Source: Tubulanus polymorphus
Taxonomy: Eukaryota; Nemertea; Palaeonemertea; Tubulaniformes; Tubulanidae
Assembly (NCBI RefSeq): GCF_964204645.1
Contig: NC_134027.1
Location: forward strand, 15,240,485-15,304,484
Direction of reading: 5' to 3'
Length of the DNA: 64,000 nucleotides
Shown here: in pieces, positions 1 to 64,000 of the stretch
Numbering within the stretch: position 1 is the stretch's first letter
Layout: every line of letters begins with the position of its first letter
Program-made: the position numbers and the translations under genes
Notes under the pieces: generated by a model
Databases searched by the model: none
What the model saw: the letters and a program-made list of their open reading frames with translations, nothing else
What the model was told of the DNA's origin: nothing

Positions 1-2780
1 AACTTCACTTATTTCAAATACTCCATAAGGTTGTGGTTCCATCATTGCCCATCTATAAAGATTATTTGCATCTATATATAATAACTTATATCCAAGATTA
101 TCATTTACATTGAAATATCTATCACCTAATACACCTGAAACTCCTCTTATAGATTTTTCAAATAATAATAATTGATCTATATTTGTTAACAAATCCATTT
201 TTATATCTGTAAATTTTAAACCACAATCCCAAGTTAATCCTGGTGATGAATAACAATGGCAAGGATCAATATTAAAATATTTTAGGTTTACATCTCTAAA
301 CCTTTCAAATATATCAGTCAATAGTAATACATCTGATTTTAAATATGAATCTACCAATTGTCCATGTTTTTTTATCTTAAAATGATTCCAAATATTCAAT
401 GTTCTATTATATACTTCATCTTTAACATATTCATTTTTTAATTCATCATAGAATTGTTCTTTTAATAATTCAGTTATATTGAAATCATTATGCGATTTAT
501 AAAATGAATATGGTATTGCGCCTTTATATCTCATTAATTGAAAATCATCATTATTTGGATAGTGTTGCTTTAATATTTTTAATTCATCATCAACTTATGA
601 TTTTGATAAATTATCAAATGAACTACTTAAAAATCTATATGAATCTATAAATCTTAGACACCCAAATTGGAATGATATATAATTCTCAGATGTTTTAGCT
701 AACATTTTAAATTTATAAGTTGGTATTTTATCTTTTGATCTATTTGAATTTAATCTTTCTATTTCATTATTGATTTCTTCTATTTTATGGCATAGCTGTT
801 TGATGAATAAATGAGCATCATATCCTGATAAATTATGAAATATTACTGGAACAAAATTGATTTTCTTAGCTTGTAAGTTACAATTCTCATGCGCTGCGCC
901 TCTAAACTTTCCATTCAAATGATCATCGTCTCTTACTTTTTTATCTTTTAGATTAAACGTCTTTTCGCAATAATAACATTTATCAGCAAACTCAAATTCT
1001 TCTTTATCTTCTTCTGTCATTATAATTTCTTTATTTGTATCTAATACTTTACTAAATTTGATTTCATACTCAATTAATAGGTCACAAAAATGATTGATAA
1101 CATTTTCATTTCTATAATTATAATATTCACTTTTAATTAGTTCTGGATAATCAGATTATATATATAACCCGATAGCTGCAGCTGATTGATGAATCTTTTT
1201 AATAGTATTTGTTATTAGAGGATCTGAAAAATCAATTATATCATTTTCATTAGAATTTAATTTCTTTCTTTTATGATATATTTCTTTTCTATCTTGATCA
1301 GTTAATTCTTTATTTAATGATTCAAAATCTCCATATATATAACAATTGGTACTTTATTCTTGTAATTATATTTTTGAATTCAAATACTTTATCCTTTTCA
1401 TTTGGTAAAACTATTTTACAATAATCATGATTTTCACATAATTGTTTATGATTTAATAATGCACTTTCAGTTCTGAATTTAGTTATACATTTTCTACATA
1501 TATATATTTTATTATCAAAATCATTTTCTGATTTGAAAAATAAATCAATACGTTTAATATTTATCCACATATAATGATTCTCATAATATAGTATATCTAT
1601 AACATCATTTGAATTATAATCTTTTGATAAGTATAGAGGTTCTAATGTATAATGTTTAATATTATTACCTTTTGTTTTTGGCAATTTGACTAAATCAAAC
1701 AGATTTATCTTTATATTATCTCTTTCTATTTTTGGGATATTTTTAATTCTAACAGGATAATTGTCTATCTTATAATTATTTTCAAATGGTTTGTAATTTG
1801 ATACTCTACAAATATTATCAGTTGCAGGATGTAAGCAACTAATTATTGACCATAGAAAGCATTTATCATCAGAAGTGTGTACATTTATAACAGCATTAGT
1901 TATAAATGGTAATTTGATATAACTTGATCCGTTAATATTATCATCTTTATAATATGATAAATCATTTTCATCAATTGGTTTTGATTTAGTTAACTTATTA
2001 TATTTTGTGTTATAAACATGTAAAGTCATAAATATTATTTCATCAAAAATTAAACCAGACCCTTCAAAATATTTCTCTTCTATTTTACTTTTTATTTCAT
2101 TATAACATTTATCTAATTTATCATCTATATGTTGTTTTGAAATAATATGTTGTGAGTGGGAATTTATATTATATATTGATTTATCTTCAGATTTTATGAA
2201 TTTAACTTTAGAAGATATACTAATTTTAGGGTATTCAACATCAGTAATTATTCTTATAATATTTTCTAAATGTTTTTTATTTTCTTTTAATGTTTTACCT
2301 TTATGAAATTTAAACTCGATAGCTGCTGGACCAATATCACTTTTAAATGCTTCAGTTATCTCTTATTTCTTTTTTATTATCTAATGAATTAATATAATTT
2401 CTAACATCTTCCATGTATGGTCTTTTATTATTTAATTTATTTTTTCTTTTAATTGTCTTCTGTTTCTTATCATTATCATTATCAAAATATTCTTCACCTA
2501 AAATATCATTATTGATATTTCTAATATGACTTTTAGATTTTAAATGTTCTTTATAATATCTTTTATCACTGAATGATTGATTACATGCATCACATTTGTA
2601 TGTTTCTTTTTCATTCTTCAATTCCTCTAATTTATTTTCTAATATATCATCTTTATATTCTAATTTCAATTTATTTTCTAAATGTGTTCTAGTTTTTTTG
2701 TGTCTTGCTTTTTGAGATTTATCTATATCAATTTTACATGTTGAACAGTAGTACTTATTTGCTTCCATTTTAATATCCAA
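1..2780 (-). pseudogene. Protein-primed DNA polymerase B with N-terminal zinc fingers, broken (E1)
   Basis: Family B, protein-primed polymerase of the Maverick/Polinton type; in intact elements it replicates the element DNA. Reading leftwards from 2,780: two C2H2-like fingers in the first ~100 residues, a conserved stretch beginning GPAAIEF, a Cys/His cluster (YICRKC..., ~1,500), the Exo I region near 1,340 (GDFES), a CxxC/HNH-like cluster with DDHLNGKFRGAAH (~930), Exo II (HNLSGYDAHLF, ~830), the Exo III region YLKSD (~345) and motif A (DANNLY, ~80). Motifs B and C lie off the window. The frame is broken at least four times: a frameshift near 2,355, a frameshift near 1,350, a stop near 1,158 and a stop near 596. 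It aligns along its length with the E3 polymerase, which shows that the finger region is continuous with the polymerase. Confidence 0.85.
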
Positions 2781-2818
2781 TTTTTATTAAAATTGATTTT
2801 ACATATTTTATTCGAAAT

Positions 2819-3151
2819 CTATTTCTTTTCATTCTTACCTTTGTATATGAAATAGAAATTTCCAGAACATAATTCTCCTAAATCTTCACTTGATAATCTA
2901 TGAAATCTATCTGGTAAATATGTTCTGAATTTATATGTATTTCCTTTTAATCCTTCATATTCTAAGTGGATAACTAATTTATCTCCATATTTGTTAGTAA
3001 CTGTATCAATATTTGTAATTAGATATTTCTTATGAATTGTTAATTCTGTTAACTTTTTGAATTTATAATCTACAGATTTTACATTTGTGATATCTTTAAT
3101 TCTATCTAGAAATGATTTGTTGTTCTCACTGTGTACTTGTTTACTCTCCAT
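2819..3151 (-). CDS. Small conserved Polinton protein, function unknown (E1)
   Basis: An intact 110-residue frame. It is the gene nearest the element end, 60 bp inside the terminal hairpin and divergent from nothing: it reads the same way as PolB and lies just upstream of it. The sequence is rich in short beta-type segments (KKYLITNID, KLVIHLEYEG, YKFRTYLPDRF) and ends FYFIYKGKNEKK, a pattern I associate with small terminal genes of invertebrate Mavericks. An OB-like, DNA-binding fold is a guess. The same C-terminus survives as a fragment at 22,322-22,417 in E3, so the gene was ancestral to both elements. No Cys cluster, signal peptide or membrane segment is visible. Confidence 0.6.
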   Translation of the reverse strand: MESKQVHSENNKSFLDRIKDITNVKSVDYKFKKLTELTIHKKYLITNIDTVTNKYGDKLVIHLEYEGLKGNTYKFRTYLPDRFHRLSSEDLGELCSGNFYFIYKGKNEKK

Positions 3152-3210
3152 TTTAATGACATATTTTTCATTAAAATAAATTGTAGAAGTTATTTGATTT
3201 ATATTTTAGG

Positions 3211-3362
3211 AGTAATAGGGAATATGTTGTTCTAGATTAAAGGTTGAGAGGTTGAGTGAGTAGAAAATGAAAAATAAATTCGAGTGTGTGAGAATTTATT
3301 TTTCATTTTTTACTCACTCGACCTTTCGATCTTTGATCTAGAACAACATATTCCCTATCACT
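3211..3362. repeat. Terminal hairpin of E1
   Basis: Inverted repeat with arms of about 68 bp: 3,211 AGTAATAGGGAATATG... pairs with ...CATATTCCCTATCACT at 3,362. The loop is ~15 bp around GTGTGTGAG. Each arm carries the paired motif GGTTGAGAGGTTGAG or its partner GATCGAAAGGTCGAG. The outer arm forms the element tip. Confidence 0.8.
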
Positions 3363-6300
3363 CATATCAATATATACGTACATCTCTGAATTTCGTTCTT
3401 TGGGCTTTGGTCCGTTTCTCCGAGGCATTCCAACCACCCTTACGATTTCAACTTTTTCCGCGTTTGGAGAGGCGCCCTCCTTCGAGGATTCGTTCGACGA
3501 TTTAGCCACTCATGAATGATAATCTCCCTGACGGAGGTGGTGTGATCCACCCCTTTTCGGACTCCCTCCCTGAGTCCGTTCGACATCAGCTAACTTATGT
3601 AGCGACGTTCACCTTCCCCCACCACGAGGAATCACGTGTCCGGAAGCGTGCAAACCCGCTTCCCTGAGGAGACTTTGTGTCGCGATAGGACACCGGAGCC
3701 GCCCGCTTATAATAATTCCCCCCATTACGATACATTGAGCTCATTCAATTTAATACGTATAACTTCTAATTTCTTAAGAAATTCTCAGTTGTATCTCAGA
3801 AAATCTTCATCAGAACACACACAATGACCTACAAATAGACAATCAACAGAATATTTGTAAATAAGTATTCATTTACTGTTCACAAGTTTTAAAAGTCATA
3901 GTCATTGTGAAGTGAAATGAGTTAGGTTATCTGTCGTATATGTAACGTTTTACGCGTTCTAGCATTTTGCCTAGTGTGAAGGCACATGTACCAGTTAAAA
4001 TTGTTGAAGCAAGTTCTTCATAAAAGACACCAACGTGATATCTAAAATGTATATCTATGTAAATATATGTATGGTGAGTTCATGTTTTCTGGACGAACAC
4101 TGGAGTTATACTGATGAATCCTCTTCTCTTACGAATGCCCCCTCTCTTCTTACGAATGAATCCTCTCCTCTTTTACGGATCACCAAGAGATGTATCTCAT
4201 CTCCGGGAATGAAAATCGGTATTGTAATTATCATAATTTAGGTAAGGTAAATGCTTTAGGCAATATAGGCGACGTTACGAGTCCTCCTGCGTCCACATAA
4301 CTAAGGCGAGTATAGTTAAGATAGTTGTACCTCCACAGGAAAAAAAAAGATAGTGCTCAACATTCCGGAGACTGCAGTGGCTTTAGAGAAATGCAAAAAT
4401 CCCCGACTACACTCAGGTGTGCGACTCCCGGAACTCCCACGGCTTGATGTGAGAAATGTTACTGCACACAGCATCACGCCTAGGGTGATTGGCCACTCAA
4501 CCCGAACATGATACGCGGTAACCAGCGCACGCTTACTCCGGTCCCGAAATCGCCCTATCTCATTCTATAAGGGACTCGGGTCCCAACACTCACCCGCTGG
4601 CGTGACAGCACGTCCAACGCCTCAGGATACAAAGCCGACGAACGCTGCATCGTACATCGAAGGACCCCGGGGCCTTATCCGGTGATCCTCTACTGCCGAG
4701 TCCGCAACACACCTGCTACACCACAATTCAGGGGTACTCGCACATATAAATAAGCCACAAACAACCAAAATCAACCTAAATGACCACGTGTTTAAAGGAA
4801 AATGAATCGATGTACACTTTATTTTCTATCGACTATAATTGCTCTCTGACGTATATTCTTCCACTACCGGCGACTCAGCTCTATCTATGTCGACACTAAA
4901 TTGCGAGGCTCCCATCTGCTCACCGGAGCGTACCTGTGAGAAAGGAAATAACTCGACTTTATATACGCGGACTTAATTATCCCACACCGAAACTTTCGCG
5001 AAGCACGTGACTCAAGGTTCGTCATACAAAACGTTACGGGGACATATATTTATTTCACACTATTAAACGAGGTCATCTCCCTCCACAAAATGTAACTTAA
5101 ATACTACTACTATACGCGGGCATACACACTCCCGTCCGAACGGTACAACTAGCTCGCCTCGGGCCCCGACATATTAACATTGCACGTATAAACTTTATCT
5201 ATCCACTTATTCCTACATCATAGGGCGTTAAGCATTAAACTACGACTAAGGGACACATATTTCCCTTGGAAACATATAGGGGACTTGTTTTACTATATAC
5301 ACAAAGGTACGGACGACTCAACTACGACGCGTACAAATTCCTGGCCCTCAACTAATAACGCGCCCATGCGGCGCCACAGCCCCGCAGGGCGGACACACGA
5401 CGAAACTCAACCACTTACATCTTGCAGCGACTACTTTCTTCTTCTTTACCCCACAACGGTTCAGAGAAGACTGTCCGAGTCGGCGAATCGTGCGCCTTTT
5501 ATTTCGAGATTACCGACTGCGGAGTGTCGCGTCACGCTTTTTGTTGACTTCGCGCCGCGTGAGTGACTGTGCTCGGTTCGGACTTTCGAAGTGCTCCAAA
5601 CTCCTCATTTCTTCACCGATTTCTTTCAAGTAAACATTTCCTGAAAGCTTCTTTTTGGGGTAAGCGGATAAAATAATAAGAACCATAAGAAAAATTCTTT
5701 CCTTTGTACCGGAACGGAGAGAAGGGCGCGCAGAAACCGGTCTCGGCAGCCGGCGCGCGCTTCAAACCCCGGATAAAACGCTCGTAGCAAATTATAACTT
5801 CAGATTTCTTCACCAACGTTCCAGCGTACCTCAAAACTATCTAATATTCACAGCTATTCACTCGGAAAATATCACGAGATTTCAATTTAATTACAAAAGG
5901 AAAACGCCGATTATCTGAAGCGTGACGAATGAGGACATGGGAATGATTGACAGGGTTACGTCACATTCATAAACAACTCGCACGTGGCATTCGGTTCGGC
6001 GCAACCTGATACTAAATGATACTAGACTCCACAAATCAGCACTCCCCAAATCCGACCCGACGCATAGGAGAATGGGTGAGAATGCCACGAATCGCACGTC
6101 TACTAACTCGATTTTCCTCATGACTCCGAAAAAGAAGGCAACTCACTGTTTATTGTCAAGGTAGGGATTTCAGGTTGAAAATTTCTATGTGTCCTATGTG
6201 TCTTTCTAATAGCTTAAAATGTAGAAGGGGATAGCATAAGCATACAGCACTTTACAGAATCAAAATTGGTCAAGCGGTTCAAAAGTTATAAGCAATCTAA

Positions 6301-9300
6301 GCGTGGAAATTTGGGGTATTTTTGTCATTCGAATACACTTTAGTTCATTTCCAATGAAAGTATCAGACAGGAAGTGTCTAGTTTTTGCTGCTTTTTAGCC
6401 AGATAAAGGAATTAAATTCGACATTAAAACCAATATAACTCCGAGAATTTGTATCTGTTTAAAACCAAACTTGTTGGTCAGTATGTTGTCTATACAAAGT
6501 TTGTTTAGATTCATGTAAGTAATTGCACAAATATGTAAATTAGGCTAATTTGCATACTTATTATCTAATCAATACCCACTTCTATAACCATTAACACGCA
6601 ATACTATAGTTTATTTCTCAAGATAAATGATACTTAAGACATGGAATATCAATTTTGAGATAATACACCGAAGATATCACGCATCAGGGTGATACCGATT
6701 ACCACAGTAACCATAAGGTAAGTATCAAGGCGGCCATCTTGAATCTAATTAACTACATCTTTAATGTATTTAGTTGATTCGATATGGCCTTATAGACCTT
6801 TATTATTTGAAATAACTAATCTTAGTGGATGAGTTCAATGTTTTAAAGCCTTCTGAATTAAAAGATACTAATAATATCATTATATTTCAGATACTCACTT
6901 GCCGCAGAAGAATAGGATAAAGCATTGAAGAGATTACTACATGGTTTTCCGAAATTAAATCAAATTGAAATGAAAAAGCCTTTGTTTTTCTTTAGATCCC
7001 TAGGCCCTAACAGATTTACCCATGAAATATCTATATCATGATATCTCAAATTGAGGCTCGAGGAATGGCGGCCATCTTGTTTTGCGTCGATATTTCATCG
7101 GAAAGTCAATTTTAAAAAAGTATGTCATGTTTGGTATCTAATTAAAGGTCTTTCTTTCTTGGCAAGTCATTCGAATGAAAAAGAAATATAATCCTATATA
7201 ATCCTCTAGATAATATAATCCTCTAGAATCTATTTGATTAACCATTGGTTGGTGGGTATTTTAGGCCTAGCAGCGGCAGTTATTTAGCGAAAGGGTCAAT
7301 TGGAATTGAAAAATCATGAACAAATGAATAACAACTGCTTTTCAGAGGGATATCCTAGTATTCAAGATGAGATGATTACCTAAAGGTGAAGCAGATAGGA
7401 AAAATAAAATTTCTTTTTAGCAAAAAATGAGCTAAAATTTAGACAAAACTTGGATTCTTGTGCAAAAAACTCAAATTTTTAAATTGGGTAGGCCTAACCA
7501 TTATTCGTCTTATATATTGCCGATTTCGTAATAAAGTATGAGTTTATTGAGTGAAAGTAGTGTTTTACTTGCTAAATTGACATTTAGAGTGGTAGAAATG
7601 AACCAGGAAGTGTTTTGATTGATCAGCTGACAGCCGGTGTGGAGCCGGTAGTGACCCGGATGTAAACAATTTGAAGCGCTTGCCGACTTTAGGTCAAAAT
7701 CCGCGAAAGACTACTAAATCAATCTTAAAAGTAATAATTGAAAACAATATATAAAGTATCTTATTTTATTATGTAGTAGTGTGCAAGTTGTTAAAATTAT
7801 TAATTTTAGCGTATGAGCACTTTGAATTATGTTCACGAGTTTTTCCGAGTGATACAGGGCCTACCAAAACTTGCACGCACCGACATGCTCTACTTGAAAC
7901 ATGTTCTTATAATATTCTGAGGTCAAATATCCAGCCAATCAGCAGCCGGCTCGCGGATTTGACCCAAAAAATTGCATGCGTTTTTCACGTGTTTGAAAAA
8001 TGCATGAACAAACATGGCCGCCATCTTGCGTCCTAGAAATGAACTACGACTTATTGCTCCGTAACTGTAGCGTTTCGTAGTTAGTATACATTAAAACTCT
8101 GGCATGTCTCTGCATCTACATGGTACCTGAAAAATACTCACCGGACGAGCGTGTGCACTCGCTCGTACCAGGTTTAATCATCGTGGTAGCGTGATCCTCT
8201 TTTGTATCCTCAGAGTATATATGTGTAAACGTGTACGTATGTAATAATGTATATAAAATGGCGTCGCTACTAAGGGTTCGCCTGCGTCGCGTAAACAACG
8301 GGAAAGATATTTATGAAGGGGTATACGACCACCACAGGAAGATATGTTAGTGTGTAGAATAACAAATGGCTCTCAGGCTTAACTCGACCTAGCACACGAG
8401 TAAGCATTTCCCGCAACCCCGGGTGTAGATTGCTGATAGATCCAAGAACGCAACGACTGGGCCGACTCGAAAACTACCCTCCGGGAACTAAGGATCGGGC
8501 CCAACCCTATATTAGAACCTACAGATAGCGATGCGCACCCTTCTGTCCACCCAATAACTCACGATCTCGTGGTTATACATGGACCCGAGTCGACCGTAAA
8601 ACACACCACGTCACCCACCCCCCGACGTGGAATTTCCTCGCTTGAGCCTAGATTGGATAGCGGAATAAACGGACACCGCCCGTCACCCGAACGGGATTGC
8701 ACTACGTTCCGCTGGACTCTATCCGTTCCGAGAGCGAGCCTCTACGCAGACCATGGACGCTCAGACCAAATCCACGGTTTTACTAGTTGACATACTCGTA
8801 CGAAATCGTTAATATAATTTCACGTACTGCGACAGCAGCTTTTATTTAACCACAAGAAATCAACATACGTCATGCTCAAAGACAAGATAGGTTCATACTC
8901 TGCAAATTCTTACATACTTACAAAAAGGGAAAAGACTATGCGATTGACACTTGCTATTAAACTTTAACCTCACGCAACGAACACATATAGACCGCGGACA
9001 TTACATAACCTTAAGGGTTGCCTATATGAATTTCATTTAAACTTAAGTACGCGCACATAGAAACCGGCCTTAGAGGCCTATAATAAAAACGACAACGAAG
9101 ACGATAATAGCTTATAATGATATCAAAAGCAATAAATATTAGACCCGTGTTAAATACTTAAGTATGAACGGGGAGAGAAGATAAGACTTAATACATAACG
9201 ATACGAATCAATCCGTCTCTAATACATGGTTGTAACTGACTAAAACAAAGCTATTTGTCACGTGACTTGTGATGCCCTTAAGAATATTTGCTAAACCACA

Positions 9301-11005
9301 TCTCAGTTGCTGTCGATGTGTGCGCTATGGACCTAGCGACCGGCATGAGCCACGCAGTTGCTGGTTTTTACTAAATTTTCGATGTGCGCGGGGTACTCGC
9401 TCACTAGCAACTAGTTGTCTCCAGTCGCTTTGTCGATGTGCGCTAGGCTTAAAGCTTATATACGGCCATATATATACACAATAAACAGTAATTGAATTCG
9501 CCGTAATACATAAGTATTAGCGAATAATAACGCGTAGGCCAACAACGTATTTACAACAGGAGGGATTCTGTGGGCTTAAGGCCCTTGATTTTCAACTCGG
9601 AAAGAAGGAATAGAGACGAACGGGTGCAAGAACCGAAACGCCGCCAGGCAGCGCTGTCCCCGGCCCGACTTCCATCCATCGTTAAAGGATGATCTCCGAG
9701 TAACTGACTAAACTAAAAAACCGCACGTCTTATATTCACGCATTGCCGACTCCGATGTGTTGCATCACTCCGCGTCGCTTCGCTGGTCGCTCAACAATGG
9801 CCGTCGAGGTAGATGTGCTTCTTCGCATTCTTCCATGTCGCTCTGCTGCCGGACTACGTCGTCTACTTGTCGATGCCGTATATCATTAAAAAGCTTAGAA
9901 CTTTTCTAACGGTGTGAAATGTGTGCAGGATCGTCCATTCGTAAAGATTAATAAGGTCTCGAAGGCGGTCGTCATGCGTGACCGCGTTCAGGACCGTCGA
10001 TTCAATCGTCGAATTCTCGGTATTTTTAGGATATGAAGGTGCCGAAATCATCTACTGGATTTGTAATATTGAGGATTATATAAGGACGTTAACTTCGTGA
10101 CTAGAAATTAGGGTGATAACTTATAATGATAGCCGTAAGACGTCGGTGTAGAAACTTAAACTCTCCCGCTAGTCGAGCGGGCCATGTGCTCGTACCGGAA
10201 GTAAACAAACCGGCGAAATCGTCTCAACTAATAAACTACAGCTCGTGTCGCCTAAAAATGATGAAATTCGTAGATGCTTTCACCGAGTCAAGACTTTATA
10301 ATCCTCTTTCAAACGGTATCGTACATGATAGCTTTCGATAATTATTTCGTGTGTAAAAGGCGAGATAAATGCTGCGGCGGTACTATTTACCACCGGGAAC
10401 AATTTCGGGATTAAGGAGTCGCGGGTTATCGTCGGCGCCGGAGTAAGGGGAAGGTATCTTCTGCAAGGTCGCTAATAAACAAGGGGAAGGAGGTCTTGAG
10501 AAATGAAATTTTGTTACATAACTATGCAAGATACACTCATGAAATTTACACCACAACAAATAACCGGTAAATTGAGTATACTGAGCAAGTTTGGCTTTAA
10601 TCGGATATAGACTACGTTTTTTATGAGCGATTGAAGATTTGAAGCGTGGAAAACGCTAATTATGACACATTTTGATCACGTGACCTGAAATCCCTAGTCA
10701 AGGCACTGTTTATTTTGAGCCGTATTCCCGGTACTCGAGATTCCCGGAGGATCAGAAACAAATAAATATTTTTCGCAAGAGAAATCAATTTTTGTATTGA
10801 CATATCGATTTATTTCTGGCAGAAAAAAATTGTTCGATTGATGTTCAACGCGTTCCATTTTTCACGGTACCGTAATTAGAAAATTCGTAGTAATCTTCTC
10901 GTCTTCCAATTTTTCAAATGGAGCTAATCTCTAAATTAACAACCAGGTCAAAATTGTTCAATCTTGCAAAATTACCGTACCGGTATCAGTTTCACCATGT
11001 CCATA
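3363..11005. other. Host-like region without recognisable gene
   Basis: Base composition is more balanced than in the Polintons, with GC-rich patches at 3,400-3,720, 4,370-5,800 and 8,350-8,800. Open frames here are short (under 95 codons), overlap on both strands and show no family motif that I recognise. Several phrases typical of metazoan intergenic DNA occur (GGCGGCCATCTTG at ~6,730, ~7,068 and ~8,018). At 9,300-9,460 the phrase TCGATGTGCGC recurs three times at about 70-bp spacing. Old repeats are likely, but I cannot define their ends. Confidence 0.5.
3722..3945 (+). repeat. Dispersed repeat, copy 1
   Basis: About 200 bp (GAGCTCATTCAATTTAAT... to ...GACAGATAACC-like text) that matches the reverse complement of 32,713-32,886 at roughly 90% by eye. 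Copy 2 lies directly beside the right target duplication of E3. The family is unknown. Confidence 0.7.
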
Positions 11006-11302
11006 AGGTCGAAGGGTCGAGTACACTCTCCCCTTCAACCTTTGACTTGAACCCCTATTATCCCTATTACTCTTAAAATATTCATATAAATGAACATTAT
11101 TTACATGAATTTCATATATTTTAAAATCATTTATATGTTAATTACAAAAGTGTGAGTAAAGTGTGAGTAATAATTCATATTTTAACAGATTTCGAATAAA
11201 AATATAAGTAAAATAAATGGATAACTAAAAGAATATAAAAGTGTGAGTAAAGTGTGAGTGAAATAGTTTATATTTTAAACATATTTCAATATTTACATTT
11301 GA

Positions 11303-11971
11303 ATGAGTTTTAATGGAAGTTTTGTTATAAAAATGAAAACAGAAGAAGAAGAACCCAAATTCAAAATCGAAATAAAAGAAACCAATAAATTATTTTCACA
11401 GTTTAACATTAAAAATTATATATCAGCAACAAATTTAGTGTCCGCAAGATATTATAAAATTGTAAATATTACTGGAATTAATCAAATATCATCAAATGAA
11501 ACATATTTAATTACTGAACTAATTGATACTTTTGATAATGGCGTTAAAAATCCTAAACTGTTGAATACAGTTTTAAAATTAAAAGGAACTTTAGATGAAA
11601 ACATAATTAATATTCTTCCAATTCCTTGCAATGAAAGAAAAAGTGATATAATACTTTCTAAAGATTACAATGATTTGATTAACTTAAGAATTGAAAAAAG
11701 ACAATTATATTATTTCAATTTTGATAATAAACAAATCATCTATAATGAAAATTCATCAAATATTGGTATTCAATGTGAATTAGATAATGAAAAATCATTC
11801 AAAGATGTTGCAGTTCAATGTTATTTAGATGATGAATTTAGAAAATTCAATCCTAATGAGAAAGTGTATTGTTATTGTGGTGGCAAATATTTAAAATCAC
11901 ATAAATCAAAGCATTATCAAACAGTTAAACATATCAATTATGAAAAGAATAATAATTCTATATTGAAATAA
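11303..11971 (+). CDS. 222-residue protein with C-terminal CxC..H..H finger (E2 left arm)
   Basis: I do not recognise the family. The frame is intact, and its Met start is supported by the same start in the right arm (20,800). The N-terminal half (~25-110) is rich in alternating hydrophobic residues (YYKIVNITGINQI, ETYLITELIDTF), which loosely recalls the small terminal protein at 2,819-3,151. The C-terminus (~190-215) has YCYCGGKYLKSHKSKH followed by KH, a compact zinc-finger-like arrangement of two Cys and several His. Two short near-repeats, GIQCELDNEKSF and AVQCYLDDEFRKF, lie at ~150-180. It lies just inside the element tip, the same place as the E1 gene, so a role in end binding or replication is possible but is only inference. 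The mirror copy at 20,135-20,800 is broken. Confidence 0.65.
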   Translation: MSFNGSFVIKMKTEEEEPKFKIEIKETNKLFSQFNIKNYISATNLVSARYYKIVNITGINQISSNETYLITELIDTFDNGVKNPKLLNTVLKLKGTLDENIINILPIPCNERKSDIILSKDYNDLINLRIEKRQLYYFNFDNKQIIYNENSSNIGIQCELDNEKSFKDVAVQCYLDDEFRKFNPNEKVYCYCGGKYLKSHKSKHYQTVKHINYEKNNNSILK

Positions 11972-12095
11972 GATTAAACTGTATGAGTAATTGGAAAATT
12001 TCAAGTATCATAACTCAAAAATAATAATTCAACTCTAAATATTCATATTCAAAATAAGATATTTCAAATTACTTTTAATTTTTTTCTTTAAATAA

Positions 12096-12332
12096 ATGGA
12101 CGATTTCAGCATTCCAACTGGGAAAAGTGATTTGAAGCATTATCTTGTAGCAGGAGGTTTAATATTGGCAGCATTATATTTTTACTATGAAATTATCAGT
12201 AAGGATCTAATGAATGAAAATAATAAATTGAGCAAGAAATTAAAGAAGCTAAATGGGAACAATCACAGAAAGAATAACAATAAAAAAGTTAATGATTTAA
12301 AAGAATTAGAGGATTTAAACAGCACCTTTTAA
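12096..12332 (+). CDS. Small single-pass membrane protein (E2 left arm)
   Basis: 78 residues. A short polar N-terminus (MDDFSIPTGKSDLKHY) leads into one hydrophobic segment at ~17-32 (LVAGGLILAALYFYY). A basic, Asn/Lys-rich tail with coiled-coil potential follows (ENNKLSKKLKKLNG). Signal-anchor topology with the tail in the cytosol is likely. Function is unknown; small membrane proteins are common in Polintons and related viruses. It lies 124 bp after the first E2 gene and 32 bp before the third, all on one strand, so they may share a transcript. The right-arm copy (19,788-20,009) has a stop four codons early. Confidence 0.6.
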   Translation: MDDFSIPTGKSDLKHYLVAGGLILAALYFYYEIISKDLMNENNKLSKKLKKLNGNNHRKNNNKKVNDLKELEDLNSTF

Positions 12333-12364
12333 TTTAATTTATTCTATATTTTTTGACTATAAAA

Positions 12365-12664
12365 ATGAGTGAAAATAAGGTATTAGAAATATTACATCTA
12401 ATATATAAAATTCAACAGAATATTAAATCAATTATTATGATTTCAGTTTTATTTTCATTCTCAGTTTATACTATAAAACAGTTGTTTTATGATAGCTGTA
12501 AAATTAGATATACAGAATTAAAAGATAACATAAATTATATTTCAGATAGAATTAATAATATTAAGTGTTGTGAAATATGTAATAAAAGATATAAAAGTAA
12601 AAAGAGTTTGAGAAATCACATGTTTATTCATGAACTTGATGAAAAATCATATGAATCAAAATAA
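12365..12664 (+). CDS. Membrane protein with C2H2 zinc finger (E2 left arm)
   Basis: About 99 residues from the Met of MSENKVLEIL; an upstream in-frame Met adds four residues, but the right-arm copy starts at MSENK, which decides the start. A hydrophobic segment lies at ~22-40 (SIIMISVLFSFSVYTI). A helical stretch follows, and then a classical C2H2 finger near the end, CEICNKRYKSKKSLRNH with a second His four residues on. A membrane segment combined with one zinc finger is unusual. Function is unknown. The mirror copy at 19,435-19,740 is also open, with about a dozen substitutions, which suggests the protein was kept for some time after the arms formed. Confidence 0.65.
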   Translation: MSENKVLEILHLIYKIQQNIKSIIMISVLFSFSVYTIKQLFYDSCKIRYTELKDNINYISDRINNIKCCEICNKRYKSKKSLRNHMFIHELDEKSYESK

Positions 12665-13072
12665 GAAATCGACTGTTAAATTAGCTGAAAATGTAAGGCA
12701 ACAAAAAGATGTCTTGTTTCTCATGATTTTGAAATCCCGCCCGCATCGGAAAAATCATCGGCAAATTAGCGATACAAATAAAGTCCGCCCTCCCGCATCA
12801 TAGCTCGAAAATAAATTTGTTTTTTTTTCTTAAATTAAAATCTGCCCGCCCGCATTGATATATAACGCATATCGTCATCTTTTTATCATTTTATTTCTCT
12901 ATGAACGTATCAAGAAAAGTTGATCGTATAAATATCATCGGCACCACACTGGTGACTCGAACCCATATCAACGGAGTCGGTTACCGTAGGCCTAAATGTC
13001 AAATGCCAAGGTCGCTGTGGTGCTTGATTTCTGGCGTGATTCTTATTTCGAAGCGATTTCTCTTGGTAAAAT

Positions 13073-16000
13073 GTGGTGCTAATAGCGTCCAAGATGTTGC
13101 TATTTGTTCAAATAATATTCCAAAAGAAGCCAATACTACGTTGGCCAATTCTACAAGTATCTCCAGAGTCAACAGTGATGGAGTTGGCCGGTTCTTACTC
13201 AAACTTGACAGTTAGTAAAGAAATGCGTGACGTTCACGAGAAGTATATAGAGTGTCCAGATTTACTGAAAGCCGATATTTCTAGGACCGTAGGAGGTCAC
13301 TTTCAGTCAATACCTGTGACATCTGTAATCAGTGATTTAAAAGACATCGGTATATATGTAAAATATACTTTGGAGACAAAAAAGGCCAGTAGCAGTACAG
13401 TACCAGAGCGGAATGCATTCCAGACGTTAATGGCTGCAGCTGCAAGAAAATCCTGGCCCCCGATAATTGATCCAATAAGAAACAAAAAAGATGAACTGTT
13501 TAATCATGTGTTGCTAGTCTTTAAAACCATGGGTGGACCAGGCTGGCCAGCATCATCATTGACGATTGGGAATAACTTCGTCACATTATTGACCGATGTC
13601 ATGTGGATGTTAGACGGCAATCATGTAAGTAGCTGACTTATACATGTCTGTTTTTCCTTAAAACTTGCTGATTTTTATTTAAGGCCAAAACAAAAACGTG
13701 TGGTTACGGTCTCCCAATCGATTCAAATGAATTACGCCAAGTCATTTTATTTTATTGACTTAATTTTCGTCATCTAAAATTTTGGAGTAACCGTTTTTCA
13801 TTGTTCATGTTCAAACATCCGGAAAATGCACAACACATATAAAAGTCAGCGATAAAACTTTTTCAAAATCGACATTTAATATGAATATTGCAAGTTAATT
13901 TTCTTGCTATAGTATGTCGTAAGTTTACCCCATTAGCGCGTTCCCAATTCATTTTCAAATAAAAGGTTTTTGAAAAAATAAAACAATTTTCCTACCTACC
14001 TACCCAAAAAAAAAATTGGAGGCGATAGTAACCACACATATATTTTGTTTTGGCCTAAGCTGTACATAAAATTCTACAAGGTCAGAGAATACATGTTGTT
14101 ATATGCCTATTAACCAAAATGTTGCTCAATTTAGAATTGACGGCTGTCTGCCCAGTACCCCCTCCCCATTTTAGGAATTTTTCAATCAACGAGAAATTGT
14201 ATTAAATCGTCTTCCAGCATCTCATTTTTAGCACACTTGGGACTTTAGTCCCAGCGGGCTATTGCGTTCACTTTTCGTCCGTCGTCCGTTCGTTCGTCCG
14301 TCCGCCCGTAGACGGAATCCAGTTATTTTGGAAAGTTTTGAAGACGCTTCAATGGATTGTCTTCGATCTTTAATTTATACATGTATCTACCCTAGATACA
14401 CCTTCTGCCCGAAAACTGGTCCGATTAGAATAAAGAGTGCTGACTGGCGGCCATTATTGTTCGCCAAAATCAGCACTTACACATTTTTGAAGTTTTCAAG
14501 GGAAATTTTAAAGATGCTTTGATCAATTATCTTGATCTTTCGTATGTATTTGTATCCCCCAAGGGCCTATCAGCATAAGACAAATTGGGTCGATCACACT
14601 CAAGATGGCCGTCCTGTGACCTTTTTTGTGCCCAAAAATGTCAATTTTCCTGTAGCTTCCTACTGGTAGCTGAGTCCTGTAGCTTCCTACTGGTTTGCCA
14701 TTTTTCATTGAAATTTGCGATGGCTATTCTCTGAAAAGGAATCTTTAATATCTAGACAGGTATTTCTGATCAGCCAATTATCATGCAATTGGCGGTTATC
14801 TTGGTGTCATCAGTACTCATTCCTAGGTGGAAAATACCTAAGCATATTTTGTTACCACAATCAATTGGAAAGTTGTAGCTCATAACATGTTCTATGATTG
14901 TGGTGAGTTTCAAGGTCATTGGTTTTTGTATATGGCCACCAGGGGTGCTGAATTATACAATAACTTAGTATTTCTATATTATATTCATACCTATGCATAT
15001 TTTGTTACCACCATCTATTGCAAAGTTGTAGCTCATGACATGTTCTATGATTGTGGTGAGTTTCAAGGTCATTAGTTTTTCTATATGGTCACCAGGGGCG
15101 TTGAATAGTAGAATAACTTAGTATTTCCTTATTATATTGGTACCTAGGCATATTTTGTTACCATAATCAATTGCAAAATTGTAGGTCATGACATGTTCTA
15201 TGATTGTGGGGAGTTTCAAGGTCATTGGTTTTTGTATATGGTCACCAGCAGGCGTTGAATATTGAAATTGTTAGATTGTTGAGCATTTGAAACCACTTCC
15301 CAAGAGGGCATGGTGTCCCTGGACCCCTATTTGTTTCTCTTCGGATATTAAAATTCATTGTGATCAATTTGCGGAAAATGTTTTAATGCGTTTTTTCCGG
15401 AAAGCATAAAATTTCCACTAACTTTTCGCACAAGACTTTGAATGGAAGCTATATGCATGTTTAAAATGTTTCATATCTATTTTCAGGATAAATTAGCTAC
15501 TCGGAGCTGCGAAATCCCAACAGCACTCAAGCCACTAAATGGGTATAATCGCCCGGAGCTCCACAAACATAAACGTACGCAACTATCTGAAACGGAGATG
15601 TCATCATTTAGAGATATGTTATTTACTGTTTTACAACAGGTAAGCCCCCTTGAATTTTCATACTTTAAAATTATGTTTTACCGAGTTAGAGAAAATTAAT
15701 TATACTTTAGCGAATATATTCACAAACAAGATTGTAAATGTAAAATATATTCTACACAAGAACACGTCATGGGCATTATTTCAAGGATGTCTGTATTGCA
15801 TTTTTATTTTCTTTAACTGACTATGAACTATATCAATAGTTTAAATTCAATGGTGGACAGCAGACTTTGTATTTCTATGTATTACTTTGACGGACTGATC
15901 TGTGGGCAAGTCATGTATTCCACAAACAAAATTTTGACAAGGGATTATCAAATGCAAATACTTTTATATTCTAGAAATGGATTTCTACAGATGACCAATG

Positions 16001-17966
16001 GAAGCACATGAAGGAGATGGTAAAGAACCTAGCTATGGCATTAGACAAGTATATCGATTATCTGAATAAGAAAACAGCAGAAATGAATCGGATACACAGT
16101 TTACAGGAACCAGTACGGAGTGTTGATGACGCTTATAGTACTATAGACTTGCCATATGGTATGCCATTTCCCAAAATCCATGCTGAATATATGACATACA
16201 TTTATGAAGCTTTAACTGTATTGGGTGACAATGAACCTCTATTTCTGAACCAATACCTACCTGAAAATCCTCAACAAAGGTACAAAGTTATAAATAGCAT
16301 AAAAATTATGGTGTTGGATTTAGGTCTGTCTTGTACACTTACAGTACTGGAAACAACCTTGGTTCCTTGCATTTTGTATGGAAATGGTCAGAAAATGAAG
16401 ATACAATAGATTCAAATAGCCATGTTATCCTTAAACTGTCGGCCGACATGCCAAAATTCCATACACGTGAAATGCGCTAAGTTGTTGAAAAAATGGTCGG
16501 TTCTGTAGTAAAATTAAAACCTCTGGTATTCAGAAATATCAATAAACTTATTTCGGGTGATATGTCTGTTGGAGAAACTGCAGAGCAGGCCATAATTGAT
16601 TCACGTGTCAGGCTTATTATGGAATCTGGGGACGTAGATCTGGTGGCAGATATGAGAACCTTAAATCAAGGCCGGGAAGCCAAGTTTGAGCCGTTTTGGG
16701 TTGAGGTGGAGAAGTATTTAAATGAAATTTGTGGCGAGGTTATAGATGATCGTCGTCATGATGCTGTGTGCCATATTGCCATGTCCATCCACCACCTACA
16801 CAAAGAAGTTTCCAGCCGTTGTCCAGAATGGCTTAGACTTCAATTTTGGCCGAAGGACCCATATTCAAAATCTGCCTACCAATACACGGGTAGGTTAAAA
16901 TTGAAGTATATGGTGCAGAAAAGGCAGGCGAGGCACTCACACATTGATTCTCACTATGTATCAGCATTGTACAAGTACGAACGTGAGATGGCCATTAGGT
17001 TTAGAGATAAATGTGTCTTTATTTCAATAGATGATAAACATAAAATCAAATTAGGTGAACCGGGATATCCTGTGGCAGCGTGTGATCATGGTAAGCAGGT
17101 AATTGTAGACAATGATAAGCTATTTTCAGTTTGCGATCGTGATTTCACAGTTTGGGTTGACTCCAAGTGTGACATTGCTCATTGATGTGCCAGACTCAAT
17201 CACTGGGAGTTTCTATTCTGGGCAAGTCTTTGTAAATCTCAAAGATAGTATATTAGAACCGTCTAGCCCAATTCGACATGCCACTGAAATTATCAAGATA
17301 TTGGATACTCAGGTTAGAAAGCCAATTCTGTTTATTTATTCCTGTGGGCAGACTGGTCAATACAGTTTCTGCCATAAAAAATGTGGTGCATTCGATTGCC
17401 AGCTCTGCTCCCTTTCAACTATACCGGCAGACGACTTCAAGGAAATACATTTCCTCCCATTGCCTGTGGTGGATGATTCTGGGGAACATTACAAACCATT
17501 TACTGAGGTTTATGGTACAAAAACCACCGACAAGCCCCCATCTAGCACCCGGAAAACAGGTGGGCATGAAATTCCCTTCAATCCTACAGCACAAACTGCT
17601 AAAAATGTTGGTGAAATTGCTATTTGTAGCGAGTGTGACAAATCCCGTGTTTTATATTCGGCTAAAATGCTATCGCCTAAAGAACGGGAAAATCTTATGG
17701 TCTTGATGGAGTCTGTGCTCTATGTGTGTGGTACCACTATAAAAGAAATAGTGTTTGAATCTGAAAATGAAGATGGGAAGTTGTTAGGCGATGAGGTATA
17801 CATACGCAAAAATCTAAACTGCTTATCGCCTATTGAAGTCCCGTATTACTCCAGTCAACTGTTTGTCAATATCTGCACCAATTGTGGGGGTCAGGAGGAT
17901 TTTCCACTGCAGCTGGTTCGGTTGACTTGTACCCCATCTGTGAACCCTGCTTTGACACAAAATTAG
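13073..17966 (+). pseudogene. Spliced DDE-like transposase gene, decayed
   Basis: A multi-exon gene with phase-0 junctions: an exon ending 13,624 (CAT|GTAAGT), exon 15,487-15,639 (TTTCAG|GAT ... ACAACAG|GTAAGC), and a final part from 15,975 (TTCTAG|AAA). The true first exon may begin before 13,073. The frame then breaks near 16,320 (frame change), at a stop near 16,478 and at a one-base shift near 17,150. Recognisable segments are FISIDDKHKIKLGEPGYPVAA-like text at ~17,015-17,080 (a likely first catalytic Asp), GLTPSVTLLIDVP, FYSGQVFVNLKD, and a C-terminal Cys-rich part with CSECDKSRVLYS and ICTNCGG. The stretch after KPILFIYS reads CGQTGQ, where related proteins, as I remember them, have a DGGPDH-type second Asp, so an internal deletion is likely. 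The superfamily is unassigned. Confidence 0.6.
14231..15335 (+). repeat. Dispersed repeat family R1, copy A (in intron)
   Basis: Starts TTTTAGCACACTTGGGACTTTAGTCCCAGC (a small hairpin), followed by a CGTCCGTC-rich tract. It contains about three tandem units of ~155 bp (TGATTGTGGTGAGTTTCAAGGTCATTGG ... GTCACCAGGGG) and ends GGGCATGGTGTCCCTGGACCCCTA. It lies wholly inside the first long intron of the transposase-like gene. Further copies lie at 40,110-40,465, 42,594-43,702 and 44,632-45,463. Confidence 0.8.
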
Positions 17967-18800
17967 GTCGTGTTCTCAAGCGTAAAAGGAAAGTATTTGA
18001 CAAGTAAATTTTGGCACACTTCATATGTACGTATTGCCTTGAATTAGATTCTAATTTGCAGCCTGTAGAACATTGGGCTTCAAGTAAATTTGCATTTTTA
18101 CATATTGTATTTTTATACATTTTTGTTGGTTGAAAAGTTTATACTCCATATTGGGCTTTGGCTCTAGATGGTCTCAAATCATATGAACATTATTATGTTA
18201 AAATTCTGTAATTCATTTTTATCAAGTTTGTAATTTCATTTTATAAACCAAGCCAATGTCTAGTATAAATTCCGACAAGGTCCCTTAAGTGTAAGGCCAA
18301 ATTGTATGTTTCCCATCAATATTGGGCGTTGCTTCTCGATGGTCTCAAATCGTATCTATATTAATATTACGTTAAAACTGTAATTCATTTTTATTAAGTT
18401 TGTAATTTCATTTTATAAATCAAGTTTGTTAATCATTCAATTAAGTTTTGTAACATTTTATGGTTAATAGAATGTTTTTATTGTTTAATTTTGAAGTTTA
18501 CTCTTTTTTTATTTGATGTGTTGCAATGGATTTTCAGGATTCACCAATCATTTTCAGGATTAAGCAGTGATTTTCCAGTTAAATAAAAATAAAAAACTAC
18601 CTCCCGCATCTGTAGAGAATATGTCAGAAGGGATATTTTTATTGATATAATAAAAATAAAAAAACACCTCCCGCATCTCCAAAAAAAATTCAAACAGTTC
18701 TTTTTATTTCTACTTTTTTTAAGTACATAAAAATAAAAACCGCCCGCCCTCGTCATGGTAAAAAACAAAAGTGTGATGAGAAACAGGGCATCTTTTTTTT

Positions 18801-19429
18801 TTTAAATATATTAGTTGAAATGTATGAAAATGAGAAAAAAAATAAAAACATATATAATAAATCTGTGAGATGAATAAATATTATTACTGAAAAAGTAATA
18901 TGTAATAAATCTATGATATTTATCATTATTGAAACAGTAATATATAATAAATCTGTGAGATAAATAAATATTATATTTATCATTACTGAATCAAATTTAT
19001 ATAATAAATCTATGATATTTATTACTGAATCAAATATATATGATGACTCTATGTGTGTTGGTTGGTTGTGTCTTTATTGTCCTTAGTAGTTTTAGTACTT
19101 TTAGTACATAAAGAATAAATATTTATATTATTCTTACTGAATAAAATTATTTTTAAAACTACTAAACTACTAAAGACAATAAAGACACAGATTTATCATT
19201 ACTGAAACAGTAATATTTAATAAATCTATGATATTTATTATTTTGAAACAGTAATATATAATAAATCTATGTGATAAATAAATATTATTATTGAAACTGG
19301 GTCTTTATCTCCTTAGTAGTTTAGTAGTTCTATTTTATTTTTCAACTACTAATAAAATAAATATTTATTCTTTATGTACTAAAAGTACTAAGACAATAAA
19401 GACATAAGGGGTATTATTTGAAATATCAT
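18801..19429. repeat. AT-rich palindromic array in E2
   Basis: Repeated phrases of ATATAATAAATCTGTGAGATAAATAAATATTATTACTGAAACAG type, about six imperfect units. They are interleaved with long inverted blocks built from GTCTTTATTGTC, TAGTAGTTTTAGTA and TACTAAAAGTACTAA. The same blocks recur in E4 at 52,505-52,570 and 53,990-54,290. No open frame is supported. Confidence 0.7.
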
Positions 19430-19434
19430 ATATC

Positions 19435-19740
19435 TTAATTTGAATTATACAGTTTATTGTTAAGCTCATGAATAAAAAAGTGATTCCTTAATGATTTTTT
19501 ATTTTTATATCTTTTATTGCATATTTCACTGCATTTGATATTATTTATTCGATCTGATGGATAATTTACGTTATCTTTTAATTCTGTATATTTAATTTTA
19601 CAGCTATCATAGAATTCTAACAACTGTTTTATAGTATAAACTGAGAATGAAAATAAACCTGAAATCATAATAATTGATTGAATATTCTGTTGATTTTTAT
19701 ATATTAGATGTAATATTTCTAATACCTTATTTTCACTCAT
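19435..19740 (-). CDS. Membrane protein with C2H2 zinc finger (E2 right arm)
   Basis: 101 residues; mirror copy of the gene at 12,365-12,664. The hydrophobic segment (SIIMISGLFSFSVYTI) and the finger are kept, although the first finger motif reads CSEICNKRYKNKKSLRNH with CSEIC replacing CCEIC. One two-residue insertion (LEF) follows the membrane segment relative to the left copy. The last residues differ (LNNKLYNSN). It is the only right-arm gene that is fully open, so it may have been under selection longer than its two neighbours. Confidence 0.6.
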   Translation of the reverse strand: MSENKVLEILHLIYKNQQNIQSIIMISGLFSFSVYTIKQLLEFYDSCKIKYTELKDNVNYPSDRINNIKCSEICNKRYKNKKSLRNHFFIHELNNKLYNSN

Positions 19741-19787
19741 TTTTATAGTTAAAATATATAGAATGAATTAAATTAAAAGATGCTGTT

Positions 19788-20009
19788 TTAATCCTCTAAT
19801 TCTTTTAAATCATTAACTTTTTTATTGTTATTCTTTCTGTGATTGTTCCCATTTAGCTTCTTTAATTTCTTGCTCAATTTATTATTTTCATTCATTAGAT
19901 CCTTACTGATATTTTCATAGTAAAAATATAATGCTGCCAATATTAAACCTCCTGCTACAAGATAATGCTTCAAATCACTTTTCCCAGTTGGAATGCTGAA
20001 ATCATCCAT
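19788..20009 (-). CDS. Small single-pass membrane protein (E2 right arm)
   Basis: 73 residues and nearly identical to the left-arm protein at 12,096-12,332 over its whole length, including the hydrophobic segment LVAGGLILAALYFYY. It differs by I to N after YYE and by an early stop after LKELED. The left copy continues for five more residues. Whether the short tail matters is unknown. Confidence 0.55.
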   Translation of the reverse strand: MDDFSIPTGKSDLKHYLVAGGLILAALYFYYENISKDLMNENNKLSKKLKKLNGNNHRKNNNKKVNDLKELED

Positions 20010-20134
20010 TTATTTAAAGAAAAAAAATTAAAAGTAATTTGTAATATCTTATTTTGAATATGAATATTTAGAGTTGAATTTTTATTTTTGAGTTATGATA
20101 CTTGAAATTTTCCAATTACTCATACAGCTTAATC

Positions 20135-20800
20135 TTATTTCAATATAGAATTATTATTCTTTTCATAATTGATATGTTTAACTGTTTGATAATGCTTTGA
20201 TTAATGTGATTTTAAATATTTGCCACCACAATAACAATACACTTTCTCATTAGGATTGAATTTTCTAAATTCATCATCTAAATTACATTGAACTGCAACA
20301 TCTTTGAATGATTTTTCATTATCTAATTCGCATTGAATACCAATATTTGATGAATTTTCAATTTTAGATGATTTGTTTATTATCAAAATTGAAATAATAT
20401 AATTGTCTTTTTTCAATTCTTAAGTTAATCAAATCATTGTAATCTTTAGAAAGTATTATATCACTTTTTCTTTCATTGAAAGGAATTTGAAGAATATTAA
20501 TTATGTTTTCATCTAAAGTTCCTTTTTTAAAACTGTATTGAACATTTTAGGATTTTTAACGCCATTATCAAAAGTATCAATTAGTTCAATAATTAAATAT
20601 GTTTCATTTGATGATATTTGATTAATAACAGTAATATTTTCAATTTTATAATGTCTTGGGGACACTAAATCTGTTGCTGAAATATAATTTTTAATGTTAA
20701 ACTGTGAAAATAATTTATTGGTTTCTTTTATTTCGATTTTGAATTTGAGTTCTTCTTCTTCTGTCTTCATTTTAATAACAAAACTTCCATTAAAACTCAT
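20135..20800 (-). pseudogene. Broken mirror copy of the 222-residue E2 gene
   Basis: Starts at the same Met (MSFNGSFVIKMKTEEEE) as the intact left-arm gene and follows it to about residue 92, where a frameshift after NTVLKK ends the frame. Further shifts occur near 20,420 and near 20,205, after the YCYCGGKYLKSH segment. The terminal residues are still recognisable at 20,135-20,200. So one arm keeps a working gene and the other has lost it. Confidence 0.8.
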
Positions 20801-21020
20801 TCAAATATAAATATTGAAATATGTTTAAAATATAAACTATTTCACTCACACTTTACTCACACTTTTATATTATTTTAGTTATCCATTTATTTTACTTATA
20901 TTTTTATTCGAAATCTGTTAAAATATGAATTATTACTCACACTTTAGTAATTAACATATAAATGATTTTAAAATATATGAAATTCGTGTAAATAATGTTC
21001 ATTTATATGAATATTTTAAG

Positions 21021-21108
21021 AGTAATAGGGATAATAGGGGTTCAAGTCAAAGGGGAGAGTGTGCTCGACCCTTCGACCCTTGGCTTGAACCCCTATTATC
21101 CCTACTAC
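21021..21108. repeat. Terminal hairpin of E2, right end
   Basis: Arms AGTAATAGGGATAATAGGGGTTCAAG and CTTGAACCCCTATTATCCCTACTACT, ~35 bp each, with a loop holding CTCGACCCTTCGACCC. It is followed directly by the TCCATA duplication. The same structure, lacking its outer half, lies at 11,006-11,071. Confidence 0.85.
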
Positions 21109-21479
21109 TTCCATAGTACATTATGGTTTTACAAAGTTTAAACCATAAAAAATTCTTGCAGAAAATCTAATTTCATTTGATCTGTTTCCTCATAATTTTC
21201 GAATCTTATGAGCCCAAATTTCAGGTATGAATCAAACCTTAGAGTTACAGTTTTATTTTCTTTCCATCCTTCCCTTAACTCTGTGGCATAAGTTTTCAAT
21301 TTTCTAAGTTTTAACTAAACATTGATTTAATTTCTTCATTAATTTAATGCTTTGGGCCCAAATCTACAGTACGATTTCAATATGAAACAAAATTGGAGTT
21401 ATTTTCTATCCTGTTTCATTGACAACATTAAATGTGTTCCCGGTCACCGACAATATTTTGAGTGTTTTCGTTACACCCG

Positions 21480-21944
21480 TTAGTGTCCAGTGTCACATTC
21501 AGAATAATCAATCAATCATCTTCAGTGAACAGACAAATTGCCGGTGTCGTGGCCTCTGTTGCATGGCTGTCAGTGGAGATTGGTTTTTCCATCTCAAGTT
21601 CGTTGTTGTTGTCGATTGACGACCGTTCATTTACAGAACAAAGTAATATTTCGAAACCAAAACTATCAGGTAACGCTTCTGCGGGCACCTGTACTACGTG
21701 TGGCTTCGAAAATATCGATATACAATTCAAGATGTCTCCGTTACAGCGCCGTCAAAATCTACCCTGCTCGAAGGAACGGTCGTCAATCGACAACAACAAC
21801 GAACTTGATGAGACGGAAAAACCAATCTCCACTGTCTGACGTACTGAAATGAACCAGCCATGCAGCAGAGGCCACGACACCGGCAATTTGTCAGTTCACT
21901 TAAGATGATTGATTGATTATTCTGAATGTGACACTGGACATTAG
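21480..21944. repeat. Foldback repeat between E2 and E3
   Basis: Inverted arms of ~150-175 bp: TAGTGTCCAGTGTCACATTCAG at 21,481 pairs with CTGAATGTGACACTGGACATTA at 21,922-21,943. The arms also share GGTGTCGTGGCCTCTG and AATCTCCACTG text. The loop is ~130 bp. Overlapping open frames on both strands here reflect the symmetry and are not genes. No target duplication could be identified. Confidence 0.75.
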
Positions 21945-21976
21945 CAGTCAATTTCAGTGTCCCCCAGTTGACAGTG

Positions 21977-22321
21977 AGTAATTAGGAAATGGCGTTTTCA
22001 TACCAGAGGTCGAGAGGTCGAGACACCACTCATCACAGCTAGGCTCTAGTGAGAACGGACGATTGCTCTGTGATACACATATACAGTGAGTGCGCGTAAC
22101 AACAACTGCGCGTGGATAGATAGATACAGTGAGTCGCTACTGAGAACGGTTATTAACGCGTGTGCTATTACTGTAGTACAGTGATTGCGTGTCAACTGTG
22201 CCCGGATAAATAGATGCTGTGAGGCTTGGGTGAGAACGGTTAATAGCGTGCTTGTTATATACAAGGGGAAGTACTCCCCACTCATTACCACAAGTAATTT
22301 GTTTTCCTTATAAATGGGAGA
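21977..22321 (+). repeat. E3 left terminal inverted repeat
   Basis: Inverted partner of 32,353-32,697, differing by a few bases. It contains GAGGTCGAGAGGTCGAGAC near the tip and CACTGTA/GTGAGAACGG phrases repeated inside. The inner edge is ATGGGAGA, the PolB start codon region in the right copy. Confidence 0.92.
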
Positions 22322-22417
22322 TTGAGTACAGAGGAATTAAAAGATTTAGAAGGATTTAAAATAATCTATCATGGAAAAAATGAAGTTGGTCATCATGATT
22401 TAGAAATTGTTGATTAA
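22322..22417 (+). pseudogene. C-terminal remnant of small terminal Polinton gene (E3)
   Basis: About 31 codons on the plus strand, directly fused to the inner edge of the left terminal repeat. It reads LSTEELKDLEGFKIIYHGKN and then a short acidic tail and a stop. It matches the C-terminus of the 110-residue E1 protein (LSSEDLGELCSGNFYFIYKGKN). The rest of the gene was lost where the terminal repeat was copied in. It shows that this gene once sat at the left end of E3, on the strand opposite to the other E3 genes. Confidence 0.6.
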
Positions 22418-22494
22418 ATTTTAAAAAAATAAATTAATAAAAATAATGAATATCTAGAATCCTAAATGACTTATCTGGACAATTTAATTGCTCC

Positions 22495-22919
22495 GCATAG
22501 ATAGACAAAAGTAGTGAGATATTCAATTAATTTAGAAAAATTATTTTTTTGCTTTTTTTCTAAAATATTAATCCATTTTTTTATTATCAATTTTGGAATT
22601 TCAGAAGTATTTTCATTTTTGATAGCAGTTGTTTAAGATTTATAAATATCATGAATTTTATTTGATTTCTTATACCAATTACACCCAATCAAAGTGAATA
22701 CAATTACAAATCCAACTGTAAAATATAGACATTTATCAAATATTCTATTATTAGAAGGAGTAGAAATAACAATATTTTACCATTTTTATTAACATTTTTA
22801 TTACTTATTTTTTCTTTTACAGCTTTTTTATATTCTTGTGATTTAATTCCTAATTGCCGAGACCATTCAATTTGTTTCGGACTTCTCGGTTTTTTCTTCA
22901 CTTCTTCCACCTCGCTCAT
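22495..22919 (-). pseudogene. Small basic Polinton protein with membrane segment, frameshifted (E3)
   Basis: The N-terminus is MSEVEEVKKKPRSPKQIEW followed by SRQLGIKSQEYKK, a basic motif that I recognise as recurrent in invertebrate Mavericks. A shift near 22,775 moves the coding frame to a second frame that encodes a hydrophobic segment (LYFTVGFVIVFTLIGC), and this then meets a stop near 22,635. Its first ~50 bases overlap the end of the upstream gene at 22,867-23,457. Related text with the same overlap occurs at 59,130-59,222 in E5. Function is unknown; a small DNA- or membrane-associated virion protein is possible. Confidence 0.6.
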
Positions 22920-23457
22920 TTAATATAGAAATATTTTTACTTTCAATATTTGAAAATGTTATAACTCCAGTTGATAATAATGTCATAAATCCACCTAATT
23001 GAAATGATAAATATCCAATCCATTTATTTAATTCGGTCATAACTAAATAATCATTTTTTAAATCAGCATATAATCTATTTTCATCTTGAATTGGCAGCAT
23101 ATAATTACATAATTTACTATAACCTTTTACTACATTTTCTGATATCGCGTCATTAATTCTAGCTGTTCTCGCGGTTTCATAAATCTTAAATAATCTAATA
23201 ATTTCATCTGATTTCATTGTATCTAATTCATTATAAGTTAAATTTTTACCGATAAAATTTTTACATTTTCCAGATGCTATTAATATTTCTAATTGATGTT
23301 TACAATAAAGATAATATTCATAATTATTATGTGTTGTAACATAATTTAAAGCACCATCATCTGGAGTTAATTTTGTTTCTGTTATTCCTAAATCATCTAA
23401 AGTTTTTTCAATTGGAACATCACCATTTTTAGATTTTATTTTCTTTTCACCCGCCAT
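22867..23457 (-). CDS. Conserved Polinton protein of unknown function (E3)
   Basis: 196 residues, intact. The N-terminal half is charged. The middle holds the segment FKIYETARTARINDAISENV followed by a Tyr/Pro stretch and DENRLYADLKNDYLVMTEL, a conserved phrase of Maverick accessory proteins. A weakly hydrophobic stretch (~150-175, WIGYLSFQLGGFMTLLSTGV) lies near the C-terminus, followed by an acidic tail. A homologous but broken copy lies in E5 at 59,226-59,565. It follows the packaging ATPase and precedes the small basic protein, whose start overlaps its stop. I cannot assign a function. Confidence 0.65.
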   Translation of the reverse strand: MAGEKKIKSKNGDVPIEKTLDDLGITETKLTPDDGALNYVTTHNNYEYYLYCKHQLEILIASGKCKNFIGKNLTYNELDTMKSDEIIRLFKIYETARTARINDAISENVVKGYSKLCNYMLPIQDENRLYADLKNDYLVMTELNKWIGYLSFQLGGFMTLLSTGVITFSNIESKNISILNERGGRSEEKTEKSETN

Positions 23458-23479
23458 TTATATAACAAAAAAATTAGTT

Positions 23480-23762
23480 CTGTTGTTGCAACTAGAATTC
23501 AACTAGAATGTAACTAGAATTCAACTAGATTAACAAGCTAGTTGAAATATTGTTGTTTTTATTTATTTCTTATTGAATTTTATTTGATTTTTGTTTCAAC
23601 TACCAATAACTAGAATTCAACTAGAATGTAACTAAAAATATACTAGATTAACAAGCTAGTAAAATATTGTTGAATTTTATTTGATTTTTGTTTCAAATAC
23701 CAATAACTAGAATTCAACTAGAATGTAACTAAAAATATACTAGAGTAACAAGCTAGTTGAAT
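23480..23762. repeat. Three-unit tandem repeat between E3 genes
   Basis: Units of about 105 bp built around AACTAGAATTCAACTAGAATG and AACAAGCTAGT, separated by TTTTATTTGATTTTTGTTTCAA. The TAGTTG/CAACTAG parts are mutually inverted, so each unit can fold. It lies between the ATPase stop and the start of the 196-residue gene. Confidence 0.8.
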
Positions 23763-24371
23763 TTAAATAAATTCATATTTAAATGGGTGTTGTAATCTAA
23801 ATAGTAATTTTGATCTTTTAATATTTTTCAATTTATCCATATATTCATTATGTAAATCATGCGGAATAATATCATTTTCCTCAAGCGCATTTTTCATAGA
23901 TTTTCTATCTTTATTGTAGAATAAAACTAAAAATCTAATGTTTTCTCTAAAATCTTTAATAATTGAATTATATTTTTGATTCAAAACCCATGTTGTTATC
24001 CCGAAATGTCTACCAGAAAAAGCTAAATAACATAACTCACTCTCTCTAATTTTTGAATCATGTAAATTTGCACAATCATCTATGATAAATAATGTATTTG
24101 ATCCTTTATAAATATCTATTGCTATTTTTATACAATTATCTAAATTTTCTTTTACTGTTTTAGGATCTAATATAATAAATTTATTATTTCTAGTAATATT
24201 TCTGTCATAAGTTTGATTAAATTCATATGTTGGACAAAATAATACTATATTATCAAAATAGTTTTTATAAACAGTTTCTAATAAATTTCATATGAAATAA
24301 GTTTTTCCACAATTTGTTACGCCAGAAATTAACATATTATGAGGCTCAAATATAAATAATTCCTTATTCAT
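23763..24371 (-). pseudogene. DNA-packaging ATPase (HerA/FtsK type), one stop (E3)
   Basis: About 203 codons, starting at the Met of MNKELFIFEPHNMLI at 24,371. Walker A is GVTNCGKT (~18-25). Walker B is NTLFIIDDC (~85), followed by a SGRHFG segment. A single TGA lies three codons after Walker A (near 24,292). The E4 copy keeps a sense codon there, so this is a nonsense mutation rather than a family feature. In Polintons and related viruses this ATPase pumps DNA into the capsid. The stop codon abuts the tandem repeat, and the start is adjacent to the integrase stop. Confidence 0.85.
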
Positions 24372-25502
24372 TTATATATTTTTAATTTTACTTGATAATA
24401 TCCATTCATTGAATTTATCTGGCCATCCAACCCATTTTACTAAAGAATATTTTTTTCTTTTAACAGTTTTTGTTTTTAATCCTTTTTCAATTTTATATTC
24501 TTGTTCTAGATTTTCAGTAGTTAAACTTAATTCTTCTTCGTAAAAGTAGCCATCAACTTCTTCACCATCTAAATCTTCTAATTTATAGACACATGGTTTT
24601 TTTGTTGTTATTACCTTTTTTATATTATATATTTCCCTAGTAAAATTTCGATCGTATCCCTTGTCAAATATCTTTTTATACTTAGAAATTCTAACATTTT
24701 GACCAATTTTAAATTTAGGTTCACCAAAATCATCTACAAGAAATGCTCCATATAAATTATTCCAAACAATTTCAGCATTTTCAGGTTTTCTAGCATCAAT
24801 AGGTTTCATTCCAATAGAAGAATGATAAGAATTATTATATCCTTCTATCATTTTTGGTAAAACATCAATCCATTTAAAAGTATTATTTGCTGTAAAATAT
24901 TTCCACATTCTTGTTCTTAATGTTCTATTAAATCGTTCAACAACTGCTGCTTTTTTATCCGATTTTGTTGAAAAATATTTAATATTATGATTATCTAAGA
25001 GTTCATGAACTAGTGAATTATCAAATTCTTTTCCATCATCAAATTGTATTTTTTCTGGTTTCATTATATCATCCGAAAGAAATTTTCTTAAAACATTTGA
25101 TGTTTGTACAGCATATTTTCTATAAAGTGGGAAGCTCCATACATAACGACTAAAAATATCAATTATATTCAATATCCACCAATAATCATCATTATCTTTC
25201 TTAACATTTTTCATATCAATTAAATCTCCTTGCCACTGTTGATCTACATAACTTACCATAGTTTTACGAGTTTTATATTTTCTAACAATTTTTTTATGTG
25301 TTGTATATGTTGGTTGTTCTAACATAAATTCATTTATATCTTTATATTTAACTAAATTTTGTTGGATTATCTTATCTAATTTATCTTGTTTTACTTGACG
25401 CCATATATTTTTGTTAGAAAAATAAGCAACCGAACTCTCAGGGTTGTAATATAAATTTCTTAAATATTGTTCTTTAGTATTAGGGGTTTTTTTACCGCCC
25501 AT
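24372..25502 (-). CDS. RVE-family integrase with C-terminal chromodomain (E3)
   Basis: 376 residues, intact; the best-preserved Polinton gene here. The retroviral-type integrase catalytic core spans ~85-245: first Asp D93 (WQGD), second Asp D155 (QFDDGKEF) and Glu E189 (AVVERFNRT). A region of basic beta-strands follows, and then a chromodomain at ~332-376 (VKWVGWPDKFNEW). It would join element ends to the target with the 6-bp stagger seen for E2 and E3. The chromodomain may tether it to modified histones, which could bias insertion into silent chromatin and fits the clustering of elements in this window. The start Met is followed by GGKKTPNTKEQYL. A 15-residue C-terminal relic of the same gene lies at 55,024-55,061. 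Confidence 0.93.
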   Translation of the reverse strand: MGGKKTPNTKEQYLRNLYYNPESSVAYFSNKNIWRQVKQDKLDKIIQQNLVKYKDINEFMLEQPTYTTHKKIVRKYKTRKTMVSYVDQQWQGDLIDMKNVKKDNDDYWWILNIIDIFSRYVWSFPLYRKYAVQTSNVLRKFLSDDIMKPEKIQFDDGKEFDNSLVHELLDNHNIKYFSTKSDKKAAVVERFNRTLRTRMWKYFTANNTFKWIDVLPKMIEGYNNSYHSSIGMKPIDARKPENAEIVWNNLYGAFLVDDFGEPKFKIGQNVRISKYKKIFDKGYDRNFTREIYNIKKVITTKKPCVYKLEDLDGEEVDGYFYEEELSLTTENLEQEYKIEKGLKTKTVKRKKYSLVKWVGWPDKFNEWILSSKIKNI

Positions 25503-25556
25503 TTATATATCCTTAATTTTAACTTTATATTTCTAATATTGAATACTATCTAATTG

Positions 25557-26775
25557 TCAATTTACAATATTTAATTGTGCGTCAGATATAATATAAATGT
25601 GCATTTTAAAATTTAAGCTTCCTTTTTTCTTTTTCATGAATAATTGTATTCCATCTTTAGTGTTCTGTAATTTTTTTCCAGAACCATGTAATGAATTATC
25701 CTCTGTTGTTCTAAAATCTAACCATAATTCATATTTATTGCCGGTATAATAATCAATTTGATTAATATTACAATTTTCAGATGATTTTACTTTTTCATTC
25801 ATAAAATGTTTTCTAATTTCTGGCCATTGAAATATCATTCTCATTCCTTGACAAAATATTTTATTTGCTATTCCTTCGATAGTTATTTCTACTTTTGTTA
25901 TTTCAGGATTATAATAATTATCTACCTTTATTGCGCCATTAGAATATGTTGCAATGGTAAAAAATATTAATATACCTTTAATAGATCTTCTTGGGAAGTT
26001 AATATTCTCATTAATTATTTCATCATTTGCATTAATAGTTACAGTTTTAAATTTATCAATATAAACATATAATAATGAAAATCCTTGATTGTATTGAGTT
26101 TGAATTGTATTAGCAATATTTTCATTAGTTACTGTATTATATTCTAAACATATATTCGATAATTTATAACCCATATCTTTAACAACGTTAGATAATACAA
26201 TTTCATTTAAAGGAGCAAATGTTATCTCAAATATAATATCTTCTTGAATTGCATATTTATATAAAGGTGCATTATTATTTATCAATTCAAAGTCAAATGG
26301 AATTTTATATTTGCTTCCATAAATCTTTTTAATCAAATTATCTACGTCATTAGGTACTACTGCATTATTGGCTTCAGATCTTAATTTATTTTGGTTTTCC
26401 GATTGAATGCCTTGAAATATCATATTATTTCTATTTTCTTTAGTTAACCATAAATCTTTATAATGCATAAATAAATTATAATTATCTAATGAGAAAAAGG
26501 TTTCTGGTCCAATCTTTAAAGTTAATTTTTTAATCAAATACCTTCCAACATTATCAACAACATAATTATTATTATTACCAGTTACTTTTATATCGGCTGA
26601 TAAATAAATACTATTTGGAACATAAAAAGTATTTTGTGTTAATCTAGGGATTCTAACATATAAAGTTTCATCGGGATTAATATTTGAAGGATTATGAGTA
26701 ATTATATGATCTTTCTGCTTTAATAGCATTAGATATTCTAGAAATCTTAGAAGGACTTATATAACTCCCACTCAT
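25557..26775 (-). pseudogene. Polinton major capsid protein, N-terminal 5-bp deletion (E3)
   Basis: About 405 codons, of which 390 are one open frame (25,557-26,729). Family phrases include VRIPRLTQNTFYVP near the start, IPFDFELINNNAPLYKYAI and IIFEITFAP in the middle, NINFPRRSIKGILIFF and KVEITIEGIANKIF in the second half. This is the double-jelly-roll-type capsid protein predicted for Polintons. The true start is MSGSYI at 26,775, as in both E4 copies. A 5-bp deletion about 20 codons in shifts the frame, so the long frame lacks the native N-terminus. Everything else appears sound, so the lesion is recent relative to those in PolB. Confidence 0.85.
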
Positions 26776-26794
26776 TTATTTAACAAAAAAATTA

Positions 26795-27219
26795 ATTATT
26801 TATTTTTTATTATTTTTTCTTGATATCTTTTTGATATCATGTTTACTAACCCAAAAATAATTGCACTTACAACTGTAATTAAAAATTAAATAATATGTTC
26901 AGCAGCAAAGTTAATAATGTTTCCTGCAGATTTCAATATAAAACCAACAATTGATGCAATAATTCCTGGCAATGCTGCAGCAGATTTTTTAGATAGTTCC
27001 CATAAATATTTTGCTAATTTCTTTAAACCATCTTTAACTTTATCTTGTATAGAATTATTATCATTCGGGGGTTTATCCGGTTTATTGGGAGTGGGAGTAG
27101 ATTTCAAATAATTTGATATTGCTAAACCAATTGTTGTAAATAACATAGTTACAGCTGTTAGAATTGAAAGAATTGTTATTCCTTCTAATTTAAATAATAA
27201 CTTTATTCTATCTTTTAAG
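26795..27219 (-). pseudogene. Hydrophobic Polinton protein, 5'-truncated (E3)
   Basis: The frame is open from 27,219 to 26,886. Upstream it is cut off at the hairpin; the E4 copy shows a lysine-rich helical N-terminal part that is missing here. Hydrophobic segments are SILTAVTMLFTTIGLAI (~27,165-27,115) and ALPGIIASIVGFILKSAG. After an in-frame stop at 26,886 a third hydrophobic segment (VVSAIIFGLV) is still readable, and E4 shows it was once continuous. The protein is a recurrent Maverick protein lying directly upstream of the capsid gene. A membrane-active minor virion role is plausible but not shown. Confidence 0.65.
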
Positions 27220-27629
27220 AGTAATAGGGGTAATGGGCTTTCAGGTTAAAGGTTGAATGGTCGAGTTCATTAAAAACAAATATTAAAAGTAATTTAAAAC
27301 TATAATATATTTTCATAACCGTGTGTATTTCAGTTGAATAATAGAATAACTATTATTATTTGAATATATTTGATTATATGAATTTGTGTATTGTAAATAA
27401 ATCAATTGGTCGCGGAGCGTAGCGGTAGCGAAGTGGAGCGACCAATTGATTTAATACAATATGCATCTAAAATTTAAATTATTGATATCTTAGAATAAAT
27501 ATTTAGTTATAATATAAAATGCACACGGTTATGAAAATATATTATAGTTTTAAATTACTTTTAATGTTTTGTTTTTTAATGAGCTCGACCGTTCGACCTT
27601 TGGCCTGAAAGCCCATTACCCCTATTACT
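27220..27629. repeat. 410-bp hairpin of Polinton-type ends inside E3
   Basis: Near-perfect inverted repeat: AGTAATAGGGGTAATGGGC at 27,220 pairs with GCCCATTACCCCTATTACT at 27,629. The arms are ~130 bp and include the paired motif GGTTGAATGGTCGAG/GGTCGAACGGTCGAG. At the centre is a second hairpin, AATCAATTGGTCGC...GCGACCAATTGATT. No 6-bp duplication flanks it (TTTAAG versus ATTATC), and coding sequence is missing on both sides. It therefore replaced a segment rather than inserting cleanly. Confidence 0.85.
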
Positions 27630-30600
27630 ATTATCATTGCTAAATAGTTCATGATCTTTGGGATAATTGCTAAAATCAAAATGATGTTTTAAGGTTTTTA
27701 AGTCTTTTGTTATGTCATTTGTCTGGATTTTTAGTATGTAACTGTCAGTATTGAAGCAAATTAATGGAAATCCACAGTTGAATGTGCCATCTTCGGTTGA
27801 TAAATCATAAACATTATCTGTTGGGTTATATATGTCAAATAAATCTTTAACTTCTTCAGTTAAATCTTCTTCTGTGTGGCTTAAATTAAAGCAATTTGGT
27901 TTAGATTTAATCAATCCAATATTCATATTGAAGCCTAATGAATTACATAATATATTTAACCCTGATATTGCAACTTTTCCTTTCTGTGCAAAGGTTAACT
28001 TTTTATCCTTTGTAAATTTTTTAGCACCATCTGCTGCGTAGAATCCAATGAAGAACCATTTTCTTAAATCATTTTTTGCATTTACTACATAATCTGGAAC
28101 TATCTTTTCTTTAGTTGAAGTATTACTTTTCACTATTGCATGAATATAGAATTCATCATTATATTTTATAGCAAAATCTTTAGGGTTATTAACAAGTATT
28201 CTATAAACTGCTGATGATTTCATAACATCCATGATTTTAAATGTTTTATTTGGATAAACTTCTTCACAATATTTCTTTATTCTTTCTAATAATATCAAAT
28301 CTTGATTGCACAAATACCAACAATATTTATTACCCCAAACATATTTATACACACCTGCTGAACCATCTCCCATAAAAAAATCCTTTGATAAAATATTCTT
28401 TTTCTTCCAATGTTTCGGGTTCTATATTATAAATATTATCAATAATTTCATCGGATGACATAGGATTCATTCTTGGGTAAAATCTTTTATGTAATAATTC
28501 ATCTCCAATTTTTATATCAGTTGGTTTTATTTCATCACCATTTTGTTTAATTAAACTATGATCTTCAGTAACATCAACAAATCCTAATTTAGTTCTAACT
28601 CTATAGAATTTCTTATTTGTTTTATGCCTAATAATATTCTTTAATTTTTTCCATCCATTTCTTGTCCAAACATCCATTAATCCATTTATTTGTATTAATT
28701 CTTTTTCACCATACGAAATATAACATTCATTTTGTTTTGGAATTATTTCTGAAATTCTTCTTATCAATATTTTATCATTACATTTTAATAATATTGGGGT
28801 GTCAGCTGTTACAGAATCAAAATATAATATTTCAATATGCTTTTCCCCAAAAAGTGGTTGTAAAACATTATAATAAAAATCATACATTAATAATTTTGAT
28901 ACTTCTAAAACCGTTGAACCAATGAATATAGGTTTATTAAATTTCATTGACGTTCTTTTTAATTTAACTGCTGTTAAATAATCTTCAAATCTTTTATTTC
29001 CTAAATGTCTAGGACTTGATTGTAAATGTCTTAATCGTTCAGAATTATTTACTAATTCAATATCATTTCTATTTCTAATATTTTCACATGTTTTACCATA
29101 AAAACTATTATTCATTAATTTGAAGAAATCTTTTTCAAAATCTGTTTTCGATATGGTTCTCTGTTGAGTATTAAAATCTATATATTTTTCTAACCACTTC
29201 GATTGATTAAATTTAATATATCTATGTACTTTCTTTAATTTCATTCCTTGTTTTAGATAAAATTTTAACATTCTATAATGAACAATATAATTGTATTTAT
29301 TATTTTGAGTAAGTATTAATTTTTCTGTAAAAACATGATCTTTCGGTTTTATTTTCTTCTGGTATTCACTTAAATAACTATCATCTACGGTTAAATGTTC
29401 TGGGCAATAAGGTAAGTTTCTTGTTTTAAACTTTATATTTTCAGGATATTCTAAATCAACTACAAAGAAATAACCGATTGGTGCTTCATCTTTTAAACTC
29501 GCAATTGCGCTTTCCCAATCAGTTTTATCATCATTTTCAACTTCTGTTAATATAAAATTTTTATTTGGTTGAGGTTGCATCATTGCCCAACCATATAGAT
29601 TATTGGCGTCAATATATAATAATTTATATTCATCATTTGCTTTAAAATACCTATCTCCCATAACACCACTAATTCCACCTCTAATTGATTTTTCAAATAA
29701 TAAAACCATGTCTGGTTCTTTTAATAAATCTAATTCTACATTTGTATATTTTAAACCACATTGCCAGGTTAAACCAGGACTTGAATAACAATAACAAGGA
29801 TCAACATTAAAATGATTTAAATTTACTTCTCTAAATTTTTCAAATATGTCAGCCAATATCATAACATCTGATTTTAAATATAAATCAACTAATTCACCAT
29901 GATTTTTCATCTTAAAATGGTTCCAAATATTTAATGTTCTATTAAACACTTCATCTTTCACATACTCCTCTTTTAATTGATCATAAAATTGATCTTTTAA
30001 TAATTCTGTTACATTAAAATCATTGTGTGTTTTATAAAATGAATAAGGAATTGCACCTTTATATCTCAATAATTTAAAATCTTGTTCATTTGGATAATAA
30101 TATCGAGTTATAACAAAATCATTATCAACTAAACTTTTTGATAAATTATCTAATGAACTTGCTAGAAATCTATAAGAATCTAAAAATCTAACGCAACCAA
30201 ATTGAAATGAAATATAATTTTCAGATGTTTTAGCTAATAGTTTAAAATCATATTTTCTTACATTTACACCATTCGTAGCATTATATTCTTCTATTTCTTG
30301 ATTAATTGTGCCCAATTTCCTTGATAATTGTTTTATAAATAGATGGGTATCATAGCCTGATAAATTATGAAATAATATTGGTACGAAATTAACTTTCTTA
30401 GCTTGTAAATTACAATCTTCAGAGGCAGCTCCACGATATTTTGAATTTAAATGATCATGATCTCTAACTTTTTTATCAAATGAATAAAAACGTTTTTCAC
30501 AATAACAACAATGAGTTGCATAATTAAAATCAATTTCATCTTCTTATGTCATAACTATTCTTTTATTTTTGTTTAATAATTTTGCAAAATCACTTTCTAA

Positions 30601-32360
30601 TTCAATCATTTTGTCACAAAAATCATTAACTACATCTTCACCTCTAAAAGAAATATATTGACTTTCATATAATTCGGGATAATTTGATTTGATGTAAATT
30701 CCATAAGCAGCAGCTCTTTGATGAACTTTTTAAATTGTATTTATAATTGGCGGGTCTTGTGTTGTGTCTTCATTTAATTCATTTCCTTTATCCATTGATT
30801 TTAATAATTGCTTTTTTTATATATTTCTTTTCTATCTTGATCAGTTAATTCTTTATTCAACGATTCAAAATCCCCATAAATTACAAATGGAACAATATTC
30901 TTAAATTTATGATTAGTAAATTTCAATTTATAATCTTTTTCTGTTGGCATTATTAATTTACAAAAATCTTTATTATCACATAATTCTTTATGTTTTAGTA
31001 ACGCATTCTCAGTTCTAGATTTAGATAAACATTTTCTACATAGATAAATTTTATGACTGTTAAAATCACTTTCTGTTCTAAAGAATGAATCAATTTGTTT
31101 TAACCACATATAATGTCCATTTTCATCTTTTTTGTAATATAACAAATCTATAGCATTTTCATCATCATAATATTCTGTTAAATATAAAGCTTCCAAAGTA
31201 TAATCTTTAATATTTTCACCTTTTGTATTTGGTAATTGCATTAATTCGAATACATTTATTTTTAACTTATTAATTTTTTCTATTTTGGGTATCATTTTTA
31301 TAGTTACTGGATATTGATCAATTTTATATAATTTTTCATATTTCCGGTAATTTGTTATTCTAAAACTATGCGTAATATCTTCTGTTGGGTGTAAGCAACT
31401 AATAATTGACCATAGAAAACATTTATTATCTTCATTTGAACATTTATTACTGCTTTTGTTGTAAATGGTAATTTAATATAAGACGATGCTTTAATATCCT
31501 TTTCTGTTGTAAAGTTTGAATCATTTTTAAACATTGTTTTACTTTTTGATGTTTTATTCCTTTTTGTATTATAAACATTTAAATCTAAAAATATAATTTC
31601 ATTTAATGATAAACCAGAACCCTCAAAATATCTTTCTTCAATATGACGTTCAAATTCATTAAATATTTTTTCTAACTTCTCTTTTATTTGCGTTTTTTGA
31701 AATTATTTCTTCAGAGAGTGTTTGAATATTATAATCCATTTTCTCTTCTGACTTTAAAAAACTTACTTTCCCAGAGATACTATTTTTTGGATATTCAACA
31801 TCTGTTATCAAATCTAGTATTTTTTCTATTATTTCATTAAATTTACTATAATCTTCTATTGTTGTACCTTTAAAAAATCTAAATATAATAGCTGCAGGAC
31901 CAATTTTACTACGTAATGTTTCTAATATTTCAATTGTATCTTTTATTTCTAGTGAATCAATATAATTTCTAACATTTTCCATGTAAGGTTTATTTGAAAT
32001 GGATTTAGTTTTTGAAGTTGGATTTTTTACTTTTTGAGGTTTATCATCGAAATAATCTTTTCCTAAAACATTATTACTCAAATTTTGATGGTGTTTTTGT
32101 GATTCGAGATGTCTATTATAATTCCTCTTTACTATAAATTCATTACAAACTTCACATTTTATTTCATCCACATTCATATTTTCTAATCGTTCTTTTCTTT
32201 CATTGGAATTTTCTGAAGTTTCAAAATCTATAACATTTTTTATATGATTTGAAGATTTTTCATGACGCGATTTTTGAGATTTATCAATGTATTTTTTACA
32301 ATATGGACAATAATATTGATTTTCATTAACATCAATTTGTTCTGTCTTATTCTCTCCCAT
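27630..32360 (-). pseudogene. Protein-primed PolB with zinc fingers and intein, broken and truncated (E3)
   Basis: Starts MGENKTEQID at 32,360, at the inner edge of the terminal repeat. Two C2H2-like fingers lie in the first ~100 residues; the GPAAIIF region and a Cys cluster (YLCRKC) follow. Polymerase motifs: Exo I IYGDFES (~30,870), Exo II HNLSGYD (~30,355), Exo III YLKSD (~29,870), motif A DANNLYGW (~29,600), motif B KLMNNSFYGK (~29,105). Motif C is split by an intein: it reads YFD before 28,815 and resumes TDS at 27,749. The frame breaks between 31,296 and 31,660, at a stop near 30,732, at a stop near 30,546, and within the intein. About 60 bp past the motif-C block, the C-terminal part is cut off by the 410-bp hairpin. 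Confidence 0.88.
27750..28815 (-). other. Intein with LAGLIDADG-type endonuclease domain in PolB
   Basis: 1,066 bp, i.e. 355 codons plus one base. Block A is SVTADTPILLKC, with Ser as first residue. Block B is GFVDVTEDHSLI, with the TxxH signature. Two LAGLIDADG-type motifs are FFMGDGSAG and FFIGFYAADG. Block F is VYDLSTEDGTFNCG; block G ends LICFN, followed by Thr as the first downstream residue. The last residue is Asn, as required for cyclisation; the residue before it is Phe instead of the more usual His. One extra base in a T7 run (28,374-28,380) shifts the frame just before the first endonuclease motif. The insertion point is inside polymerase motif C, between Asp and Thr of the YxDTDS-class motif, the site used by inteins of large DNA viruses and archaeal PolB. 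Confidence 0.9.
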
Positions 32361-32697
32361 TTATAAGGAAAAAAAATTACTTGTGGTGATGAGTGGGGAT
32401 TACTTCCCCTTGTATATAACAAGCGCGCTATTAACCGTTCTCACCCAAGCCTCAAAGCATCTATTTATCCGAGCACAGTTGACACGCAATCACTGTACTA
32501 CAGTAATAGCACACGCGTTAATAACCGTTCTCAGTAGCGACTCACTGTATCGATCTATCCACGCGCAGTTGTTGTTACGCGCACTCACTGTATATGTGTA
32601 TCACAGAGCAATTGTCCGTTCTCACTAGAGCCTAGCTGTGATGAGTGGTGTCTCGACCTCTCGACCTCTGGTATGAAAACGCCATTTACTAATTACT
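32353..32697 (-). repeat. E3 right terminal inverted repeat
   Basis: Inverted partner of 21,977-22,321. Its tip is ...CTAATTACT at 32,697, followed by the ACAGTG duplication. It contains GTCTCGACCTCTCGACCTC, the paired end motif. Confidence 0.92.
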
Positions 32698-32712
32698 ACA
32701 GTGTGGTGAAAA

Positions 32713-32886
32713 TATTATACGACAGGTAACTTCACTTCAATGACAATGTCTTTTAAAACTTATGAACAGTAAATGAATACTTATTTACAAATATTCTGTT
32801 GATTGTCTATTTGTAGGTCATTGTGTGTGTTCTGATGAAGATTTTCTGAGATACAACTCAATATTAAATTGAATGAGCTCAACGTG
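32713..32886 (-). repeat. Dispersed repeat, copy 2
   Basis: Reverse complement of 3,722-3,945, beginning 10 bp outside E3. E3 therefore inserted at or next to this repeat. Confidence 0.7.
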
Positions 32887-34180
32887 CACATAATGAATTG
32901 TCGTTGTATCATGGTAAGTTTTAAAAATGGATGAGACATGAATTGAAGTCAATCCAGGTTTAATTGTTGGTGATTTGTGTATTGATTCAATTTCAGAAAG
33001 TAACGTCAATCACGAATCAAAGAGATTAACAAATCCAGCACTAATCGTCATGAAATTAGATTCCAAATAACGATGAAACTTCTTGATTCTGAGATGATGA
33101 GGTTTAAAGAGCTGGAATTTATGAATAACTACACGAGCGAGCATGGATTTAGGCCTTCTGTCTGGTTAAGACTTGGTCTTTGTGATTCGAGTTAAGTTAG
33201 AGATATCAGTGTCATTCTGTTGTCACACAATTTGCAATGTCACAAAATACGTATCGTCTTGTCAGGCTGTCTTAATGTTGAATAAGATTTTGTACTAGAA
33301 GTGGACAATAAATATAGAATGGCAGTAAAAAAGAGTTTTTCTTGGTGGATTTTATACTCAATTTCTAGCAAAAATCATTGGTCCATGAGGAGAGGAAAAT
33401 ATTGCGAATATCCAGATGATCTGAATCATTGGTCTTACCCAAGTCTGTCCCAACTCACTGTCTGTGTCCAGAATATAAGTAGAGATGCTGCAGTGGATCC
33501 AAATATCCGATCTCGCAAAACACTGACAAAGGAGTTCAACTATTGTCAACTTTATTCAGACTTAAGTGATTTTCACATCATAAACACAACAATTCACTGA
33601 ATATATTTCACCTACGGTTTATAAAGAAAGCATGTCCCCCTTCGACCAAGTTCCTTCAGAATAACAATCGCGGCTGAGCCCTTTTTCTTACCTACAAAAT
33701 GAATAAGTATCAATTCTCAGTTGTCTGTTTGAATTCCGAGTAAATATCAGCGGATTATTTCGATACTTACAGCAATTAATGCCTATTCTTCGGTCTTTGA
33801 ATCTCCTTTTGTTTGCGGTTTACATTTATGATTCATAGATAATCAGCTGATTTACTGTAATCAATCATTCCAGCTCGATTTTGATATTACTCCTAGTTTC
33901 GCTTATTCGATGAGACGCCATTTTAACCCGGAAGTAACTCGATACTGACATGTTTGACATGCATGGAAAATGTAAAATGGAGGATGGGATCAACCAGGTG
34001 ATCAACCGGTCTCTAACTGAGGGTAGAGACCGGCAACCAGTCTAGTTTCTTAATTTCGTAGTTTCGTACTTTAGAAGTACCCGGCTTGAGTTGATTTCTC
34101 AAATTGTGAATAAACAACATTTTAGTATTTTCAAGAGTCGTTTCAAATTTGCTTTCCTTTTCTGCCTTCAAGATTCACTC
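32887..34180. other. No recognisable gene
   Basis: Moderately AT-rich host-like DNA. Open frames of up to ~99 codons at 33,301-33,600 overlap on both strands and show no family motif. I see nothing else definable. Confidence 0.5.
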
Positions 34181-34270
34181 TTCATGACGGTGTCTGACGG
34201 TGTCTGGCGGCTCCTGGCGGTGTCTGACGGTTTCTGGCGGTTCCTGACGGTGTCTGACGGCTCCTGACGG
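34181..34270 (+). repeat. Nine-unit 10-bp tandem repeat
   Basis: Nine consecutive decamers of the form YNYCTGRCGG (TGTCTGACGG, CTCCTGGCGG and so on) in perfect 10-bp register. Confidence 0.9.
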
Positions 34271-34282
34271 TGTTTAGTATGA

Positions 34283-34560
34283 CCGGTATTGGAAATCCCG
34301 ATAGTGGCAATCAATTCAAATCAAATCAATAAATTCTCCGGTTCGCGATTTAAATCATCAAAGATTTTACTATAAAACACGTTTTCAAAGTCAACAAGGT
34401 AATTAATTTATTCATTTTAGTACAAAGGTTTGATTTGACACTAAAATCAGTTGTTGCATTGCACTTAACAGGAGTTAACCTCTAGGCCCTATATGATACT
34501 TTAGCGTCAGACAGACGTTGTTGTTGTACGGAACCGAACGACGACTGGTATTCAGACTGT
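34283..34560 (+). repeat. Segmental repeat, partial copy 1
   Basis: GGTATTGGAAATCCCGATAGTGGC ... to ACTGGTATTCAGACT. The same text recurs at 35,944-36,210 and, truncated, at 38,060-38,166. Confidence 0.85.
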
Positions 34561-34724
34561 AAATGTCTATTTCAACCTGACTTGAGAGCATTCCAGGTGG
34601 CCTAGCTCAGTCAGTTTAAGTAGTACATACCTGATAAAAGTCTTATTAGGACCAGAAAGCACTGGCAGCTGACCAAAAATATCGTTTTTTTATCCACTTT
34701 AATTTAAAGTGGATAATTTTAGAC

Positions 34725-35267
34725 TAATGTCTATTTATTAATTGATGAGACCTGTTTTTCTGGGATATTTTGCTTACTTTTTGGGGTACATACCTCATTT
34801 ATGTCTTAACAGAATGCCAAAAATCGCGGACAACAACTGAATATCCGATATATTTCCAGTTCTGTACCAATTAGATGGATTGGCAAAAAGACTCCTCAAG
34901 TCCAGTTGAATGAGAGAGAAAATCCTCCATTTTGTCAAATTTGTTGGTTTTGAACATTGTTACCATGCCTACGCCACCCTGATTTAGTTGTTGAGACCCC
35001 ACAAGAAAAATTACTTTTCGTAGGCATGGTGACAATGTAAAAATTCAAGAAATTTCACAAAATGGAGGATTTTCTCTCTCATTCAATTGGACTTAAGGAG
35101 TCTTTTTGCCAATCCATCTAATTGGTACAGAACTGGAAATATATTGGATATTCAGTTGTTGTCCGCGATTTTTGGCATTCTGTTAAGACATAAATGAGGT
35201 ATGTACCCCAAAAAGTAAGCAAAATATCCCAGAAAAACAGGTCTCATCCATTAATAAATAGACATTA
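34725..35267. repeat. Foldback element with ~250-bp arms
   Basis: TAATGTCTATTTATTAAT at 34,725 pairs with ATTAATAAATAGACATTA at 35,267. The arms share long blocks (GGGGTACATACCTCATTTATG; CAAAATGGAGGATTTTCTCTC), and the loop is ~50 bp. No coding potential. Just outside, 34,692-34,714 is a perfect short palindrome around ATCCACTTTAATTTAAAGTGGAT-type text. No clear target duplication. Confidence 0.85.
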
Positions 35268-35462
35268 AATAATCCAACGAGAATTGAGATGTTCCATTAT
35301 TGTATGAATCCGACCTATAGCCCTACTACAGACGAAACGAAAAATAGGATCCTGGCTTTGAGCCATCTGAAAGAGTTAGCCTAGTTCCGGGTCTGGAGAA
35401 TTCCCTTGTCAGTAGGCCTAACCTGTCTGTCGTTTAGTTTCACGATCGGTAGTCTAGTACCT

Positions 35463-36210
35463 AGCCGTTGTTCCGGAAACAACGTCTAGGGCAAAAGTGC
35501 TCATACAAGGTTAATTTTCGTCCCTCATTTTGAGGGACGAGGCTTTGAGTGTCTATTTCACCCCTTAAAACACTATCAACTTAGGCCTACCTCAAACTGA
35601 CTGTCCTGTAATCAGATGGAAGTTAACTATTGTTTGTGCATAAATTTGTAATCCTAAGTAGCTTTTGACGATTGAAGTAGCTCAAAACTTTTGACTAGTC
35701 GCCTCAAAAAATAGTTGAAGTGAAGCAACATAACAAATATGGCGGCTTTTCGTGGTGCATGATGGGAGTGTAAATTACGGATTCGAACTTAAACTCATCG
35801 AACTTGGTGCCAATGCAGATATTATTCTTGTTTCAACTTCTTAAGGTGAAAATTGACCAAAATTTATGCGTTTTATCAACAAAAAATAACATTTAGAGTA
35901 ATTTTAGAGAGATATATTGAATTTTCACATTTTATTGATTTAGTCCGTATTGGAAATCCCGATAGTGGCAATCAATTCAAATCAAATCAATAAATTCTCC
36001 GATTCGCGATTTAAATCATCAAAATCTTTATTTTAAAACACGTTTTCAAAGTCAACAAGGCAACTAATTAATTTATTTTAGTACAAAGGTTTGATTTGAC
36101 ACTTAAATCAATTGTTGCATTGCAATTAAGTGGAGTTAACTTCTATATGATACTTTAGCGTCAGACGTTGTACGGAACCGTAACAACGACTGGTATTCAG
36201 ACTACACGAT
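35463..36210 (+). repeat. Segmental repeat, full copy 2
   Basis: CCGTTGTTCCGGAAACAACGTCTAGG ... through TCCCTCATTTTGAGGGACGAGGC, ATATGGCGGCTTTTCGTGGTGC and the 'TTGGAAATCCCGAT' block. It is ~90% like 37,102-38,166 after removing a 489-bp insertion from the latter. No open frame is conserved between the copies. Confidence 0.85.
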
Positions 36211-36375
36211 CGGATATTTTCACGTTGGTATAAGCTTATCCGATTATAAAAAGCTTACCACCAACGATTAGGTAACTAACTAGAGAATTCCCTGGTGACA
36301 ACGAGACGGAACCAAAATCCAAGAATTGGATCCCAGATATTATAAGTTGAACCGCACGGGTACGGGTATGTGAAG

Positions 36376-36796
36376 TATAAGAATCGAAGTGGCTACTCGT
36401 ACGGACCCGTACGAATAATTCCGTAGGCTATTCGTACGCACCCGTACGGATTACTCTGGTTTGTACGGGAAGGGATAGGGTTAGGGTAAGGTGAGGCTAT
36501 AGGCCTATGTAGTTAAAACATTCGGTCGACTGTCAGCGAGCTCGGTGGTCTAGTGGCATGATGCTGCGCTAGTAATTTACTGGCCCGATTTCGAGTCTCG
36601 CTCGATCCGCTCTATTTTTCTCTAACTCTATTCTCCACACTTTCCTTGAATTTTCTTAGTCGCGCACCTCTGTCGCATGCGCGGCGTTCATCAGCCAATC
36701 AGCGACAGTTATTAGCGTACAGATCCTAGTTCCGTACGAATAGCCTCCAGAGTAATCCTTTTGAGTCCGTACGAGTCGCCACAGTGTATAAGAATG
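36376..36796. repeat. Repeat with inverted flanks around a tRNA-like core
   Basis: The flanks at 36,376-36,463 and 36,717-36,796 are inverted relatives (GTATAAGAATCG...ACTCGTACGGAC / GTCCGTACGAGTCG...GTATAAGAAT-type; both contain GGCTATTCGTACG and GGATTACTCTGG). The core contains the tRNA-like stretch at 36,541-36,612. Confidence 0.6.
36541..36612 (+). tRNA. tRNA-like sequence (SINE head or relic)
   Basis: TGGTCTAGTGGCATGATGC resembles a polymerase III A box, and ATTTCGAGTCTCGC a B box, at tRNA-like spacing. I cannot pair a clean acceptor stem or name an anticodon. A tRNA-derived repeat is likelier than a working tRNA gene. Confidence 0.35.
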
Positions 36797-37101
36797 GCCT
36801 GGACAGGCGCCAAAAAATCACTATTATCAAAGCAATGTGGTGCAGCCAACATGGAAATGGAGCCCAAAAGATAGGCCTACCGAAACATTGCCAAAGAACA
36901 CCCGGCCCCATCCCAGAATACGAAGACCGGGGTACCTAAATAGGCCTAATGAGAATAGAATGGCTTAATGCTTAAAGTCAAAGTGTAGATCAAGTGTTCT
37001 CGCTGGTTCAAAATTAAAGCATGGCAGCAGAGTCCTCCTTATTACGGAGACGACACAATTTACCGAGATGAACCAAGATGACATGAAATCCTATAGGCCT
37101 A

Positions 37102-38166
37102 GCAGTTGTTCTACAAACAACATCTAGGGTGAAAGTGCTCATATAAGGTTAATTTTCGTCCCTCATTTTGAGGGACTACTGTCTGTCACACCTACTCTCC
37201 GTGCGATGTTTGGTCTGTAATTTCGTTAATAATCGGTTTATCTCTAAATATTATGCATCAATTTGTTCCGTAAGGAATTTGCATTCAGAAATAAATCCTG
37301 AAGTGGCATAGATTTGTTTGTATTTTCATCTATCAGCGATAGTTTACCTAGCATAAGCTCGCGTAATGCTGAAAAACGGCTTTTATGGCCCATCACATGA
37401 CTGTATTTTGATATGCTAATGAGCAGGTGATGACGTCTCTGTAACGTTTCCAAGCGTCCGCGTAGCGGATTTTTTCAGCATTACGTGAGCGTATGTTAAG
37501 TAAACTATCGCTCAAATGAAAACTAAAACAACTTCAGTAAAAATTGTTGTTTATTTCTGAATGCAAAGTCCTCACTGAACAAATTGATGCGTAATAAAGG
37601 TAGATAAACTGTTTATTCATGAAATTACGGACCAAAACGTCGCACGCAGAGCATGTGTGACAGCCAGTAGGCTTTGAGCGTCTATTTCACCCCTTAAAAC
37701 ACCATCAACCTACCTCAAATTGACTGTTCTGTAATCAGATGGAAGTTAACTATTGTTTGTGCTTAAATTAGTTATCCTAAGTAGCTTTTGACGATCGTAG
37801 TAGCTTAAAACTTTTGACTAGACGCCTCAAAAAATAGTTGAAATGAAGCAACATAACAAATATGGCGGCATTTCGTGGTGCATGATGGGAGTGTAAATTA
37901 CGGATTGGGACTTGAACTTGGACTGACATTGATGCCAATGCAGATATTATTCTGGTTTCAAATTCTTAAGGTTAAATTGATCAAAAGTTATGCATTTTAT
38001 CAACAAAAAAATAACATTTAGAGTCATTTAAGAGAGACGTATTGAATTTTTATTAATTTAGTCCGTAGGCCTACTTGAAATCCTGATTGTGGCAATCAAA
38101 TCAAATCAATAAATTCTCCGGTTCGCGATTTAAATCATCAAAAATATTATTATAAAACACGTTTTC
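37102..38166 (+). repeat. Segmental repeat, copy 3 (interrupted)
   Basis: Matches copy 2 (35,463-36,210) on both sides of a 489-bp MITE. Its last block stops at AACACGTTTTCGAA. Confidence 0.8.
37179..37667. mobile_element. Foldback MITE with TA duplication (Tc1/mariner-like)
   Basis: Inverted ends CTGTCTGTCACACCTACTCTCC and, read inwards from the right, CTGGCTGTCACACATGCTCTGC. The inverted similarity runs for more than 200 bp per side. TA flanks both ends (37,177-37,178; 37,668-37,669). The uninterrupted paralogue at ~35,545 shows the empty site. It has no coding capacity, so it is non-autonomous. Confidence 0.8.
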
Positions 38167-39475
38167 GAATGGGTGAGTGCAAAAAATGGCCTGGCCCTTT
38201 GGCTTGGCCTGGCCCTTCTATTTGTTTGTTTTGGCCTACGGATTATAACCTTGGCCTTCAATCGGGAGTTCAAAACATGGCCTGGCCAAAATATTTGGGT
38301 TCGAATCCCAAATTATCAGGTCTGCTACCGTTTTTCTATGAGGCAAGTGAGGCGGCCACTTCCAAGGCATCTGCTCGGGTTTTAACGACAAAACAGAATA
38401 AACGCCCATTTATTGGAATCGATTTCAAAATATTAGGCCTATTTGTTGTTTACTTTTGTCATAATTACAAATGTAAATAGGCCTACATGTAATTATTTTT
38501 AATAGAAACCATCAGTAAAGCATCCAGGTCTTAAAGCCACGTTATTTCAAATTCAAATTTATTCATAGTAAATTTTGCTCAAATCTCAGTAATCACAACA
38601 ATTATACTATGCTTCCTTGAAACAGTAAAGCTCAGTAGGCCTACAGGTCGCGTCCAACTCAATAAACACTTCAAGCGACCTAGGAAGGATCTCCTATCCA
38701 CTGCGGCATCCGAGACGCTCACTCCGAATATGAAGCTTGAGTCCAGCTTACGTATAAGAATGTGTAATAAACAGGCATTTAGTGAATATCCCGTGGATTT
38801 GGTAAAGATCGGTATGTACTGTAGGAAAAATAGAATATTGATAAATGGTTGGGACCAGCAGCCGAATCACTGGTAATAGTAATAAATCTATTTATTGATA
38901 CCTCGTCACCACAACAGCTTTTCTCCGCTGCATCAGTTTGGCATGTTTAGTTCAGGCCTATACGACTCGGTACTCTAATGATTTATCATAGTTAATATCC
39001 GATAAAGAAACTAACCCGCGGCCAGATCACTGGCAGTAATAAATTTATTTTTGTACCTGCTTTCATTCTCATGGCGAGGAGAACTCGCAGTGGATCCGCA
39101 GAACGATATAGACACAAGTTGATTCATCGATCTTTACCGCTCCACAGTGCTTGTAATATTAAGAGTAGTAAATTATATCCTGTGGATCGGTAAATGTACT
39201 GATGAAGAAAATGGGTAATTGTTAGAATTTACTGTTTGAAGACCGCTGCTGAATGTGACGTCTTGCGGCAATAAATTTGTTTATTTACACTTGAATTGGT
39301 AATCGAAGTGACAAGCAGCCTCCGATGGATTTCAGGATGACAACTCAGAAAAACATGTTGCCTCATGGAATGGGGCCCAATTTTCGATGTTTACGGCCCG
39401 GCCCGACAGTTCTTTTGTAACGTTGATTCATGATAATGCGAGTATTTGTAGATCGAAGTGGGCTGAAGGATATCA
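38167..39475. other. No recognisable gene
   Basis: Contains GGCCTGGCC-rich text at 38,190-38,290 and a GGGTTCGAATCCCA box at ~38,295 that resembles a polymerase III B box without a convincing partner. Short phrases about TTTGGTAAAGATC/GATCGGTAAATG recur at 38,800 and 39,190. No supported open frame. Confidence 0.4.
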
Positions 39476-39480
39476 TACGG

Positions 39481-39694
39481 TGTCACACCCCTCTAACTAT
39501 CAATTGGTATACTGGTGTGTTCCTTCAACCAAAATGTTTAATCTACTGTAACGTCATGTATATATGAAATACTGTAACACAAATTCAGTTCTCAAACTGC
39601 TGAATAAAGCATACGAATGTCTGTACTCTGCTGCTCAGTCTTTGGTATATTTCGCTGTGGATCTCAACTGGTCATTTCTGTCCAAGCCATAACA
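39481..39694 (+). mobile_element. Solo LTR (214 bp)
   Basis: Starts TGTCACACCC and ends CCATAACA, with a 5-bp direct duplication TACGG on both sides (39,476-39,480; 39,695-39,699). Inside are a TATATATGAAATA stretch and an AATAAAGC signal, as expected of U3 and R parts. No internal region is present, so it is the product of LTR-LTR recombination. The retroelement family cannot be told from the LTR alone. Confidence 0.75.
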
Positions 39695-39784
39695 TACGGA
39701 TTGTATCAGCAACAGTGGCAAGGTAATGAAGCCTATGTTTTTTTAGTGAAAATAGTGTGACATAAAATAATGATAATAAGAAAC

Positions 39785-39950
39785 ATGCGAATCTCAATAG
39801 GGCTTTCTGTGAAGTAACAGAAAACCCTAATAATGATAGGCCTAATGCGAATATCAATAGGGTTTTCTGTGAAGAAACAGAAAACCCAAATAATCAGTGC
39901 AATTGCAATAGGGTTTCTGCTTGCAGCAGAAACCCTAATAATAAATAAAC
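39785..39950 (+). repeat. Three tandem hairpin units, 60-bp period
   Basis: Each unit holds CAATAGGGxTTTCTGTGAAGxAACAGAAAACCC, a stem of ~10 bp, at 39,797-39,828, 39,857-39,888 and 39,906-39,935. The third stem differs (GGGTTTCTGCTTGCAGCAGAAACCC), yet both arms changed together and it still pairs. Confidence 0.8.
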
Positions 39951-40109
39951 AGAAGACCTAACATTATGTTCAAACATTACACACATGGCATTTGTTTTGT
40001 AAATAGACTGTATTGGCCAATCGCGGAACAGGAATAGGGTCACGTGATCTAATCAACATTTTCTCATTCTGTCTGCCTCGTTTTCATCACATTTTTATCT
40101 GCAATCATC

Positions 40110-40465
40110 GGCCCATATTGGCACCTAGGCATATTTTGTTACTATGATCAATTGAAAAGTTGTAGCTCATGACGTGTTCTATGATTATGGTTAGTTTCAA
40201 AGTCATTGGGCTTTGCATACGGTCACCAGGGGGCATTGTAGAGTAGAATAACTTTGTATTTCCATATTATAGTGGTAACTTGGCATATGTTGTTAGCACA
40301 ATCGATTTCAAAATGCTGCTGACATCTTCTACAATTGTGGTGAGTTTCAAGGTCATTGAATTTTTCAAGGTCATTGGATAGGGGCGTTGAATATTGAAAT
40401 TGTTAGATTGTTGAGCATTTGAAACCATTTCCAAGTGGGCATGGTGTCCCTGGACCCCTAGTTTT
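40110..40465 (+). repeat. Dispersed repeat family R1, copy B (5'-truncated)
   Basis: Has about two of the ~155-bp internal units and the family 3' end GGGCATGGTGTCCCTGGACCCCTAGTTTT, but not the hairpin head. Confidence 0.8.
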
Positions 40466-42593
40466 CGTAGTTGATAGAATGCCATGACATTTCACAAACT
40501 ACACATTAAGATGTAGGAGAATATGCCACATGATGGAGTCTGTCACCTGAATAGTCACAGTGACAGTCTACTGAAAAGCTGCAATTCTGCTGAAATAACT
40601 TTCTTATTCGGAATGCTTTGAAAGATGTGTGTTATCCTTTTACTATGACTTTTCTCATATTAACCGATTAGCACTCGGGAATTGCACTAGGTAGTGTCAA
40701 TTACTCCTCAGAAATTTCAAGGTAAAATCTAAGTTCATCGCGATACCAGATACCAAATAGGAGGATGTTGATTTCTGGTTGGTATTTGGTATTTCGAGGA
40801 CTTGGGTGTGTAGTTTATCATAAGCTATTGGGTTCGAATCCCACTATAACCGTTTTTGTGCAGCATACGAAAAAAGTGCCAGGGCGGATTCGGGCGGCTT
40901 GAGGAGTAATAGGCAGGGCGGATACGGGCGGCTTGAGTGCTAATGGGTAAAGAAGTTCAAGATGATATTCTCTATCAAGATGATATTCTCTATGTCAACG
41001 GTCTGGCTGATCAATTATCATTCGTATCCTTAATAGCCTACACTATGCTCAAATCTATTTTTAGCACACTCAAATGCAATTTCAGTAGCCTGTAATTTCA
41101 CTACTATTAGGCGAATTGAACGGATTAAGCAAAAATATATTGTTTTTCTTTATGGTGTGCAAAGTTGATAGCCGTGGGTTTCATAGAAATTTACCAAAAA
41201 GTTTCAAAAATTCGATTTATTTGAGCACGTTTTTTTATGCAGCATCTTTAACTTTCCAAAATAACACATGTGAAAATTCAATGCTATTTACGTCGGAAGA
41301 ACTTTATATCGCCAAGATCCGATGCTTTTTTCGGTAGTTATGGGCTTTCAAAGACGAAACCCCTCGAAATCTTGGTTATATAAAATTTGTGTTGACCCGG
41401 TTTTGACTTCAATCATGACGTCATAACATTGAAAGAGGTGGATCAGCTGGTGCGTGTTATTTCACAAACAAAATGGCGGCACGATTGATTAGGTTGATAT
41501 TCATCATTTCTAGCTCGAATACTGATACTCGAGGTGTATGATAAAACGATTTATTGTGTGCGATGTGTTCAATGATTCATCTAGTTTTTATTCCTGTGCG
41601 TGAGGTAACGTTGCATCAAGATATCTGACGAAAATGTGGTTCCAAAATAGGGAAATTTACTTCCGTGTTCGTCACACGGCTGATTTACTGATAGCATCGG
41701 ATTTTAGAGATGAGTTAGCTATATACACGACTGGAACACGACTGGAACTTGTTTTATCATCATTATTTAAAGCATAAGGGAGTGTTATGGAGTCTGATTA
41801 TTAGTATTAGTTTGTTAACTGTGGCACAGAAAACAGTCGTTTTTTGTGCCGTCGTTTTCAGGCAATATAGCCTTATACTCTTGTGTTCACTGCGTGTATG
41901 TATCAGTTATAGAGTATGCATGCCACGGCATAGATCGCACATAACAACGATATGTCTGAGTGAAGATGTAAGCTACTTAAAGAAATCCTATCGTGAAATA
42001 ATTAAAAACCATGTCAGTCGATAGACTTTGTTCCGTCAGTAACCGGCGCTGACTGGCCTCAAATTTGAAGAACTTCGGAGCATCTGTCCGTATTGGTCGG
42101 CATATGATAATGAAGAACCTCTGATGAAACCCAGGCTCTCACCAAGTTTGTACCGTATCTTAACAGGTCACTCATAGTTTTAAATGTTTTACATCATTCA
42201 AGGGATACATTAGAATTATGAAAATTTGTTCAGACAAAAGGCCCATAATCAATTTTTCGAAGATTTCATTCTCGTAAAGTCAGTTATCACTAAAAGTTCA
42301 CACTGACCAAAATTGAGTCCTTTTCATATATTTTTTCTTGTTTAATTTTCAATGAAATTAATTTTTTGCATACCAGTAGCCTACGTCACAGAGTTTTTAC
42401 TTCCCCACACCAGTTTGGCAAGCCACTAGACCATTGGTCCTTTATTGGTATTATTGAGTGAATCGCGATATTCACTGGTTTTGTTAGTTTTTATGTTTAT
42501 CATATTTGTTTAGCGTGAAATCAAATGATGTAACAGTTATTTTCATGTGTTGCTACAATCAAAAGTGTAAGATATTGTCTTTCATTTGGTTTT
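40466..42593. other. No recognisable gene
   Basis: Includes GGGCGGATxCGGGCGGCTTGAG twice at 40,882-40,940 and the box GGGTTCGAATCCCACTATAACC at ~40,829, which could be a tRNA-derived fragment. Open frames at 41,116 and 41,749 lack family motifs. Confidence 0.4.
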
Positions 42594-43702
42594 TAGCCCA
42601 CTTGGGACTTTAGTCCCAGCGGGCTATTGCGTTCACTTTTCGTCCGTCGTCCGTCCGTCCATAGACGGAATCCAGTTATTTTGGGAAGTTTTGAAGACGC
42701 TTTAATGTAATGTCTTGATATTTGGGTTACACATGTATCTACCCTAGACACATCTTCTGCCCAAAAACTGGCCCTGTCACAATCAAGATGGCCGACTGGC
42801 AGCCATTGTTGTTCGCCAAAATCGACACTTTTTACACATTTTTGAACTTTCTGAGGGAAGTTTTGAAGACGCTTTGATCTATTACCTTGATCTTTCGGAT
42901 GTATGTGAATCCCCCATGGCCCATCAGCATAACAAAAATTGGGTCAATCAGACTCAAGATGACCGTCCTATGACCTTTTTTAGTGCCCAAAAATGTCAAT
43001 TTTGGCCCAAATTCTAAGTCCGGTAGCTCCCTACTGGTTTGCCATTTCTCATTGCAATTTGTGATGGGTATTCTTTGAAACGGGATGTTTTATACCTGAG
43101 ACAGGTATTTTTGATCAGCCAATTATGACGCAATTGGCGGCCATCTTGGTGTCATCAGTACTCATTCGTAGGTGGGAAAAAGTTTTTCCACATTGTATTG
43201 ATACCTAAGCCTATTTTGTTACCACAATCAATAAGAAACTTGTAGCTCTAAACGTGTTCTATGATTGTGGTGAGTTTCAAGGTCATTGGTGTTTGTATAT
43301 GGCCACCAGGGGGCGTTGAATAATACAATATCTTTGTATTTCTAAATTATATTCGTATCAATGCATATTTTGTAACCACAAACAATTGCAAAGTTGTAGC
43401 TCATGACATCATCTATGATTGTGGCAAGTTTTAAGGCCATTAGTTATTCTATATGGTCACCAGGGGGCGTTGAATAGTAGAATAACTTAGTATTTCCTTA
43501 TTATATTGGTACCTAGGCATATTTTGTAACCATGATCAATTACAAAGTTATAGTTTGTGACATGTTCTATGTGGTGAGTTTCAAGATCATTGGTTTTTGT
43601 ATATGGTCACCAGGGGGCGTTGAATATTGAAATTGTTAGATTGTTGAGCATTTGGAACCACTTCCCAAGTGGGCATGGTGTCCCTGGACCCCTAGTTATA
43701 GA
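42594..43702 (+). repeat. Dispersed repeat family R1, copy C
   Basis: The most complete copy: hairpin head TTTTTAGCCCACTTGGGACTTTAGTCCCAGC, CGTCCGTC tract, three ~155-bp units and the tail ...CCCTGGACCCCTAG. Confidence 0.85.
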
Positions 43703-43813
43703 TGAAATTATTTTTGCGTATAGTTAAGGAAACAACATGTACTTATTTTTCATGAAAATTACCAGTTGAAAGGTTGGTTCCTTTCGGGAAATACTTAAAA
43801 TTTCAATATGTGT

Positions 43814-44416
43814 TACTGTATTTTCCGGCCAATAAGCCGACTCGGCCAATAAGCCGAGGGCAGTTTTTTAGCCTAAAATACATGGATTTCATAAAGCTTC
43901 GCCCAATAAGCCGAGGCCCTTCATCAGAGATTTTAATTCACTGATTTGTCAATTAGTTTGTCTTAATTGACGATTTAAGAGGCTGACAGTAGCGCCCGAG
44001 TGCTGTGTATACTATCATCGCCGAGTGACTGTGCTATATATAGACTCACTCAGCTGATTACTATACACACAGCCATACACGCAGTACGCGGCTCACTGCT
44101 GATTTGCATATATACTAATGAATGAACTGACACGTGGTAGTACGATGAACTTGCGCGTTATATAAATGTATACCATTGCCGCTGTGCGGTGATGGAACAA
44201 TCAAAGTAAAAATAAAATAGTTCAAAATAGATTATAATTGGAAGTAAATAAATATCGACCACTTTTCTTGATTTTGACGATCATTGAGAGCATTAGAGTG
44301 GCATAGATCAGGAAGTGATTTTTTATGTCAGATCGTATCCGCCCAATAAGCCGATCACGATATTTTGGGTAAAAATCTGAGGCTAGAAAATCGGCTTATT
44401 GGCCGGAAAATACGGT
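43814..44416. mobile_element. MITE with CYGTATTTTCCGGCC inverted ends
   Basis: The left end TACTGTATTTTCCGGCCAATAAGCCGA and the right end read inwards TACCGTATTTTCCGGCCAATAAGCCGA match for ~27 bp. A second CCAATAAGCCGA lies inside each end. TA at each edge may be the duplication. About 600 bp, no coding frame. Confidence 0.75.
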
Positions 44417-44631
44417 ACTAGGGAAAAAAATTTAGGGTGATGAAATCATGATTAAAAAATTTAACAAAGTGACCTAGGTTAGAATTGTTTTCAACACACT
44501 TAGTCGATCTGTTACATCTGAAGTCCAGAAATTGGTCCACCTTATTCGAAAATTGTGGTCAGTGCCAGGTTGGCCATCCATTTTGAATTTCTTATCAGCA
44601 TGATACAGCCTTCTATTTTCGATGGATTTTT

Positions 44632-45463
44632 TTTAGTCCACTTGGGACTTAAGTCCCAGCAGGATATTGCGTTCACTTTTCATCAGTCGTCTGTCTGTTC
44701 GTCCGTAGACAGAATCCAGTTGTTTTGAGAAGTTTTAAAGACACTTGAATGTAATCTACACTAGACTCATCTTCAACCCAAAAACTGGCCAGGTCAGATT
44801 CAAGATTGCCGAATTTGAAGACATTAAATGATCTTGATCTTTCTTATGTATTTGCATCCCTCAAGATGACCATCCTGTCACCTTTTTTGTACCCAAAAAT
44901 GTCAACTTCTGTCAATATTTTCATCTGAGTTCTGTACCTTTCTACTGGTTTGCCATTTCCATTGAAATTCATGATGACTATATTCTTTAGAAAGGGTTCT
45001 TCAATAATGTGACAGGTATTTTTGATCAGCCAATTATCATGCAATTGTTGGCCATCTTGGTGTCATCAGTACTCATTCGTAGGTGGAAAAGTTTTTCCAC
45101 ATTAAATTGATACCTAAGCATATTTTGTTAACACAATCAATTGAAAAAATGTAGTTCATGACATGATTTGATGATTGAGGTGAGTTTCAAGGGCATCGGT
45201 TTTGTAGGCCGATATGGCTACTAGGGGTCGAATAATACAATACATTTAGTATTTCTTTATTATACTCATACCTATGCATATTTTGTTACCACAATCAATT
45301 GCAGAGTTGTAGCTCATAACATGGTCTATGATTTTGGCGAGTTTTGTGGTCATTAGTTATTCTACATGGTCACCAGGAGGCGTTGAATATTGAAATTGTT
45401 AGATTGTTGAGCATTTGAAACTACTTTCTGAGTGGGCATGGTGTCCCTAAACCCCTAGTTTAA
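44632..45463 (+). repeat. Dispersed repeat family R1, copy D
   Basis: Head TTTTAGTCCACTTGGGACTTAAGTCCCAGC, two internal units, tail GGGCATGGTGTCCCTAAACCCCTAG. Confidence 0.8.
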
Positions 45464-45633
45464 CTTAATGTGAGGCTTTGGGCAGGTGTCCACCTGTGTA
45501 AAAAATAGAGGTTATCGACCATGAAATAAGGTGCCAGGTCAGCTAATTGAATTCCTTGTTAGCACGAAACAACCTGCAATTGATGGATTTTGTCAAAACC
45601 ATGTTTAATTGTTTTAACTGATGTATCTTGTAG

Positions 45634-45838
45634 GAATGTAAAAAAGACGAAGTAAATAACTATGGTTGTTGGGCAAGGACTGTCTATATTAGCTGGAACT
45701 TTTGCTGCACTATCTGCTCTCTTTGGAAAACTTGCAGTTGCTGGACAATTGACAAATCAAGTATGCATGGCTTTTGGTTATTATATGCAAGAAGAATGGT
45801 CCTGGACAGGATTTCTCAGCAAAACTAAGTGCAATTCG
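45634..45838 (+). CDS. Possible host exon: small membrane protein start
   Basis: Bounded by a good acceptor (ATCTTGTAG|GAATG) and a strong donor (AATTCG|GTAAGT). An in-frame stop precedes the Met at 45,662, so this would be the first coding exon. It encodes MVVGQGLSILAGTFAALSAL followed by FGKLAV, a Gly/Ala-rich hydrophobic helix, and ends with a Trp-containing loop (EEWSWTGFLSK). The pattern faintly recalls the N-terminus of TMEM42-type proteins, but I cannot confirm that. No following exon is recognisable before E4, so the gene may be broken by the element cluster or continue far away. Confidence 0.35.
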
Positions 45839-46836
45839 GTAAGTTTTCTTATTAACTGGACGATACGTTATCAAATAAGATAAAAAATCATTGTTGCATA
45901 TGACAAAAGAAGTCGAAATTTCTCATTTATGCGTTAATTTTCTTTGAAACCACGACACGATAACGGCGAATATTTACACGTTTCTACAAAATACAAGTAT
46001 TATAAGGGTAGGAAATATTCTAATGAAGTAGATTTGTATATAGCGCACTGACCAAGCACTGATACTCCGAAGAGCTCCAACGACCAAGTGCCAAAAATAT
46101 AACAAAAAAGCGGGCGTAAACTGGAAACGGATAAGCCAATAAACTTTGAGGCAGGAAAATAATAATAGGGGCCTACCAGAATACAACACAAACTACATAG
46201 AATACTGACAACAGAACAAACAAAAGAACAACCATCAACCGGTTTACGTCATATAAACAAATAACTTAACATTTAACTTGACTTCACAATCATTTTATCA
46301 TGGACTTTCGCTTTAACGAAGTCCATTTTTGCGATGCATATGATACTTGTTTTCTTAGATACAAAATAACTTGCAAAAAGGCTTTGTTTCTCTTAGTAAC
46401 TTCCGAAACAGTCGATGTAGTTATAAAATCTCTAACCGTATTAAATTGCGTTGGAAAGCGTTGATTATTTGTTGATTTAGTTAAATTTATTTGTGATTAC
46501 TACTACATTTCTTTTTCGTAAGAACATATAGGTTGTTATTTATATTCATGCACCACATAAATGTGCGTCATTCAGACTCACTGTTATTGTAGCTATGTAC
46601 ATGCATATGAAAAGCATGCCTCGCGTGTGGATTAGTTAAAGTTTTCCAAGGAACTGCAAATGATTTTAGAAAGCAGCCAGTATATTCTAGCACTTACGCC
46701 CCACCGTGGTAAATACTAATGACAAGCGCGCATATTCTAAATCTTTAAAGTAACGGGTAATGAAATCTTTCTAAATCATAAAGGTCCAGTCTGTGAACAG
46801 CTTTAAAAAGATTTAGTGTTGACAATCAGAAAGCAA
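45839..46836. other. No recognisable gene
   Basis: AT-rich. It contains a short perfect hairpin at ~46,299-46,325 (ATGGACTTTCG...CGAAGTCCAT). Text at 46,600-46,760 resembles 58,450-58,600 (AGTTTTCCA-GGAACTG), indicating an unidentified dispersed repeat. Confidence 0.4.
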
Positions 46837-47126
46837 CAGACATGAGAATTCCCCATAGATCAGTATTGAAAAAAAACAACCTTTTTTCCAAACATTCCAA
46901 AAATGATATAAAAGTATAGGGGGAGGGGGGTGATGATGGTCTCACCCAGCTGGTCCGGCGTGATTGGTAATCGGGTGAAACGTAAAAGCGTTCAGTGCCT
47001 GTCACAGCATAGTGATCTTCTTAGCGTTTCAATGCGTATTCATTGCAACACTGATTTTGTATCTACTACGATGTGTACATATTTTATCGATTGGTTGCAG
47101 GCACGCGTGACTGTAGTCATGTATAT
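46837..47126 (+). repeat. Truncated copy of CAGGGATGAG element
   Basis: Begins CAGACATGAGAATTCCCC and follows the full element at 53,044 (GTGATGATGG/GGTCCGGCGTGATTGG/AAAAGCGTTCAGTGCCTG) for ~285 bp, then stops exactly where E4 sequence begins. Confidence 0.75.
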
Positions 47127-47690
47127 ATGATATATAAAGGTGCTAGAAATTTAATAAGCGATTTAAAAATTTTAAAAGGTAAATATTATTATCATTTGGA
47201 TGGTGATTATTATATTGATATAACTATTAAAAGTACAAAACTAAATAAACTATTAGCAGAGTCATCTTTGAGAAAATTAGAAACATTTAGAATTAAAAGA
47301 ATTAGTAATAGTAATGAAATAAAAAACAGATACATAGTACTTTAGATACATCTCGTACTGGAACAAATCAAATGTAACTTTTATCAGAAAAAGGATTTCT
47401 TGGTTTATCTGATGAAGATTTAGAAACATTTCCTGAACGAGCATGTAGAGAAATTAAAGGTGTACAAATATCAGCTGATAAATTTGCACATGATATAATG
47501 ATTAGAGATTTAAAAATTAATACTTTAGAAAAAGAAAAAACTGATAAAATGAAGAATTAAAACAATTAATGTCTGATTAAGCTCAGCAAGTTATTGATGA
47601 AATTGAATATAGACAAAAAGAATTACGTTTAGAAAATGAAATTAATGATTTAAAGGATAATCTAGAAAAAGAGAAAAAAAGAAAAAACAA
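47127..47690 (+). pseudogene. Polinton coding remnant with coiled coil (E4)
   Basis: AT-rich coding-like sequence with several stops. The first part (47,140-47,345) reads as a Lys/Ile-rich segment (KYYYHLDGDYYIDI). The second (47,390-47,690) reads FLGLSDEDLETFP and then a long Lys/Glu-rich heptad-like stretch that leads into the hydrophobic-protein gene. I do not recognise the first part. The second is probably the upstream part of the gene whose C-terminal half survives in E3 at 26,795-27,219. Confidence 0.45.
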
Positions 47691-48144
47691 TGAACAAATA
47701 TGCTAATAATATTAAAAGATTAAAAGTTATTTTTAAAGAATTATTAATAAAACCAGATTCTAAACTATCGTTAAAAGATAGAATAAAATTATTATTTAAA
47801 TTAGAAGGTATCACAATTCCTTCAATTCTAACAGCTGTTCCTATGGTATTTACCACAATAGGTTTAGCTTTATCAAATTCACTAAATTCTACACCAAATC
47901 CTAAACCATGATAATCCACCGAGTAATAATTCAATACAAGATAAAGTGAAGGAAGGTATAACGAAATTAGCAAAATATCTATGGGAACTATCTAAAACAT
48001 CTGCTGCAGCCTTACCCGGAGTTGTAGCATAATTGTTGGTTTTGTTTTAAAATCTGCTGGAAATATTCTCAACTTTGCCGCTGAACATATAATTTTATTG
48101 ATGGGTTTCGTCGTCAGACGAACCCATCTATGGCATCGTCGTCA

Positions 48145-48176
<32 letters not shown>

Positions 48177-49377
48177 GATGTTTCTTTATGACACGATTTA
48201 AGCTGTTTGTGTGGACCGACAATTCTGTAATTTCACACAGGTATTCTCTACTTGATGTAGATGGTGCAGCTTGGTTTATATTTGATTCTGATGGTTATAA
48301 GTGCTCTAATTTGGTTAAAAGATAATTAACGTTACTCGCTAGTTCAAGCCGCTGTATAGCGCGTTGCTACGACGACGCTCGATCAACATACTGGTACTCG
48401 CTGTGTAATACTGAACACGTATATACCTGTAGTTATTGATCGTACTAGCACCGGTTTTAGATAGCGCGCGCGCTGATCGGTCTTAACACTTCTCGGAACA
48501 ACTGTGCTAAATGCTGAGAGGCCGAATCTATGCGCAATCATTTATTGGGCTCGTCACATTTGATAGTGAATGGATAAATAACCGGTGTCAATGACGGTCG
48601 CTACTCCCCATCAGTATAACTCATCAGTATAAGAAATAATTCTTTCGAGTTTTTTTTTCAATCCCCGAAGTTGTTGTTACTATGTTGACCTCGCCGTTTT
48701 ATAAGCTTACCGATGATTCTTCTAGTATTTTCAGGGTCACAAGACATGACGAAGTCGCAAAGTTTTGTACAAATTTCACGAAACAAACAATTATTTAGGC
48801 GGCACCTGATCTATTGATTAATTATGATAAATAATGTTTATTTCATTAAAAATTTGTTTTATTCAAACACTACTTTCATCGCACTAGCGTGATCGGTAGG
48901 CCCTACTATTCTACGGTAGGCCATGGACTCTTTCATGTGGTAGGCCTATTACAAATGATACAATCCGCGTGTCCGTGAATAAGTGTGAGGAGCATCGAAA
49001 CTAATCTGTCACAAATAATAGATAGAAAACAATACCTTAAGAGGTTAACTTTTATTAACATCATTACCAAATCAAAACCTGCACATCCTATCATAAATAG
49101 AAATTCTAAGAATTTATTTCAAAGAATAATGAATTACGTCTAAATATTGGGATTCGAACTCGTAGCATCGATTCAGGTGCCTTTCCCAAAGCGGTTATCC
49201 CGCGGGGAAAACCCATTACTATTAATATCGAGAATCGCCTTTTTGACAGCGAGTTCGGTGAATGAAACAGAAACAATTACACAGAAACCCATCATGGAAA
49301 GTTTCTTTCTGGTTTTTAATAACAGTTGTTAGTGCTATTATTTTTGGGTTAGTAAACATAATCCAAAATGAATAATT
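47691..49377 (+). pseudogene. Hydrophobic Polinton protein, split by insertion (E4)
   Basis: Starts MNKYANNIKRLKVIF and carries the lysine-rich N-terminal part absent from E3, then TAVPMVFTTIGLALSNS. A frame change near 47,910 precedes the Pro/Asn-rich linker and the LPGVV-type hydrophobic segment. After 48,098 an insertion interrupts the gene; coding resumes at 49,295 with FWFLITVVSAIIFGLVN. It shows that the third hydrophobic segment, separated by a stop in E3, belongs to the native protein. Confidence 0.65.
48099..49294. mobile_element. 1.2-kb insertion with TGATGGGTTTC inverted ends
   Basis: Left TGATGGGTTTCGTCGTCAGACGAACCCATC (itself a hairpin), then a CTGTCTGTC microsatellite; right ...CAGAAACCCATCA. 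It lies inside a Polinton gene whose two halves flank it. No transposase frame is visible, so it is non-autonomous. On the minus strand at 49,149-49,207 GAGTTCGAATCCC resembles a polymerase III B box. Confidence 0.65.
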
Positions 49378-49395
49378 AATTTTTCTCTTAAATAA

Positions 49396-50590
49396 ATGAG
49401 TGGGAGTTATATAAATCCTTCTAAGAATTCTAGAATATCAAATGCTATAAAAGCAGAGAGATCTCATCATATAATTACTCATAATCCTTCTAATATTAAT
49501 CCCGATGAAACTTTATAAGTTAGAATCCCTCGATTAACACAAAATACATTTTATGTTCCAGATAGTATTTATTTATCAGCTGATATAAAAGTAACTGGCC
49601 ATGATAATAATTATGTTGTCGATAATGTTGGAAGATATTTAATTAAAAAAATTAACTATAAAGATTGGTCCGGAGACTATTTTTTCATTAGATGATTATA
49701 ATTTATTTATGCATTATAAAGATTTATGGTTAACTAAAGAAAATAGAAAAAATATGATATTTCAAGGCATCCAATCCTTAAATCAAAATGAATTAAGATC
49801 AGACGCTAATGATAAAATAGATAATGCTGCAGATAATTTGATTAAAAAGATTTATGGAAGCAAATATAAAATTCCATTAGACTTTGAATTGATAAATAAT
49901 AATGCACCTTTATATAAATATGCTATACAAGAAGATATTATATTCGAAATAACATTTGCTCCTGTTAATGAAATTGTATTATCAAGTGTAGTTAAAGATA
50001 TGGGCTATAAATTGTCAAATATATGTTTAGAATATGATACAGTAACTGATGAAAATATTTCAAGTATAGTTCAAACTCAATATAATTAAGGATTTTCATT
50101 ATAATATGATTATATTGATAAATTTAAAATGATGAAATATTTATGAGAATATTAACTTCCCAATAAGATCTATTAAAGGTATATTAATATTTTTTACCAT
50201 TGCAACATATTCTAATGGTGCAATAAATGTTGATAATTATTATGATCCTGCAATATCAAAAGTAGAAATAACTATCAAAGGTATAGCAAATACAATATTT
50301 TGTCAGGGAATGAGAATGATTGATCAGTGGCCAGAAATTAAAAAACATTTTATGAATGAAAAAAATAAACTCTGAAGATTGTAATATTAATCAAGCAATA
50401 AATATGCATTATGGTTAGATTTTAGAACAACGGAGGATAACTTATTACATGGATCTGGGAAAAAATTACAAAACACAAAAGATGGAATACAATTATTCAT
50501 GAAAAAGAAAAAGGGCTTAAATTATAAAATGTAAATTTTATTATATCTGACGCGCAATTAATTATTTTGAATTCTCAATTAGATAGTGTT
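49396..50590 (+). pseudogene. Polinton major capsid protein, copy 1 (E4)
   Basis: Starts MSGSYINPSK at 49,396 and aligns with the E3 capsid gene to its end. It keeps the bases that E3 lost near codon 20. A stop replaces the codon after NPDETL (near 49,518). Frame changes occur near 49,650 and near 50,088, and several more follow. The best open piece is 49,709-50,089 (MHYKDLWLTKEN ... IPLDFELINNNAPLYKYAI). It is too damaged to encode a full protein. Confidence 0.85.
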
Positions 50591-50639
50591 ATGTATTAAA
50601 ATTTTAATTTTAATAAAACTTTTTATAATAAATAGAAGG

Positions 50640-51353
50640 TGGAATATATGAAATACAAACTCCAAGTGAAATGATATCGGATATATATTATGTAATACCT
50701 TATGTATAAAGTAAGTATTTTGGAGAATTCTTTAATCAACTCAAATATAGAATAAGTAAAATAGAAAAGAATATTGAAACTGAAATAGAAGATACTAATA
50801 AAATTGAATCTAATAATTATGAAAATATAGATGTTATTCCTTCTACATCAAATAATGATAATTATAATACAAGGATCGAACCTGATAACAAAACCAAAAA
50901 GACAAATGAAAATATTGTGACGTATGTAAAGAATATAAAAGTTATAAGAATTGGGCAACTTATGTTAATTCACTCAAGCATAAGAAAAATAAGAATATAA
51001 ATGAATTGAATAATAATATGATTCAATTGAATGATAATTATGATAATGCTAAAGAAGATAATAATAATGATAAATATTGTGAAGAATGTGATAAATATAT
51101 AAGTCGTAGTATTTTTTCAAAACATAAATTAACTCCAATACATTTAGATAATGTAGAAAGAAATATATGTGAAAAGTGTAATGTTGTTGTATTACCTAAA
51201 GATAAAATTAAACATGATAATTCTATTGAACATAAAATAAAAGCGATTGCTTCAAAACACCTTTATAGAGTACCATCTGTATTTTTTCATATCGAAAATA
51301 ATAATCATAGGAAATTATATAGATTAATTTCTAATCGATTTTGTAAGAAATAA
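50640..51353 (+). pseudogene. Two-finger zinc protein, partly open (E4)
   Basis: The clearest frame is 51,006-51,353, 115 residues, with CEECDKYISRSIFSKHKLTPIH and CEKCNVVVLPKDKIKH...H, two C2H2-like fingers. Upstream text from 50,640 (KYFGEFFNQLKYRISKIEKN) belongs to the same protein in a shifted frame. No counterpart exists in E3, although its fingers resemble in style those at the PolB N-terminus. The last codons lie in the left arm of a hairpin. Function is unknown. Confidence 0.5.
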
Positions 51354-51441
51354 TCAAAATGTAGTATTATCAGATATTACATCTGATAATACTACATTTG
51401 GATTATTTCTTACAAAATCGATTAAAAATTAATCTATATAA
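51310..51441. repeat. Near-perfect hairpin across two frames (E4)
   Basis: ATATAGATTAATTTCTAATCG...TAGTATTATCAGAT pairs with ATCTGATAATACTA...CGATTAAAAATTAATCTATAT: arms of ~60 bp, loop ATTAC. The arms encode the end of the finger protein on one side and the start of the next frame on the other, so one arm is an inverted copy of the other. Confidence 0.85.
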
Positions 51442-51840
51442 TCGTTGGACAAATGTAAATAAATATCCAGATGATTGTTCAGGTATACTTTATTTAATCA
51501 AATTTGAAAAGAGAGATTTTTTAACAGAATTGAAAAAAGTTGCTGCTAATGATGATAAAAGTGATAACTTTGATAACATAATTCAATATTACAGTTATGA
51601 AGATTTTTCACAAGATTTTATAAATGAAATTAAAAATGATGCAAAAAATGAATATAAAAATATAAGTGAAGATCAATTAAATCAATATATCTATTTAAAT
51701 TATGAATTGTTTGCTAAAGGTTTGATGGCTACCGATAGTTATCATACCAAACAATTAGGTGAAGTTGAAGGCAATAGAAAATAAGAAGAATTAAGAGATG
51801 CATGGCACAAATTGTGGTTAGAATTAGAATCAGAAAAGTA
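51398..51840 (+). pseudogene. Unknown protein fragment (E4)
   Basis: An open frame of 128 codons to 51,784, then a stop and further coding-like text (ELRDAWHKLWLELESEK) to 51,840. It is charged, with no recognised domain. The apparent Met lies in the hairpin arm and is probably an accident; the segment from about NVNKYPDD on looks like genuine coding sequence. A short TGxMATDSYHTKQLGEVEGNRK tail precedes the stop. Confidence 0.4.
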
Positions 51841-51846
51841 ATTTAA

Positions 51847-52485
51847 AGGGCACATGCCCACTAAATAGAATATCATATAAAAGTTATTCTTTAAAGTAAT
51901 ATGTTCACAAATTATAAATATGCTACTGATTTCAATTTTAGTTTAGCCTTCTCTGAGAAATAAGACTTTTAAATCGGCAACTTCAGCACATGCACACTGT
52001 TATTGTTTATGTGTGCAGGTGCGTGTTTCTGACGTCATCTTTGTTGAACGCTAACTGTTTCCAGTCATTTCACTAGACATTGCAAAGGTCATTTTATCGT
52101 CTCGGAAGATTTTTAGAATTAATGAATTCTAAACTATTGTATATGTTGGTGCCGTCATATATGACATGATTAACATATATTAGTGGGTGTACTATATAGC
52201 TGTGATTAAAGCAAACAAATGATGTTGATTTTATAGATTTTATATAGGCTACTGCGCACTGTGAGCATACACGTGCTTTTGTTTATAACAAAGATACCGT
52301 CAAAAATAGCGCCAACTGCGGGATGTAGGTGAACTACGTAAACAAAGTCAAGAATAATTAAATGTCTAATTTAGAGCTAATCTGTCATCTTTTTTCGATC
52401 AGTCACATCTCAGGTTGTTATTTGTATACAAAAGTAGCATTTGGTTTACTAATCACGAAAGTACAATTTATTGGGCATGTGCCCT
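51847..52485. mobile_element. Non-autonomous element with TTAA duplication
   Basis: Ends AGGGCACATGCCCA and TGGGCATGTGCCCT are inverted, and TTAA flanks both (51,843-51,846; 52,486-52,489). 639 bp without a coding frame. TTAA points to piggyBac- or Kolobok-type mobilisation; the ends do not match the piggyBac copy at 61,228. Confidence 0.75.
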
Positions 52486-52569
52486 TTAAAATATGAATAT
52501 AATACCCTTCTATGTCTTTATGTCTTTAGTTCTTTTAGTACATAAACAATAAATCTTTATATTATTAGT

Positions 52570-53960
52570 ACTTTTGGGTTAGTAAACAAGATCCAAAATG
52601 AATAATTAATTTTTCTCTTAAATCAATGAGTGGGAGTTATATAAATCCTTCTAAGAATTCTAGAATATTTAATGCTATAAAAGCAGAGAGATCTCATCAT
52701 ATAATTACTCATAATCCTTCTAATATTAATCCCGATGAAACTTTATAAGTTAGAATCCCTCGATTAACACAAATTGATAATTATTATAATCCTGCAATAT
52801 CAAAAGTAGAAATAACTATCGAAGGTATAGCAAATAAAATATTTTGTCAGGGAATGAGAATGATTGATCAGTGGCCAGAAATTAAAAAACATTTATGAAT
52901 GAAAAAAATAAACTCTGAAGATTGTAATATTAATCAAGCAATAAATATGCATTATGGTTAGATTTTAGAACAACGGAGGATAACTTATTACATGGATCTG
53001 GGAAAAAATTACAAAACACAAAAGATGGAATACAATTATTCATCAGGGATGAGAATTCCCCGCGGATCCGCGGTTTCCCGCGGATTTCAGTATTGAAAAA
53101 TATCAATTTTCCAAATAGTCCAAAAATGATGTAAAAGTATGGGGGGGGGGGGTGATGATCTCACTCAATTGGTCCGGCGCGATCGGTAATCAGGTGAACC
53201 GTAAAAGCGTTCAGTGCCTGTTTTACTTATCGTCACGTAAAAGTATCGCATTTCAATGCATATTCATTGCAACACAGTGATTTTGTATGTACATTTGTAC
53301 TACGATGAGTGTGTATGTATTTTATCGATCGGTTGCAGACACGCACGCACAGCAACAGTAGTAACGTATATAGGTCTACTTACTGTTGCTGCGTGTGTGT
53401 GGCGAACGCTTTCGGATATTATACACTACTTGGTGATGATTTTTAGTGAGCATTCATCGGCGCATTTTTACTGCAATAATTCAGGGCTCGACCCGTAATG
53501 CATGAGATGCTGAATGTCATCAAATGAGGATGTACCACATTGGAACTAGCCATTACCTTCCAAAATATAATAGTCGTTCATGGGTTCAAGATCGCTCTAA
53601 GTGCTCGGAAAACGTATTTAATTTCTAAAATTTTCTTGGGGCAGGGCCCCCAAACCCCCCCGAAATAGCTTCGCGCCTTCGGCGCTCGCTAGTGCTGACG
53701 GCTACGCCGTCAGCTTGTTCGCGTATGTCACTCAAGAAAAATAACCCGCGGATTTTACAGGTCGGCGTTCTCATCCCTGATTCATGAAAAAGAAAAAGGG
53801 TTTAAATTATAAAATGTAAATTTTATCATATCTGACGCGCAATTAATTATTTTAAATTCTCAATCAGATAGTGTTATGTATTAAAATTTTAATTTTAATA
53901 AAACTTTATAATAAATAGAAGGTGGAATATATGAAATACAAACTCCAAAACGTTGTTTTT
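52570..53960 (+). pseudogene. Polinton major capsid protein, copy 2, internally deleted (E4)
   Basis: Repeats 49,346-50,640 almost base for base, including the same stop after NPDETL, so it is a duplication made after that lesion. About 680 bp (the middle of the gene) are deleted at ~52,773. The tail is split by the CAGGG element at 53,044-53,779 and resumes to ~53,960. Confidence 0.8.
53044..53779. mobile_element. CAGGGATGAGAA...TTCTCATCCCTG element
   Basis: 736 bp with 12-bp inverted ends and an exact 6-bp duplication ATTCAT (53,038-53,043; 53,780-53,785). Copy 1 of the capsid gene at ~50,500 gives the empty site. CAGGG...CCCTG ends resemble hAT-type MITEs, but the duplication is 6 rather than 8 bp. 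A G-run and an ACGCACGCAC tract lie inside; no transposase. Confidence 0.8.
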
Positions 53961-53989
53961 CAATTCTGTTAAATTCTGTTATTAGTAAA

Positions 53990-54300
53990 ATGAAATAGAA
54001 CTACTAAACTACTAAGGAGATAAAGACACACACACATATATATATATATATTACTGTTTCAATAATAATATTTATTCTTCTGATAGATTTATTTTATATT
54101 AATCATCAATAATATTTATTTATATCACAGATTTATTATATATATTTGATTCAGTAATGATAAATCTATGTGTCTTTATTGTCTTCAGTAGTTTTGTAGT
54201 TTTAAAAATAATTTAAATCAGGATGAATAAAATTAAGATTCATTCTTTATGTACTAAAAGTACTAACGACATAAAGACACAAGGGGGTATTAATTTAAAT
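53990..54300. repeat. AT-rich palindromic blocks in E4
   Basis: Same phrases as at 18,801-19,429: ACTACTAAACTACTAAGG, GTGTCTTTATTGTC, TTTATGTACTAAAAGTACTAA and ATTTGATTCAGTAATGATAAATC. A short TA microsatellite lies at 54,037. Confidence 0.7.
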
Positions 54301-54465
54301 TATGTAATATTTATTCATATATTGGTTGAAAATTGTATAAATAATATTTATTTAAAAAAGAGGGTTTTAAGTATTGAGGTATCTAATACGTATCTAATAC
54401 ATAAATGCTTAAATTATGATTTTATTTTATAAATTTATATTCATATGGAAAATGAAGCCTCACCC

Positions 54466-55023
54466 TTATGATTTAGAACCTTTATTACTTTTTAATTTAT
54501 TCATATATTCATCATGTGTTTCGTAGGTATAATTTGATTTTCTTCCAATGATTTTTGCATAGATTTTCTAGTTTTATTGTAGAATAATACTAAAAATTTT
54601 ATATTCTCCCTAAAATCTTTAACAATTGAATTATATTTTTGATTTAAAACCCATGTTGTTATCCCAAAATATCTCCCAGAAAAATCTAGATAACATAATT
54701 CACTTGCTCTAACTTGTAAATTTGCACAATCATCTATAATGAATAATGTATTTGAACCTTTATAAATATCTAATGCAATTTTAATACGATTAGCTAAATT
54801 TTCTTTTACTGTTTTAGGATCTAATATAATAAACTTTTTTATCTTAACTATCCCTATTATACGTTTTATTCATTTCATAAGTAGGGCAGAATAATATTAT
54901 ATTATCAAAATGATTCTTATAAACAGTTTCTAACAAATCTAATATAAAATGTGTTTTACCACGGTTTGTTACTCCAGTTACTAACATATTACGTGGTTCA
55001 AATATAAATAAATCTTTATTCAT
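54466..55023 (-). pseudogene. DNA-packaging ATPase (E4)
   Basis: Homologous to the E3 ATPase from the start codon (55,021-55,023) to an early stop at 54,466. Walker A reads GVTNRGKT here: the middle Cys of E3 is Arg. The sense codons after Walker A show what the E3 stop replaced. The frame changes near 54,845. The Walker B-equivalent text (NTLFIIDDC) is kept. The orientation is opposite to the capsid remnants of the same element, unlike in E3. Confidence 0.8.
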
Positions 55024-55061
55024 TTATTCTTTTAATTTTACTAGATAAAATCCATTCATTA
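55024..55061 (-). pseudogene. Integrase C-terminal relic (E4)
   Basis: About a dozen codons (EWILSSKIK-type) match the last residues of the E3 integrase chromodomain region. They stop abruptly where the DDE transposase fragment starts at 55,062. Confidence 0.65.
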
Positions 55062-55562
55062 GATTTATGATGGAACAGAAATACCAATAAAAAAACCAAA
55101 ACATTCGACCTATTCGACCTATAAAAACAGGAATACTGTTAAAATTCTAGTTGGTGTGACACCAGGTGGACTCGTTAGTTATTTATCTGATGCGTAGGGA
55201 GGCTCGGCAAGTGACCGTCAAATCTGTGAAAGAAGCAACCTGGCAAATATGTGTGACCCAGGTGTTCAATTATGTCCGATAAAGGATTTAATGTCCAAGA
55301 CTTGTCCATACCTTCAAATGTTACTATAAATATACCCAAATTTTTCAAGAAAAAAAATAGGATGTCTGCCAAGTCTGTAGTTAGTGATAGAAGAATAGCA
55401 AGCAAACGTGTCCATGTTGAAAGGATTATTGGACTAGCCAAAACCTTCAAAATTTTAACTACTCCTCTTAACAATACTGAATCAGGATTGGCTGATGCAA
55501 TAGTAACTGTGTTTTTCTTTTTGTGCAATTTCAAAAAATCTTTTGTTCCTCTGGATGCATAA
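55062..55562 (+). pseudogene. DDE_4-type transposase, C-terminal fragment
   Basis: About 165 codons. It starts within the catalytic core at DGTEIPI (first acidic pair), then ILVGVTPGGLVSYLSDA, where a TAG interrupts (~55,194), SDRQICER, a frame change near 55,265, MSDKGF (second Asp), and finally HVERIIGLAKTF (the conserved Glu) before the stop at 55,562. The N-terminal domain is missing. This matches the DDE superfamily endonuclease type (PF13359) used by harbinger- and IS4EU-like elements; the YqaJ neighbour favours the latter. Confidence 0.75.
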
Positions 55563-57760
55563 TTAAAGATATAAATAAATTTGAAATGCAAAATGTATGT
55601 CACTAAAGAGTTTATAGAGTTTAAAGAGTTTATATAAAGTTTATTCAAAAATTGTACATTCTTGTGTTCTTGTAAAAATATTTTTTTATAAGAGCATTTC
55701 GGAAATATTTGAGATAAAATCGATCGATATGGGACATCTATGAACTGGATGTCTTTGAATGTGTATACAACAAATTTCGTCAGCGTTTTGTCAGAGCAAT
55801 ACATTTGTCCTTGTACCTGATAGTAATACGGATGAGTTTTACTCAGGTTGAAAAAAGTTCCTGACTTCGAAAGATACGGCACTGTTGTTTCATCGATGTG
55901 ATAATTGCGAGCTGAGTATGGACATTTCACCTCGATTAGAGTGTCCCCATCAATAACGCCATCCGGACTAGCTGCAAGCATCGGTTTCTGTTTCGATACA
56001 AACAAGCCACATTTATCAACATTGAGTCCGGTCATTTTTTCGAATTTCCGAATAGCTATTTTTTCAAATTTCTTTCCATGCTGTAAAGCATTGCTATTTA
56101 TATCAGTTGAAGACATCATATTTTTCAATAATGCCTCCACGTCTCTCCGCTCAGTAATCTTACAAATAGTTCCGAAATTCGACGCAGTAATCCTCTTTTG
56201 GTGCTTGGCTTTCCATAATTTAGAATCACTCTGAGCCCTTGTATTCGTTTCGATTTCTGCAATTTCACAGTCCGTGATGGATGAAACCTGAAAAAAAACA
56301 AAATTATGTTACATGTGCATGTTCAATGTTTTAACAATGAAAAGCTGTAATTGAATGAAATATCACCTTGGATTTAACAAGAAAGTCTTCTTCCATTGAT
56401 AATTTGGAGTAGTCGTGATCCATCGTTATAGATTCGATATCAGCTGGTGGAAAAAGTTGCATTATAGGCCTCCTAGTTCCATCCTGAAATCAACAAAAGG
56501 ATTAACGTAAAAACAAACCTGAATATTTATAACCAAATTTCTCAATCGGTCAGTTTTTCCTGGAATACTTCTCCGTTTAATGGGGCATGGGTCATATATC
56601 AGGGTTTTCGACTTTCCTCTGACTTCTCCCAACTGTCTTGTTTTCACTGGACTGCCTTTATGCGGTTTAGACTGATGAAATTTCTGAAGCACCTTGAACA
56701 TAATAAATGATAATTAGATTTCAAAACTCATAAGGCACACACTGTTTCAGGGTATCTATGTCTGAACTCACTTGAGAACAGGTTACTTCAGTCAATATAG
56801 TCCCAGTTTTCTTAAAGGACGCTACACCGTATAAAACAGTCACAACATGTTTACAGTGTGCTGTAGGGCCTTGGCCTACAGCACACTCACATTGGTACTC
56901 CAATATCACACCGTCACTATTCAGACTGATGTCCACAACATAGGATGTAGCTTTCCCCATTTCCGCCCAAATGTTGCCTTTCACAAAGTTCTGGTTTCAT
57001 CATTATCATCGGCAGACCTGACATAGCCTAAATATCTGAAATATAATATGTAACCTTTTACATATGATATCACTTATTTCAATACTTTCTTTTGGCCTCG
57101 GCCTATCATAGATACTAACATTCAACATTACCTTTCGTTGTACAATTGTTCAACCTTTTCATCAATAACTTTGTCCCAGCAGGTTAAGTAATCGGTCAGT
57201 CGCTCAGTTGAAATCGGAGGGAATTTAACTCTTATTCCATCGTGAATATCCTTAAACTCCGATACATCAGGAATCTGCATATGGTATTCCACGGCAGGTT
57301 CAGCTGGCCTTGAATTTCTATCAGCAAATATCAAACTGAAATATTAAATACGAATATTAATTCAACATAAAAGGCTACATGCAGTTTTATTTACTGTATT
57401 GAAAGAACGAGGAACGGCCTGGCTCTGTCTGGCGCAGAGCCAAGACAATTTTGCTTCCAATATACTCTGATATACTACACGTATTAATTCGAACAAGTTT
57501 GTTTTTTCTAATCATTCATGTAGAAATAGGCCTTTCACGTGATACATAATTCCTAATCATGAACATCATAGTCATTAACGAGCAATATCGGACCCGATAT
57601 TAACCTCAAAGCAAACCCGGAAGTAAATTCAAAACTTAAAATATTACCGATCAACGAGACTTTTTTTCTTGCCTGACACCATCAATCCTCTCTCACGACA
57701 TTTATTTTTCAATTCTTGAAGTGTTAATGAACTATGTGGTGAAGTTTGACCACTTTCCAT
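55175..57760 (-). pseudogene. SAP - SWIM - YqaJ nuclease-like gene (spliced)
   Basis: Exons by splice sites, right to left: 57,760-57,648 (SAP-like start, SLTLQELKNKCRERGLMV), 57,335-57,132, ~57,038-56,775 with a SWIM zinc finger (YQCECAVGQGPTAHCKH), ~56,694-56,520 (VLQKFHQSKPHKGSPVK), ~56,484-56,368, and 56,287 onward with the YqaJ/lambda-exonuclease-like domain (GLFVSKQKPMLAASPDGVI, LIEVKCPYSARN, HPYYYQVQGQMYCS). These carry the D...ExK nuclease signature (SPDG and EVKC). A one-base loss near 56,995 breaks the frame before the SWIM part. The last exon lacks an early stop and runs to 55,175, antisense to the transposase; the native end is probably near 55,600. Confidence 0.75.
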
Positions 57761-59129
57761 TGCTATTTAGCGTAGTTTTAGTGTAATTTAATTTGCCTTT
57801 GAACTAGTGATAACTCGCTAGACAAAGCAACCGGATGTCTCCCTTGACAGTGGCGCCGCGAGTGGTAGTAGTTCTACTGGTTCCTCATTCCGCTGCTACT
57901 AAAATAATTAAGGGAAAGCCATAGAATGGCGTACGTTTCATTGGACTAGGTGCCATATACGTGCCGATTTCAAATGCTCATTGCTGGTGAGGATGTAATT
58001 ATTTCACTCATCCGCCATAATTATTGTTTCATTTTAATACCTGGTAATTGTTTTGATTGACATTGATTGAGGTGTAAGCGAATATTCACTTACACGAGGC
58101 CTCCATGTGCGCGTGGAGTGCAACACACACGCACACAAGCTCGTGCAGTACACTACTAATAAGGTTGATGCTGTAACGCGTGCACGTTTGACATGAAAAT
58201 AGGCTGAATAATCGTAGCAGATGAGCGCTGTGTTTTCTGTTCGATATAATTTGTAATAAATTGTAATTTCTTGTGACCTGAAATACTAAGCAGCAACGTA
58301 TAAGGTCTGTCGAGGTAAATTTCTGTATAACCCGACCAACCTTGAAAACCTTTTTCTGGGATTCATTGAAATAAATTTTATTATTGATATAAACGGCCGA
58401 CCGACCCACTGCTGACTATGAGCCACGTATGTTTGAATTCAAGTGTGCATCGTGTGAAAACATGCCTTGACATGTGGCCTAGTTTAAGTTTTCCAGGGAA
58501 CTGGCAGTGTTCCAATAAGCTGCCATTCATTCTAATAGTGACTATGTTAAAGCTGGTAACGTAAAAGCGCGCACATATTCAATGTAATGTTTCAATTTTA
58601 ACTCAGAGATGACGCTCTGGACGAAGTTATAATTTTAGAATAATTCTTGAAATCTACGCTATTAGACAAATTTCCCGTGCACAACCTAAATGAATTTATT
58701 TTTGCGATTTTGTTTCCATGTAAAAAAGCCCAAAGGTGAAAATTTTTTTTTTTGCCCAAAAATTTGGCAAAAAAAATTTCTACCTACCTACCGACTCATC
58801 CTGACAAGTTCAGTCGGTGGTGCGGCAAAAAGACAATTATTTTAGGATGGCCTTATTTGAATATTTTTTCATTTTGTGAAACATATTTTTTTGAAAATAT
58901 AAGATAGTTTCCCTGCTGCGCCTACCTGTACCCTACAAAATTTTGGACGTGGACCGTAAACAAATGTATATCTTTGGTCTTATTTGACTACAAAATAATT
59001 CTTTAAGAAAGATAACATACAATATAAACTTGTGGAACTTTGAAGTCATGAATTAAAAAGATTTTCCAAGCAATGCCCTTATTCCAAACAACCTCTAGCT
59101 TTCAAGGTAAACCACACTTTGCCCATGGG
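57761..59129. other. No recognisable gene
   Basis: Contains CA/AC-rich text near 58,110, a stretch at 58,450-58,600 related to 46,600-46,760, and a poly-T/A patch at ~58,743-58,780. No supported frame. Confidence 0.4.
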
Positions 59130-59625
59130 CAATTTATTTTAATTCTGCAGATCTTTTTCCCAACTCCTTTGCCCACTGTATTTGTTTTTCGGATCTAGGC
59201 TTCTTCTTAACATCATCACTCATTTAATTTACCTAATTTTTGTTCTGATTCAATATCTGTTTCGATATCTGATTTTATATCTTTATATACTATAGTTTTG
59301 ATATTAGAAAATGTTATTACTCCAGTAGAAATTAATGTCATTATTCCGCCTAATTGAAATGAAGCATATCCAACCCATTTTTGCAGTTCTGTCATAACTA
59401 ATATAATTTATGATTTATATAATTTATTTTCATCATCAACTGGTACTACCCGGTAACTTAATTTAGAATAACATTTTATAATACCATCCCAAATAGAGTC
59501 ATTTATTCTAGCTAATCTTGCTTCTTCATATATTTTGAAATGTTTGATTACTTTATCTGGTTTCATACTACTTTTGTCTATATAGGAGCAATTAAATTGT
59601 CCAGATAAGTCATTTCGGATCCTCG
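59130..59625 (-). pseudogene. Polinton accessory-gene fragments (E5)
   Basis: Minus-strand remains of two genes known from E3. The first (59,565-59,226) carries FKIYEEARLARINDSIW and MTELQKWVGYASFQLGG, with an internal stop. Its stop overlaps the start of the second (59,222-59,130), MSDDVKKKPRSEKQIQW. Its upstream end is joined at ~59,570 to a 45-bp piece (TTTGTCTATATAGGAGCAATTAAATTGTCC...) that in E3 lies at 22,462-22,515 downstream of these genes and in the other orientation, so the fragment is rearranged. Confidence 0.75.
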
Positions 59626-60889
59626 ATAATAAATCCTCAAACTGAAAATTAATCTAACAAAAAAAAACCAGTTGATTTCATAAACACATATATTTATTAT
59701 GCAAATTGTAGCGATCGAAGATATATTAATTGAGAACAATAGAAAAGCGGTCCAGTAGGACCGCTTATTGCGCAATACAGTTATATATTTATTCTGAAAA
59801 CTACAACATTCAAACACAGAACTGTAACCAATCAATACAGAACAGTCGTTTCCATCAACAACGACCAAAGATAGAATAATTGAGAACAATAGAAAAGCTG
59901 TCCTATAAGACCGCTTACTGCGCAATACACAGTTAACAGTAACCAATCAATACAGTATAGCTGCCACCATTAACAACGACCGAACGACGAATGTACGTGC
60001 AACTGCAATTCCGGCAAATATCATACATTGGAAGTCTATACAGTATGAGAAAACAGCTTCATTCTCTTGAGATGAAACATCCATAATTTCTGATTCCACA
60101 TCCATCTTCACTATCTTGATTCAATGGTCTTCATTTTTTTATCTAAAAGATATCTAGCGTAGAATATAATTAACTTGAAGTTGAACCAGGTTTATGCTTA
60201 AATTTAGCACGAGTCAAATCATTGCTCGTGAGTTTGAGAAGTGGCTCCACTTTATAACAGCTCGGAGTACTCCAAACTCACAGCGTTTTTGTTAAATATA
60301 GATTAATACACTTAAACTTATTTAAAGTAACCCCTTTCGGATTTCTTATACTCACAGCGTTGTTGTTAAATATGAATTACTGCATTTAAACATATTTGAA
60401 GGTTTTATATTTAGTAACCCCCCTTTCCCTACTTCATAATATCAACAAAAAACGGTACTTACATTTAGAACTGTAAACTGTTACTCCTAATTGTGTTTCG
60501 AGAGAGAAATCCTATGCGTCCTGTATATGCCGTCTGTTCGGTGTGGGTGCCGCGATCCAGTATGATGTAATGCGTCCGCGGTGTTTCATTATGTCTCAAT
60601 ACATCCAGGCACTGTCTGGTGCTATGGCAACGCTGGCAACAGGCGTTCTTTTATAATGAAATCAATTAATTCTTTACAATTGAATGCAAGCATCTGACAG
60701 ATGTTTCGGTAAACAAACTACAGCTATGCAATTGTATACAGGGAGTTATAGGCCAAGTGTTATCGGGCTCTTAATCTAAGCGCTTAAGATTCAACGTATT
60801 TTTCATTCTGTGTTGAATTCCGTAATTCAACAAATGTCTTTGCTTTACACAGCTGATCTTAATATAACTGTAAATCTCATTTTTCAGAT
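59626..60889. other. Region with tandem repeats, no gene
   Basis: 59,735-59,990 has two ~145-bp units (AATTGAGAACAATAGAAAAGC...GGACCGCTTA.TGCGCAATAC), each with a GCGGTCC-type hairpin. 60,275-60,425 has two ~85-bp units (TCACAGCGTT.TTGTTAAATAT...AGTAACCCC). The rest shows nothing definable. Confidence 0.6.
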
Positions 60890-61227
60890 TTAATCATATT
60901 TTCCTTCTTTTCAAGAGGTCTTAAATTCTTCCAATTCCAAATTAACTTTTTATTTTAATCATCATCCATATCAAATTTAGATATTGGTAACACATGATCA
61001 ATGTGAAAATAATCACTGTAATTATTTAGATTCATTTTATCGTCAAACTGATATACAATCCATGATTTTAAGAATTCATCTGAACAACCCAACAAATTAG
61101 ATAGTGTTTCTGAGTGTTTATCTTAACTGAATAAATGTGATAATCTAGAACCTATACATTTTCTCATTTTGATAATTTTTGTTATACTCATTATAATATT
61201 CTCTATTATTTGCTTGATATTGCTTAA
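60890..61227 (-). pseudogene. HNH endonuclease, C-terminal half (split by piggyBac)
   Basis: Minus-strand text carries the HNH core: WIVYQFDDKMNLNNYSDYF, HIDHVLPISKFDM and IWNWKNLRPLEKKEN. The conserved HIDH and the final Asn/His-type NLRPL segment fit the HNH nuclease type common in large DNA viruses, phages and related mobile elements. One frame change (~61,157) and two stops (~61,123 and ~60,957) break it. The upstream half continues at 63,822-64,000 beyond the piggyBac insertion. I infer it belongs to the E5 Polinton-type remnant, since the base composition matches, but direct linkage is not shown. Confidence 0.7.
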
Positions 61228-63821
61228 CCCTTTCACACTTTCATACATAATAATACGTACCATTTTTATTTTCTGTTCATGCTTTCATACGTGATATTAC
61301 GTACCTACACAGGGAAGCGAGGTTTTTGGTGGTAAAGTGTCATATCTACCTCGCGCGATGTTTCAAGGTCGTTGTTTTTATAAGATTGACATTTTTTCGT
61401 TTCTTCGGAGTTTACAGCGAGGTTACGAGTAGTTTTTTGTGAAAATAATGTCGAAAAGAACAGTTTCCCAAATACTGAACGATTCTATGTTTTGGGACGA
61501 TTCTTCTTGTGATGACAATCAGGCTAGAAGCAGTGACGACGATGGTTTTTCTGATGAAAATGTGAGTGAAACTGATAAACATTCTGTCAGTTCTGCTATT
61601 TCTGCTGCTGATGATACTTTGGAAGATGATGATGATGATGGGGACCAGAACAGTGATGATGGGTTTTCGTCAAGTGATGATGAACCATTACGTAGACTCG
61701 TTCCTGCAGTTAGGCCTAGGGCTAGAAACAACAAGCAATATCTTGCAAATATAGTCTGGGGAACAGACCTTCATGACCCTAAAGACATAAATTTTACAGT
61801 ACCACAGCCAGGTGTTTAAACGCAGCAACTGTTTCACGAAATACAGCTGTTGAAATCTTTCAACTGTTTTTCACGGAGTATTTGCTTGGTAATATTGTTA
61901 CGGAAACTAATCGATATGCTACCCAGTGTATGGCAAAGCCCCCCAAAGGTCAGAAACATTGCGAATGGCACGATCTTACTATTCCAGGACTCAAAACCTG
62001 GCTTGGACTATTGTTGAATATGGGTATTGTACAAAAAAGAGGTCAACTGAAAACGTACTGGTCGAGTGAATTTGTTACAATGATCCCTATGTTCTCAAAA
62101 ACAATGTCTGGTAAGCGTTTTATGAATATTCTCCGCTTCCTACACTTAGTCAATAATGAATCGGTTGAAATAGACAAAACAAATAAATTGTGGAAATGTG
62201 AACCTTTATTGAAATACCTGGTGAAACAATTCCAGAAAGCGTATATCCCACGTCGGGAGTTGGCAATGGATGAAACTATGGTCAAATTCAAAGGGAGATT
62301 AGGAATAAAACAATATATAAAAAATAAACCAACAAAATGGGGAATGAAGTTTTTCACCTTGGCTGAATCTACTAATGCATATGTATTGAATGTTGTACCG
62401 TACAGTGGTCAACGGGACGAGACTGATGTTGGGAAAACTACACAAGCTGTAATCGACGTATATGAACCATACTGGCATAAAGGGTATTGGTTGTTTACTG
62501 ACAATTACTAAACCAGTATTGAGCTTATGCTTGAACTAGAACCAAAAAGAATACTGTTATGTGGCACAGTGAATGCCAATAGAAAGGGTTTGCCTATAAA
62601 TATGTCAAAAACGTGTGCCGCAGTAAAAAAACTTGATCGTGGGGAAAGCATTACCCGTATGAGTGGTGAAATGATAGTTATTACCTGGAAGGACAAACGA
62701 GTTGTAAACCTATTATCAAATATCCCTGGCAGTAATGACAATACTAACATAGAGAGGGTGGGAAAAGGTGGAGATGCGAAAAATATTACCAAACCAAATG
62801 CCATCATTTTGTACAACAAATTCATGGGCGGGGTGGATCTCTCAGATCAACGGGATCTCTCAAATCATTGACGTGGTACCTGCAAATATTCTATCACATG
62901 TTTAGGCTGTCAGCAGTTCAGGCCTTTATTATTCATAGAGAATTGCACCCTGATTCAAAGAAATCACAACTTGAATTCTTTATTGAACTTGTCAAGGTTT
63001 GGTTGATGGACGTACTTATACTGGCAGGCAAGGTCGTCCATCCCAACAGTTCGAGGCTGCTAGATTCAATAGAAATCTTGTTCATGCCCCACTACGCCTA
63101 AACTCACAGTCAAAATGCAAGGTACATGTACGTCGGGTTAACACCCAGTTCATCTGCGAGGCTTGTGAAGTTAGAATGTGTCCATTCTCTTGTTTTCATA
63201 GATATCACTACATGGGCAAATATGAGTTTGATGATCCTGATAAAGTAGGTGCCAAAGTAGCAAGAAAGAAGCAGAGAAAGGTTTAGATATATATAAGTAC
63301 ATATATTTAGGTTTTTATTCAGTAATACAAGTATGTGAACAAGAATTTTCAACATATTCTAATGTTTAAGCTTTTTACTACAGTTTCACTATTCTGAGGT
63401 AGCACCCGCTACAGCCTGATAAAATCTGAATATATATTGAATTGATATATTATGTAATTGTATGTGTTATTTGAGGTTATAAGTCGAATAAAAAACAATA
63501 AACTTGTAAATTAAATGAATTCATACATTCAAAATAAACATTTTCAAATATGATCAAATATTTTGTTAAAAATTTTGATATTTTCACTTGGTTTCCATGG
63601 TAACTGAGGTGACTTTATTCCAAAATAAAACGGCTGAACCAAATATTCTGAGATGCATCTTGTAATTATCGACCAGAAAATATGTACTTTTATGGGACTA
63701 TCTCTTCAAAGTTGTGAGTTATCCAACTTTTCCTATCAGTGGTTTTAATTATTATCGCATACAAAAAACAATAGGAATCACAAAGGGGTCATTATGAAAA
63801 AAATATTTGAGTGAGAAAGGG
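61228..63821 (+). mobile_element. piggyBac-type transposon
   Basis: 2,594 bp with exact TTAA duplications (61,224-61,227; 63,822-63,825). Ends CCCTTTCACACTTTC and, read inwards from the right, CCCTTTCTCACTCAAA. It encodes one transposase reading frame with several lesions. It splits an HNH endonuclease gene whose halves flank it. From 63,287 to 63,821 the element has only 3' untranslated-type sequence. Confidence 0.92.
61448..63286 (+). pseudogene. piggyBac transposase, broken
   Basis: The N-terminus is acidic (long Asp/Glu runs, ~20-85) as in the family. Then comes the DDE core (DDE_Tnp_1_7): first Asp in AMDETMVKFKGR (~62,265), second in LFTDNY (~62,500), and FMGGVDLSDQ near 62,830 in the third catalytic region. 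The C-terminal Cys/His-rich domain (FICEACEVRMCPFSCFH) ends before a basic tail. Lesions: a frameshift near 61,817; a TAA directly after TDNY (62,509); a loss near 62,850 after DLSDQR; and a frameshift near 63,000. The start at 61,448 is the second Met of the frame. Length is otherwise near the usual ~600 residues. Confidence 0.9.
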
Positions 63822-64000
63822 TTAATCTTATCTTTGCGTGTTTCAGTATTATTTCTATAATTTTTTTTGTCACTTGTTTACTACAAGTTTTACAATAACT
63901 TTGCTTACCATCTTTCTGAGTTTTATGATTTTTATGATATATTCTGATAATGATTTATTTATTTTACACTTCCAACATTTCTTATAGTATATATTTATCG
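63822..64000 (-). pseudogene. HNH endonuclease, N-terminal half (split by piggyBac)
   Basis: Reads, through two frame changes, YYKKCWKCKINKSLSEY and DGKQSYCKTCSKQVTKK, a CxxC...CxxC zinc ribbon typical of the N-terminus of virus-type HNH proteins. The frame meets the TTAA at the piggyBac edge and continues on the other side at 61,227 with QANNREYYNEYNKNYQNEK. It is cut by the window end. Confidence 0.6.

Follow-up and report, generated by a model that had tools for sequence, protein, structure and literature searches.

Inteins at the pol-c site of family B DNA polymerases (PolB), where the catalytic motif is split as YGD/TDS (slash marking the insertion point), are known from Mimivirus (Ogata et al. 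2005, PMC549080), and the relevant passages of PMC1635734 give them as archaeal and viral. Ogata et al. made the case that successive transfers, for which DNA viruses could have been the mediators, brought pol-c inteins into distant PolB genes (PMC549080). PMC5871332 discusses giant-virus PolB inteins and how viruses with occupied and empty sites compete. For Polintons, the preprint PMC11071308 states that homing-endonuclease domains of diverse kinds sit at various positions in their polymerases (pPolBs), which it takes as suggestive of invasion by inteins, and cites a nematode study (Jeong et al. 2023); given that statement, finding an intein in a Polinton is no complete surprise. No such intein was described in the searched parts of PMC12220804, PMC3671162, PMC5718144, and PMC10120064. 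In the open-license literature searched, no description was found of an intein spreading within an animal nuclear genome, nor of occupied and empty copies accompanied by a site-centered diversity peak. The intein analyzed here is a further member of the known pol-c allele, in an unusually informative Polinton setting.

The window, meaning the whole 64-kb stretch of DNA that was analyzed, carries on its minus strand a Polinton PolB gene with an insert of 1,066 nt, running from the Ser1 codon that starts at 28,815 to the Asn codon that ends at 27,750. The flanking residues are HIEILYFD before and TDSYILK after the insert, and the motif therefore reads YFD/TDSY, split between Asp and Thr as claimed in the original prediction. 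Reading of the minus strand located block A (SVTADTPILL, 28786..28815, with Ser1 at 28,815), block B (VTEDHS, 28555..28572), a first LAGLIDADG motif with a frameshift inside it (28355..28391), a second LAGLIDADG motif (WFFIGFYAADG, 28026..28058, also covered by the predicted-fold match described below), block F (VYDLSTEDG, 27786..27812), and block G (PLICFN, 27750..27767, followed by Thr). The NCBIfam model TIGR01445, which represents the intein N-terminal splicing region, matched the N part of the window intein with 33.4 bits against a curated cutoff of 24.5 (E = 6.9e-8). The Pfam matches of the window's own pieces were weak and below cutoff (Intein_splicing, E = 0.012; LAGLIDADG_3, E = 0.047). 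When an uninterrupted genomic copy of the intein was scanned, LAGLIDADG_3 rose above its cutoff (32.7 versus 22.5 bits), while Intein_splicing stayed below (30.7 versus 35.8 bits). Neither of the refuting outcomes named with the prediction was observed.

An AlphaFold2 model of the C part of the window intein had a mean pLDDT of 78.3; the C-terminal splicing blocks fall within its last 37 residues, which were modeled at low confidence (<50). Compared with known folds, the model matched I-DmoI (E = 7.8e-8) and the archaeal intein PI-PkoII (2cw7; E = 1.8e-7). PI-PkoII was also the nearest solved structure by sequence, with E values of 4.5e-6 for the uninterrupted copy and 1.3e-4 for the window N part, and only 0.12 for the window C part. 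Together with the same-site relatives, these matches confirm the feature at 27750..28815 (minus strand) as a frameshifted copy of a pol-c intein with predicted Hint splicing blocks and a LAGLIDADG endonuclease in a Polinton PolB, at exactly the coordinates originally proposed. Two other readings of the insert were ruled out. That its residues are native to the polymerase is contradicted by uninterrupted copies of the same family in the same genome and by the 120 listed relatives of the sister-family polymerase introduced below, of which 117 are uninterrupted across the site, 2 carry the intein, and 1 does not reach the site. Chance occurrence of the motifs is contradicted by the TIGR01445 match and by the intein relatives recovered in the protein search.

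The carrier extends over 21977..32697 (no strand assigned), as defined by its terminal inverted repeats and target-site duplication. The repeats are 345 nt long and 97% complementary (left arm, 21977..22321, plus strand; right arm, 32353..32697, minus strand), the element begins with AG and ends with CT, and the 6-bp duplication ACAGTG flanks it on both sides (21971..21976 and 32698..32703). Long terminal inverted repeats beginning with AG and a 6-bp target duplication are hallmarks of Polintons (Mavericks), and we call this element a Polinton. All of its recognized genes lie on the minus strand. The PolB extein upstream of the intein includes one open stretch of the broken gene (28816..30543; DNA_pol_B_2, E = 1.5e-19) and, by sequence comparison, an N-terminal part in several frames (30544..32360); the downstream extein, likewise recognized by comparison, is cut short (27630..27749). 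An rve integrase with a chromo-like C terminus (chromo match below cutoff) occupies 24372..25502. Both the DNA_pol_B_2 and the rve matches exceeded their Pfam cutoffs, which bears out the proposal of a Polinton polymerase as the carrier. The 390-residue product of 25557..26729 gave no Pfam match, but its model (mean pLDDT, 86.7) had giant-virus capsid proteins as its best Foldseek matches (E = 5.4e-16 in PDB and 1.8e-18 among viral models), and by this predicted fold it is a capsid-type double jelly roll. At E values of 0.001 or better, 200 matches to this protein were obtained, one of them from the coral Oculina patagonica (36%). A packaging ATPase and a cysteine protease were not seen among the element's scanned open reading frames of at least 100 amino acids.

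Several other features were observed in the window. Adjacent direct repeats of 97 nt, 94% alike, lie within the Polinton at 23490 to 23789. Outside it are a near-perfect 249-nt inverted repeat (34725 to 35267; 96%, arms 45 nt apart), a YqaJ-like viral recombinase domain (55175 to 56140), and a DDE_Tnp_1_7 transposase fragment (61882 to 62511). No Rfam match reached the gathering threshold anywhere in the 64 kb, and a search of the assembly for COX1 gave no match.

Judging from its reading frames, the window copy of intein and polymerase is a dead, decayed relic. The 1,066 nt of the intein are not divisible by three, with the change of frame falling inside the first LAGLIDADG motif, and upstream of the intein the polymerase gene is likewise split over several frames. 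Similarity to the polymerase stops at 27,630, next to an inverted repeat of 61 nt.

The genome assembly (267.8 Mb, 77 contigs) was searched with the intein C part as the query, and the best 150 of 544 first-look candidates, including the window, were scored. The other 149 places were 78 to 91% identical to the query, and 11 of the 150 lay in uninterrupted frames of 1,686 to 1,690 codons. For residue-level comparison, 34 occupied copies (8 C-part loci including the window, the 11 uninterrupted copies, and 15 from the flank search described below) were translated in the frame of one uninterrupted copy. The catalytic residues were nearly invariant across these copies. Ser1 was kept in 33 of 34 and Thr+1 in all 33 that could be read; the block B Thr and His (TxxH) were present in 34/34; the two LAGLIDADG endonuclease Asp residues were found in 33/33 and 31/32 readable copies, the block F Asp in 33/33, and the terminal Asn in 32/33. 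Internal gaps of 67, 134, 290, and 305 columns were present in 4 of the 34. The residue before the terminal Asn was Lys in 17, Phe in 9 (as in the window), Val in 5, Ala in 1, and Thr in 1 of the 33 readable copies and never His; in same-site relatives, Lys, Ser, His, and others occur there. A penultimate His in block G is usual for inteins but does not define them, and its consistent absence here suggests that splicing may be slow.

Among the 11 uninterrupted copies, the intein showed a dN of 0.045, a dS of 0.19, and a dN/dS of 0.23, compared with 0.010, 0.13, and 0.08, respectively, for the polymerase from codon 600 to the site. The intein is thus under purifying selection in these 11 copies, which were chosen for being open, and within this genome it evolves faster than its polymerase.

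Empty sites were sought with the polymerase sequence just before the intein as the query. The best 150 of 1,615 candidates were scored, all of them 96 to 100% identical, and 20 places with no listed intein nearby were fetched, long open frames being favored. Fifteen of these proved to be occupied, 4 were exactly empty, and 1 was empty with Thr+1 replaced by Ile. Across the best 150 flank places, 113 were occupied (98 listed and 15 shown by fetching), 7 were empty, and 30 were not assigned either way. The intein therefore occupies the large majority of one Polinton family, and the search for occupied and empty sites within the species, suggested in the original prediction, returned both kinds. 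A natural uninterrupted 200-codon stretch was then used as the query, and the best 150 of 1,827 candidates all spanned the site unbroken, 9 copies from the occupied family at 95 to 100% identity and 141 at 79 to 82%. The latter represent a sister Polinton family; between its polymerase and that of the occupied family, identity is 64% upstream of the site and 81% downstream. A listed intein followed the polymerase in 0 of 150 places from a further Polinton search, many of which coincide with sister-family places; as the listed inteins are the best 150 of 544, rarer occupied sister cases may be missed. One sister-family copy, L093, has occupied-type sequence on both sides of the site and no intein, and may be a recombinant or a case of loss. 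The window itself also contains, at 1 to 2783, the N-terminal part of a sister-family PolB, 83 to 91% identical in three stretches and cut by the window edge.

To compare the flanks, 34 occupied, 9 empty, and 11 sister copies were aligned with one uninterrupted copy as the anchor. In the empty and sister rows, two bases bordering the intein gap were placed on its far side, and the codon before the site was omitted for these rows. Synonymous divergence was calculated for the 11 uninterrupted occupied copies, all 9 empty copies, and 11 sister copies out of the 141, the majority of these 11 picked for their long open frames; the copies are a nonrandom sample. Divergence was low over most of the gene and was raised within approximately 117 codons before and 30 to 60 codons after the site. 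Upstream of the site (three windows of 39 codons), dS between occupied and empty copies was 0.78, 0.44, and 0.99; downstream of it (two windows of 30 codons), the values were 0.69 and 0.28. The corresponding values among empty copies were 0.63, 0.45, and 0.78 and then 0.59 and 0.15 (0.00 to 0.22 elsewhere); among sister copies, 0.55, 0.55, and 0.74 and then 0.50 and 0.21; and among occupied copies, 0.36, 0.20, and 0.62 and then 0.24 and 0.16. For dN, the range within these groups and between occupied and empty copies was 0.003 to 0.041. Diversity at 4-fold sites near and far from the insertion point was 0.248 and 0.047 for occupied, 0.317 and 0.044 for empty, and 0.376 and 0.110 for sister copies (23 to 28 near sites each). 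The most diverse 4-fold window overlapped the site in all three groups, starting at codon 1077 or 1078, with the proviso that neighboring windows overlap and their ranks are not independent.

Exact 30-mers common to the main and sister families were most numerous just before the site, with 5, against 0 to 3 in each of the other 123 windows, 12 of which shared one to three. Smaller dS peaks were seen elsewhere, at codons 636 to 675 in the sister family (0.567) and at codons 831 to 870 in occupied copies (0.378). The first of these is a second synonymous peak, strongest in the sister family, and is possibly another exchange site. The haplotypes shared between families in 12 other 30-nt windows, together with the other dS peaks, indicate that exchange is not confined to the intein site. 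This raises the alternative that the main peak arises from general recombination or from silent-site selection in a conserved region of the polymerase and has nothing to do with the intein, an explanation to which the peak in the sister family, with no listed intein, also lends weight. We consider it unlikely, as in the empty copies the four windows adjoining the site have a higher dS than any other window of the extein, the maximum falls on the site in occupied, empty, and sister copies alike, and the equally conserved codons 1026 to 1065 show no peak. If the intein is the cause, the peak in the sister family requires cutting or conversion without gain of the intein.

The peak could also reflect escape, with silent changes in the target blocking cleavage, empty copies persisting as a result, and selection favoring resistant sites. 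Silent changes are indeed frequent within 15 codons of the site, and one empty copy has the Thr+1-to-Ile replacement. The peak, however, extends approximately 117 codons upstream, far beyond the 12 to 40 bp given as the target length of homing endonucleases (PMC549080), and escape as the source of the peak is accordingly rather unlikely.

In trees of the distal and middle segments of the polymerase, occupied and empty copies were intermixed. In the near-flank tree, all 11 occupied copies formed one clade (support, 0.84) nested inside paraphyletic empty copies. These topologies bear on two further explanations. Under the first, the intein entered a single Polinton once and was multiplied with the element as a passive passenger, the empty copies being an older lineage and homing playing no part. 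A single clade of the genome's inteins (represented in the trees by 5 copies) and the presence of the intein in the large majority of its family would both be expected, but occupied and empty copies would not be expected to separate only near the insert, nor dS to climb toward it, and we regard this history as quite improbable. Under the second, the empty copies are losses, the intein having been precisely removed when its carrier recombined with an intein-free copy of its own or the sister family. The flank haplotypes common to both families at the site fit such removal, as does L093 with its occupied-type flanks; the nesting of occupied copies among paraphyletic empties is instead what is expected if the empty state is the older one, and loss as the general origin of the empty copies appears distinctly unlikely.

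The dS peak, the tree pattern, and the shared 30-mers were read as traces of cut-site repair from any available Polinton template. Overall, a homing intein with co-conversion in Polinton PolB is probably the best explanation for the sequence data, and homing among the Polinton copies may be regarded as well supported but not proven. In the proposed mechanism, the polymerase precursor would splice the intein out and so rebuild the catalytic motif. The endonuclease would cut at YFD/TD in other Polinton copies whose polymerase gene is uninterrupted, and repair of the cut would copy the intein in along with a few hundred bases of flank. At times the cut would be patched instead from another intein-free copy, including copies of the sister family. 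Homing of this kind could have brought the intein to the large majority of one Polinton family, and the mixed flanking haplotypes around the site would be the halo left by homing and repair. With occupied, empty, and sister copies, this one genome offers a natural experiment on homing, conversion tract length, target range, and loss that needs no crosses, and if the host is an animal, it would represent the spread of an intein within an animal nuclear genome.

A protein search with the intein returned 274 proteins, of which the best 120 were examined. Among these were five Polinton-type polymerase inteins: P0001 (63% identical), P0002 (48%), P0003 (47%), and P0009 and P0011 (both 41%). Nearly all other listed relatives carry the PF00136 PolB domain (giant-virus and cellular polymerases) and are 29 to 42% identical, and in another six, which are topoisomerase-type proteins, the intein again lies between D and TDG. 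By sequence, then, the nearest relatives among the matches listed appear to be the five Polinton-type polymerase inteins, followed by giant-virus-type PolB inteins at pol-c, a label that rests on Pfam domains and the literature and includes one polymerase delta, from the alga Chloropicon primus. Relatives are also encoded at 36 listed loci on viral contigs, and a search of viral contigs for relatives of P0001 found none.

A tree of 119 inteins was built from 114 of the 120 listed proteins (six with unclear ends were dropped) and 5 of the 11 uninterrupted copies, and in it the ten Polinton-type inteins formed a clade with a support of 100. In an unrooted tree of 31 inteins, the Polinton group was split from 21 giant-virus-type inteins with a support of 100/99, and the branching order within the Polinton group was without resolution. 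P0003 is only 22% identical to the genome's family in its polymerase (extein) and 49% identical in its intein, and this pairing of a distant extein with a near intein suggests transfer of the intein between polymerases. A significant conflict between intein and extein trees was not supported, as the AU test did not reject the alternative, extein-like grouping without P0003 (P = 0.385). The proposed connection with viral inteins is supported by the shared site and the protein trees, but the trees give no direction of transfer.

On this evidence the intein would belong to a lineage that it shares with giant-virus PolB inteins, and Polintons that bear capsid genes and the same intein are plausible links in the pol-c transfer chain. 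A broader reading, which we offer tentatively as a real possibility rather than a favored conclusion, is that of a gene drive at work within one nuclear genome, the driver being a homing intein of viral type. It would spread among hundreds of dispersed Polinton copies, and its endonuclease would turn the polymerase motif into a hotspot of gene conversion across families, remodeling even the sister family, where the intein was not found among the places listed. Polintons with capsid genes would then serve as vehicles by which pol-c inteins move among animal genomes, giant viruses, and other lineages of Polintons.

Among described systems, a close counterpart is the Mimivirus PolB intein, which, according to PMC549080, interrupts YGD/TDS at pol-c, begins with Ser, has the Thr and His of block B and a LAGLIDADG endonuclease, and is 351 residues long versus 355 here. 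It sits in a giant-virus PolB, whereas the present intein sits in a Polinton polymerase. Unlike the Mimivirus case as described there, a single genome here holds many dispersed copies, both occupied and empty, and His is absent from the penultimate position. The archaeal polymerase intein PI-PkoII (PDB 2cw7 and 2cw8) was among the ten best folds for the window C part but differs in its length of 537 residues, in its archaeal origin, and in an identity of only 17% to the window C part over the aligned fold. The Polinton-type inteins P0001, P0002, P0003, P0009, and P0011 share the site, are 41 to 63% identical, and fall into one clade with the genome's copies, whereas their exteins are only 22 to 50% identical to the window's family.
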